Below, piece by piece: positions 1 to 64,000 of a stretch of 64,000 nucleotides of DNA. Every line of letters starts with the position of its first letter. Position 1 is the first letter of the stretch. The position numbers were made by a program, and so were the translations under genes. The notes below the pieces were generated by a model, which was not told where the DNA came from, did not search any database, and was given only the letters and a program-made list of their open reading frames with translations. The stretch is taken from positions 918,501 through 982,500 of the forward strand of contig JAVTLE010000005.1 of NCBI GenBank assembly GCA_033439295.1, in the 5' to 3' direction. The DNA comes from Deuterostichococcus epilithicus. Its lineage: Eukaryota; Chlorophyta; Trebouxiophyceae; Prasiolales; Stichococcaceae.

Positions 1-565
1 TGATGCAAAGCATGATACGCATTGCTGCATTCTCGCTTGGTGCTCATTGTAAGCTGTACGGGAGCTCACTGGCCGACGCGTGGCCGACCCCACTTCAGTG
101 CATTCTATTTGCTCGCACTTTCTGCTGATTGTTCTTCATCGTTTCTGGGAATATGAGGAACATATGGAGCTCAGGACAGTAAGCCGGACCTTATTGTTTG
201 GGCCACCGATAATAGAGCTGCGGCGGGAATCCGCATAAAACTGGAGTTGCAGAGTCTTTTCATGGCAAGACACGGCACTTGCCGCTAATCGGCCAGGTCC
301 AGACCTGAAGCGCCGCGAGCTAGTCACCCATCATTCGCAAAGACTCGGCAAAGAGCGACGCTTGGCCGCCTGCTCTCCAGGAGAGAGCCGTCGGCAACAT
401 GGCGTCACCCCCTACAGGCAAACTTGCTCCTGTGCCGCGTCAGAGGCTTAATTCGCGATCTATTGAAACGTTCAAATTCTGCACATGTCGCCGATCATTG
501 GGCAGCCCGTGGTGACCACCTTCCGCCGACCAGATCAACCTGATGTCTTGTTCCGCACCCTTCCG
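1..565. other. Upstream region of the eIF4B-like gene
   Basis: No gene was recognised here. The only notable item is an ATG at 399 that opens a 38-codon frame ending at 513-515. It could be an upstream ORF of the following gene. It could also be a true first exon: a GC donor after position 417 joined to the AG at about 571 would keep the reading frame of the gene. The sequence does not decide between the two. Confidence 0.4.
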
Positions 566-3500
566 ATGCCAGGAGACGCGGGGGCCGCGGCCAGGAGGAA
601 GAAGGAGAAGAAGACGATGCACATAGCGGAATTCCTGAAGCCTGCCCCGTCCTCCGCCATGAGCTGGGCCGACGAGCTGGATGTGACGGAGAGCGGTGCC
701 GGCGCCTCAGACCGTAAGGCCCTTCCATGTTTCCCTGTTCTGCAGTGTGTATCCCCCAAGCTTCAGCTTAGAGCCCGTTGCCCGTCTCAGCCAGCCCCGA
801 ACGCAGCTCTGCAGGCATGCTGTGCAATCTTATCAGTCTGTGGGGGCATGAGTGCATGACTCGCTTGCGGCTGTGCAATCTCCTATGTTGTCTTGTGCCT
901 TGACCCTGCATGCCAGTGATGTCATCTCCAGTCGGTGTCATACCTCCAATGCAGTGCCGGCGCTACCGGACGTGCCGGAGGTGGGCAGCCTCGGCAAATC
1001 GCCACCCACAATGGGCATGCGCGGTGTGCCGCCAGCCGCAGGCGGCCGCTCGCCCCCGGGGCCGCGCTCGCCGCCCTTCCCAAGCCGCGGCGGAGGCAGC
1101 TACGGCGGCGGTGGCGGCTTTGGCGGCGGCCAGGCCCGCTCGCTGCCCGGACAGCCGCCATTCAAGGCTTTCATCGGCAACCTGCCACATGCGGCAGTGG
1201 AGGCCGACATCGCAGACATCTTCAGCGACCTGAAGGTGCGCAGCTACCTTTCTCCGTGCCTTGCAGCCTGTTGGCGGTGCAATGCCAGTGCATACCGGGC
1301 GTGATGTTGCTCATATTCTAGCCATCGGCCAGAGCGCCCTGCCAGCACACCAGCCTGCCGCGTCCTGATGCTCGTTAATCCCCAGCCTCGTCTGCGACCA
1401 GGTGAGGGACGTGCTGCTGCTGCGGCACCGGGACACCGGCAACCCAAAGGGAGCCTTTGTCGAATTCGAGAGCGCCGAGGAGGTTGGCGCCGCCGTTGAG
1501 CGCAATGGCATGGTGCGCGCCAGCCGACCCTCACCCTGGAGCGTGGCATTGTCGGGATGACGCAACAGCATGGTAGCTTGCTGTGCCGTCTCACTTGCAA
1601 GCTCAACTGGCTCGTGCCGCTGTCTACGTGGCCGGGTGGCCGCCACGCTGCCAAGAGAGCGACTGAAGCCGAGTGCAGGGCGGCAGTCAGCCTGCCTGAA
1701 CTCTGTGTCTGACCGAAGGCTGCTGCATTGCGCCGTGCAGGAGATGATGGGTCGCAGCCTGCGCATCGATGTGGCGGAGGCAAAGCCAGAGCGCGGTGCG
1801 CCATGCCGCTCGTATGCACTGCCGTTCTCAAATAGGACTGTCGCAGTACAATCAAGAATGCGAAGGACACCACTCGGAAACCCATGCATGGCCATCACCC
1901 CTGCGCACACACCTGCCACCACTGCTGTTTCCTGCTGTCAGACTGCCATCGTGGCTCAATGAAGGTCAGTCGTGACAAGAGCGCCTGCTGTGCAGGCGGC
2001 GGCGGCTTCGGGGGCGGCGGCTTTGGAGGGCCGCCTAGGGACGGTGGCTTTGGCGACAGGCCTCGCGACAGCGGCTTTGGTGCGCGCTGGTCCTTCGCAT
2101 CTCTGTTGCGGATGGTTCGAGACAGAGGATTCGGATCGTGCTTGCAGACTTGGCACGACACCCTCTGAGTTCACGGCAGCATGCTGCTGCCAAGGGTGCC
2201 AGTCCTGTCGCCTCCTGAGCCAGCAGTGCCCGCTGCAGGCTTTGGCGGCAGCCGCTTTGATGACGAGGCGACAGACGGCCGCCGGTGGCGCGCGGGCGGC
2301 CCTGCGCCCGCCTCAGGGCCGCCGCCTTCCGGCGATGCCCCTCCGGACGGGGCGCCAGCAGAGCGCCAGAGCTTGACGGTAAACGCCTCACTACACGCCC
2401 CGAACCTGCGTGTGAACTGCAGCGTTGCACCCTCTGGAGGCAAGTGGCTGGTGCCGTGCTGCCGGCAGCGTGCAGCCAGAAGCGACCGCCAGATAGTGCT
2501 GCAGCACACGCCAGTGTCTGCAACGGCTCCCCACAGGAGCCGCTGTGCTCTCCCGTCGCTTATCGAGCCCCGTCGTGGCTGTGTCAGGTGCGCCCGGCGG
2601 CGCCGTCCGCCCCGCGCTCCAATCCCTTCGGCAACGCCAAGCCGGTGGACGTCTCCGCGCGGCTGAAGGAGCTGGACGAGCGTGACGCCGTCCGCAAGGT
2701 GGGCACCATATTGTTTTCTTTTTTTCTTCCCTCGCATGCTAGCGTTCATAGTCTCATGGCGCTGGCTGTGCTTGCAATGGAGGTCTCTGAAGCGCGGCCT
2801 CTCTGGGGCCTCTGTGCAAGGGCCATGCGCAGGGGGTCAGGGGATTTGGCAAGTGCAGCGGCGTGTGATACATGCAAGGGTTCTGACGGCAGTGCATGGC
2901 TTTCACGCCTGTGTACGTGTGTGCAGGCGGAGGCTGCAGCGGCTGCGGCTGCGGCCAAGGCGGCTGCGCCCGCCGCAGGCGGCGCGAAGCAGGGCGCCTC
3001 CCCTGCAGCAGGTGGCAAGCCTGCTGGTGCGGCCACAGCCACAGCGGCGAGCGGGGTGCCCGTCGCCACGTCGCCCACAGCAGCGGCCGCTACGGGTGCG
3101 GTCTGCGATCTGTCGGTCAGATGTGCCCAACTGTCCGCCTGGGGTGCACCAAAGGGACTGTTCGTTCAGGTTGGAGCACCATGCGAGTGCAGGCAGCATT
3201 GTCGCCATGATAAGCCAAGGGTCCCTGCACACTGCTGCTGTCTGCTGCATGAGTGCGGCGTCCGTTTCCCCGCAGCCACGGACCTGACCTGACGGGCCAA
3301 GCCGTGAGCGCAGGGCCTGCCACGGACGCCGTAGCGGCGCCAGCGCCCGCGGCGGACGCCGGCCCGCCGCCGCCGCGCCCANGGCGTGGGGTGCCATCCC
3401 CACCGCCCCCGCCGTCAGCCTGGCGGACGCCAGCGCGGCTGATACGGCGGAGTTCCCCCAGCGCGAACCGCCCGCAAAGCCCGAGGCGCCGGCGGCGCCG

Positions 3501-4319
3501 GAGCCAGTGGCGCCGCCGGCGGGCGGCCGCGGCGACGGCAGCCGCGGTGAGGGCCGCGGCCGGCGTGGCGGCCGCGGCGAGGGACGTGGCTACCCCGGCC
3601 GCGGCGAGGGCCGCGGCTATGGCGGCCGAGGCGGCCGCGGGGAGGGGCGTGGCTACTTGGGCCCCCCTGGCGAGTGGTGAGTTGCAGGACTGAAAATTGG
3701 CTTTCACATCAGTTGGATGATGGTCTGCGGCCTTAACTTCTGCCGAATACATCTGGCAGCATGCCACCGCATCAAGTGGCTGTCTGTCAAAGCGGTGCAG
3801 GAAGGAAGTACACTGCCCCTTCAGCGAGCCACTTCACTGGTCGCAGGGCCCCGAGGGGCGGTCGGGGCGAGCGCGGCCGCGGGCGCGGACCCNGTGGCGG
3901 CCGCAGCGGCGCGCCGCCCCCCGGGACCCTCTCGCCCGGCGACAGCGAATGGTGCGCCCACCCCACGACCTGCCCTGGGGTGGCAACACTTCGAATGCTT
4001 GCGATGTGCTCTCTTGACATGGCAAGGTGACACATTCATTTCCTACTGATCCTTTGTGTGTTTCTGTTGGGGTCAGGTCGGAGCAGAGCAGCAGGCGCAG
4101 GCCGCCGTCTGCCGGCCGTGGCGGCCGCGGGCCGGGCGGCAGGGGCGGCGGCCGCTCGGCGTGCCGCCGACCGGTGCAGCCGACGCGGCTGGCGCGCCGC
4201 CAGCGGCTGCCGGGCCGCTGGCCGGGCCCAGGCCCGAGGGGGCGCGGGAAGCGAAGGAGGCGGCGCCGCCGCCGCAGTCGCGCAACGTGTTCGACCTGCT
4301 GAATGCGGACGACGCCTGA
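566..4319 (+). CDS. eIF4B/eIF4H-like translation initiation factor (RRM and RGG protein)
   Basis: Likely eIF4B-type cofactor that stimulates the eIF4A helicase during mRNA scanning in the cytosol. The N-terminal exon (566-713) has a lysine-rich stretch then MSWADELDV, matching the conserved SWADE block of eIF4B. Exon 955-1235 ends in half an RRM with RNP2 AFIGNL after LPGQPPF; exon 1402-1512 carries RNP1 KGAFVEF; exon 1741-1795 ends the RRM. Gly/Phe-rich repeats follow (1996-2079, 2239-2378). Exon 2587-2698 holds NPFGNAKPVDVSARLKELDE, the eIF4B C-terminal signature. Ala-rich and RGG-rich exons follow (2926-3095, about 3330-3676, 3853 on), and the protein ends NVFDLLNADDA at 4319. Unknown bases at 3382 and 3893 sit where the best frame changes, and another frame change is needed near 4150, so the RGG part is only approximate. 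The start at 566 is the first ATG giving the family N-terminus. Confidence 0.8.
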
Positions 4320-5161
4320 GCGGCTGGGGGAAGGCTGGCGGCTGCAGCGGCGACTGGGGGGATTCCGCCTTGCGTCGGCCGGGGAGCAAAGGCTTCGAAC
4401 GTCCGGGTGGTAATGGGACGTCTGGCTCTAGACCTGTTGACGGTTGCTTTGCGGCTGCAGCGTGATCAGCAGTTTTTGCGCCCAGCTGCGCACACTTGCA
4501 TGCACATGTTGGGGCTGCCCCCAAATATTTTGGCAGCGTCCAGCTGGGGTCACTGTTGTCGAGGATGCCTGTGGGTGCCAACTCGACAAGAAGGTGTGCA
4601 GGTGGTTGGAAAGTTCCAGGGTGGGATGCAAACCTGTGATGTGCCTTTTCCCAGGCTGGTCCTTGGCAGCTAAACTGGAGTATCTGGGGAGAAAGCTGCA
4701 GCGGAGGATGGATTGTCGGGACCGAGGGGTTGTCCTGACTTGACGCAAGCACCGGGGGATGCCCGGTGTGGTGGAGAGCTCCCTTGTTCGAAGCCATAAA
4801 CGAAATTGCACAAGAGAACATGGAAGCTGCAACCATGTCATATGCTATTCAGAAGGCCGCCACATCACAGGTTGCGCTGTCAGGGGTTTGCATCTTGCGC
4901 CGGTGATGATGCCCCCACTTGTTCACAGCAGTCGCAGAATATAGGTACATCCCTCAGCCTTGTGTTTCCCATTGCTGGTGCCGGCGCCGCAAGGAGCTCC
5001 GCGGTGAGCACCCGCAGCTTCAAGCCCGCTCTGAGACCCTGCTTACGCCAGTTGCCCGTGCCGTCGTTGGTTGTGCTCGTGCTTCCAAACTGCTGCTCGG
5101 CTGCAGGATTGAGCAGTTCCGTATCCTGGCCGAAATTAGGTCATAGGTCTCAACTGGATGA
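4320..5161. other. Convergent intergenic region (eIF4B-like / POR)
   Basis: This stretch holds the 3' flanks of two converging genes. I see no supported coding exon, RNA gene or repeat in it. Confidence 0.5.
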
Positions 5162-7893
<2,732 letters not shown>

Positions 7894-8841
7894 CTGCGCA
7901 GAACAATGTGGCGTGCCATATGTTTTCAGTCTGGGTTCAGAACGGCAGCGATGAAACGCACCAATGCTCGCCTCAGCATGGCGCCACTGCTTCAGCATGG
8001 CGCCATTTCCAGCGCCACCCAGCATCATGACGTTAGTAGGCAGGACGCCAACGCAAGCACACCTTCACTGCTCGGTAGGAAACTCCAGATAAGTGTTGGT
8101 GTCGGTGAACGCTCAAGGAGAACCACCTGCTGGTGCAAATTTCAGCTGTGTTGGGAAAGCATGAGTGCATTTCCTCCACAGCACACAGCCGTGTGCTGCA
8201 CGATTGGCGCAGCACAGTGTATGTTAGGTGTGAGTCTCACATACCAGGCAACATGTACATGGCCAGAGCGGGAGGAGGTACCGGGTGAAAGTTCTGGAAA
8301 GTGATGTTGACGGCTCACTTGCACCACTGCTCTAGTGCCGGTGTTGAGGATCGCGCAAGCTTTGAGGCAGATCCCGGTACAGATAAAGAGCGTTTATGGC
8401 TGCGGAAACTCTGTAATAGACCTGCTTTCTGCAGGAAAGAGCGCACCGCCAGCGATGCAGTTTATCCGCCGAGAGATAGCGATCTGGTGTTCCCGCGCTG
8501 GTGGTTGCCACCGTGTCCAAGATCCCGGTCAAGATCCAAGATCCCAAGAGTCATGTTGGCAGCACGTCATGCAGGATCTTGCGCCAGGTGCAAGAACATT
8601 GAAGAGTTTGCATGAAGGGAGAGCGTGCGAAACAATTACAATCCTCGCTGACGGCTCCTGAATACTGCATCGCAGTACCGCCAGCCTTGGGTCGAACTCG
8701 AACGCATTTGCACCAGCAGTCGCATAGGCATCAGCATCGACGAAAGCAGTAGTGACGGACGCTTGATCCGCAATCTGCCTAGACTGACTCAAACTCCTAC
8801 AATCAGCTTGGACGTTTTCGGGGCATCTAAGCACTGCTCAG
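7894..8841. promoter_or_regulatory. Divergent intergenic region between POR and USP
   Basis: This 948-bp gap separates two divergent start codons, so it probably holds both promoters. A 14-bp direct repeat (TCAGCATGGCGCCA at 7973 and 7992) lies just upstream of POR. I found no clear TATA box or named element, and no coding exon. Confidence 0.5.
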
Positions 8842-11800
8842 ATGACTCTCTCCGACAAGGTGATCTGTGTGGTCTGGACACAGAGTCGAGGTCCGCAAAT
8901 CGCTCGCATCAATCACAGGACCTTGATCAACATATTTGGCTTGGTCTCGGGCGTAGGAACAGCGCTTGCTCGACGACCTTGCGGCGGAGCGTCAGGAGCA
9001 CCTAACAGCAGGGTGGTCAGAGGAAGGTGGGCCGAGTGCTATTGGTTGTTCGCATCTCGAACCCGAATTTAGGACCTATACGCCGCAAGCAAGGCCTGAC
9101 CTGAGCCTCGTGGCCATGTGGATCCACGATAGCCCGGCAGCGGCACAACAAGCTGCCCGCACGCCGCACAGGCGTGTCGGACGAGGACAAACGGCGCCTT
9201 GCGGCGCAGCTGGCGCAGCTGGACGAGGCGTACCCCGGCGGCCTCCTTCAGTACATCCGCAACGCCCGTCGCCTGCTGCAGGACTCGCGCGAAGGTACCT
9301 GCTGGCAGCGCTTGCCACCTACGCACCACCTTGCTCACAATCCAGCCGGGATGTTGGCGCCATGCCATCACGATGCAGAGGCGTAGCATCCTGTGCGTCC
9401 ACTCGCTGCAGAGGGCCGGAAGGTAATATGTCAAACCATTCAATTCCATGCCATGACCATGGCGCCGCATGTTGCGCAGGCAAGAACGCTTTTGACGGCT
9501 ATTTTCCCAGTGTGCCGGAGGGCGAGAAGCTGGACTACGGCAGCGACCACTGCAATGAGCTTGAGACGCTAGGTGGGCTTGCTGTTTGTGTCCCGGTGCA
9601 AGCCACCAGGCCAGGAGTAACCTTACAATGATAACACGCCGCATCCGGGTGGTGGACAGCCCCTTATTCCCAACTGGGCTGTGCAACATGGGCTGTGCAA
9701 CCCAGGTTGGTCGCACAGTGCTGGTGCTGTTGGATGACGACTGGCCGGAGTGGTTGCCACTCATGCTGTACAGGCGTGGAGGCAGCGGCAGAGGCGGCCT
9801 TCGTGCTGGTGGCGGGCGGCCTGGGCGAGCGCCTCGGCTACTCTGGCATCAAGCTGGCGCTCCCGTCCGACTCTGCCCGTGGCGCCTGCTTCCTGCAAGT
9901 GCGCCCTTGTGCATGCCGAGCAGACCCAAAACCATACACTGCCACAACACCCCGGGATGCGCCGCCGGTCGCCCAAAGGCTTGCACGAGCTGTCCCGGCG
10001 ACCCTTCACGCGATGCGGACGGTGCCGGCAGCAGTGGGACGGCCGGCGGCGCTGTCAGTCGGTGAGTCAAAGAAGGAACGAAAGCATCCTGGGCAGGACT
10101 TGAACCTAGACCCATGTCCCTGTCTGCAGCTGTACATCGAGAACATCCTGGCGTTGGAGGCGAAAGCCAAGGCGGCCGGGCGCAGCACCGGGCGGCCTCT
10201 CCCGCTGGCGATCATGACCTCGGACGACACCCACGACCGCACGCGGGCGCTGCTGGAGGAGCATTCGTATTTCGGCGCCTCGCCGCAGCAGATCCACCTG
10301 CTCAAGCAGGAGAAGGTGAGGCGCTGGTGGCTGTTGGAACAAAAAGATACGTGATAGCAGACTCTCCTTCTGTGTTGCCACGCAGAGGCGGAGCCTCGTC
10401 TGGGACAGGGTTGTCATGGTGCCGCGACGGCTGCTGGGGCGGCGCCAGCGCCGATGATCACTGGGAAAGGCCGCACGTTTCAGCGGTTTGGTATGTGCAC
10501 GGGCGCTGACACCACCTGCCGCCGCCCGTGCATTGCGAGCTGAAGCTCGGTGCCCTGGCACTGCAGCCACACTCTGCTGATGGCTTTGCTGCCAGAAGCT
10601 GCTGGACTTCCTTGCCGCCGCAGGGCCGAAAGTGACGCGGATGGACCCAGTAAAACCCCTTTCGGATTTAGAGTGTCACTGATCCACCTGTGTGCCTCGT
10701 CTGCTAAGGTGTAGGCAGCCACAAGCCGTTGGTGAACAGCTTCGTGCCCTGCCGAGGGTGCAGTGCCTGGCGGTGGACTGCTTCCGCTTCGGAGTCTCGC
10801 ATTCCCATCTCTGTTCCTCGTCCGCTGTATGATGCAGTGCCTGGCGGACAGCGCTGAATCCTCCGTGTCTTGCCGTCCCAGGTGCCGCGCTTGGCGAGCG
10901 GCGAAGCGGCGCTGGCGCTGGACTCCAAAAGACCACTTGCGGATCTGGAGTCTCAGTGCTTGACACCTGCGCTGCACCGACACAGGTGCCCTGCCTGGCG
11001 GACGGCGACGCGGCGCTGGCTCTGGATCCCAAGGATTGCTTCCGGGTGCAGACCAAGCCGCATGGGCACGGCGACGTGCACGCGCTGCTGCACTCCAGCG
11101 GCCTGGCAGCAGACTGGGCACAGGCGGGGGTCAAGTGGGTGTGCTTCTTCCAAGACACCAACGGCCTCGTGTTCCGCGCCCTGCCCGCCGCCCTGGGTGC
11201 GGTTTCTTGGCTTGATGTTGGATTGAACGGGGATTGACTATGGTCCGGCTGACCGCCCCGCCTGCATGCTGCCAGTCCCCTGCCAGGCCCCTGTTGCATT
11301 CCAAATGCTTACAGGGATCCTCGAGGGCGATGGAAATCTGAAACATCTGCCAGGCTCCGAGCCGCCAGCCTGCGCGCTCCCATGAAAAGTCATTGAGCAT
11401 ACATGGCGACATAGTTGCTGGGACCAGTCACAAAATTGATGTGCAGGCGTCAGCGTGCGCAATGACTATGACGTGAACTCGCTGGCGGTGCCGCGCCGCG
11501 CTAAGGAGGCTATCGGCGGCATTGCGCTCCTCAAAAATGAGTCCACTGGCCACCAGGTGTGTGTCCTTCCTAATGTTTCTTGAAGCGATTTATACTGATC
11601 TTATGTTATGCAGCAGCTGATCACAGCATGACCTGCTGCACCTGTACTGGCGGCTGTACATGCACTGCACGTGGAACCTCATCTGCCACATCAAACGATC
11701 TCTGCAGCACGCCAGCTCTGGCATGAACGTCAAAACGAAACCAAAAATTTGAAATTGAAACCCTTTCATTCCCGTCAGATGACCATCAACGTGGAGTACA

Positions 11801-14339
11801 ACCAGCTGGACCCGCTGCTGCGCGCGACCATCAACGCCGACGGGGACGTGAACGATGACACCGGCTTCTCGCCCTTCCCAGGTCGGTCTCATCTCCTGCA
11901 CTCGGCGTCTTGCCGTCTGGGTGCAGCAAGCTTGCGCAGCGACCCGACATTGAAGCAATATATTGTAGACAGGGCATCGGGGGCAGCGGCAGTTGCAATC
12001 AGCTTGCAATCAGCTTGCAATCAGCTGGGTATGACTGCAGCGATCGGAGGTGATTCAGAATGGCGCCAACACAGACGGAGAACACATACATGCGGACCAC
12101 CCAATTCTTCGCAGCCCTGTCGACCCTCGCTTCGGTGCCAGCTGACTCTCCTTATGACGCGATCCTCCTCGTGACGCCCTCCGCACGGTGCAATGCTGCT
12201 GCAGGCAACATCAACCAGCTGGTGCTGAAGCTGGAGCCGTACGTGGCACAGCTGCAGAGGAGCAGCGGCTTGATAGCCGAGTTTGTCAACCCCAAGTACA
12301 GGGACGCCAGCCGCACAGCCTTCAAATCCGCCACGCGCCTGGAGTGCATGATGCAGGTGAATGATTTAAATTTGGTCCTCAGGAGTCATACGACAAGCTG
12401 CAAGGATATCACAAAGCACAGCTGCTCACTCCTGTTGTTCCTGCCCGGCAGTGAGCGTGTGCAATGTGAAGCGCAAACGCCGATGCTGGCGACATCGGGC
12501 GCGGGCCCGGCGCCCGCGCCTGCACGGCATGGTCCAACGTGGAGAGGGTTTGATGTGTTGCCCAACCTCGGTGTGGCTGTTGTGGCACAGGACTACCCGA
12601 AGGAGCTGTCTGCGGATGCAAGGGTCGGCTTTACTGTCATCAACCAGGCGCGTTCCCGCGAAACAGAAGCTGCAAACGCTCGCCTCGCGTCCCGTGCCAG
12701 CCGGGCATCACATGCACTCGGCATGCACAGGACTGCACCCCTGCACGCCAGATGCCGGCAGGTGCATGCTCTGACGGTGTCAGTGGCTTAGACATGTAAC
12801 AGGCGACCTCCTACCGACCTGCGCAGGTGTGGGCGGCGTACTCGCCAGTGAAGAACTCTGCGGCGGACGCGGCAGCCAAGGTGGAAGCCGGGCTGCCCAG
12901 CCACAGCGCCACCACGGGGGAACTGGACCTGTATGCCGCCAACTGCAGGTGATTGCCAGGACGAACAGCTGCAAAGGAAGGGTCTTAACAGGAGGCCTGC
13001 ATCTGATGGCGGGTGGCAGTTGAAGGAGCGGCGCGCCTCCAGCACACCGCCAGACGGCTTATGCAGTTGCAGACGATCAGTTGCGCCATGCGCCCCCTTG
13101 CCTGGATTACAACAGCAGCTTCTGACTTTCACATGTCGGGCCAGCGATCCCCACCGTCATCATCCCACGGACTCGCACTTGGTTGCAGGATGCTGCGGGC
13201 GGCAGGGGCGCGGGTGGCGGACCCCACACCGGCGGCTTTCAACCGGCTGAGGGTGAACCTGTGGCCGCGCGTCTCCTGGACGCCTGCCTTCGCTCAGGCA
13301 AGGCCCGCACAGCAATGCAGGCGGGAGGAAGGATGGCCTGTGGGCGGGCATGGCACTCGTGCGCTTGCGCGTCATTGGACCCGCGCAGGCCGATGACACT
13401 TGCAAGAACGAGCGGAACGCAGAGGCACAGTGCACGACTAAAACCGCACACACCGTGACCGTAGTAAAGCGGCAAGCTGCGCAACGAGCAACCTGACAGG
13501 CGGCCTGCTCTGGATGCGCAGACGGCGGTGGAGCTGCGGGAGCGGCTGCCGGACCCAGGGAGCGTGTGCATCGGGCCGCAGGCGACGCTGGTCATCGATA
13601 TTGGCAACGTCGAGCTGAAGGTGAGCCCTTTGAGGGTGTTGCCTGGCTCGTGGCGTGCTGCCTTCGAGTGTTGCCATGGAGCAGCCGGTCCGGCTCATTG
13701 CCCGTCTCCTGTACCCGATCGCCCAGCGCATGTAGCTGCAATACATCGTGCATGACAGTGCCCCAAGGGCTGCTCGCTGAGGCGGGGTTCAACTGGGATG
13801 CACAAAATGGCGCTGGAATGTGCGGCCTGCAGCTGTGAACGTCATATAAGCGGTGTGGGCGCATGACACGGCAATCATCAATCTTGCAGGCACTGCAGCT
13901 GGACGGCGCACTGCGTGTCTCTGGCACGGCCGAGGCCCAAGTCGTCATCGACGGTTTGCATGTAAAGAATGCCGGCTGGCAGTGGCGGCCGCTTGATGAC
14001 GGCAATCAGGCGCGTGTGTTGGGAGTCCCAAAACCCCAAAACCAATGCTTTCAGATGCTTCATGTAGGTACTTGACGCTGGCTAATCCGAGGCGGCCAGA
14101 GGCACGCCACTTGCAACTGGGGCGCCCAGTCGTGGTCCAAAGGCCACCGGCACAGGTGTGCTGTGACATGCGCTTTTGTGACAAATGGCATTCTCAAATC
14201 CATGCAGACGGAAGAAGAGGCAATGCGCGGCTTCCGGGTGGAGAAGCAGGAAATCAGGAACCTGGTCTGCGACCAGCCGCTGCTATACTATCTACGCGCC
14301 GCCGAGACCAGCACGCGGCCGCTGGCGGTGGCGCAGTGA
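8842..14339 (+). CDS. USP: UDP-sugar pyrophosphorylase
   Basis: Converts UTP and several sugar-1-phosphates to UDP-sugars, feeding wall and glycan synthesis. Sixteen exons: 8842-8859, 8957-9026, 9172-9294, 9480-9572, 9774-9898, 10130-10315, 10986-11196, 11446-11556, 11779-11881, 12204-12356, 12591-12647, 12826-12948, 13189-13297, 13522-13620, 13890-14009, 14208-14339. They sum to 1833 nt (610 aa), the normal family length. The nucleotide-binding loop is [15 protein letters not shown]; other family blocks are [75 protein letters not shown] and [16 protein letters not shown]. Exon 1 codes for only six residues (MTLSDK) and was chosen because it joins in frame to a plant-like N-terminus. Three introns begin with GC instead of GT. 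Intron 6 contains decayed copies of the next exon. Confidence 0.95.
10610..10985 (+). repeat. Decayed tandem copies of the start of USP exon 7 within intron 6
   Basis: The real exon starts at 10986 and encodes [17 protein letters not shown] copy at 10882-10930, behind its own AG, reads [16 protein letters not shown], matching at 12 of 16 residues. Further upstream, GCAGTGCCTGGCGG occurs near 10755 and again near 10834. The flank reading roughly GGATCTGGAGTCTCA in the nearest copy recurs in weaker form near 10660 and 10790. The spacing is about 80-105 bp. I read this as three older partial copies of one exon-edge module. Confidence 0.65.
11994..12026 (+). repeat. Three perfect 11-bp tandem units in a USP intron
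   Basis: TGCAATCAGCT is repeated three times without error inside the intron between USP exons 9 and 10. It is a small minisatellite with no visible coding role. Confidence 0.9.
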
Positions 14340-14867
14340 CCAACTCCAATGTCCAGTTTATTTTCCTCGCACTGGCTCTATTGAGTGCGACTGACATTGC
14401 CGAGCAGGGTTGCATGCCCGCAAATTACGGCTTGGGGATCTGCTGTCAGGGGCAACAGCATGTCTTGACGACATATTGGGAGCGAAAGTAGAACCTATGT
14501 TGAGAAGTCGCACAATTGTTTCGGTAAAGGATGCTACACTGCAAACGCTAGGAGTGTCATGATGCACAATGCTTTTCATCACGCCCAGCAGTTCCGGGCT
14601 CCCTGATACGATCACCTCGGCAAAAACAGCGGTCGATGCCTTTGCCGATGAACATCCCTAGAACAGCTCGAACCTTGCCGTCCGACTCCAACTCAACTCT
14701 CAGAACTGTCCGTCCCAGAAAGTGTGCAGCTTTAAACAGCCGCCTCAGGTCATCCACGAGCCCAAGAGCAACATTAGCGCCCATGACGAATTTCTTCACT
14801 GACCCAGCTTTGATAAGCAAGCACCTGACAGTGAAGCGCTCTGCCACCAAACGACAGCCGCAGCAGG
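14340..14867. other. Convergent intergenic region (USP / LUC7) with an open frame on the minus strand
   Basis: This is the 3' flank of both genes. The minus strand is open from about 14850 down to the stop at 14557, giving about 95 residues, and the composition is less GC-rich than in neighbouring exons. I recognise no family. It begins just past the LUC7 stop (14868-14870), in another frame, so it is most likely 3' UTR of LUC7 or a gene remnant. Confidence 0.3.
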
Positions 14868-17800
14868 TCAGTACCGCCCTGACCGACTGTTGTCGTATGC
14901 CCTCTCCCGCTCCCGGTCGCGCCGCCGCCGCTCGTCCCGTGAGCCAGAGTAATCGCTGTGACGGGACCTGTCGCCATCCCTGCGGCGATGAAAGCCGCCA
15001 GCTCGCATCACGGTGGCAAATGCTAGACAAGGCACATGTTGAACGTCCTGAACGATGGCGAATGCTCGATCGCCAGAACACTTGCCCACTGCAGCAGCCC
15101 TCACGGGACCAGCCCGCGGCTTACACAACCACGGCAGCTGGCATGCTTGCCGGCGCCAGGCGCTGCACATAAAAGCAGCACCTGCACACGCTGAGCAGGG
15201 CATGGCAGTCCCTGTCCGTCAAATGTGTCAAGGGTTGAAGAGGGCTGCATACCGTGAGCGCTCCCGCTCGCGATCGCGATCCCGGCTGCGGTCGTGCTCG
15301 CGGCTGCTGCGCTGGCTGCTGGACTCGTGGCCGGACCGGGAATCCCGCTCCCGCTCCCTGCGCCGCAGGCAATCCGGCGCTGACTTGTGATCTGGGCAAA
15401 CGGTGACGGGCCCAGCTGCTGGCGGGCTGTGATGGGGCTTGTGACGGATGGCAGACTGCCTTTGAAAGCGGCCAGCCTGTGCAACCTCAGTGGCCACAGC
15501 AATGCAGAGAGAAAAGCTCCGGCAGCTTCACTGCGTCACTCAGCCAGTCCTGAGGCGGCGGTGACTGCTGTGACTGCTGGCCACTCCAAGGCGTCGATTT
15601 GATTGAATCCAATTCCACATAACATCCAGGCGTCCGATGCTGGGCAAATTGGATGGCAGGTAACAATGACCTGCATGAATCTTGGATGATTGAAGATTCA
15701 TCAGTAGCAAAGTATTGAATATGCGGCACTGCGGGCTGTGACAGGAAGGGTGCGACAGGCCTTTGCAGCCCACCTTGGCCGCTCACGCTCAGGCTCCCGC
15801 TCGCGGGCGCTCCAGTGCCCCTCCCGCGGAGCGCCAGCAAACTTCTTGCGCAGCTCGTCAAGCTTTGTGCGGATCGCCAGCCAGCCTTGGTACTGCTTGC
15901 CCGACAGGACTATCTCATCCTGCACGGCGACCTGCGCAGACTGCAACACGGAGCAAAACGAGTTCAGCATCGGATTTGGTGCATGTTGAGAGTGTGTCAT
16001 ACCATGTTGAGAGTGCGGTGCCAGCCAAGTGCACGGTAGCATCACGGGGGACTTCGCACAGTCTGCTCAGCAGGAGAAGCCGCGAAAGGCGTGACACGGG
16101 GGAGGCTGCACGAGGGCAGTATCTGGGACATGTGTTGGCATGCTTTCACTCGAGGGACACAGGTCTGCATAGCACGAGGCGGCATGAGGATGATCGTGTT
16201 GCCCTGATCCCTAGACATGCTGGCGCCATGCTAGTACGTCATGCTACTGCATACAGGGCGAGGCGATGGATACGCCGCATGAGGGTGCAACAGGCGGGCA
16301 TGAACCCATCGAGCCGCAGCCCGCTAGCATGGAGATATACAACAGGACGCCGCACACACAGTTTGCCGCTGCAGCCGCGGCTGACAATTGCGCACGGCAG
16401 CTGCACGAGAAGCTACCAGCAGCCTTGCCTCAACCACCCGCTCGCAGCAGGCTTCCACACGAGCGCAGCTGTCTTCTGCCAGGCCCCGGGTCTGGACGCC
16501 CAGCCAATGGAGAAGCTGCCGCGTTCAAACAGCTGATCAGAACCTTTTAACAGCGTGTTTGGGAGCACCCACCTTGCGGCCGCCCAGCTGGCCATCGGTG
16601 GCGTTGATGAAGACGCCGCACACCTCGCACACGCTCATGACGCGCGCCGGCTGCGTCATCGCCGCGTGCAGCTTGTCGTGCTCCTTGCGGAGCTCCTCCG
16701 CCTGCGCCGCAAGCGCCATGCTGGCGTCCACCTCGCCCGCCTCCGCCACCCTCTCGCTGTTCTCCACCAGCCCTGCCGCAGGACCGAGCGCTGCATGTCA
16801 GCAGTATGGCGGGCAGAGAGGATGCGGCACCGCTGGCGGCCGGCGCGAAGCTGGCGGCCACCACACCCACATCCGCTGCCTTCTCGCCGTCTCGACCGAA
16901 TTGGAGGTTTGAAAAACAAGCACGCACGCCGGAAGAGCAGCGCCTGAGAATGGGAACTCCAGTGGCTCCATGCTCCATGGAACTCTGTTGGCCGCCCGCT
17001 GCTCTCTGCCGGCCCTGCAGCACCTCATGTCACAGCTCAGCACCCAACACGGATGGAGGCCGCTAGAAGACTCCGGTCAATCACCCACGTCAGCTGCTCT
17101 TCTCGAGCCCCGCAGCAAGAGCGCAGAGCTCGGCCTTGCAGCATCCGGCGGCGGTGAGAGCAAGCTTGAGGGCTGCCCCGTGCAAATCGCTAGCAAGATG
17201 TTCCCGATGCACTTGCTCGTCGTGTGCCCCTGGCCTGTATACCCGACTTGCATCGCTTGCTCGGTCGGGCTGTGTTGTCCCCGCGCCTGTCGCATGGTGG
17301 CAACCTGCTCGCAGTTGCCTGCAGGCTGGCTTCAGTGTTGCGATCCTTGCTCTTGTAGAGGTGATGTCGTCGCTCTCCAGACCAATATTGAATGTTTCAG
17401 TTTGTCACAAGATGAGCCACCGCCGTTCCAGGTTCGGTGAAGTGAGACCGCACACCTCGCCGCCTCCCGCTCGCCCCGCCGCAATGGCCCTGCTGCAATA
17501 TGTATGGATCAGTGAGTTGCAGCGAATGATGTGCCACCTTTCACTGAGAGATGAGGTGCCCCAAGTCGCTCAGAGAGTGCGCCGCGGCCGCGGCCGCATC
17601 CGGCACATGCGCCTGCCGCAGAAGCATCTCATCTGCAGGAGAGCACAGATGGTCATCAGCACTGTCGGCTGCCTGGAGGATCGCAGGCCAGTCCAGCCGG
17701 CCGATCTGGAGTTGATGGCGCCGAGCGAATCGGCGCCCAGCAATTGAGCCCAGTAGCCATTGCCCAGTGTGCGCAGCCCGTTCTGGCATCCCATGTGTGG

Positions 17801-18824
17801 CTGGGCGCGCTTGCAGGTGCCGCATTTATGGACACCCGAGGCTGCATGTGGCCGGGAAGATTGGCGGCCGGGGGCACAAGGACCAAGTCAGGCAGCCATG
17901 GCAAGGGCGCGCGACGCAAAGGTTAGCAGGGGAGGCTTGTCGACAAGGGAGCCCCCACCCTTCTGGCGCGCCAAGATGTCGTCCAGCTTGGCGCGGTCGT
18001 CTGCGGACAGCGGGCGCGGCGCCGACTCCTTGCTGGCGCGCTCCTTCTGGTGCTCGATCTTGCGGTCCATCTCCCGCACCAGAGTCTCCAGCTCGGCCAT
18101 TAGCCGCCGCTCGTAGCCGTACCTGAGCGGCCAGGGTTTGCGAATCATCATTGGCACGAATTTGATTTGGCGTTGGCGCCGGCAGACGGCAGCAGCAAGG
18201 CTGGCGGCGCTCAGCGGCGCCTTCAGGCGATGGTGGCCGACATCGTGAACCGGCGGCAGCTCACCTTTCCTTCTCGTGCTCGGGCAGGGCGTCCCACTCC
18301 GCTTGCAGCGCCTCCCAGCCCAGCTTGTCGTCGTGCATCTCGTACTTGCAGGGACCTGGCCGTGACAGCAGCACGACGGCTTCTAATGGCGGTATCACAT
18401 GCGGGCAGACACTTTCACAAGATGATGCATGTGCAAAGCCAGACATGTGACGCAGGCACCGTTGGCGGCTGTATACCACGCTGGCACGAAGAGGACCCAC
18501 CGAGGTACGACTTGGTGTTTGCAAAGAGGGTGTCGAAGGGGCACAGGCCAGCCAGGTTGTATTTGCAGACGTCCCGGTCATCAAAGCGCAGCGGCTTGTC
18601 ATTGCGCTCCGCCAATGGCACGTTCCGCTCCTTGCCCATGAGCTGCAGAGGGGATAACATGCGGAGTTCACTTTCGCATGTGCAACAGGTGAGAGACGTT
18701 GCAGCTTTCGGCTGGCTGCATGACTGAGCGGCACTGCCGCGCGGCCCGCGACAGTCGGCAAGGGTGTGTTTCAGTGTGTGGCAGGACCCACCTCGTCCAA
18801 CATGGCCCGCGTGGCGTCCACCAT
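14868..18824 (-). CDS. LUC7-like U1 snRNP-associated splicing factor
   Basis: LUC7 proteins sit in U1 snRNP and help select 5' splice sites. Eight exons (18824-18792, 18642-18501, 18355-18265, 18122-17959, 16772-16573, 15931-15774, 15357-15253, 14979-14868) sum to 1005 nt, 334 aa. The start MVDATRAMLDELMG is the family N-terminus. The first zinc finger is complete (DVCKYNLAGLCPF, then GPCKYEMHDDK). A coiled-coil segment leads to the second finger, VMSVCEVCGVFINATDGQL. Then GKQYQGWLAIRTKLDELRKK, and an Arg-Ser/Arg-Glu tail coded by the last exons. In the second finger the usual DH and KQH positions read DE and KQY, so the two zinc-binding histidines seem lost. Exon 6 could also start 12 nt later (a second AG), removing VAVQ. 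The intron at 17958-16773 is 1.2 kb. Confidence 0.9.
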
Positions 18825-19266
18825 GGTGGGCGAACGCTGTTGTCAGAGCCTACGGCCGCAGCTGTACCCACAAGTGCCAAACCTCGTGCTGCTTCGCCTT
18901 AAAAAGCAGCAAAGAGCACCCGAAACTCCAATGCGCAGCGGAGGGTGATCTCTTTGATCTTGCGAACCGCTGCAACTATGGTGAACTGGAGGTTGCTGCG
19001 ACAGGCCTTCGGTTGTCCCTCGATCACAGGACAGCAAAGCGGCGTGCAGCACCGCAGTCGGTCAGATGCTTCACTTGCACGTCAGAGCGAACATTAAAAC
19101 GCTATCCGCTTGCAGCTGAGAGCCCAGTGCGCGACGGTCCTTCGAGTGGGAAATCTAGCATGCCCTGACTTGTGACTTCCTGGCAATCTGGCATGCCTGC
19201 ACGCTGCACGGCGTTCAACCGGGCATTTACAATCACATCCGCTAGCTGCAAGTGTTTTCAAATATC
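18825..19266. promoter_or_regulatory. Divergent intergenic region between LUC7 and the neurochondrin gene
   Basis: This 442-bp gap lies between two divergent start codons and presumably serves both promoters. I saw no recognisable motif or coding exon. Confidence 0.4.
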
Positions 19267-22200
19267 ATGGACGAGCTGCTGGACCTTTTGCGCAGCCCGG
19301 TCGATGAAAAGAAGTGCGCCCATCCCCACACGCGCCGCTCTTATGGATGCAAATGCTCGATTTTGCATGCAATGTTGACAGCTATTGACTGTCTCACAGG
19401 CGAATCGAACTGCCTACAGGTTTACAGGCCTGCTGCTGGTCACAAAGCTTCTGCCGGCAGGCGATGCGGCCGCCGTCAAGGCGGTGCATGACGCCGTCGG
19501 CATCACGTTCATCAACCGGCTACTGCTGACGCTGAGCGCCTCGCAGTCTCAGGTGGGAACGCAGAAGACACGTATGAATCACAGCGAGCTGCATTTGAGA
19601 GCTTGCGGTTTTGCAGCCGCTCTGTATCACAGCCATGTCGCAGTGCTCAAGAAGCTTCGGCACACTCTGCAGGGCGCGCCGGTGTCGGAGGAGCAGCACG
19701 AGGTGCGTGCGGCGTCGGCGGGGCTGGGGCTGGCGGTGCTGGCTGGCTTCTCGCGCGTGCCGGAGCTGGCGCAGTCACAGGACCTCATCCAAAATGTTCC
19801 GCTGCTGCTCAAGGTGGGTAGGTAGTCGCGCCTGACACTATGGCCGCCAGTAAATCACTCCATCTGGAACCTGCAGGCAACTTGACAGCAAGACATAGCA
19901 TCCATGTGGCAGTGCCATTGCACAGCTACGGCTCATGGGCATGGGAAGACACAAATGTACATGAAGCGAACCTCAGTAGAGGGGGACTGCTCAAACGTGC
20001 AGGTGCTGCGCAATTCGGGCGTGGAGGCGGTCCTGAGGCCCGGCGGCGGCGGCGGCGGCTCTGGCGGCTTCGACCGCGACGGGGCGCCTGCCGCGGAGGT
20101 CGGTGCATGCCACGACGCCCTGGAGGCGCTGGCAGCCATTGCCGTTGCCTCGGAGGAGGGCCGCCTGGTGGCGCTGCAGTCGGGCGCCGTCGGCGCCGCC
20201 GCCACGGCGCTGCAGGTGGGCCTGGAGGTCATTGACATCACAGTGCATGTCGGATGAACTCAACGAGAGGACAGGATTGGCGCTGCATGCTTCTGCATCT
20301 CGTGGGGTTCCGCCACCCGGTGGCGCTGCAGTCTGGCGCAGCAGGTGCGGCTGCACGCATGCGCTGCTGCTGCAAGTGCTGCTGTGAGACTGCCGCTGCT
20401 GCACATGCAGGCCTCCTGTGGGGGTTTGGTGCCTGCCCGGCACCTGCTGCAAGCTTGAGCAGCAGCCATCCGGCATTTGTGGTGAACACGAAAACCAGGC
20501 TGGCCTATATGTCTTGCTCGGCAGGATGCGGTGCATCACGCGGAGCTGGTGCCATTGGCGGTCAGCTTCCTGAGCGTGCTGCTGCAGGGGCCTTCTCGAC
20601 TCGAGGTGGTGTCAGGTGGGGGCGCGTGCTTGGAGAACAAGCACTGCGGCTGTGTCAAGCCTATGCGGCTTGTTACCTGGCTTGCTTGAAAGACAACTCC
20701 ATGGCGCCTAGGTGGTGTCTCTGTGTGACCAGTGGCGTTGCTGCGGCAAACTCCGCTTCAGAGCAGTGATTGTGCTGCTGCAGAGCAAGGCGAGGTGCTC
20801 GCATCTGCCGTGCCGCCGCTGGCAGAACTCCTGGCTCAACCGCCGCAGCCGCAGGCACAACCGCAGCCAGTTGCAGTCTCAGCGTCATCTGCTGAGCCCG
20901 TTGGCGACCAGTCAACCATTTCGATGCGCTCGCTGCTGGATGCCGCGGCGATGCATGCCGCGCCTGTAGGCAAACCCCAGCAGCCGGCAGCAGGCGATGC
21001 CCAGCCTGCGGCAGCGCCTGCTGCTGCCCAGGATGAAGCGTCAGCCGCAGCGTGGCCACCTGGAGGCGCGACGGCGGATGCCTCAGCAGCTGCTGAGGCA
21101 CAGCCGCCGGCGTCAGTGAAGGACGATGCAGCGGCGGTGCAGCTGGACGTGCTGCACGCGCTGCTCCTCCTGCTGCCGGCGCCGGAGGTGCACCGTACAC
21201 AGCCCCCGCGCCTGGCGCGCTGATGTCCAGGCTGTGACATAGGCGATCTACAGCTTGGGGTTGCCTGTCATTTGTATAAACCTTCTAGGTCGTCCTGCAT
21301 GCACTGCAACTGGTGCGTCATCTGTGCAGGGCAGCGACCTGGCGCGGCTGCTGGCTGGGAGCGCCACTTCTTCCGGCGGCTGGCTGGGAGACCTGCGGCG
21401 CGGCGTCGCCTCCGTGCTGCGGGCACGCGCGCCGCCGGCCACGAAGCAGGCGGCACTGGCGCTGGCAGCGGCGGCCGTCGACCTGGCAGGACCCGCATGG
21501 CTTGCCGGCCCGGCCGGCGAATCAGAGGTGATGCAGTGCTTTGTCGTAACCACAGCGGTATGGTGCTGCAGTTTGGGCTTTCACATATCTGCACCGGTGC
21601 AGGTTTCTGGTGCGAGTTTGCTCCATGGTCCTCTGTTCCCAAACACGAGCGTGCGCCAGCGCCTGAAGTTAAATCGCATTCCTCAGGCCGACCCACGCGG
21701 CGCATTCTATCAGCTCACGGCAGAGCTGGTGGCCATCGAGACGAAGGTGATGCTCATGGATTCCCTGCGTGCGGCTGAGCCGCTTGAGGGCGAGGACGCT
21801 CCGCCAAAGCGGCCGCCGTCAGGTGCGCGGCGCCTGATCTCGTGCCAAGGCTTTCACCCCCCTATGCCGGGTTTTGCTTGCATCCGGGCAGATTTCGAGC
21901 ACGCCTATGGAATAAATTTCTGGCGGTGTAACTGAGGTTACGTCTTGGCACTTGTGGCAGTAGTCATGCAACGTTCATACCCCGGCTAACATACCCAGCT
22001 CCATCAGAACCTGGAAGTCAAGCGCCGGTGGGCGTCGTTAGTAGTGCCATGGGGGACCTGGCGAATCCGACGTGACGTCGTGTTTTGGAGCCGCCACCAT
22101 GGATGCCGCTGGCTGCGGCCTGGGCCAAGAGGGCAGCACTCATTGGCAGCTGTGTAGTGCCCTGCCGGCCAAACTCGCATCGGACTCTGGACGCTTTCAG

Positions 22201-24903
22201 ATCACCCCCAGGCTTTCTGTGCGCACCTCCTGACAAGCCTGGTGTGCCTGCGCAGGCGCGTCGGTGCAGCAGACGGCAGAGCGGCTGCTGCCTTCCTGCT
22301 TCCGGCTGCTTGAGGCGGCAGTGGAGCTGCTGGCTGCCGACTCCGACGAGGGAGGCGTCCTCCTGGACTCCCGGTGCGCTTCATGAGGGGCTTGCGCAGA
22401 CACAACACGCGCGCCGCCAGTTGACATTTGCCAATCCGGGCGCCTACAAGATGCCCGTCGTCACGGCTCATGCCCCCGCCGCCGCCCCCACACCCCCAAC
22501 CCAACCCCCCTCTGCTGGGGTCAGCGCGCCCCGCCGGTGGGTGGTGCCATGCCTGCCGCACACGCCGGACAGCCGGCCGTTGCTGCTGCACTGCCTGCGG
22601 GCCAACGGCGGGCGCCTGCTTCCGTGCAGTCGTGCTCACCGTCCGCACTTCGCACACAGTCTGCAAGGCGTGCCGCCGCCCTTTTCCGCTGCAGGGTGGC
22701 GGGCCGCGCGCTGGAAACGCTGGACGGCGCCTTCGAGGCGGTGCTGCAGTTCCTGGAGCAGGCGCTCGCGCCCGGCGGCCTGGACGATGGGCCCCTGGTC
22801 CTGGCCGCCCTGCGCGCCCTCGCCAGGTGCGCGGCGGACGAGCACCCATACCCTCGAAGCAGCTGGAGGGCCAGCAGTGGACAGAGGCGCGGTGCTTGGC
22901 GGGGTGCCGGCGGACGCCCGGGCTGCGGGCTCCTCAGCCCTGCCGCCATGCTTCCGTGAGATCAGGCCCTTGAACCGTGTGCAGGGGTGACGCATGCCTG
23001 CAGGCACGTCCAGGCCATCGTGCACAGCCACATGCCAAACCCTGGAGACCCGGAGACCTGACAAACCTCCGGCTTTGGTGCCATGCCCGCAGCTACCTGG
23101 CGGACCTGCCTCAGGCGCATGCCAGGCGCGTCCGGGCGCTGCTGCCGGCGCTGCTGCGCGTGACGGGCGGCGCTGGGCCCGGCGGCGCCGTTGCGGCCGC
23201 CGCCTTCCTGCTGCCGCTGCTGAAGCAGGCCACGGGGCTTGGAGCCGCCGAGGAGGCCGTTGCGACGGGCGCCAGCGCCGAGACGGACGCCTGGCTGGCC
23301 GCCATCGAGCAGCCGCAGGTGCGCAGGCCCTGCAAGGCGCTCCTGCTGATCGGTCAGAATGCAGGACGGCACCCACAGATGTCCTCGACCAGGGCAGCCC
23401 ATGCAGCAGCCCCTCCCTCAGTAGTATCAACGGAGCATTGACGAGTGCTTCACTGCAGTGTGCCAAAACAGGCAGGGAGGGACCAACGTCCTGCAGCTCG
23501 CGGCGGCGCCGCGGCCCTCACTGCTGTCTCGGAAGCAGTGGCTCCAAGGCACTCATCCAGTGGCTCCAAGGCACTCGTCCCACCTCTCCTGTCTCCCTGC
23601 AGGTGGTCGTCTCCCTGGCACGTGCGGCGGCAGAGGCGGCCGGCTCGGCTGGCGGCGCCGAGGCAGACGAGGAAGACAGCCGCTACACCCGCGCCGCGCT
23701 GACCGACCTGTGTGCCCTGCTGCTGCACCCGGTGTCGCCCCAGAACCCCAGGTGCGTCAATGCCACTGGAAATCTGGCCCGTACATGTGCATTGCAGCCT
23801 TTGACCACATGTCTGGAGCATATGCCGAAGGCAAATTCTCGGGGCATCTTCTCTGAATCTGTCCTTGTTGCCGCTGCACCATGGCTGAACCTGCAGACCC
23901 CAAACCTGAGCCATGTGGCGAAAGCATGGCCTGCTTCTGTGGAACGTGCAGCGCCTGTGACGAGTCATCGCACCTGCTGCAACTTCTTGGCCTGCAGAAA
24001 TGCTGGCGTGTTTGCCGAGGTGCCCGGAAATCGGCCGCCGCCGCGGTGGCTGTCCAGGACTGGCGGCGCTGAGCAGCTGCGGGCGCTGACCGACGCTGCC
24101 TCCGCGATCAGTGACTGGTGGGCTGGCCGGCAGGCGCCCGGTGCCGGCGTCGCCGATGGTCCTGCAGTCGACTCGGACGACGTCAGGCAAGCGAGGCGCC
24201 ACAATCCTGCCAGGCGGTCCCTGCCTGCATCCCTCCTGCACGGCGAGCAGCTGGCCTGCTTGCTGCGCACGAGATCCCTGAAGCTGGATGCTTGCATCGC
24301 ATGCAGCATGTCAATGCGCGAGGCCACTGGGGCTTGGCCGGGCAAGAGCCTCACACGATGTTGTGTCCAGTGCACACGTCGCGGAACGGCGCAGCAAGCA
24401 AGCCACGTGCGTCTCCTGAGCTGATTCTGCAATCACCCATCTGACACAGGACTCGGTGTGCTCCCTCCAGGCTGACCATGGTGGCCGGCGCCCTTGCGGC
24501 TGCGACACACGCAGTTGCCGCTACTGCCCCACCCGCGGCGCAGCCGTCGCCGGCGCAACCGCTGAGCGGGACGGCCCTGCAGCTGGTAGCAGCGGCGCTG
24601 CAGCTGGGATTCCGTGTGGCAGTCGACCTGCAGCGGCCGCTGGACACCACATCAGACGAGGACATGGCAGAGCTGGTGGACGCGGTGGAGGACCGCTGGA
24701 ACGATATCTCGACTGCGGCAGCAGCTCTGGCTGCCGGTGGCGCCATCGCGGCGGCGGCACTGTCTTCGGATTCCTCCTGGTTCGCAGAGGCGAAGCGTAT
24801 TCCGGAGGCTGAGATGCGCCAGCGGCTGGGGGGCCGCGAGGGGCGGGCACCGCCGTTCCAGCGGCTGCTGCGGGTGCTGGCGGGCGGCCAGCAGCCGCGC
24901 TAG
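19267..24903 (+). CDS. Neurochondrin-like helical-repeat protein
   Basis: Matches the neurochondrin family of large, soluble alpha-helical (ARM/HEAT-like) proteins found in plants and animals. The cellular role in algae is unknown. Fourteen exons: 19267-19313, 19420-19552, 19673-19813, 20003-20215, 20525-20615, 20784-21187, 21330-21527, 21687-21822, 22256-22373, 22695-22826, 23093-23318, 23603-23751, 23998-24186, 24471-24903. They sum to 2610 nt, 869 aa. Diagnostic stretches are FTGLLLVTKLLPAGD, AVGITFINRLL, LAGFSRVPELAQSQDL, and repeated helices such as RALETLDGAFEAVLQFLE. An Ala/Pro/Gln-rich low-complexity loop lies in exon 6. The intron at 24187 starts with GC. The first exon codes only 15 full codons, and a further upstream exon cannot be excluded. 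The C-terminus has the block DEDMAELVDAVEDRWNDIST. Confidence 0.85.
20318..20390 (+). repeat. Decayed copy of the 3' end of neurochondrin exon 4, in the next intron
   Basis: Exon 4 ends with a run starting GGTGGCGCTGCAGTCGGGCG (about 20168). The intron after it holds GGTGGCGCTGCAGTCTGGCG at about 20320 followed by similar Gly/Ala-type codons. The offset is about 152 bp. This looks like an old partial tandem duplication across the exon edge. Confidence 0.5.
23536..23579 (+). repeat. Two 22-bp tandem units just before a splice acceptor
   Basis: CAGTGGCTCCAAGGCACT followed by CATC or CGTC is repeated twice in tandem (one difference) 24 nt upstream of the acceptor of neurochondrin exon 12. Confidence 0.9.
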
Positions 24904-25358
24904 GTTGCCAGGGCGGCAGGCGCTGAGTAGTTGTGTGCTTGGAGGAGGGTGCACGAAGTTGAGTGCATGACATTTGTGGACCAGGAACCCTGGCGGGCTT
25001 TGAGTAGAGAGATAAGTTAACAGTGGGATGATATTGGGAACAGACTAGCTTTGCCAGGGTTAATGTTGTGTACCGGTACCATTATGACACTGAGTCATAA
25101 CCCTTCAAATGAAGGAGGCTTCAAAAGCTCTCTGGAAGCGAAGCGATAAAGAGCTGCATGGCTGATAAGAGCTCACCAGCTCCAAGCACATGTGCACAAG
25201 ACATCGAGGTCTGCTTGATGAAAGGCTACGGAAAAATCACTCCCAGTGCGGGCCTTGGTCTCCTCCTCAGGCATCTCCCCCCTAAAATAACATCGACCAA
25301 AAGCATGTACAGAGTAAGGATGGTTATTCAGCACATCTGCAGCAGCACACGAATCCCT
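24904..25358. other. Convergent intergenic region (neurochondrin / F-box gene)
   Basis: These are the 3' flanks of two converging genes. No coding exon, RNA gene or repeat was seen. The base composition is more AT-rich than in the genes. Confidence 0.5.
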
Positions 25359-28300
25359 TTACTGGATGGCGCAGCCGTTGCGGCACCCAGCCCCGCCGCC
25401 CATCGTCAGGCAGCTGTGATCCTCCGGCGGCGGCAGCGTCAGCTTGCAGCCGGCGGTCTTGAGGTCCTCCCGCAGCCGCCGCACGGCTCTGGCGGTGCGC
25501 AGGCTGCCGGGCAAGAGACACACTGATGCTGACGATCGAACGCTTACCAGGCTGGCAGAAGCAAGGGCGTCATGCACACGTCTGCATGGACCTCGGTTCT
25601 TTCCCATTCTGTTACCTCTTCAAGCTGCGAGTGTATAGTGTGCACATTTGCGAACCGGCACCCAGCTGCAAGCATAGCGGCGTACCTGTCAGCGCAAACG
25701 GCTGCCATGCCCTCCAGGCACACCTCCCGGATGCAGGGCAGCTTGGCGACCAGGGACTTGAGGCTGTCCACGTCGAAGTACCCGCCCTCCCTGCGCAGCA
25801 GGCAGGTATGCATGCCGTGAGCGCCACTGCATTGGAGCTGGCAGGATTCATTTGCCTTGCGCACTCCCTGTCTTGCCACCTTGTGACAGAGGGTTATGAC
25901 ATGCGCAAGTGGTTGTCGACCGTGCTGATAAGCAAGGCGGTCACGAGCCGATGACAATTTATTGCTCCCGGAATGCAGCCGGCGCAGTTGCAGGCACGCA
26001 CCCATACTCGTCTGCCTCAGGGTCCGGTGAGATGCCAAATGGCAGCACCTGCAGAGCGACAGCCGACACATACCAATGTGAGGGTTAAGACAGACTGAAT
26101 GATGCGGTCTCCCACCTGACTGCTCACTGTTCAGCAGAGTCTTGATGACGCCCAGGCGACGGCGCAGCTGCCTCGTTGCCGAACCACATGGCGCTATCAA
26201 ACCCCGAGCATGCTGGAGCACTGCACCAGCAGCAAAACACCGCCGCGTGAAGATCGTCACCTTCCAGTTGCCGTCATTGCCGGCCAGCTGCAGCACCTCC
26301 AGGTGCGGTAGGGCGGCCACTGTCGGCGGGATGTGGTCGCTCGCCATCTCGTCAATCACCAGGCCCAGCTTCGTCAGCTCAGTCAGCTTCCCCAGCACCT
26401 CGCCCTCGTCAGCACCGTAGCCGCACGGCTGCTGCCGGAACGCCAGCTCCTGTGGGGCAGGAGGAACGAGTCTTCAGAACAAGCGCTCGTCATAATGGAT
26501 AGGCTGCTTGCCTGTCGGCTGTATCAGGCAGACCATGTGACACCAATGTGGTTGTGAACCGGGCGGCTCCAGCGGCGAGACAGGCCGTGAAGCTAGCACG
26601 GAAGCATGCAGCCTTAGCGTCCGCACCGACAAAGAGCTGTTGACTGGTCCGCTTCGATGCCTGAAATTGTTTTGATGGCATCTTGTAGGCTCCTTCAAGA
26701 TTCTGAGAACCGCACCTTGAGGCCGGTCAGGTCGCCCAAGCCCTCCTCTTGCCACCGCAGGTTGAGGCGTGTGACACCAGGGAAGGCGTGCCCCAGGTCC
26801 AATGGCTCGCCGACCCCCATGGTGTGCTCCGCCGGATCATTGCGCAGCAGCGTGAGATTGCGCAGGTTTGGGTAGGCGGCGTCGGCGGCCGCCAGCTCCG
26901 AGACGTAGATGAGCTGGACATCTGTCAGGGACGGGCCTGAAAAGGCGCCCGCCTCAATGGTCAGCACCTGCGCGGTGGCAACAGAGCTGTGACGGAACTG
27001 CTAGGCGCCAGCGTGGCAACAAGCGGTGTGGCTTTGTGATGCATCGACATCATTCGCACAAATGCAGCAAGAAGGCTGCATGCCTTGGCAGTGTAGTCAA
27101 ATGCGAGACACGCGTCCAACACCAGGCAGGCGGGGCATCTTCACCTGGCGCCACGAGAATTCTCGGCTGTCAGCCACCCGCAGCTGCGACAGCTTGGCCA
27201 GGCGGCTCATGTCCTGTGGGATGTAGGTGATGGCGCAGCCTGAGAAGTGCAGGCGCTCCAACCTGCATCACAGCAGGCATCACTCCAGTCCCATCAATGA
27301 ACTGCCACTCAAATGCAGCTCAGTTATCTCGATTCTGGAACATGTGATGACTCATGGTGCCACAGCAGCTGGCCATACCGGCATTCAAGCGGGCATATAG
27401 AGTATCTCACCTGCGCCGCTGCCGGGATGAGGATTGAGAGGGATGAATGAATGGCTCCATGTTGGAACTTTCCGCCTGACAGCACGGGCGTAAATCCTAC
27501 ACCCTAGAGCACTAGGAAGTACTCACCAACAACCTGAGTGGCTCCTGTATGATGTGGTGCTCATATCAAAACAACTGGTGATTCCTCATTTACCTGGGCA
27601 GGTCGAAGAGATGCGGCGAGAAGTCGTCCAGCCAGGTAAAGTTGGCCAGCGACAGCGCCTCCAGAGCAGTCAGGCGTGACACCGGAGCGTAGACGCTGTG
27701 GAATCCAGACGCATTGTAGAAGGGGGGTCCCAAGCGGCGCCATAATTCGATACGCTCGGAGTCGGAGGAATCGTCCAGCGCCAGGCTGCGCAGGCTCCCG
27801 AACTCGCACACCACCTGCGGCAAGGACATAGGCGTCAGTGGTCCGGTATGGACTCAGCAGAAGTTGAGATGAGGCCTTGGGATGTCGAGACTCAGATGTT
27901 CGATGCTTGGATCGAGGCGGCACCTGTAAGTCTTGCAGTCTTGCAGGCAGTAGCGCCTCACCAAATCGCCAAATGACCAAATCACCTCGAAGCACCGCTT
28001 GGTGAATTTATAATGCTTGCTGGACTCGATGGAAAAGCCGTCCAGGTGCGGCGCCAGCTTGCGGCGCAGGCCCCGCATCGCGGCGCTGTCCATGCTGAGC
28101 AGACTGGGCACCTTTGCGCTGCCGACCTGGCCGGCAAAGAAGGGGTCGAAGCCGGAAAACGTCAGCTGCAGCTTGGTGCGCTCGTTCTCGGGCTTGGTGC
28201 GCTGGCTGGTGGACAGAGACTCGATGAGGGCGGGCAGGCCACGCTGCAGCAGCGAGCGGCCTGGCTGCAGCGGTTGGCCCATGCCCTGCGCGGCCTCCAG

Positions 28301-28806
28301 CTCGATGCACAGCTTGAGCGTCTTGATGCCTGCGCCACAGTTTGTTTCCAGAGTGTTCTGTCGTCCAGCCCTTTCAAAACCATTGCACGGAGTTGTCAGG
28401 CAGCTGGAGAGACCGTCCTCTAGTTCACATTGGCATTGTGCCACCCACTCAGCCTGTCACCTGCAGCACGGCGCGCGACCCACTGCAGCATGGGCCACTT
28501 GCTCAGATCGTCCGAAGCCAATTGGCCTTGCAACGCCTGCTGGGTCACGCCCCTCGACATGGCCTCGCCAGCTGGCGGAAGGGCCACGGTCTCCCACAGA
28601 CCGGCCACATCGCAAGGCAGCGCCTTTCGCAGCGCCTTGCAGCAGGCCTCGACGTTGAGCTTGTCTTGGAGGGACAAGTCTGCTTGAGGATGAGCCAGAA
28701 TCTTGCTCAGAACTCCCGCTGGCAACTTTTCAAGCCGAGCAGGATCGTCCGTGCGCGCTGCCTTGCTGCTGGCGCCTGAGCCCGGGGCGCTGCTGGGCGA
28801 GCTCAT
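25359..28806 (-). CDS. F-box / leucine-rich-repeat protein
   Basis: Probable substrate receptor of an SCF ubiquitin ligase; the target is unknown. Nine exons (28806-28461, 28329-27986, 27814-27594, 27262-27145, 26967-26716, 26449-26261, 26048-26002, 25790-25686, 25503-25359) sum to 1767 nt, 588 aa. The N-terminus has an F-box-like block, LEKLPAGVLSKILAHPQADL, followed by KLNVEACCKALRKAL. From exon 3 onward leucine-rich repeats are clear, for example LTALEALSLANFTWLDD, LERLHFSGCAITYIPQ, PNLRNLTLLRND and LPHLEVLQLAGND. The C-terminus is Cys/Gly-rich. An in-frame ATG 17 codons upstream (28857) is possible. The seventh exon is only 47 nt. The match is to the general F-box/LRR class, not to a named family. 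Confidence 0.8.
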
Positions 28807-29239
28807 CTTGGAGCTTGCGGTATAACAGCTGATAAGGTCAGGACACTGGGGGGTCAAGCCCCGCGCTGTTTGTTTGCCCGCCAGATATCCCGCCGCTGAC
28901 TTGAGATGGTCGCATCAGCTTGAGTCTGGAAAGGTGTGACCTCTTTCAACAGTGGAAACAGCAGAAGTCGACAAGAGCGAGGCTGAACGACGTCCCAGAC
29001 AGATCGCCTTGATGACCTCGCCTCGGCATGACTCAGCTTCAGGGTTTGTTGGCTCAAAACCCCCACACAAAACCAACAGCTCCTTACAGCGCTTTACGTC
29101 GCAATCGGATCATGCTGTGCTATGGGCCGAACCAGTCCAGCAGATGCTGAGATTTCACAGTAACTTTTGCCATTGCTAAATGTCCAAGGGAAGCACCCCC
29201 TGCGTGGAGCACCTTGTCCGCAGGCAGGAGGCTGGCGCA
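28807..29239. other. Intergenic region: promoter side of the F-box gene, 3' flank of the protease gene
   Basis: Both neighbours are on the minus strand. I saw no coding exon. A minus-strand TGTAA lies within it at 29088-29084. Confidence 0.45.
29084..29088 (-). terminator. Candidate TGTAA polyadenylation signal of the CPBP protease gene
   Basis: TGTAA on the minus strand lies about 150 nt past the stop codon at 29240. TGTAA is the usual chlorophyte poly(A) signal, but a single pentamer is weak evidence. Confidence 0.4.
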
Positions 29240-31832
29240 TCACAAGGCAACGATGGCGGCACCCTTGGTGATCTCATAAAAAATGAACAGGTTCCAGCAG
29301 CTGTGCAGCAGCATCGGCGCCAGCAGGTTCCGCGTGTGCACAAACAGCAGGCCCAGCAGTCCTCCCAGCACCAGCAGTGGCATGAACTGGAAGCCTGCGG
29401 GAGGTGGGGCAGACTTAGGTCACGACATCTGCATGGCGAGGGTGAGCGAGAGCAAGCGTGCAAGGAGCCACAACCCGGCGTGATTGACCGCAGTCGCCAT
29501 CTGGCGCAAGTCATGTGCACCAAGTTTCCAGTCCAGGAACCCCCCCCCCTCCTNCTCCTCCTGGTTCACGAGGCACGGTGCACATCCAGGCGGAGGGTGT
29601 GGTTTCCAAGATGCCCAGCTGGAAGGCAACAGGAGGGCGATGCTGGGAGCTATGAGGGCCAAGGGCCCCACCGTGCAAGTGCGCCAGCGCGAATATGCAT
29701 GCGGAGGCGGCAATGGCGGCGGGCACCGGCAGCCGGCGGCCGAGGCTGGGAAGCAGGAAGCCGCGGAAGAGGGCCTCCTCCCACACGGGGGCGCACACCC
29801 CCACCATGACAAAATACATCAGGTTCGTTGCCTGCAGGGTGGCACAAGGGTTTCTCATGGTTTGTAGATCCGCCTGAAGCCTTGAAGACAGGCCAACGGG
29901 GATGATGCACGAGCGACGAATACAAAAGCGCTGTGGGTGCTCATTCTGCAGCGGAGGTTGGAAGCACCCACCAGGTCGCCGCTGCCGAGCGAGTGCTCCA
30001 GGCTGGTTGCTGACCAGCTGTTCGCTGGAAAGAGTGCCTGCAACGATCATAGGCATTGGGCAAGCTTGAGCTTTGAAGACCCCAGGAGCGAGTCAGGAAA
30101 TCACTGATTGAAGCCCTGCTCCATGGGACCAGACAGCCCTCACCTGACTGACCGCACTGAGTGCATTGATCGCTGGAAAGGACAGGCACGCAATGGCGGT
30201 GGGCACCTGTAAAATGCACAGAGTGCCAGGGGTCAGTTCCTGTCTTTTCAGTGAACTGAAAAGATTCCAAAGTCATGTCAATGCAGAGCAACGACACGTT
30301 GCATGTCCGCACGGACGGTGCAAGCGTCGCCGTGCGCATCTCCCTCTATCAACGCCGGCGCACCAGCCACTTGGCGGGCGGCCGCAGCGCCAGCCGGAAC
30401 CAGCCGTCCTCGCGGAGATGCCCACGGTGCGTCCGCAGGCACACCCACAGGATGGCCAGCGTGGCACCCATCTGCAGTGCGTCCAGCGCCAGGTGGGACA
30501 ACGCCTGCGGTGGACACCCCACAGAATGTGAGATGTGCCGCTTGGGAACCTGGCAACCATAAAAGTTGTTGCAACGAACGCTGGCGGGCTGTCGCTTGAT
30601 GACATGCTGTGTCTGCCGGGGGACTTGAGCCGTGACTTAAATGCTCGGCTGGCAACCCCACCGGTAGACACGACATGGCGCCGCCTGACGACGACCAAGA
30701 GTCGAGGCGGACGATGCTGCTGAGGGGGAAACAAGCGGCATTTGCTGTGAGAGAGGAAGCCGGTTTGCGCCAGGGCAGCGTATGGCATGCGCCCACAGCA
30801 CAGGAAATTGCAAGAGGGCGGGGCAGCAGGCGCGCCTCCAGCCGCGGGGTGAGGTCAGCACGGTCCAGGCCCAGCAGCTCCAGGCCCACGGGCATGACAC
30901 AGCAGCCCAGGAAGCAGAAGGCCAGCACCCAGAGGAACATGACCTGCACGATGGTCTCACTGCCCCAGGGAACCTGCAGCAGCCGTTTCTCCTGCGCGGA
31001 GGGGGATGGAGCGCATGTTGACCAAACCAGATGTCGACCGAATCATTGAGGCTTTGGAAGCATCTGCAAAGCTTCGGCGCCGTGGGTGGGAGCGCTGTCA
31101 TTGGTGGGATGCGAATGGCTGTGAGGTGCGCATCAAGCGCCAGGGTCATGGTGGAGGCTAGAGCAAGACTCCTCGTGCACACATGCCCTAGCGTTCTGCA
31201 GGAATTGCTGTAGCTGGCGCATCGTGCCCTCGTAGCGAGCGTTTCCCAAACAGCGAGTTGTGCACCTTTCGTAAACGTCGCCACGACGAGGTCTGGGACC
31301 GCCAGAGGCTCTTGCAGGCAGCCAGGGCGTTGCGCTGCAGCCGCTTGCGCCGCGGCCGTCGTTGCCGCGCTGCAGCGCCGGCCGGCCTGCTGGCCGCTGC
31401 CCCTTCGCCTGCTGACGTGTCGCGGTCTGCTGGAGCGTCGCCGGTGGCAGCGCGACCTTCGGTGTTGTCGAAGGGTGCCGCTGCCGCCGCTGTCGCCTCG
31501 CAGGCAAAGCTGCCTCGCCGCCGCAGCAGCGTCCCCCAGCCCACGGCGTCACGGCGGCTGTCATGACTGAGGTCACCGCCTGGCTGGGTGTGCGGGGTCG
31601 ATTCGTGTGCTACCTCGCCGCTGAAGCTGTGCTGACGAGCAGCGATGTCCCGAAGAGGCGGATGCCACTGTCTGCAGGCTCGATGCCGCTGCGCCGCAGG
31701 CCGAACAGCGGTGTTACGGCCTGCAGCTACGTGTTGCGGAACGCGGAGGGTGCCTGGGCATGGCCCTGTCTGGTGGTGCATTGGTCTGCAGGCTCCCGTC
31801 AGTGAGTAAGCTGGGCTGCCTCCTCGTGTCAA
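29240..31832 (-). CDS. CPBP family (CAAX-like) intramembrane protease, probably plastid
   Basis: Resembles the plant plastid CPBP group that includes SCO4. Exons 30973-30836, 30504-30364, 30206-30144, 30037-29972, 29831-29672 and 29394-29240 join in frame (723 nt), preceded by a long first exon ending at 31266. Starting that exon at 31832 gives 429 aa, but its true start is uncertain. The three motifs of the family are present: WEEALFRG (EExxxR), FALAHL (FxxxH) and HSCWN (HxxxN), so it should be an active metal-dependent protease. Several hydrophobic segments support membrane insertion, such as VMFLWVLAFCFLGCCVMP and LLVLGGLLGLLFV. The N-terminal part is Arg/Ala/Pro-rich, consistent with a transit peptide. 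The intron after 30836 starts with GC, placed by alignment to plant homologues. The unknown base at 29554 is intronic. Confidence 0.85.
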
Positions 31833-31984
31833 AGCATGTCGCAGAGGTGGTGGGTGGGGCCAAGAATCAATGATGACACTGCAGACAATGCGATCATTTA
31901 GATTGCATCAATGTTTGCCAAACTTTTTGAATGGAATGAATTTACTTCGTCACTGCTTCCCAGACCGCTGACTAGCCGCGGTGC

Positions 31985-33097
31985 ATGCCGATGGTAGAGC
32001 AAGCAACTTCGTGTATTGCAGCGCCAGCAACGTCCCTTGCAAACGGCGGATCTGGACCAATCAGTGCTGCTTCAATGCTGCATCTGAAGGACGGAAGGAC
32101 ACCAAAGAAGCAGAAGAAGAACGCACAGGGGGCGTGGGGTGTGCAAAACCCTATCCCCAGAGCTGACCGCTCCCCCGCAGAGCGCAACAGGGGCGCTGAC
32201 GAATTCAGCTGGTTAGCACATTTGGTTCAATGCTGCGCAGCCTTGCAACCTCTCGTTTCCGCCATAGGGGCGGCGGGGGTGCAGCAATTAATGGATGTCC
32301 TCGCCAGCGACCCCGGCATGCAGGCGGTCAGCATGACGGCGGCGCTGCGCAAGTGGCCACAGTTCCTGGCTTGCAACCCGGCGCAGTTGCGCGACGCTGC
32401 CGGCTTCCTGCGACAGGAGGCGGGCCTGTCCATCTCTAAAGCTGCCCGCCTGTTGCGCCACAACCCATGGGTGGTGGGTGTGGAGCTGGCGGGACGCATG
32501 GCGGCGTAACCTCGGCCTCATTTGTAGCAGCTGGCGCGTGTGCTTGGCTTTCAGCCGGTCTTGCCGAGGAACCCGGCAACCGGCATCGAGCAGCGTGTGT
32601 CAGCTTTTCTGGAGTGGTGCCGTGGCCTCGGTTGGATGCCAGAGGACGTCGCCCACTTGGTGGCTACAGAGCCGCGCATCCTGACCAGCACGAACACGAC
32701 ATTGCAGACCAATCATTGCCGTTCAAAGGACGTGTGCAGCCTCACGCAGCATCAGGCGATTGACATGCGCCGCAGCCAGGTTCCGAAAATGTCGTATATC
32801 AATTTGTCATTGCCCAGTAGGCTGCGCAAGCTGACTTCTTGCTTCTGCGGGTTTGGGCGGGCCGGCGGCAGACCTGGTGCAGTCTCCAGCGTATATCACC
32901 TACTCGCTGTCAGATCGCATCGCGTCGCGCACTTCTTCATGCAGGCGCGCGACAGGCAGCTCGGGTCCACGCTCAGCTACCTGCGGGTATCGCCAACCAG
33001 GCTATGCAAGACGTGTGGCTGCATGGAGGCGGAGTTCAAACAATGGGTCGCGACTTGGCGGCAGACGCCGGAGGGCCAGGAATGGAGCAGCCAGTGA
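31985..33097 (+). CDS. mTERF-repeat protein (organelle gene expression)
   Basis: mTERF proteins bind nucleic acid in mitochondria or plastids through repeated helical motifs. The first exon (31985 to about 32503) starts MPMVEQATSCIAAPATSL and runs into mTERF-type repeats, including LRKWPQFLACNPAQL and LRHNPWVVGVELAGRMA. A second exon from 32531 continues LARVLGFQPVLPRNP and MPEDVAHLVATEPRILTS. A later block has LVQSPAYITYSLSDRIASR, typical of the mTERF C-terminal region, and the end is EAEFKQWVATWRQTPEG, stopping at 33097. The step from IASR to the C-terminal block needs a change of frame near 32930 with no room for an intron. Either the gene is frameshifted there or the assembly has an error. 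The exon boundary after 32700 is unresolved. Confidence 0.7.
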
Positions 33098-33137
33098 GCC
33101 GCGGCATGGGCGTGCCGGCGGCGTCATGGTGCGGCGC

Positions 33138-33142
33138 TGTAA
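33138..33142 (+). terminator. Candidate TGTAA polyadenylation signal of the mTERF gene
   Basis: TGTAA lies 41 nt past the stop codon at 33097. Position and sequence fit a chlorophyte poly(A) signal. Confidence 0.4.
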
Positions 33143-34162
33143 TGGGTGGGTTGCATAAGGCGCAACTGCAATGCTTTTGTGCCTGATTGTACCCCGACCT
33201 CCAGCATGCTTGCAGCACATTGCATCGCTTGTAGCCTAGCATTGCTTTCTTCTTTACCCAAGGTGAAATTTCCAACTGACAGCTGCCGTTGCTCCAGCGC
33301 CGCAGTTCGGCGCCATGCCCCTACGCCGCAGGCCACTGCGCAACCCCCTGCGGCTCTGGCACCCTTGGTGCGGCAGCCTCGCCAACGCCCTTGCATCCTC
33401 GCACAGCACAACAGCCTGGCCAGCATCCAGTAAGCGTGGCCACCGCTGCCAAGGCGCCTGCGGGGTAGCCTGCTGGTTGTGTTGCGGTGTTGCACACGGC
33501 ATGATCGTTTGTCAGCCTCCCATCGAGGGCGGCTGGCAGCCCGCCATCTCTGAGCCGGCAGCCACCAAGGCAGTCCTGCAGATCATGATCTGCAGATGCG
33601 TCTAGGAGTGACACTGCCATTCGTGACACGGCCTGGGGCTCTGATCTCGTCTCGGTCATGTTTTACGAACACCGTTCTCGCCCAAGGGGACAGCACTGTC
33701 CCCTCGTGTGCTGCCATGTCGTTACCCAGCTCCTGCATTTTTAAGACTCGACGTCCTATGCATGCAGGAATGCTGTCGTGCGGGGAGCCTGGCCTCCGAC
33801 GACCTGTTTAGCAATGGCAGTGCACTCAGCTGTAGTGGCTGACGGCTAGCTATAGCCAGCAGCGCTGCGGTGCGGGTGACTGTAGAAGAAGCTGGCTTTC
33901 GCGCCGCCAATTCCAAGCCCAGTTTACCATGAAGGGCGAGGGCAAAGGTGGAAGCTTCTGTCACCACGGTCGTGAAGCCGTGCTTTTCACCTGAGCCTCC
34001 TGAGCCACGCCTGGCGCTCTCGCTTAATTCTCGCATTCGACAGTGCAGCCACTTGTACCGTAATACTTGAATTCAATTAAATGAATTAAAATAGTAGAGA
34101 TCAAGGCCGCCCCCGCATTGGAAATAGTGCGCCCCGCATATGACAAGCCTTAAAACTGGATT

Positions 34163-34167
34163 TTACA
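34163..34167 (-). terminator. Candidate TGTAA polyadenylation signal of the SufE-BolA gene
   Basis: TGTAA on the minus strand lies about 90 nt past the stop at 34257. Confidence 0.4.
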
Positions 34168-34256
34168 AGATCCCATGATGCATTTCCGCCCTGTTTGCGC
34201 CAAAAGCACCCATCAGGCCCGCATCGAGATCCATGTCCAGACGCCAGCTGCGCAGC

Positions 34257-36460
34257 TTAGACATCTCCGCGCGAAAGTGCCTCCATCTCCTCCTCTGGCG
34301 TCATCGTGGACAGCGACAGAGCGTGCACCGTCCCCTTGAGCTCCTCTTGCAGCAGCTGCAGTGCGAAAGCCAACAGAAGTCAGCTAGCGCATGTAGTGCA
34401 GGGTCCGCAATGCTGATACAGGAATGCAACGGCAGCAGCCCTGCGCTCTGAAAGGCGACGCGCCTTGCTCACTGCAGCAGCCCCAGCATGACAAGTCAAG
34501 CAACTAGAGACCAGCCACGTGCACGTGCACAACAGCACCAACGGGACAGCAAAGAGTTCAGCACCCCATAGACTGTGCGGTGCCGCTTGACGGTGTTGAG
34601 CCCCTCGAAGGCGTTTGCCACGATCTTCACGTTGAAGTGTGTTTCACCGCTGTAGCCCGCCTTCATGCGCGAGCCCACATGGCCCGCATGCTGGCTGGAC
34701 TCGTCCGCGATGTCCAAACTGCAGTGCACACCCAAGGGCTGAGGTTCCGGCTCGCGCGTCCTTTTGCAGCATCGAAACATATGCAAGTACGAGCTGTGCA
34801 CGGACCCATGGACGCCTCGCAGCAGCGTGTGAGCATTCTGCCATTCAAGGGTGGCTGGTCTCTGCAGATATGAGGTATCAGGTAGCAGCACAGCCTCGTG
34901 CTCGCACCTGGTGGGATCAAGCGCCCGCTGCAGCTTGCGCCTCATGCTGTCCTGCACGGGCGTGGCGCTGTCTGGCGCCGCTGCCGGCTCTGCTGCCCCA
35001 TTGCCGGCGGGGGCGCTGTCCGCGGGGGCCGCCGCTGCGCCGTTGCTGGCAGCGGCAATGGGCGCCGCATCTGATGACAGCTGTGCCTCTGGCACTGCTG
35101 CCTGTCCTGCGGCCTGTGCTGGCGCCGCTGCTGCCGTGGCCTGAGCAGGTCCTCCGCTCTGCAATCGCAGCAAGGCTAAGGGCTCAACACCAAACGGTAC
35201 CAGCCTTCCCAGCTACTGCGTGCCAGAGCATTGCAGACGGCGCATGCTACCTGACCATGACCAGCACAACCAGGTGGCACACACTCGGACATCCAGCTGC
35301 CTGGGACCCACCCCGCCCAGCAGGTCGTGGGATTTCTGCTGCATCAGGCAAAAGATGTTGAGGAAGCCATTGTTGCGCGACGGCGTCAGCTTCTGCTTTA
35401 GGCCCAGCGCATCGATGATGCCCGCCGGGTCCACCGTCAGCATCTCCTCTGGGCGGCAGTCGCTCAGGCCTTGCACCAGCAACGCCGCCAGACCCTGCAC
35501 CAGGTGAACAGGCCTCACGCTGCTGCGACCGATGCCACCGCGCTCAGTCTTTGCCTGCAGGCAACAGCTGCACTTTGTTCAAAAGTCTACAATCAGGCTC
35601 CGAACATGACAAGGAGAGGCGGCCGCTCTTGCCCGCACCTTGGTGAGCTGCGAGTCGGCGTCTGCCCGCCACTTGAGCTTGCCCTCCTGCAGTTCGCCCA
35701 CCACCCACACCTGTGGGGGCACACGTTTGGGTGGATGCTGGCACCCTCGAAACGAGTGTAGCACACGCTTGGATGCCGCTGGTCATGGCTGCGCTGGCTG
35801 CTGCCCACTGCATGACATGGCTGTGTTGCTGTGTCAGCAGACGTGCCTGCGAGACGCAGCCCTTGACTTTGTTGTCGTCAATGCGGTCCTGCTGCGGCAG
35901 CGGGGGCAGCTTGGAGGCCAAAAACAGCAGCTGCTTGTAGCGTGCCATCTCGTCCGGCACCTGGCCACATGCGGTTGTGCGTCACCAGCCGGTAAGACTT
36001 TGCCCAATCAGGTGTGCGGCATGCAGAATTCAGCATCTGCCATGCGTGCTCATGCGCTCTGGTGCATCAGGGTCAGCTCTCGCATGGGTGTGGACCAGAA
36101 CGCGCATGATGATGTGCCTCATACCATCTGGAACTGGCCGACAATCTGCTTTAGCTTCGTCGGCATCTCTGCAGTCGTTGCGGCTTGCGCGCGGATGCCC
36201 TGCATCGATGCAGGTACATGCATCAGTGCACTGAGGCACGGCTGGAGGCATGGGCCAATGTTATCACCAGTTCTCTTGTCGTAGGCCTGAAATTCAAGAG
36301 GCAAGCACATGCACTGGAGCACCACCTGTGGCCGCGTGCTGAAGGAGCATCGGTGTGGCCTCGAACAGGGTTTGACCAGCCGGAGGCTACTGATGGATGT
36401 GGAGGGTCTCGTCCTGCCTGCACAACCGGCTGGGCCAGCACTGAGTGAGGCGCCCAGCAT
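34257..36460 (-). CDS. SUFE1: SufE-BolA fusion protein, plastid Fe-S cluster assembly
   Basis: SufE activates the cysteine desulfurase of the plastid SUF pathway and carries sulfur on a cysteine. The fused BolA domain is typical of plant SUFE1. Eight exons (36460-36326, 36199-36125, 35960-35847, 35710-35639, 35494-35312, 35158-34908, 34718-34565, 34355-34257) sum to 1083 nt, 360 aa. Order: transit peptide MLGASLSAGPAGCAGRTRPS; SufE domain with the sulfur-accepting Cys in NKVKGCVSQ, then VWVVGELQEGKLKWRAD, LAALLVQGLS and TPSRNNGFLNIFCLM; an Ala-rich linker; BolA domain with GYSGETHFNVKIVANAF, VKRHRTVYGLLQEELK and HALSLSTMTPEEEME. The intron after 35847 starts with GC. The gene is divergent from the coiled-coil gene. 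Confidence 0.95.
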
Positions 36461-36640
36461 GCTGCACACAGAACTCGGGGATGCGAAGTGCTGGTATGCA
36501 GGGATGTGCGCAGGCTTTCGCAATCGTCTTCAGCAAGGGTTCGTTTAGGATGAAGTGAGCTCTACTGCGCATTGGCGACGCCACGAGCTGTCCCTGTCAC
36601 TGTGCCACCCCAACCTTCGATACCTTGCGGCCCCCTGCAG

Positions 36641-39626
36641 GACTTCCGAACTTTGCTGACGACAGCCTCAGCTGACACAACCTGCTTGCGCTTCTGGACA
36701 GCTCTTTCCGGAATAACCAGCACGGTAAGTCTCGACACCTGACATCAATTTCTGTACACTTGGGCAGCAACGGGGATCGCAGGTCTCGTCTGCGAAGCAA
36801 GCGCTCAGCGTGCGGCGTCCCTCATTCGACCGCTGGGATGTTTGAGCAGCCGCGCCACAGCTTGGCGGAGGGAGGGCGCCACCAGGCAGACACGAGAGCC
36901 TCCTACAGACTGTCCTCTTCCCGTCGCCAGTCGGTACACGGCACAGAAAGGTCAGAGTGACCTGCAGGCTCTGCACATTGCCTTCCTGCCTTGGTCTTGC
37001 TCTTGCTTTTGTGCACTCTCAGGATCGGAAAATTTCCCGCTGCACCACACAGACACGCCTTTGTCGCGATAGCCACGACGGCTCGCGCTGCGTTTCGTCC
37101 TTTGGGGCGCGCATAGGCGCCAGCACGCAGAAGCGTGACGCCAACCCTCTCGATGCGATCTCAGCGCCCTGGCGAAGCTGGACGGGGAGCTGCACGAAGA
37201 GTTCGTGGTGCTGGAGGAGACCGCGTGCCAGGCGGCCGCGGGCGCCGGTGCAAAGGACTTGCAGCGCCTGCAGCTGCAGAACGCCAGCCTGAAGGGCTCC
37301 ACCCTGCACATGCACGTGAAAGAAGAGTTCTTGGACGCCCTGGCGTTCGACGGGCCCGACGGCAGGTACGTCTCTGCAGCAGCCCGACAAGTCAACATCC
37401 AGCAACCGCTTGAAGCTGCGGTTCATGCCATTGATGCACCTGTCTGGCTGAGGCGCAGTACCGGCTCGTGCATCGGCTGCACACTCCCTGCGGACGCTGG
37501 CGGAACTTGATGGCGATGTGATTGCAAGTGGCCTATGTTCAGATTCCCGCGCGGCGATGAGGCGCAATACCGCGAGGTGCTGCTGGAGGACGCGCGGCGG
37601 CATGCGGAGGTCAGCCGTGGCCACAAGGCCGCCAACGCAAAGGTGAATGAATGGAGGCTGCATTTGAGAATGCGAGGATCATGCGCGCAAGCTGTCCTGG
37701 CGCCCGGCAGCTGGGTGTGTCGGACTTGGCCTGGTAGTTTTCAAGCCATCCACATGTACTGCAGCAATTATGCATTGTTGCCTTCCAACCGGGCTGCCGT
37801 CCTGTTTGCAGATCACGGCAGAGGTGCAGCAGCTGATCGAGGAGACGGCGGCGGCGTTCCGGGAGTACCAGGCCACTCGGGCGGAGGTGGCGCGCCATCT
37901 GGAGGCAGCGCAGCGCAGCACTGACGCGCTGGCGGCGCCGCAGTCGTCGCTGCCGGAGCTGCTCGACGGCCCGGACGAGGTGAGGGGTCATGCGCGAGTT
38001 CCGCAAAACCCCTGAAGGAAGGCGCAGCATGTGCCGGGTCTCGGGCTCGGAAGATTGCGCGGCAGGCGATTCATCGCTGTGACGCCCTGCACAGTTAGGC
38101 TGCAGGACAGCGCTTCACTCAAGGGCGTCCTGTGCCAGGTCTTTCTCAAAGGTCTCTGCTGGGTCAGATTGCCAGGCGATGCAGCGCGCTGCTGTGTGAT
38201 GAGCATGCCGCCCCATGCTGACTCTGTCGTTCACTGGCCGCAGGAGACGTGCGAGCGGCTGCTGGCGGAGGCGGCCGCTGAGGCTGCGCAGATGGAGGCG
38301 GAGTGCGCTGCCCTCTCGGTGCGGGGCCTCCTGTGATCACCGCGGCGCAGCGCTTTGACCAGGCCTGGCAGGCTCAGCAGCACCGCGTCGTGCCGCATGA
38401 CCAGTTGCTTGCGTGCATGACATGCAGAGTGCCCGCTGACAGAGACACACGGCGGCTCTACATGGCTGCCTGGCAAGTGTGGATCACAAAACCCACCCCG
38501 CGTCCTCGGCGCCCGCAGGCCGCAAACCAGCGGGAGGTGGACAGCACCAGGAACACAGACATTTCAAACTTTTGGTCCTTGTGTCACTCGCAGGCTGCAA
38601 ACCGCCAGGAGGCTGCAGCCTCGCATGCAGAGCAGCAGGAGCTGGCGGCGCTGGAGGCGGAGGGCCGCAGATGTGTTATGAGCCGGCATGCGCAGTCGGA
38701 GCACGAGGGGCGCTTCCGCAGCGCCGCGGAGCGGTGTGAGCTGTGCAGCTCTTTTGGCCTGACACCCTGAGATGTGGCTCGGCAGCACCTGGCACCGGAG
38801 TGCCGAGCGTAGGTTATCACGGCGGCCTGTGCTCCACCTGCATGCATGTGCCTTTGGTTGTGAGCGCACTGCTTTGGCGCGTGCCAGCGGTGCGGACCTT
38901 GATGTGGCATTGACAGCACGTGACTGCGTGTACATCTGATGCCGAAGTACAGATTTTGTTGTTGCTTCCGTGCAGCGCGGCGGACGAGCTGGCGTTCATG
39001 GAGCATGGCATCCTGGTGCAGCAGGTGGAGCGGACCAGCATGCGGGTGCAGCTGACGACCCACCAAGGTGCGGCCGCTGCGCTGCCGCCGCTGTGCTGCC
39101 TGCCGGGCTGCAGCGGTGCCTTGCACCAGTGTGTCTGCAGCATCTCGAAGCACTTTGGCTGCGGCAGGAGGAGGTGGATCTTGAATGCCGTGGCTCAGAA
39201 ACGTCAGAGCAGACCCTTCAAGGCCGTTGTCAGCGCACCCATGCTTCTGCCCCCAAACCTGGCGGTGAAAATATGGTGCTGTGCCCCTGCCGCAGGGGAC
39301 CTGCTTCACCGCCACACGCTGGACGTGCAGCTGGACGGCGAGACCGCCGAGCTTCTGGGCGCCAGGCTGGAGGGCGGCACAATCGCTGTCGACATCGAGG
39401 ACCTCGTCGCGGACGTGCGCAGCGGCAGCCGCTCCCTGTCATACCTGGTGCGGCGCTGGCGTGACGCAGGCTGGCAGCCGATGCAACCCTGCAACAGGAC
39501 GCAGCGTGTACGGCTTGGCGCTGCTGATGACCGGTGCTGAGCACCGCTGTGGTGCTGCAGGTACGGGAGGCTAAGCATCGCCTCAATGGGGCAGTCCAGC
39601 AGATGGCGACGGGGTTTCCAAATTAA
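36641..39626 (+). CDS. Unidentified coiled-coil protein
   Basis: I do not recognise the family. Exons that look real are 36641-36724 (DFRTLLTTASADTTCLRFWT), 36783-36839, one near 37182-37363 (LAKLDGELHEEFVVLEETA), and one ending about 37640. Others lie near 37812-37979 (AEVQQLIEETAAAFREYQAT), 38243-38317, 38592-38741 and 38975-39067. A compact C-terminal domain follows at 39298-39452 (LHRHTLDVQLDGETAELLG), and the last exon 39561-39626 ends MATGFPN. Most of the middle is charged heptad-type helix. The ending (long coil then a small beta-rich domain) recalls kinetochore proteins with an RWD domain, but that is only a guess from shape. The first coding exon with its ATG was not found, and the exact joins in the first third are uncertain. 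Confidence 0.6.
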
Positions 39627-40102
39627 AACATCGTGAGCGGAGCGGCGTCCCACTTGACACCACTTGACGGACGGCAAAGTTTCGAATAGACTTGCCGACG
39701 ACGCCGAGCATCCAGTATGCCGGGCTTGCTTTGACACGACTGCATTTGACATTCGCAGCTCTAAACTTTGACCAGTGACTTCGCCAAGAGCTGCCGTCTT
39801 TCGTCCCGAAAGCAGTGATATATTTATTCCGCCCTTTCGACCCCGCCCAGGAGCGTGACCGTTGTAAATCCATGGGCCGTCATCGAGACCTCCAATCAGA
39901 GCCGCCCTTCTCGCTCAATTGATTCATTCCTATATGTCCGCGCACTTGCAACTTGCCGCACGTTTGCTTCAAGCCATCGTTGCAGCATTGTTGAGGCCTG
40001 ACAGACTGACCGAGGAACACATCCGAGGCGTCCGCCGGGCTGTCTGTGTTGTCTTCCTGCGAGGTGCATCCGCCCCACTCCTAGCCTCCGCCTGGCGCAG
40101 CC
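39627..40102. promoter_or_regulatory. Intergenic region between the coiled-coil gene and the F1-alpha-like gene
   Basis: Two genes on the same strand flank this 476-bp gap. It holds the 3' end of the first, with a TGTAA at 39863, and the promoter of the second. No exon was seen. Confidence 0.4.
39863..39867 (+). terminator. Candidate TGTAA polyadenylation signal of the coiled-coil gene
   Basis: TGTAA lies about 237 nt past the stop at 39626, followed by mixed sequence before the next start codon at 40103. Confidence 0.3.
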
Positions 40103-43100
40103 ATGGCCAGCCACTGCTTGCCTGGCGGCTTTCCGTTTGCAAGCCTGCATCAATGCCGCCGACTGCAGCTCAGTCGAGGCGCTGCTTGGGTGCTGCCTGC
40201 GAGGCACACACCCTCCACGGGGCAGCGTGCATGTCGCGCCAGAGCCAGCGGCGAGGAGCCCGACTGGGACGCCGAGATGCAGATGTTCAGGGAGCGCACC
40301 ATGCGCCCGAACCAGCTAGAGACGCTCCGCAAGGCGGAGGAGCAGGACATCGATGTGGGGGAGGTGCGCCGGCGGCGCGGCCTTGCGCACGCTGCGCCAC
40401 TGTTGCAACTTGTTTCGCAAATTCCAATCATCGCCAGTGGTCTCGGGTCGCAGGTGCTGTTTGTAGGCGAGGGCCTGGCGATCATCGACGGCTTGAATAA
40501 CGATGCGCCAATCGGGACCACCCTGTCATTCGTCAGCGGCGCCACTGGGTGAGCCATCGCGCATGGTCATGCACACGTTTCCCGAAAGCCTGCACAGTGC
40601 ATGCGGCATACATCAACGCGAACGTGACGGCGCATTCACCCGGACATGCGATGTGGCAGGGCGCTGATGTGGCGGCGCAGCGACAACATCTGCTTTGCGC
40701 TGCTGCTGGGCGGCGGCAGCGGCGTCACGGTCGGCGAGCGGGTGGAGTGCAAAGTGAAGGGCATCCTGCAGGTGCCACATGCATACGACACTTATTTGCA
40801 CCCACACATATGCATGGCCCTGGAACCATCGATTGCATGACCCTGGACGTTGGCACCTAGCATCGGTTGTGCAGATTGCCAAGGTACCGCAACACGTTTC
40901 ACTTCCGGTTCAGGTCGTCGATGCATCGTCGGGGCCCGCGACGCAGCGAGACTATGAGCAAGCCTCAGTGCCGGCGGGCGACGCGCTGCTTGGCCAGGTG
41001 ACATGCGCTCATGCCCTGGAGCCGCGGAGCATGCACCGGAATATCATTGAGATCTGCAACGGCACATCCTCAGTGGCATACGAATAAGCCCCACGGTCTG
41101 CCATCCCAACAGGTTGTGGACTGGCTGGGGCGGCGGCAGGGGGAGTCCCAGCCGATTGGCGGCGAAGTGCGCATTCCGCTGTTCAACGAGCAGCTGGACA
41201 TGGACGCACGCGAGCAGATTGCAGAGGCGCTGACCACCGGCGTTCGGGTGAGCATCCGGTCGTGCGCCTCAGATGCGTGCTGTGGATCGCGCGGCAGGCC
41301 TGCGCCGTACCGGCAGTGTCGCTCGAGCAGCTCGTCGAGCCCCAGTTTTCAGCAGTATGTAGGTGCGCCTATGCTCGCGTGCACTCAGGAGAGCAGGGGG
41401 TGCGGGGGCTCCAGAGCCAGAAGGGCCCAGCAGGCCTGCAGGTGGGGGCATCAGTCCCTGCTCCCGAAACCCTGGTCAGCCCTTCCAGCCCAGTGCCGCC
41501 GCTGCACGGCAGGCGCTGGACATTCTGACGCCGCTGGGGCGGGGGCAGGCGCAGCTGGTGACCGGACCGCCGGGTGCCGGTAAGACGCTCGCGGCGGTGG
41601 ACGCCGTGCTCGGGCAGGCCGCCTCGGGGGTGCGGTGCGTGTACGCCTCGGTGGCGCAGAGCGGCGCGCGGCAGGCGGCGGCGACGGCGGCGCTGCGCGA
41701 CGGCGGCGCGATGGCCTACACCACTGTCGTCGCAGCGCCAGAGGGTGCGGCGGTGCCTCGCATCCCCGTTGAGGGTTCAGGGCTCCCTGAAGTGGGAGGC
41801 GTTTGCTGGCCGGGGCAGAACAGCCTGGCGGCTGCATCGCTGAGCGTCGCCAGCGCTTGCCCTGCGGCACCAGGGGGAGGTCGCCGCGCAGCTGCAGAGG
41901 AACTCTCCGCTGGCAATCCGAGCACTGACCCATGACGGAGCGGTCGTCTTGCCCACTGTCAGGCCCATCTGCAGGGGGGAGGGGGGAGGGGGGGGACAGG
42001 TCGTGTCAGCCTCCGNGACAGCCTTGGACTCACGATCCAGAAGGGCTCGGAGTGAGAGCTTGTCTAACAGTCAACCCTTTGGCGCCTGCGCGCAGGCGCA
42101 TCGTTGGGGGAGCAGTATGGCACGCTGTGCGCCGCGGTGTCCATCGCCGAGCGGCTGCGGGATGCCGGCAGCCACACACTCGTAGTGCTGGACGATGCCT
42201 CCTGCATGGTGCGCCGTGCGCCGTGCGCCGCGTGTTGGCAGTGCTGTGTCTCTGTAGAATAGCCGTTGGCGGAGCGTCGGTCGAGTGGTCGGATATGCGG
42301 AGCTTGCCAGGTGTTGCCCGTCTTGCCTTTGTGTGCGCTGCTGTGACGGGGATCTCCAGGCTGGTGCACTCGTGTGCCTCGGCTCATCCAGCGCCGGCGC
42401 TGCAGCTTGCATGCTTCAAGCACGATGCCTGTATGGCCCAGCACTGGGCATGCGGCCCCATAGGCACAGAAGCACCGCATCCGCCTGTGGAGCGGACAGC
42501 AATGTGGAACCGGACCGTGGCAGCCGGCGATGTGAGGCCCTGAGGCGCTGACTTCAGCGTGAAAACTTGTGCGGCGAACGCGGGCACCTGGAGTACATGG
42601 TGTGTTGCCGCACCCAGACGGCGATGTGGGACCGCATCACGGCGGCGCTCGCGCAGCTGGGCCCGGCGGCGCTGGCGCTGCAGGAGGGGCAGGAGGATGT
42701 GGACGTGGGGGCGATCTCGGAAGAGGCGCTTGTTGAGTATGAAGGGATGCTCATCTCCGCCGCGGCGGCGCAGCGGCGCAGGTGGGCGGCAATCCTAAAA
42801 CAAAACAGAAGTGCTGCGCCTCTCGACCATGCTGGCGCTCTTGCCGTGGGCGTCAGGCTCGTTTGAGGGTCCTCATTGCGGCAGAGACAGGTCAATGCAC
42901 GCCCTGCTGCGGCACCATGAACACGCTGCCACCTTGCCGCGTCTGTGTGTCAAAGCAGGCTGTGCAGCTGCGGCTTCAGGTCTGAATGCGGGTCGCTTGC
43001 TGCTGCAGGTTCTTCTCCTCGCTGGTGCAGCGTGCTGCAAAGGTGCACAGGCGGCGTGGTGGCGGCAGCCTCACACTGCTGATGGTGCTTCCAGGGTGGG

Positions 43101-44908
43101 TGTCCTTTCTCCTCCTCTCCTGCTCAGCCGTCCCTTCACGCGTCCGCTGCTGCCACATCCACCGCACAATGTCAAGTGGTGCCAGGCCATTCTGCCTGGG
43201 TGTGATACACGTCTGGCATCCAGTGCCGCACAGCAGGGGTTCCGCGGCCCGCCGCATGTGGCTGCACGTCAGCCAGCAGCCCGTGCTGTGCTCGCGCAGG
43301 CAGCCGGCGTCGGGGGCGGCGCCGCGGCCGCGGGCGCCCACCGCCGGCTACAAGCACCTGTCGCCGGAGCAGCAGACCAAGCTGGAAGCAGCACTGGCTG
43401 GCAGCGCCGGCGCGCAGCAGACGGATGCCGAGGCGGCCGAGTGCATCCGTACAGAGGTGCGGCAGGGCGGCAGAGTATGTGTGTGCGCCCTTTTGCTGGA
43501 GCCGTCAGGAGACCGCTGCGACAAGGCAGTGTGGAGGTCTGCGCAGTGGCACTCTGCCGGCTGCTCACGTCCACGCGACATGCTGCCACCACTGACACAG
43601 CCGCGTCGCTGGACCGGTGTGCTGTTGCGCAGCAGGGCAGCGTCGCTGCATGTAGAGAGTTTACGATCCGTTCGTTGTCCGGCGGAGCTGCGACCCTCAG
43701 AGCTCATCACGAATCCTGCTCTGTCTACGTCGCCCCGCAGGTCGTGGAGGAGTTCATGTCGCTTGCGGACGGGCAGACGGTGCTGCGCGGCGGCGGCGGC
43801 GGCAGCGGCGAGGCAGGCATCTCTGTGGACGCTGCACTCAGCGTGTCGCGCATCGGCTCGCGTGCGTTCCCGCCGGCACTGGAGGTCCTCGCCCCCCAGA
43901 TCAGGTGCCCCGCCCGGTTTGTTTCCACCATGCCTCGTGCGTGCTCCTCCAGCCGTGAGGTGCAGGGGTGGAGGCGAAGCTGAACCCGGTGATGGCGGCC
44001 GGCGACTGGCTGCGCCACGCCGCCCGCTTGATGCGAAGGACTGCAGTGTAGCCTCAGTGCCGGCACACCGACCCACATGCGGCGCCGCAGGTTCGAGCTG
44101 GCGCAGGCCGCGGACGTGGACCGCTTTGGGGCGCACACCAAGGCGGCAGACAACAACCGCGCTGCGCTGCAGCGGGCGGCAGTCGTGCAGGCGGCCCTGG
44201 AGCAGCCGCCGCGGCGGCCGGCCAGCCTTGTGGACGAGGTGAGGCTGATGGGTCGGCCCACGTGGGTCAGCATGGCTGTGCAGCGCCAGGGGACACTAAC
44301 TTCGACTCAGTACTTGCAACGATTTAACAGTTCAACTTAGAACTTAGTATCCCCTGGCAGCGCTATTGAGTGCCAGCAGGGACGCTCGATCTGGCTCTGG
44401 GTTCTCGGATTGACATGTCGTGAGCGGGGGGAGGACGATGGTTCGCAGCTTGCAGGGCAGACTCTGCAGCGAAGAGTGGGACCAACTTTGGCATTTGGCA
44501 GCGCTGTCTGCAGGTGCTGGCCAGCACCTGCAGAACAGGGCAGCTGCATGTGCCGTGCAGCTTGCTGCCCAGGGCTCTCGCTTCGATGTTCACAAACAGG
44601 CAGAGGCTGTGAGACTTCTGGCGAGCCTGAGGTGAGTGGCTGTCTTCTGCAATGGATGGTGTTGAGCGTTGACATCTGTCGGTTTCATGGGATTCCCACA
44701 GGTCGTGGAGCTGGTGGGTCTGACTGGCGGCTTCCTTGACGGCGTGGCACCAGAGTCTGTGCGGGCGGTGCTGGACGAGGCGACGGCGTCGCTGCGGCGG
44801 GAGGCGCCGCAGCTGCTGGACGACATTGCGAGCACGGGGCGGCTGTCGGAGGAGCAGAAAGTGGAAGTAGCAGACTCCTTCAAGCAGCTGGCGGCGGCAG
44901 CGCGGTGA
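40103..44908 (+). CDS. Diverged ATP synthase F1 alpha-like protein with plastid transit peptide
   Basis: Thirteen exons (40103-40363, 40454-40548, 40660-40771, 40914-40997, 41113-41247, 41513-41744, 42096-42208, 42618-42781, 43008-43095, 43300-43455, 43741-43904, 44091-44238, 44702-44908) sum to 1959 nt, 652 aa, against about 505 for normal F1 alpha. After a transit peptide (MASHCLPGGFPFASLHQCRR) come the alpha beta-barrel (VGEGLAIIDGLNNDAP), LDILTPLGRGQAQLVTG, and Walker A GPPGAGKT in place of the usual GDRQTGKT. Next are Walker B LVVLDDASC, SLVQRAAKVHRRRGGGSLT, the arginine-finger segment ALSVSRIGSRA, and the C-terminal helical bundle ending LLDDIASTGRLSEEQKVE. Two insertions, after Walker B and before the VSR segment, explain the extra length. 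It is far too diverged to be the conserved mitochondrial ATP1. Its function is unknown; nucleotide binding is likely. Confidence 0.85.
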
Positions 44909-45506
44909 CGGCGCCCGCCATGGGCGTGCCAGAGTTCACATGGGCGGAGGCGGCGACAGGCGTCTTGTGAGCGGTCTGCAGCCACTGCACGGCAGGGTGC
45001 AGGCGTGCAGTCTGTGCTGTGAATGTGAAGTGTATAGCTGGCATGCGCACGAGAAGCAGCCATCAGGCATCATGCTCGGCAGACATAATGCCAAAACCCC
45101 TCGCCTGCGAGCTTGCCTGGAGTTATAAACCACAGAGGTAGATTGCTCACTGCAACACTTCTTGTCGCATGATCTCAGTCTCAGTTCATCGTCGATCAGT
45201 GTGTGCGCCGATCAGTGTGTGCGCGGGAGGGGTAGCAACAAGAGTTGACACACATGTTGTACGGCTCTGTCTCAGACCTGACTGTGCTGGCCAGGTCAAT
45301 TTCATCGCTATAAAGAGCCGGTAAAACTAGTTATCAGGAAAGGCAACGCCAACGAAAACTGATGTGCATTAGGGCTGGTAGTGCCCGCTGCAAGAGCTTG
45401 TAGTTGCAGGTATGCTTGCCTTCAAACACTTCGCATCACTAAGCCCTGCCTCTGAAATTATAGCTGTTGTGCTATCCTAGATCATGCCAACCCAGGGCAA
45501 AACCGA
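44909..45506. other. Convergent intergenic region (F1-alpha-like / GT29)
   Basis: No coding exon was seen in this 598-bp gap. A perfect 16-bp tandem duplication lies at 45193-45224. Confidence 0.5.
45193..45224 (+). repeat. Perfect 16-bp tandem duplication
   Basis: CGATCAGTGTGTGCGC occurs twice end to end in the intergenic gap. Confidence 0.9.
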
Positions 45507-48500
45507 TCACAAGTCGACATGCTTCTCCGGTTCTCTGAACAGCAGCTGCTCCGTCGTCAGCTCTCCCTGGGAGCTGGCCTGCAGGCGCAACACTCCTTGA
45601 CGTAAACGCCGGCAGAGAGATAGATGAGATGCATAAAGTAAATCTTCTCGCGCCAATATGCCGCTGGAGCAACCTTTGGCAACATGCGGTGGAACCCCCC
45701 AATCGCGTGCGCCAGCCGGGGCGTGCCGGCCGCGCCAGACGCAGCTCGGGTTCAATATTCACGACTTTTCAAATGAGCCAACTTGATGTGCGAACATCAA
45801 ACCGTCCTCGACAAGCAAACAGCAGATGGCCTCACCTGCACAGGGCTGCAAGGCACGGTGACATTGGCGGCCTGCAGGTCGGCCTCGGCGTCGCCCGCCG
45901 CCTCGGCCACAACCGCGCCGGCCGCCACGACGTTGCAAGTGCCGCAGAAGCGCAGCCCTTTGCACGCTGTCTCGTGGATCTCCAGCCGCCCCAGGTCTGC
46001 CTGGGCACAGGAAAAGGAAGTTTGACACGGAACTGTGTGGACGAGAAAGTTTCTGGCAGGGTCACCAAGAGATAGAGAGATACACACCACGCAGGGCCAG
46101 GGCGCAGCCTGCGAGGAGGTTGCACTGTGCTTGCGAGCAGCCGCTGCACTTGAGGCAGGGGAAATTGCCACGCGGGCCAACGGCAAACGCTCAACCAGAC
46201 ATGCAGGGTCGCAATAAGGCCTGCGAGAGCACTCCGGCAGCGTTTCACGTGGATGAAGTCCTTCGAGTTGTCGAGACGGCGCTCGTCAGCAGGCGCAACC
46301 TGCCCTCAGCAGGCTACCCGGATGCCTGTGCCTGCGCAATTGCGGCTGCCAGGGCAGCAAAGCCGTGTGGCCAAGCCTCGGGCGCAGCGCAAGGCTTACC
46401 ATGGTGCGGATAAAGCGCTCCTCGGCGGCGATGGCGTGGCTCTTCCAGTGCCGCCGCGACCAGTTGAAGCCGTACAGGTGCAGGCTGGCGGCCGCCGGCT
46501 TGCAGTCCAGCGCCAGCATCAGCCCTGGGCGGCCATAAAGGCTAAGCTCCTGGTGAAACGCTTATCTTGCCGCCTCAGCCGCGCTGACAGCGACTCGGCA
46601 TTTACAACCACCGTCACCTGCACCACGCTGGAGTTTCCCAAGGAAGACGGAGTGCTCAGGAAAGTTGCAGATTATGGTGCCTGTATTGGTGCCTGGGCGG
46701 CAATTCACGCAGCAGCGTGCGGAGGCGGCAGCGCGCAGGCGCAGCTGCTGCCAGCAGTCGCGGATGTGTTCGCTTCATGCGACATCAGCGGGACGAACGG
46801 CTGCCGTGCTCGCTGCATGCCGGGCTCCAGAAGAACACGTCTCAATCCAAACCCCAACGTCCAAACTCACCGATCCAGCCCGTTGAGGGGCTGCCCAGTG
46901 GCGCAACGTATGCCTGGTACAGGTTCTTCCAGGGCGCAAAGGGGATGCCCTGCCACGTCAGCTGCTGCGCGATCTGCGGGAACGCTGCGGCCGCCGCCGT
47001 GACGGTGTACGGGTTGAACCACCATGCGGATCCTGCGCAGTTTCAGAGCTGTTGTTTGGTGGCCAGCACATGCTTTGACGACCACGCCATTGGTTTGGGG
47101 AGGGGGGAGCAGCAACCCACATGCTGTCAGGGCGCTTGAGCGCCCGGCTAGCACACCACGGTCTGTTGGAGTATTTGCAGCAAGTGAACTGCATCAGTGA
47201 AGTGCAGCAGCCATGAGTTGCAGTGCCGGTCCGGGGTTTGGCATGTGTCAGAAGCAAGGCGGCAGGCTCCACTGCAGCAGAGCCGCATTCCGTAAATCGC
47301 CTGGGCCCCCTTCCCTTGTGGCTTGCACGAGACACTGGAGTACTGGAGCACGACCTCAGGCGGGTGAGGCACTTGTGCGCGCTGCGAGTGAGGGAGGCGC
47401 ACCGCCAAACATCCACAGCACGGGCGCGAAGCCCAGCACCTCGCCTGTCTGGCAGTGCGCCAGCTCCCCGAGACCGTGCCACCTCAGCTTGGCGTCCTCG
47501 GCCGCATGCCGCAGCAGCCACACGTCCACACGCTCGCCGCAGAACCTGCGGCGGATCGAGGCGAGGAGTCACTGGTGACTGCTCTGATTTGCGGCGTCTG
47601 GTGATGTCGGCGTCTTCTGCTGAGCAACGTGTGGCGAGCACGCAGTCAACGGCAGCTGCATCGGCTCGCCGCCCATGCATTCCAGCACATCTGCTTGTGG
47701 AGGCAGCCATGCCGTGCGTCGAGCGTCGGAGCCTGCCGCCCCATTGGCTTATGTAGTTGGGATCGTCCCGGTGCTGTCCCTTGACCGCTGCAGACTGCTG
47801 CACGACAGGCAGTGGCCCGCCCGTTTCCACCGAAAAAAACCCCCTCACCTGTTGTTCATCTTGTTGAAGCGGACGACCAGGTCCGACGCCGCGACCTCCA
47901 GCCGCTGCGCCTCCGTCAGCGGGCCGTTGCCCACCAGGGCGATGCGGGCCGTCGGCCGCATGTAGAAGGCGCCACATGTGCGGTGCCGCTTGAGCGCGGC
48001 GCGCCCCTCCGCCGGCAGCGGCCGCATGAGCTGCGGCTCGGCCGCGCTGCTCTTGTTCAGCAGCGCGTACGCCTGCTCCACGCTAATCGCGTCCTGCGTC
48101 GTGACCGCGGATGCGGACTGCGCCCGCTGCGAGGCTGCCGCCGAGGCTGCCGCCGCTGAGGCGTCCGCGACCTGCGCAGCCACTGCCGAAGCTTCTCGGG
48201 CCGCGGTGTCCTGCTGCTGGGCTTCCCGCTCGGCGGCCCGCGCTGCGGCCTTCTTCCGCTGGGATGCTTCCTGTAGGCGGACGGCGGCCTCGATGGCCGC
48301 CGAGTCTTCCAGGGTCTGCCCCAGCAGCGCCCGTGTCTGTGCAGGATCGTCATCCCATTCGGCTTGCCCTACGCTGTCCGGCGACCTGCCAGCCAGCTGA
48401 TAGAGCGACGGAAGCGTTCCTGATCGCTGCTGCCTCATGTCGGAGCAAGCCGGACGTGCGGTGCACAGCAGAAGAAACAGTAGTGAGATCCCTGAAAAGT

Positions 48501-48516
48501 TGCATGCTGTGCGCAT
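45507..48516 (-). CDS. GT29 sialyltransferase-like glycosyltransferase, Golgi type II membrane protein
   Basis: Six exons (48516-47849, 47545-47403, 47032-46871, 46524-46400, 46000-45836, 45578-45507) sum to 1335 nt, 444 aa. The start MRTACNFSGISLLFLLLC gives a signal anchor; another in-frame ATG lies 10 codons upstream. A long Ala/Gln/Glu-rich stem of helix type follows. The GT29 motifs are present: motif L as RIALVGNGPLTEAQRL with LVVRFNKMNN, motif S as GSPSTGWIGLMLALD with HLYGFNW, and the HxxxxE of motif VS in SHAIAAEERF. The family transfers sialic acid or related sugars in the Golgi; in green algae and plants the donor is not known. The last two exons add a short Cys-containing tail (HETACKGLRFCGTCN). 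An extra Cys-rich exon near 46100-46180 is possible but not supported by frame alone. Confidence 0.82.
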
Positions 48517-48896
48517 GGTGGCAGCAACGGAACGGTCGCCACACATGTCGGCAGGATCTTACATCTTATTTCAAATGCGATTCCCCTTTTTTCAAAGCGC
48601 CATGTGCAAGTTTGTGCATTTGATGCAGCATTCATCTGTACGGCCACCCAAAACCCTGTCAGCCGTTGTGAATTGCTGACCCGGTGCTGACGGTCGCATT
48701 TCGAGCCTTGTGTCTCACAGCAAGCAAGGAAAAAGGTAGCCGTCGGGCCTTGAACTGAAACCAGGAAAGAATACTTGCCGCTCTACTTTGTCTGCATGAT
48801 CTGACTTAGCGTCCACCACCGCTGGAAACTCCAAAGGCGCAGTGTTACAGGCAGGCACAACATGACCTACATGACCTAGAACGCCATCCGCCCAGC
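48517..48896. other. Intergenic region: GT29 promoter side and MCM8 3' flank
   Basis: Both genes are on the minus strand. A minus-strand TGTAA lies close to the MCM8 stop. No exon was seen. Confidence 0.45.
48845..48849 (-). terminator. Candidate TGTAA polyadenylation signal of MCM8
   Basis: TGTAA on the minus strand lies 48 nt past the MCM8 stop (48897), the closest match to a signal at the expected distance in this window. Confidence 0.5.
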
Positions 48897-51800
48897 TCAG
48901 CAGCTCTGGCCCGAGCTCCTGTTGCCGCTGCGGGCGAGCGCCTGCCGCGCGCCGACAGACTCGAACATCTGGCCGCCCTTCTTCAGCAGCTCGCCTGCGG
49001 GCATGAGCCGGATTCCATCACACCTGCAAACTTCAGCCTCGACGGCCTCGGGTCCCGACCTTTCAATTCCGGCTGCTTGGAACCGCTCTTGGAGCGTGCG
49101 CAGCGTCACGGCAATCGCAGGATTTCGCAACACCAAGCCCCTCAGCCAGAGTTGACTTGGCAGGGTGCACAGCAGATCGCGCGACAGGCGCCAGGTAGGC
49201 GCACGTTTCCCACACACCTGCTTCCCGGAGGTCGTCCAGCAGAGGCTGCACCTCCAGCTGCAGCTCGATGCGGTCGGCCAGGGTGTACAGCTGGGAGACC
49301 GTGAAGGCAGCGCTGCCCTTGGCCAGCGCCGCCCGCTCCAGGGCCGCCAGGAAGCGCCGCCCCTCCGCCTGCGGCGGCGCTGACGACATGCCCCTGTCAT
49401 GCTCGAGCTGCAAGTCAAAGCGGCGTGCGTCCGTCCCACCCGCACTCGGTCGCCTGCCCCATGGACCCGCCTCCCGCGGCGTGCGGCGCGACCGTGACCA
49501 GGGCCAGCTCGGCTCGCGACGCAAGCTGCAGGGTCGCTTACTCCTGATGCGGCGCAGAGGCGCCAAGCGCAGTTCGTGCTAAAGATGGATGGTGGAATTG
49601 CCATCCTTGCGGACGGCCCTGCAAGGCGCATCAGCGGCACCAGCGAGCGACGCCAGGCAGTCAACCTGTAGAGTTGAATCTCTGCCAGAGGCGCACCGCC
49701 TTGTTGCCGCGGGCACCGCCGGAGGCGCGGAAGTCCTGGAGGCCGCCCGCCTCCTCTAGCACCCGGTCCGTGGCGATCTCCTTCACCAGCTCGATCGCGT
49801 CCTGCGCGCACCCGCAACCGGAGCAGGATCGGGCCGGGGTAGTCCGGCATAACCTCACAGGCAGTGAAGTCTCGCCTGTGCCCCCGGGCAGCGATGTCGC
49901 ACAATGCTGCACCAAGGTGGCAAACAGGGGGGAGGTTGGGCGGACACATGCAAGACGATGGGGGCCACAAGGCGTCCGCATTCACAGAAACGGCAATATT
50001 TTCCTGCCGGCGCTTTGACGCCGCCGGCGCTGCTGGCACGCTGCACCTCGGCGTGCTCGCGGGTGACGGTGGGGCTCAGGTCCACTCGGGCACGCGCCTC
50101 CGCCAGACGCACCAAGCTCTCCAGCTGCCTCGCCTGCAGCGCAGGGGCACGCGGGAATGTCTGCGCAAGGGATACGGGGGAGGATCCGACACCCCGCGCA
50201 ACGTGACGCTGGCGCGCCGGTCGCTGCGAGCCGGTTGATGGCACACCCCCTAATATCGCCACAGCCCTGCATGAAGAGCTGGATTCGCGTGAAATGCAGC
50301 GACCTCCGGCACAGGCTCAGACAGCCGGCCCGCGCGGCACCAGGGCCTACTCTGGCCAAAATGGGCAGGCGCCAGCGTCCAGTGGCCAGCCAGGCTGTCT
50401 CCTCCAAATGCGGCGCACCGTGACGGGGGTGCCGTCCATGAGGGTCGACTGCTTGCGCAGCTTCAAGTAGTGAGCTCGCAGCAAAGCCTTGGCCTCGTCG
50501 CCCAGCCGAGGCGCGCAGTATTGCCGTGCGTACGCTATGTACCTGCGTGAACAAAACGGTTCCTCAGCGCCTTGATACCTTGGAAAGGCACGCTGCACGT
50601 GCAGAGCCCCCCCCTCCCGGGCGCCGCGCGCACCAGGGGATACCGAGCTCAACAAGTAGGACTCAGTATCTTCTGAGCGCACGGCAGCGGCAGAGCTCTC
50701 GGCAAGCTGGCTCATGGCTGCGGCCCGAGACCGCCGGACATTTGTGTTGCACAAGCTGTACAGGCCCAGCCTCGTCGGGCACAGTCTCTGGCACTCGGGC
50801 GGCAGGTCGGAAGTCCGATGCCGGAGAGGCGCCGGGCGCACTTCTGCAGCAGCTGCGTGGGGAGCGCCTCGTGGCAGTCGTCCGGCAGCAGGCGCAGGCG
50901 GTCCGCCAGCGGCGGCGCCGGCGGTGCGCTGCAGCCGCCGCTGCCGGGCGGCCCCGTCAACAGCCGCACCGGGCGGTACTCCAGCAGCCTTTGTCGCGCC
51001 TCCGCCTCCCTGCCGTCCTGGCCTGAGCAGCATATGTGCGGCCACCTTGGAGCGGAAAGCTGTGAAACGCAGTTTTGGAAAGAAGTGCATCATTGACGAT
51101 ACCCGGCTGAACCGCAAACAGCCGCTGCCAACCTCCACGCTTCCCTGCCCTGGCCCGAGGACGTCCAAGCGAAGTGACAAGACTTTGACTATAGCGAGAT
51201 TGGACTTCACAAGTCCCCTGTGCATTGCGCAGAGCCAGCGGGTGCCACTCTGCAGGCGCTCTGCATGGCAGCCACCTCAAGGGGCACCTGCCGGCGGCTG
51301 CAAGACTGTCTCGTGGTCGGTGTCAGGCACGCGGGCCTCACCCGAGTGCAGCGCTATGATGTGCTCCGAGAGGTGCCTGTCCCGCTGCTCATCGGAGGCA
51401 TCCAACAGAATGAACACCAGATCGAAGCGGCTCAGCAGCGGCTCCGACATGTTCAGGTTCTCCAGCACCGTCGCCGACCGCGTGTAGTGCCCTGCGTCGG
51501 GGAGCATCTGGCTGTGTTTGAAGTCCTCAATCTGACTTCGGCAGGTGCAACACATCCAGCACGCTGACCTGGCCTTGGAATGGCGCCTGAACAGAAAGCA
51601 TGGAGCACGGTGGCATCGCAGACCAATTGGTCTCTTCTGAGCCTGCCGTCTGATTGATGATGGAGCGCAAGCGCCCATCATGAGCGTCTACCGCGCATTC
51701 GACCGCCAGTTGCTCACCGTTCTTGGGGTTGGCGGCCGCGAGGACGGCCGTGCGCGCCGGCAGCGTCGCCACCATGCCCGCCTTGGCGACAGACACCTCG

Positions 51801-54800
51801 CCCTGCTCCATCGCGATCAGCAGCGCCTGTAGCGCCCCGAACACATCAGAATGCCGGCAGAGTACGTCAGAATCACAGCCCTGCGGCCGGGCCTGTTAGC
51901 AGCGCCACACGCTCGCCGAGCCGGGCGCCGTCGCTGCGGCTCGAGCGGCAGACGCGCGGCTGCTCGGCACAGCAGTATGTCACCTTCGCTGGCTGCGTCA
52001 GAGCAGGGCCCAGACACGGCTCCGACACCCAGACGAGCAGCCCGCATCCACCCCGACGGCTGCAACCTCCAGGCAAGGCCCCTGCAACCAAGCCTGCCAC
52101 GTCCTAAACCCTAAACCCTAAACCCATCCTCGCCTGGTGGTCCGCCGTCAGCTTGTCGAACTCGTCGACGCACAGCAGGCCCCGGTCCGCCAGCACCAGC
52201 GCGCCCGCCTCGAGGCCGAACTCGCTGGCGCCGTCGCGCACCACCGCCGCCGTCAGCCCCGCGCAGGTGCTGGTGTGGCCGCAGATGTAGACGCCGCGCG
52301 GCGCCGCCGTCGCGGCCGCCTGCACGGCGCACATGCAAGCGTCGCGCGTCACGCAGCGGAGCCTGGTGAGCGGGAGCATGCGCTGCATCCGAAGTGGGTG
52401 GAAACCTACCGCCTTCAGATACAAGGCCTTGCCTCGAGATGCTGCTCCATTGGTTGCGGCGGCAATTCGCTTAGACGGCAGCTGGAGGTCTCTCGGTGTG
52501 ACGCCCTTTGCGTCGTGCCGCACCTGCAGCAGCTGCGACTTGCCGAGGCCGGGGTCGCCGACGACCAGCATGTGGATGTCGCCGCGCAGCGCCACCTTGC
52601 CGGCGGCATCGCCCCCCTTGCGCACGCCGCCCAGCAGCACCAGCAGAATGCCCGCCTGCGGCGCAGCAGGGGTCTCGCGCTTCCGGGTTGCGACTGCCAA
52701 TGAGACTTCCCTGTGTGCGGCCTCAAGAAAACAGGCGGGCTGCGACACAGCTGGGTAGTTTCTTCGCATGTCTCAAGGCAGAGCGGCACACTGAAGACGC
52801 TTGCTACAAGTCGCATGGGGACAGCCGCTGACAAATCTGCAGTCACTGACCTTGACGAGCTCCTGGCCGTAGATGCTGGGGCACACCGCATGCACCAGGT
52901 GTCGGAACTGCCGCCCCGCAAATTGCTGCAGCGTCAACAGGCACTGTCAAGTTCAGCAGTGGACCAAGCTTCAGAGCCAAAACTGGGCCGCGGCCTGCCA
53001 TGCGAGTCCAGGCAAGCGTACGGCATGGTGATTCGAGGTGGTAAGCACACTTGAGGATGGGGTCCTATAACTCCTACAGGCAGGGGGCCGGCACCTCGCT
53101 GAAGGTGACGATGAATTGCAGCTCCCTCAGCGTGAAGCCCGGCGCGCTAGACTGCTCTGCGCTGAGGGTCCTGTATGCACCGAGCATGCAGACTCACGTT
53201 ATGCACCCCTGACACATGCCGAGTGTGCGCATAGTGATGCACAAAGCTGCCTGGAACACCCCAGTGCGGCTGAACCGTAGCAGGCGAGGCGCCGCAAGGC
53301 CTCCCCAAAGGGGCAAGCCGCGGCATGGCAACCTTCAGCTATTGCAGCCAAAACCGCATGCAGGGTCGGGCTGCAGCCTGCCGCTGCATGAGGTCCGCTT
53401 GCCAGCGAGGCAGCCCGCAATACGACAACTGTCAGACGCTGCAGTTGGGAAGAGCAGGAACGCACGCAGGGTCGGGCTGCGGGCTGCCGTTGCCCTTGAT
53501 GACGTCGACTGACACTGCGTCCACGTACAGCAGGAACAACGACTGCTTGTCCTTCTTCTTGGCGCCTGCGCGGCGGCATCAAGGGGCGAAATGAAAACGA
53601 GAGTCAGCAGACGACCGGGCAGGAAGCATTGCGAGCCTCCAAGATTGAAGCTCAGGAATTTGAAGAGCCTGCAGCCAGCTACTGCCTGTCTTGCTAATAG
53701 CTAGCAACGACCATGACTTGCACGCATGGCCAGCGTAAGCAGAGATATTTAAGCTTCACAGCCCGAGCGGAGCCGCGCGGACACCGCCCACAGTCATGCG
53801 GACGCAGCATCAGGACGAGCGGGACCGGCACCAGCAGCAGCCCGGGGCAGTCGCACCTGCCGCTGCGTCGGCGTTGAGCACCTTCACGAAGCCTAGCACA
53901 CGCACGATGTCGCCCACTGAGGCGGCCTCCACGAGATCCGCCGTCAGCTCCGCCTCGAGCGTCCGTGGGATGCGGCCCTCGTCCTCCTCTGCCGCAGCAC
54001 CCGAAACCTCCTGCATTTCTCATGATGATGTTCAACCCGGTTCTCAGGGCAGGTGTCGAGAGGGTGCGCTGGATGCGGCCCTCGCAGGCCTTCGCCGTCA
54101 CGCCCGCCACCTGCATGTCCGAGATGTGATATAAGTGGGGCAGCTGCCAGTCAAAGCACAGGGCGGCAGCGCGGGGCGCCCTTTCGAAGGCAGGGTTCAA
54201 CTCGTTGGGCATTCGTGCAACAAGGGTGTGAGCTGTATGCGACCACGTAATCGTCGCTGCGACTCGCCATTTCCAGTCGAATGCTGCAGGGTTGGTTCCT
54301 TGGCATGACGTGACCATAACAGGCGTGGAGGCTTTGTGCTGAGTTCTTTCCCGCATGCATGAGCGGCTCCGCCCCAGACCTGCAGCCGCAGGCGGCGCCA
54401 GTCGACACTGCTGGCCGACGCGCGGTTGGGGGCAAAGGTCTTGCCCCGGCAGCTATTGGTGGGGCACCGCATCGGCGGAGAGTAGACACCGTCGACGAAG
54501 CGGCCCGCCTGTTCCTCGCCGCAGGACCCGCACACGAAGCCCATACCGGTGATGAGGGGCTGCGTGCCGGTGGCGCGCACTACGGTGCCCGTGACCGTCA
54601 CCAGCTTGCCTGTGCACAGTGAAGAAGCGCTGTGCTCACGGCATACGGCAGCACCACAGCTGGGACCCAGCTCGAACTTCAGCGACTTCAGCTTCTGCCT
54701 TTCAACAACTTGCGCGGTGTCCAGCTGGGTCGCACCCTCGCATCATGTGGCGGCGGGGCAGCTGCATGCGAGTCCACAGCGTCACGAATCCACCTCAGGG

Positions 54801-55838
54801 TGGACAGCGCATCTAGCGGCCTGCCGGACTGGCGCACCTATGCAGGCCGACCGGATGTGCTTGATCTGCATGTCGGTGTCGTGGTGGTTCACCAGGCGGA
54901 TGGTGACGTGACCGTCCAGGCACACATCACCCACCAGCTCTTCCGAGCGCCGCGGGTGCGACACGCGCAGCACCTGCATTCGACACGGGTTTGGCACAGA
55001 AGTCACGGTTGTGCCTGGCGTCATGGCCTGTACGGTTCTGAGTCACACAAGCTGCCTGCGCACGGGTCGCTGCATCTCTCCAGCAGCTGCCGCACGCGCC
55101 GCTGTGGTTGTGCGCTCCGACCCACCCTTGCTCTGCACTACCGGGTCGCAAACGAGCTGGGAGAAGTTCCCAAAGCACAAGCGCCGCTGTGTCTCAGGAG
55201 CGCTGGATCCGAACTGGCGTGCATCATCCACTGGAAGTCACAGACCCAGCAGGCGGCGCACCTCGTAGACAGCGGCGGCGATGCAGGCAATGCCCTCGGC
55301 TGGCTGGAACTGCATCGCGGCGTCCAGGTCGCCGCTGCCGGTCACCGTCCGCAGCACCGCAAAGTCCAAGCGCAGAATGACCTGCGAGCCGCGCAGCTGC
55401 AGCGCCGACAGCGCCTCCCACCCCGCGTCTGTCGCAAAGTGCCGCTGCGGGTGCCCGCAGCACACTGTCAGCTCTCCGTCAGTGCACGACCCCTCAGCCT
55501 CTCAGGGAGTGGCTTCACTCACGCCCCGAACTCATGTGGGCAGCGCTCATGCCTGGAGGTGCATGAGCTCGGCTGGTACGTGTGTAGCGCAGCCGCACAG
55601 GCTGTGGGGTCTCAGAAGCCACGCTTGCACGGATGCTGTGGATCCTGAGATGCACTTGAGCTCGTTGGCCCCGATTAACAGAAATCACCTCCAGCTCCCG
55701 GATGAGCAGTGCCCTACGGTCCTCCGCGACATACACGGTGTCCGGGAAGTGCAGGTCCCAGGTCGCCGGCCGCGGCGCCTGCAGCGCCGACGGCTGGCTC
55801 GCGCCGGCCCCGGGCTGCCGCGACGGCAGCATTGGCAT
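48897..55838 (-). CDS. MCM8: MCM8 helicase (homologous recombination / replication)
   Basis: MCM8, usually with MCM9, is an AAA+ helicase acting in recombination repair. Blocks in order from the right: [19 protein letters not shown] (exon 55838-55689); [11 protein letters not shown]-type segment near 54870; and [19 protein letters not shown] with the zinc motif CGSC...CPTNSCRGK (54590-54410). Next are [20 protein letters not shown] with [12 protein letters not shown] (53980-53880), [16 protein letters not shown] (53545-53490) and [19 protein letters not shown] (52910-52850). The core has Walker [15 protein letters not shown] (to 52524), [19 protein letters not shown], and Walker [10 protein letters not shown] (52319-52134). 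Then [17 protein letters not shown] (51826-51718), sensor and arginine finger [27 protein letters not shown], and a C-terminal winged-helix part ending at 48897. Motifs and order separate it from MCM2-7 and MCM9. The ATG at 55838 is the likely start. The intron after 52134 begins with GC. Confidence 0.92.
52103..52125 (+). repeat. Interstitial telomere repeat (CCCTAAA/TTTAGGG), about 3.3 units
   Basis: The 23 bases read CCTAAA, then CCCTAAA twice, then CCC, without error; the coding strand of MCM8 reads TTTAGGG. It lies inside an MCM8 intron, seven bases from the GC donor at 52133-52132. Confidence 0.95.
53340..53385 (-). repeat. Decayed copy of an MCM8 exon edge in the following intron
   Basis: GCAGCCCGACCCTGC plus flanks occurs at the end of the exon near 53461-53485 and again about 115 bp further along the gene near 53345-53375. 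About 28 of 33 bases agree. It fits the pattern seen in USP and oligopeptidase B. Confidence 0.5.
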
Positions 55839-56668
55839 GGCCGTCGGCGCTGCGGACGGCCACCTGAGGAGGCTGGACGGCAGTGCAAACCACCGTACCG
55901 AGCGGGTGCCCAGCTGGCAGAGACCTCTGGCTACATGATGTCAAAGCTTTGCGGCAAGGCCTGGCCCCCGAAGAAGAGCGGCACCTCGCTGCACGCTGCC
56001 GCTGCTGCCTGGTGCCAGTGAGGTTACGAGTTCGTTTATGGCAGGCTGCTTCAGCGGCCACAAGCTCTGTTGGCGAGACATTCCGTCATCGTACCGCTGC
56101 AGCTGTGCGCTGCAAGCCTCGATGTCCCCTCGATCATCAGACAATTCCTTGGCGATGTTCAATCCTATGTTCAATCCTATCGTAAGTTGAGTGCAGCTGC
56201 GTCTGCCGCTTGGACCCTGCGAAGGACGAATATACTACAGAGTACCGAATCCAAGGAGGTTCGCAGCCTTAGCGTGGTGCTGGTAAACTAAACGTGCGAA
56301 GCCTGTTGTACGAAATTCGAAACTGCAGATGGTGAGGCAGAACGCCAGAACCGGACACGTCGTGCATGGTGTTCGTGAACCTTGCAAATGCAGCGCCTTT
56401 CCCTTGCAAGTATCCACCGCCAAAGTGCTGCTGTTGTGAACCCGCCTTGAGTCTCTGCCCTGTATCACAGTGACGATGGACACAGCATCGCAGATGCATT
56501 GCCCGCTGCATACGAGTAGTGTCGGCCCCGCGGCCATCATTATTGGCTACATGGCAAGCACTCGGGCACGAAATTTAGCATGAAGCAATCACATGCCGCA
56601 TCCACAGTGCGTTTTGCAGCAAGATTCAGCTCGTGTGGTGGCGTCCCTTGCGATGATCAGGAGCCACT
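55839..56668. promoter_or_regulatory. Intergenic region: MCM8 promoter side, oligopeptidase B 3' flank
   Basis: Both neighbours are on the minus strand. A further MCM8 leader exon could lie at 56090-55941, where the frame is open, but nothing supports it firmly. A 12-bp tandem duplication (ATGTTCAATCCT) occupies 56155-56178. Confidence 0.4.
56155..56178 (+). repeat. Perfect 12-bp tandem duplication
   Basis: ATGTTCAATCCT occurs twice end to end upstream of MCM8. Confidence 0.9.
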
Positions 56669-59600
56669 TCAGCTGCTGACCGCGCCGGCTGGCTTGCGGT
56701 CCAGCATGTTGTGGGTCTTAAGCAGGAAGGCATACTCCATCGCCACATCCTTGAGCCGATCGAACCGGCCAGATTGACTGTGGTCATAGAAACACAGTAA
56801 TTGATAATATTGGTCGTCCACGGACAGACACATGAAGCTCTGGCATCTCAGGCAGAGTAAAGCCGCAGCAAACGAGTTATTGGAAAGGACTGCCAGCAAG
56901 CACTGGCGCACCTGAAGTGGCCGGCACCCATATCGCACTTGTACTGCACAGAGGATTTACGAAGTCGATTCAGGACTCCAGAATCACTATTCATAGTGCC
57001 TGTGCAGCAGGTCAAGACAGGTCTGCACACTGCATCAGTGCAGGCGTCCTGCTCACGCTCACCAGCAGCAGATTCGAGTCAGTCTTTGTATGCCGCAACT
57101 TCGCCACGAACTTTGCCGGCTCCCAGTAGCCTCTATGAAACGGCAAAGCAACAATCAGGACATCCACCAAGAGTATCGGGTATAGCTCGAAGGGTACTGG
57201 AAAGACAGCCTCCGCTTCCGAGCCCAGTGAACTTTGCAAACTGCCGTGGAGTGCAGTGGGACACAAAATGTTTTCCGGGAGCAGGCAGCAGGCAAGCAGA
57301 CAAGAACGGTAGGCGTGTGCGCTCACACTCGAGGGTCGTGCAGGCCGGCGGTGACGAGGATGTTGGGGTACTCTGTGCCATTTGTGCATATGTTGTCGAC
57401 CGGCGAATACGATTTCATATATTCGTAGTACTCTGCCTCCTGCGGTGCAGAGATTGAAAACAAATCACGAGAACTTCTTGCCAAGGAAACGAGCCTTTCG
57501 GCAGGCCTGCCTTCTGGGCACAGAGCGGTTGAGGCACGATGTCGTGCAGCTAGGTTGGCAAATGCAGATGCGAAGGTGTTGGTGGGTCCGAACCTGCGGG
57601 TTGCCCCTGCACAGACACAGCGCAGATGCGAGTCAGCAGTGGCAGCCACGACGCCTGGGCAACCTGTAAGGGGGATCGATGCAATATGCAGTCAAGCAGT
57701 AGGGCCGCACGAATGGGAGACCACCACAGAGATGCGCACCACTCCTCAAACTCGATCGTGGTGAGCGGAATTGTCTCGTCAAGCATGGTGGTGAGGACAT
57801 CAACGAACGGCACGCCTGCGGGCCGCAATCATCGTGCTATTTAAATTAATGAGGCGCATGTGACTCGGCAGATCTCTGAGGAGACTGCCCAAGATCGGAG
57901 GGCATGCGGACACATCAACAGCCGCAGCATGGTGGCCTGAGGTGGGTGCAACGCCGCACCCATGATGACAGCGTTGAACAGGTCTGGCCGCATGTTGACG
58001 GTCGCGCCCATGGTCAGCCCGCCGGCGGACCGCCCCTCGATCGCCAGCCTGCAAGATGGGATACGAGGGTTCTTGAGCCGACCGACCAACCAAGTCCTCC
58101 CCCGACATGCTATCCCTGTCCAGCAGATCGCAGAGGTGAACTCGCATGCACAGGACTGTGGCAGCGATCACAGATCAGCAGCATGCGGCCATGGCGATGA
58201 CACAAGGCAGCCTGCAAATAACCACTTCGCGTTTCAGAGCGGCACCTCGAGCTACTGGTCCACTTGTTGTCGATGAGGTGCTCGGCACACGCGATGAGGT
58301 CCGTGAACGTGTTTTTCTTCTATGGCAAGCAAAGAAGCCGGATGGATGAACGGTCGGATGGGTGCAACACCAGGCGCAACACAGCCAGGCGACGTTGTGA
58401 CAGTAGGTTGCATCGTCGCTGCGCAGAGCAAAGGTATGCCATGCATGCTTGGGGCCTGCTTAGCACAGCAGAGGCGTCTGACCTTGAGGTACTTGCCATC
58501 TTCATACCTGCAGGGCACTGAACACACAAGCCGTCAGCTGTGGCAGTAGGACGACGCAGCCACCAGGGAAAAGCATTTCTGCAAGGAAAGGCATTGGTGG
58601 CGGTGCATTGCTCAGCAACCTGCAAGGCTATACAGCATTTGTGTCGACACACGCAACATCTGAGTAGACGACAGGTCGACATGTGCTCCGCCGCGGCCGC
58701 CGCCCCAGCAGCTCTGCATGCTGCCCGTAGAATGCGACAAGATGCAGTGTTCACGATGCAGCAGTTTCAGAGAATCCGCAGCAGCAGACAGGTATTTTGC
58801 AGCAGCAGGCCAGGGCCGCACACCACAAGCGACCGAGGTCTCCGCCGCCCCGCACGTGCGCGATGCCGAACACGAAGCCGCGGTCCAGCAGCGCCAGACG
58901 GTTGGCCGAGAAATTGACGTCGATGCTGATCTCGTAGGCGCCTGCGGCCACAGCGATGCCTTGAGCGTGTTTGTGTGTCTATGCATGGACGCCTCGAAAC
59001 ACACCATGCTCGCATGTAGCCTGGTTATGAGACTCTGATGTGTTTCACATACCAGCGAAGTTCACGAGGCCATTCAATCCAGGCCAAACACGCTTCCGCC
59101 CATCATGTCTTCATGACCAAAATCAGATGGCAGAGGTCGTGAATTCAGATTCAGACCAGAAGTAAATGCAAGGATTGGAGACCGGGGAACTGCACCGTAC
59201 GCGTACAGCATGAAGGCGTCGCTGCCGTCCCGTTTCACCAGGTCCTTTCGGTACACCAGGCTGATCGGCACCTGGAGTGTTGATCAGCAGGTTGGTTTGG
59301 AAAGAAGATCAGCGCAGCATGCTCCCTACAAGAACATTATGTGCTTCAGCCCTCCTGCAATCACTCTGCCGCAAAGGCTACCTTGGTTCCGTCCGGCGCC
59401 GTCGCCCACAGCCGCTCTGTGGCGTAGTTGTCCCTGTGCGTCAGCATGGAATTGTCTTGGTGCCAGGGACATGCCAGAACGTGGAAGTCTGCCGGCGACG
59501 TGCCGTCGACGGTGTGGCGGGAACTCCGGGCCTCTGACTGAACTGCGGGGGTCTGGAATTTGGTTCAAACTTGCTGTCCAAGGTATGCAGCGGTCATCAG

Positions 59601-62600
59601 CACAGGCAAGTCTTTGGCACCTGCTGAAGCCGCCGAGCACCGGCTGCACCTTCTTGACCACCCTGCGGGCACGACGCAGCACCGTCAGTGGCTGCCCCTT
59701 CGCGATCTGGCTCTGCCTTGCTCCCTGTCCACGATGACGGCTTCACCCGCCACGCGAACGCAGGCGTGTGATTGCCGTGGTTCGAACCTGCACATGCTCC
59801 GGTATTCTGCACGTATGCCCGGCATCTGCACCTGTTAAATGTCGCCATGTTGTGGTCGAGGGTCGTGCTGGGCGTCGTGAGGGACGTGTACGACAGCCGC
59901 AGGACTGGCGAGTCAAAGTCGCCCTGCGACCCTGCGCGCCGTGCAGCATGGGAAGGGTGACCAGTCTGGGTTGCGGATGTTACTAAGGACATGCGCACAC
60001 GGCTAAGCTTCCTCTGCGACTTCGCCATCAAGTCTTGGGCAGCTACATCAATTTGGTGTGGTTGATACATCAAGGGTAGAGACCAGGGAACGTGGGACCA
60101 GCTGCCGCATGCAAGCCAGCAATGGCCTGTGGCGCTGTGATGTGGATTTGACCAGACCTCCTGTTGAGGGGCATCCGTGCAGAGCATCAACTTCAACCAA
60201 CTCGAAACAGGTTGCCGCACCTGGAGAAATGTCGAACACCTGCGCGAACGGAACACACCAATTCAGCGACCAACATGTGAGGATTGATGCGATGCCAGAA
60301 GGCTGACACCCAAAAGTGGCTTTGCAGTCACAGGAAGACAACATCGTAGCACAGGAACTGAAGGTAGCACCTCTTCGTCGAAGTCCAGCTTCCGGCCGTC
60401 CTCCAGCTGTGCAGGCGCCGACCCCTCCTTTTGAAGCACAATTCCCAAGTCAGACGGCGCCAGAGTGAACCACCCATAATGCTTCATGCTTCGTTGTCTC
60501 AGCAGCACCACGGCCGTTCAGTCAGCACGACCCACCTCGGGCAGCCTGTAGACGGTGGCGCTGTGCAGCCCATTGGAGCGCTCAAACACGGCCAGCCACT
60601 GGGCAGACACCACGATGCTCTCCAGCTTCGTGTCCTCCCTGTGCTCCAGCAGCACCTGAGTGGAAGGCGCACGAGAGGAGGTAAAAGGCGAACTGAGGCC
60701 CCTTCTGGCGGGCCTGGGCTCGAACGGGACCTCTAGAGATGTGCTGGTCAGGGTACGTCTGCCTCTGTGGTGGACCGGCGTGTACGGCTCGAGCCGGTTG
60801 AGGTCAACGGTGGGGAGGCGCGACTGCTGCACGTCCGGCGCGCTAGAAGACGGGCAGCACTTCGGCACAGAGTCACAACTGAGCGCGTGCAGAGCAACCC
60901 CACCGTGGGGTTGGCGGGGTCTGCCACCGGCGCCACCAGCAGCTGCGAGTTGGGGTGCGCCTTATCGCGCAATGTGATGAAGAAGTGGTCGCCCCGGTGC
61001 TCGGCTGAGTACTCCACCTGCATAGGGCAGCCAAACCGATACTGAGCCTGCAGGCAGGCCTTGATTCGTGGGCCTGTTGAGGCACATTGTTATACGAGCT
61101 GATCGAGTGCAGCTGCGATACGTACCTCGTTCTCGCGTGGCCGGATGACGGTCCATTCGCCAGTCGGCGTGTCAGCGTCCAGGAACCGGACCTCGGAGGT
61201 CACAGCTGAGCCTGCATGCGCGCCAGAGGTGCTGGTTGCCTTCAGGGTCTCCTCGGCCCCATTCTTCCCTCAGCCAGTGGATGGCAGGGACCGAGATGCG
61301 GCGTCCATTCTGCATGATACATGCCTGAAGCACATTGTCTCGCGGCCCTTAAGGCTGGGGCAGCTCAGGTAGCAAGAACCGCACCCGACTCGATCATGAG
61401 CATCTTGTCGCTGCGCTCGCGGCCGATGCCTACGTAGAAGGCGTCATCCTGCAGACAATGATGAATCAAAGCAGTCGGATGAGGCTCTGCAGCACTCAAT
61501 CGCTGCGCGGCAGTCCAATGGAGATTTCAGCGGTCCCCGCTGTGCGAGGCAGCACTGGAATGTACAAGACGCGCACCTCCTCGTGGAACACCAGGTCGTG
61601 CTCCTTTGCGCCGCTGCCCAGAGTGTATCGCCACACCTGCAGGTCAGCACAACACTTGCCACCAAATCAGAGCGACTGACTCGCTGTATTTCTTTGTTTC
61701 GGCGACTTGCAGGGTGGGAACACATGCGAGAGCACCTGCCGGATCGAGGTTCGACAAAAGCTTGGTCTCAGATGCATCAGCTCGGCACAAAGTGTTAGAC
61801 AAAATGTACAAAGTGTTAGTGGCTGGCAGCGAGACGGCAGCATCGCGCCTTGTAAGGCCTGTCGAGCTTGTCCTTCGTGACATAGAACAGCGTCTGGTTG
61901 TCGTTGGCCCACACCACATTGCCGGCCGTGTCCTGCCAAAGCACATGACATCCATGGCGAGCTGTGCAGGCTTGCCAGCCTGTGCACATTCAATCTGTGC
62001 GGCGGCACAGCCCCACAGCGCTGTGTGAACACAAAAGACGTGCAGATGCTTCTCTGCTCTCTCTTTCTGAGAGGTTGTCGTGCTGTGAAACCTGCATGGC
62101 AGAGCCCCGGTGTCTCCTGCCCAAATCATTGCACAGGACGTGCTGACCATAATAACATATGGACTGCATGTCAAGAGCATAAGGGTGGCACGCACCGGGA
62201 TGGTCGGCGACAGCAGCTCCTTGCCAGTCGCCAGGTCCACCACGTGCAGCGTGAACTTCTCGCCGCCCACGGTGTCGACGGCATACGCCAGCCGCGAGTG
62301 GTCTGGCGACACCTGCACTTGCAACAGAGACAGCCAGGCCGTCTCATTGCTCTTTGCATGAGTGTGGAGGATTGATGCTAATAAGTTCTCCATTGCATTT
62401 GACTGCGCACCTCGAAGCCGCCAACCATGTAGAAGGAGTGCTTGGCGGCCTGCGCGTTCTCGTCTAGCAGCACCTCCTCCGGCGCGCTGTCGTCCATGGC
62501 GTCAGTTTCTGCACGCCAGACCAGGGTTCCACAGCTTCAGCGTCGACAAACCATTGCAGCAGTGCGTTCTCGTTCAAGAGCACCTCGCGCTGGCATCCGT

Positions 62601-63942
62601 GGCGTCAGTTTCTGCACGCCAGAGGAGTGCCATGATTGATTTTAGACTCGGCAGGTGTAGGGGGCGAGCGCATTCTCGTCCAATAGCAATTCCTTTGGCG
62701 CACTCACATCCGTGATGATTGGTGCTAAAGGCAGAGTGCCACTGTGTCAGCATGGTCAAGCAAATGCAGCGATGTTACCAGCGCACACCAGCATGTGCCA
62801 CCCGCAAGGTGCCGGCATCAAGGCCCACGATTTGTCTTGCCAGATCAGAATTTCGTATGTAAGCACGGCGGAAGGGATTACGGGCAACAGCTCAGCATCA
62901 GGAATCGACGCAGACGCACCGCTGGGCGGGCTGGCACCCTGCTGCAGCGCCCGCCGGCAGTGCACCCTGTACTGGCCGCCCTCAATGGTGCGGGAGTAGT
63001 AGAACCATGGCCCATGCCGCTGCGGCGCGGACTGGTCCGCTTCCTGGTCGCAGAATGGCAGGCACTCGGCATTCGTGTTGGGGCCAAACACCCTTGAGAC
63101 CGGCTGAGGAAGCTACTACGCTAGACACTCTGGGTGTCAACTGCGCTCTGCCAGGCCCCGCTTGTCAGATGCGCGCCTGCCTTCTGATTCGTTACAAAAG
63201 AGACTTTGGCCACATGAGTTCGGGTGTAAGTCGGCTGGCCATGCGGATGTTTCAACAGGAAACAGGCACCTGTGTCGGTCGAGTGCTTTCAGGTGCCTAC
63301 CTGGATGCGGCCGCGGAGCTCCTTGTACAGGTCATCCTGCAGCGCCTCCGTATCGGCCAGCGCCGCCTTTGCATGGGCCGTTTCTGCCTTCAGGTGCGCA
63401 ATGACCTGAGCGCCGACACAGAAAGCGTTCTTGCAATCACCCGCGATGCACCCTCCTCTGATGCAGAGTGCAAGCAACAGACACCTAGGGCACCGGACAC
63501 CTATTTGTGGCGAGTGGTGGCTGGAGCGGAGCAGCTTCAGTCTTGAAGTACGGGTGGACATGCTGCAGGCTCCACAGACTAGGCGGTCACCTCGGGCGCC
63601 TTTCTGTCATCGTCCCTGAGCCAATAGTAGGGATCTGTCCTTTCATCGTTGTGCATGAGCAGTTGCTTGGGCTCCCGCACGGCCTGGGGTGCTTGCAGCG
63701 CCTCTGCATGGAACATGTGAAACATCGCACATGGTTTTCCTCTCATGGCGACTGGCGGCCGGATGCAATTGGTGGTGTGGCAACTACGCCGCTGAATGGA
63801 GTGACGAGACGTGATGCAGAGGCCCACCTAGCCGTGCCTGCTCCAGCTCTGGCTGCCGCACCGCCTCGTCCACAGCTGCTGCTGCAATGTGCAGCACCCG
63901 CTGCTTGGCGGCATCGTGTACGCCTGTTGCATGGACGACCAT
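56669..63942 (-). CDS. Oligopeptidase B-type serine peptidase (S9A, prolyl oligopeptidase clan)
   Basis: Cleaves short peptides, usually after basic residues. N-terminal propeller blocks: [19 protein letters not shown] (exon 63703-63591), [17 protein letters not shown] (63405-63301), [18 protein letters not shown] (from 63043), [20 protein letters not shown] (62510-62410), and [19 protein letters not shown]. The catalytic domain shows [14 protein letters not shown] near 58290, and the nucleophile Ser in [11 protein letters not shown] (codon 58029-58027). Next are [19 protein letters not shown], the Asp in [10 protein letters not shown] (57337-57335), and [11 protein letters not shown]. The His is in GAGHF (56919-56917), on a micro-exon of 32 nt (56943-56912). 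The last exon 56777-56669 encodes [20 protein letters not shown]. All three triad residues are present. The most upstream plausible exon, 63942-63828 ([18 protein letters not shown]), joins in frame, but the true start may lie outside the window. Confidence 0.92.
62565..62730 (-). repeat. Two decayed copies of an oligopeptidase B exon start in the preceding intron
   Basis: The real exon (coding strand, about 62530-62451) begins near GCAGAAACTGACGCCATGGA and continues to CTAGACGAGAACGC. Copy 2 at about 62632-62565 keeps GCAGAAACTGACGCCACGGA and AACGAGAACGC. Copy 3 at about 62726-62670 is weaker. The spacing is about 105-115 bp. The copies lie upstream of the real exon in transcription. Confidence 0.6.
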
Positions 63943-64000
63943 GCTGGATTTGTCCAATCGAGGAATTGCATACTCCGACTGACAAGGATGCGTAGCACCA

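Follow-up and report, generated by a model that had tools for sequence, protein, structure and literature searches.

The alpha subunit of ATP synthase is among the most conserved proteins. Its partner, the beta subunit, is capped by the factors Atp11, BFA1 and BFA3, which are a precedent for the role considered below (PMC7607909). On the alpha side, no chloroplast equivalent of the chaperone Atp12 is known from that paper, which suggests that its task may have passed to proteins newly evolved in chloroplasts. A nuclear alpha-like protein of algae is not described in the titles and abstracts among the literature matches listed. The window analysed here (the whole stretch of DNA, 64,000 nucleotides of Deuterostichococcus epilithicus contig JAVTLE010000005.1) carries a gene for such a protein.

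The gene is located on the + strand at 40103-44908, where 13 exons separated by 12 GT-AG introns form a single open frame from the ATG at 40103 to the TGA at 44908 (Table 1). The clean joining of 13 exons proposed in the first-pass annotation was therefore reproduced, with a product of 658 or 641 aa instead of 652. The longer product comes from a first model with the most obvious splice sites and the shorter one from the preferred model, in which all 12 acceptors are CAG; across five splice models the length ranges from 600 to 686 aa. Nearby alternative splice sites were scored at each junction against a local alpha HMM, a scoring that favours the removal of insertions. The base sites scored best at six of the 12 junctions (1, 4, 5, 6, 11 and 12) and 0.1 bit under the best at junction 8, and higher-scoring alternatives were found at junctions 2, 3, 7, 9 and 10 (by 10, 16, 5, 13 and 5 bits, respectively). 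The preferred model adopts the new acceptors at junctions 2 (40660) and 3 (40947). The exon 3 start at 40681 was rejected since acceptor 40660 fits alpha better, and the exon 4 start at 40875, with the 24-residue barrel insertion that it creates, was discarded because 40875-40946 looks intronic (codon log-odds -8.6).

Table 1. Exons and main features of the alpha-like gene, in positions of the window.
Feature	Position	Strand	Remarks
Exon 1	40103..40363	+	putative leader aa 1-50, then acidic segment EEPDWDAEMQMFRERTMRPNQLETLRK
Exon 2	40454..40548	+	beta-barrel
Exon 3	40660..40771	+	beta-barrel; acceptor 40660 preferred over 40681
Exon 4	40947..40997	+	start preferred here; a start at 40875 would lengthen the exon
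Exon 5	41113..41247	+	
Exon 6	41513..41744	+	nucleotide-binding domain
P-loop GPPGAGKT	41564..41587 (in exon 6)	+	alpha form: GDRQTGKT
Exon 7	42096..42208	+	Walker B DD at 42191-42196
Exon 8	42618..42781	+	alternative acceptor 42726 (GAG) would remove the insertion
Acidic/Ala-rich insertion	42657..42758 (in exon 8)	+	at alpha RPPGREAYPGD loop
Exon 9	43009..43095	+	
Exon 10	43300..43456	+	bulk of the E/A/Q-rich insertion (~44 residues) ahead of the SITDGQ segment
Exon 11	43741..43904	+	MSLADGQ 43756-43776; SVSR 43840-43851, bearing the alpha arginine finger
Exon 12	44091..44238	+	C-terminal helices
Exon 13 and stop	44702..44908	+	C-terminal helices

Codon statistics were trained on 15 loci, excluding L012 and L014, which had stops in their stretches. 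Twelve of the 13 exons showed a positive codon usage score that was also the best of the six frames, and none of the 53 intron and intergenic windows scored positively in any + frame. The coding signal of the exons is not due to chance, and the earlier argument against a pseudogene holds to the extent that the gene is not evidently one. A decaying gene that has kept its frame and little of its function is very unlikely. The very long branch of the product and its rewritten sleeve loop, both described below, would suit decay, as would the fact that a pattern search confirmed no relatives among 14 candidates from viral contigs and 16 from genome contigs, but the codon signal, the lack of stops, the 12 GT-AG introns and the intact P-loop, Walker B and Arg finger speak against it. 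A match at C3:1029864 (E 0.7) looked unrelated on visual inspection.

Concerning the N-terminus, the putative leader (aa 1-50) is basic, with a net charge of +7 and without Asp, Glu or Lys, yet its codon usage does not look coding (log-odds -15.0 vs +16.1 for aa 51-87) and its GC3 of 33/50 is near the intron GC of 0.63. Plastid targeting, which had been assigned from the sequence, is thus unproven, and a presequence for mitochondria, or translation from a later Met, would fit equally well. The acidic segment after the leader (EEPDWDAEMQMFRERTMRPNQLETLRK) is reminiscent of the plastid and cyanobacterial alpha N-terminus IRPDEI, which the N-terminal MRPNQL of the product resembles. The N-terminal segment was also considered as a shared domain and rejected, with no second copy in the genome and no PDB match.

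The product is an F1-alpha homologue and an alpha-type paralogue. The Pfam scan showed PF00006 (E 3.4e-21, 76.3 bits vs a gathering threshold of 29.5) and PF00306 (E 2.5e-11, 44.5 bits vs 27) in the order expected for the F1 alpha/beta superfamily, and the barrel, nucleotide-binding and C-terminal parts were all found. The best NCBIfam alpha models reached 205 and 179 bits, with FliI/SctN at no more than 62.5 and beta at 43 bits among the 25 of 41 families listed; Rho, like FliI and SctN, scored far under the alpha profiles. The alpha-type fold order that had been read from the sequence is therefore well founded. At the same time, the AtpA/ATP1 equivalog cut-offs were missed by 305 bits for TIGR00962 (179 vs 484) and by 349 bits for NF009884 (205 vs 554). 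Identity is about 29% to the plastid and the mitochondrial alpha of the same genome and 26-33% to 23 alphas, and 55 of 97 alpha-invariant columns are retained vs about 30% identity overall. Normal alphas are present on the plastid and mitochondrial contigs of this alga and the alpha-like gene was found as one copy separate from them, which agrees with the annotation of the product as neither of the two.

In the tree, beta and FliI separated at 100/100 from the alphas and the product, and with these outgroups the 23 alphas grouped without the product (95/97, where long-branch attraction is possible). The product attaches between the beta and FliI split and the 23 alphas, basal and not nested within normal ATP1 or AtpA, on a very long branch that measures 1.8-3.2 substitutions per site, depending on the data set. 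A sister position to the alga's own Atp1 (p-AU 0.053, 0.014, 0.040) or AtpA (0.067, 0.112, 0.052) is disfavoured, not firmly excluded. Placement inside or sister to the plastid/cyanobacterial alpha clade gave p-AU of 0.186, 0.097 and 0.188 with this very long branch, and a sister position to the Nonomuraea alpha was not rejected either (0.43, 0.57), the branch being too long to fix the position. The product lacks the insertion of about 8 residues after the P-loop helix of mitochondrial and alphaproteobacterial alphas. This insertion is present in the own Atp1 and in the mammalian, Methylobacterium and Nonomuraea alphas, partly present in Phocaeicola, and absent from plastid, cyanobacterial, E. 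coli, N-type and Limosilactobacillus alphas.

Regarding the active site, the lists of catalytic-interface and adenine-pocket positions and their bovine numbering are those that we take to be correct. The diverged P-loop that had been annotated, the generic GPPGAGKT in place of GDRQTGKT, was confirmed and keeps the P-loop Lys and Thr. The Walker B DD, the Mg Asp, the Arg finger (SVSR) and the DGQ segment are kept too. The adenine pocket is largely lost, with F357, R362, P363 and Q432 all changed. Hence, the conserved ATP-binding residues claimed earlier stand for the P-loop Lys/Thr and the Mg Asp and fail for most of the adenine pocket. Eight of the 10 catalytic-interface positions are identical to alpha, a retention that is not significantly enriched (vs 47/87, P 0.18); Asp347 and Ser370, which are among these eight, and Ser372 are found in the own beta too. 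The catalytic Glu position after the P-loop strand is Gln, as in ordinary alpha, in an alignment of which Rho is not part. Because the catalytic Glu is absent, the separate ATPase that had been suggested is highly improbable: a self-standing hexamer of the FliI, Rho or beta kind would fit the generic Walker A and the Arg finger, and is opposed by the Gln, by the low FliI, SctN and Rho scores and by the position on the alpha side of the tree.

Two insertions had also been annotated. On the alignment, the one in exon 8 falls in the alpha RPPGREAYPGD loop (bovine 287-293), at the position of the beta PSAV sleeve loop, and the one in exon 10 (bovine 337-340) adjoins that of the beta DDLTD catch loop. 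The roles of PSAV as rotor sleeve and DDLTD as catch loop are those given in PMC9447477. Both insertions have positive codon scores (+5.0 for exon 8 and +10.1 for exon 10), and alternative acceptors that remove or shorten them fit alpha better. In exon 8, acceptor 42726 gives 226.6 vs 221.6 bits, 5 better, and removes the insertion; it was kept as an alternative and not adopted, since it is a GAG acceptor and discards 42618-42725 (codon log-odds +11.1). In exon 10, acceptor 43405 is 13 bits better and would leave 9 insertion residues. Both insertions depend on the splice choice, and codon usage favours the longer forms. When the exon 8 insertion is spliced out, the same loop becomes 7 residues shorter instead, so the PPGREAYPGD loop is lost either way. 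The loss of sleeve-loop residues is not significant (3/10 kept vs 52/87, P 0.10).

Where the models with the insertion were aligned, a Gln takes the place of the PPGRE Arg, a residue that we count as E. coli alpha R283. According to PMC9447477, R282E abolished ATPase and R282Q cut it about 10-fold. It is quite unlikely that the product joins complete ATP synthase under some conditions as an alternative or regulatory alpha (isoform or brake). The full alpha domain order, the kept Arg finger and the MRPNQL segment would be natural in such a subunit, and the rewritten rotor-facing loops, the Gln and the large distance from the AtpA cut-offs would not.

Taken from its sequence, the product seems to keep the beta-docking face of alpha but with rebuilt rotor-facing loops. 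Our preferred reading, which is tentative (probability of about 0.35), is a functional nuclear pseudo-alpha gene whose product caps the beta subunit as an assembly holdase or brake. Of the functions offered in the first-pass annotation, this corresponds to the regulator or assembly factor. It would keep the alpha face that closes on the beta catalytic site (Arg finger and the equivalents of Ser344 and Asp-Gly-Gln), with its own adenine pocket mostly lost and its rotor-facing loops rewritten. We infer that it could act as a placeholder or assembly holdase on beta that is still free, either CF1-beta or the mitochondrial one, or could instead keep a ring inactive, until true alpha or gamma displaces it. 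An exon-by-exon search of the genome, which sets a lower bound, showed no extra beta and no extra gamma with which a separate complex could form, and this counts in favour of the capping role. ATP12 is present in the genome; a search for the ATP11 family gave no match, nor did its controls, and the Pfam scan of the product found neither ATP11 nor ATP12.

The same lack of a partner in the lower-bound search, together with the branch length and the altered adenine pocket and rotor loops, would also suit an alpha-derived protein outside ATP synthase biology, such as a scaffold or nucleotide sensor, with the kept residues as fold constraints only. This is doubtful, as the S-V-S-R and D-G-Q residues, whose function in alpha is at the beta site, would not be needed by the fold alone.

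If the capping reading is true, a nuclear pseudo-alpha with a beta-facing Arg finger and rewritten rotor-facing loops would amount to a novel mode of F1 motor assembly or braking, and it could fill the chaperone role that is seemingly lacking in plastid alpha/beta assembly. By extension, although this is unlikely, algae might have a lineage of such pseudo-alphas, derived from alpha but without a motor function, in which the preserved Arg-finger interface docks on beta, the rewritten loops exclude gamma and the protein stands in for the missing plastid Atp12. Should the gene occur in one alga alone or not be expressed, it would be a curiosity of gene duplication.

Among known systems, the Mycoplasma F1-like ATPase alphas (MMOB1660 and MSC_0619 types) are reported as alpha paralogues of F1-like complexes that are not of the standard type, and in this they are a precedent; unlike them, the product scores only 85 and 69 bits with their NCBIfam models, and a partner beta-like gene was not seen in the lower-bound search of the alga. 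The N-ATPase alpha (TIGR03324) is likewise an alpha homologue, 28-32% identical to the product over four members, and placement with these was not rejected (p-AU 0.71, 0.48, 0.53). In contrast to that family, the product scores 158 bits vs a cut-off of 750, has GPPGAGKT and not G(D/E)RxTGKT, and comes from an intron-bearing nuclear gene, not an operon member. F1 alpha (AtpA/ATP1; TIGR00962, NF009884) shares with it the domain order, the Walker B DD, the Gln at the catalytic-base position, the SVSR Arg finger, the DGQ segment and the C-terminal helices, and differs in the low identity, the P-loop, the adenine pocket and the rotor-facing loops, where PPGREAYPGD is missing. With Atp11, Atp12, BFA1 and BFA3, compared via the Pfam scan only, the likeness would lie in the proposed function, in which a free F1 subunit is capped transiently, whereas by sequence the product belongs to the alpha family.

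The divergent ATP synthase alpha-like gene belongs to a genome of 46.8 Mb in 21 contigs, the content of which suggests a photosynthetic alga. The gene's 13 exons, separated by GT-AG introns, join into a single open frame encoding 658 aa in the first model. Alternative splice sites near each junction were tried and the products scored against an HMM built from 23 alpha subunits, a scoring biased towards insertion removal. The first choice had the top score at six of the 12 junctions (1, 4, 5, 6, 11 and 12) and lay 0.1 bit under it at junction 8, and better-scoring alternatives were found at junctions 2, 3, 7, 9 and 10 (+10, +16, +5, +13 and +5 bits, respectively). At junction 2, acceptor 40660 regains a canonical barrel strand (ALMWRRSDNICFALLLGG vs ALNLESKNVGAVLMG). 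At junction 3, positions 40875-40946 are intron-like in codon usage, which makes 40947 the probable start of exon 4. Codon usage prefers the longer exon 8 at junction 7 (disputed part +11.1) and the longer exon 10 at junction 9 (+4.3). The preferred model encodes 641 aa with CAG at all 12 acceptors, and product length across five models is 600-686 aa. Intron 6 contains a single undetermined base (N) at 42016.

Features of the window, with the evidence for each
Feature	Position	Strand	Evidence
Alpha-like gene	40103-44908	+	
Open frame antisense to exons 10-12	43348-44295	-	315 codons
MCM8-type helicase exons	49228-52664	-	MCM P-loop domain E 3.5e-30, 3.1e-15; MCM8 winged helix E 5.4e-9
Downstream neighbour, weak 2Fe-2S ferredoxin-like match	45854-46006	-	E 0.016, below cut-off; ETACKGLRFCGTC
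Candidate light-dependent protochlorophyllide reductase	5516-7173	-	translations, by eye
Candidate UDP-sugar pyrophosphorylase	9132-11865	+	translations, by eye

With codon usage trained on 822 codons from other nuclear genes in this genome, scores were positive and the best of six frames in 12 of 13 exons; the sole exception was the long form of exon 4, whose short form scores +1.8. None of 53 intron or intergenic windows was positive in any forward frame. In exon 8 an antisense frame scores close to the sense one (9.5 vs 10.1). High GC3 is probably what produced the antisense frame over exons 10-12, given that these exons score best in the sense frame.

Pfam detected both the alpha/beta nucleotide-binding domain and the C-terminal domain in the product. 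Among the 25 NCBIfam families listed of 41, the best models are alpha subunits (205, 179 and 158 bits), FliI/SctN reaches at most 62.5 and beta 43, and no alpha equivalog cut-off is reached. The 60 PDB matches listed of 161 are all labelled F1-ATPase or ATP synthase, alpha wherever a subunit is named, one being a delta-alpha fusion. Identity is 29.3% to the plastid alpha of the same genome (AtpA), 28.9% to its mitochondrial alpha (Atp1), 18.4% to its plastid beta (AtpB) and 26-33% to the 23 alphas. No orthologues were found in the viral and prokaryote contigs scanned. In plasmid records (166 matched, 40 listed), the best places are all below 60% identity; the annotated ones of the 40 listed are bacterial alpha or FliI/SctN-type genes, two of them also covering a neighbouring gene.

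A 27-sequence tree was built with the alpha-like protein, 11 of 80 fetched cyanobacterial alphas, E. coli alpha and beta, four alternate-type alphas, four other bacterial alphas, one mammalian alpha, the genome's own alphas and plastid beta, and one FliI-family protein. Beta and FliI separate at 100/100, and the 23 alphas group without the alpha-like protein (95/97), which joins between the two sets; its branch is 2.1 substitutions per site long. Rooting on the beta/FliI side would put it on the alpha side, and how basal it looks may be inflated by long-branch attraction. The alphas-only tree supported no single placement. Constrained sister relationships gave the following p-AU values (486 columns, 175-column core and 635-aa model, in that order): own Atp1, 0.053, 0.014 and 0.040; own AtpA, 0.067, 0.112 and 0.052; cyanobacterial/plastid clade, 0.186, 0.097 and 0.188; mitochondrial/alphaproteobacterial clade, 0.50, 0.58 and 0.71; alternate type, 0.71, 0.48 and 0.53; and Nonomuraea alpha, 0.43 and 0.57 in two data sets. 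An 8-residue insertion after the P-loop helix, present in own Atp1, the mammal and Methylobacterium, is missing from the alpha-like protein. This counts against mitochondrial descent, but weakly, as Nonomuraea and, in part, Phocaeicola carry the insertion too.

A PF00006 search of the genome, with loci identified by eye from translations, recovered the alpha-like gene, uninterrupted AtpA and AtpB on C21 (211 kb), Atp1 on C20 (97 kb), a nuclear mitochondrial-type beta on C12, and vacuolar A and B on C1 and C7. In the tree, AtpA falls with the cyanobacterial sequences and Atp1 clusters with the alphas of the mammal and Methylobacterium. As C20 is small and organelle-like, both normal alphas are extranuclear, and the genome searches turned up no nuclear alpha other than the alpha-like gene. 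The own genome searched with the alpha-like protein gave no second copy. Two gamma loci match the expectation for plastid plus mitochondrion. All counts from these genome searches are lower bounds, as they were read exon by exon. ATP12 is present; ATP11 gave no match in a search without a working control, which is hence uninformative. On this evidence, the orphan alpha has no orphan beta or gamma to go with it. A doubtful alternative reading is a free neofunctionalised protein.

The first 50 residues lack Asp, Glu and Lys and contain seven Arg, a composition that fits an organellar presequence, whether plastid or mitochondrial. However, the first-pass annotation's plastid targeting is only putative: GC3 in this leader is 33/50 versus 0.86 for the remainder of the gene (chance about 1e-4 given a training GC3 of 0.87), 42% of intron-like frames would be expected to contain an open run of 50 codons by chance, and Met58, Met60 and Met67 may be alternative starts. 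An in-frame stop lies shortly upstream of the ATG.

In the 658-aa model, 55 of 97 columns invariant among the 23 alphas are kept. These include the P-loop G-K-T, both Walker B Asp, Gln at the catalytic-base position, S344, D347-G348-Q349, S370-V371-S372-R373 and Q430, while R171, Q172, T173, F357, R362, P363 and Q432 are changed (bovine numbering); the changed positions make up most of the environment of the nucleotide that alpha itself binds. A decaying gene seems improbable. By analogy with alpha, the protein should not hydrolyse ATP alone, because Gln replaces Glu; the separate ATPase proposed earlier is thus the least likely rival. It could complete a beta site because the Arg finger is kept. 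The contrast between kept catalytic-interface residues (P 0.18) and lost sleeve residues (P 0.10) is suggestive, neither being significant.

The exon 8 insertion (29 aligned residues, acidic and Ala-rich) splits the RPPGREAYPGD loop, which aligns with beta's PSAV; PMC9447477 gives the PSAV loops as beta's share of the hydrophobic sleeve surrounding the gamma tip. With the alternative GAG acceptor 42726 this insertion would be gone, the loop would be 7 residues shorter than alpha's, and PPGREAYPGD would be lost all the same. The exon 10 insertion (about 44 residues) immediately precedes the S344 segment and adjoins the position of beta's DDLTD catch loop; nine of its residues remain with the alternative exon 10 acceptor. 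The PPGRE Arg, which we count as E. coli alpha R283 and which PMC9447477 treats as R282/R283, is Gln in alignments of insert-bearing models. A built-in regulatory isoform, to be weighed with both the kept Arg finger and these loops, is rather unlikely.

We favour, with a probability of about 0.35, a pseudo-alpha serving as an F1 assembly holdase or placeholder, or as a brake. Beyond the sequence we infer every step: the pseudo-alpha would dock onto a beta subunit via its preserved catalytic-interface face, would be unfit for a turning motor because its rotor-facing loops are rewritten, and could then hold a place in F1 assembly or act as a brake. A capping role is plausible since beta-cappers are known, Atp11, BFA1 and BFA3 being named in PMC7607909, which also suggests that chloroplasts possibly use an as-yet unknown counterpart of Atp12.
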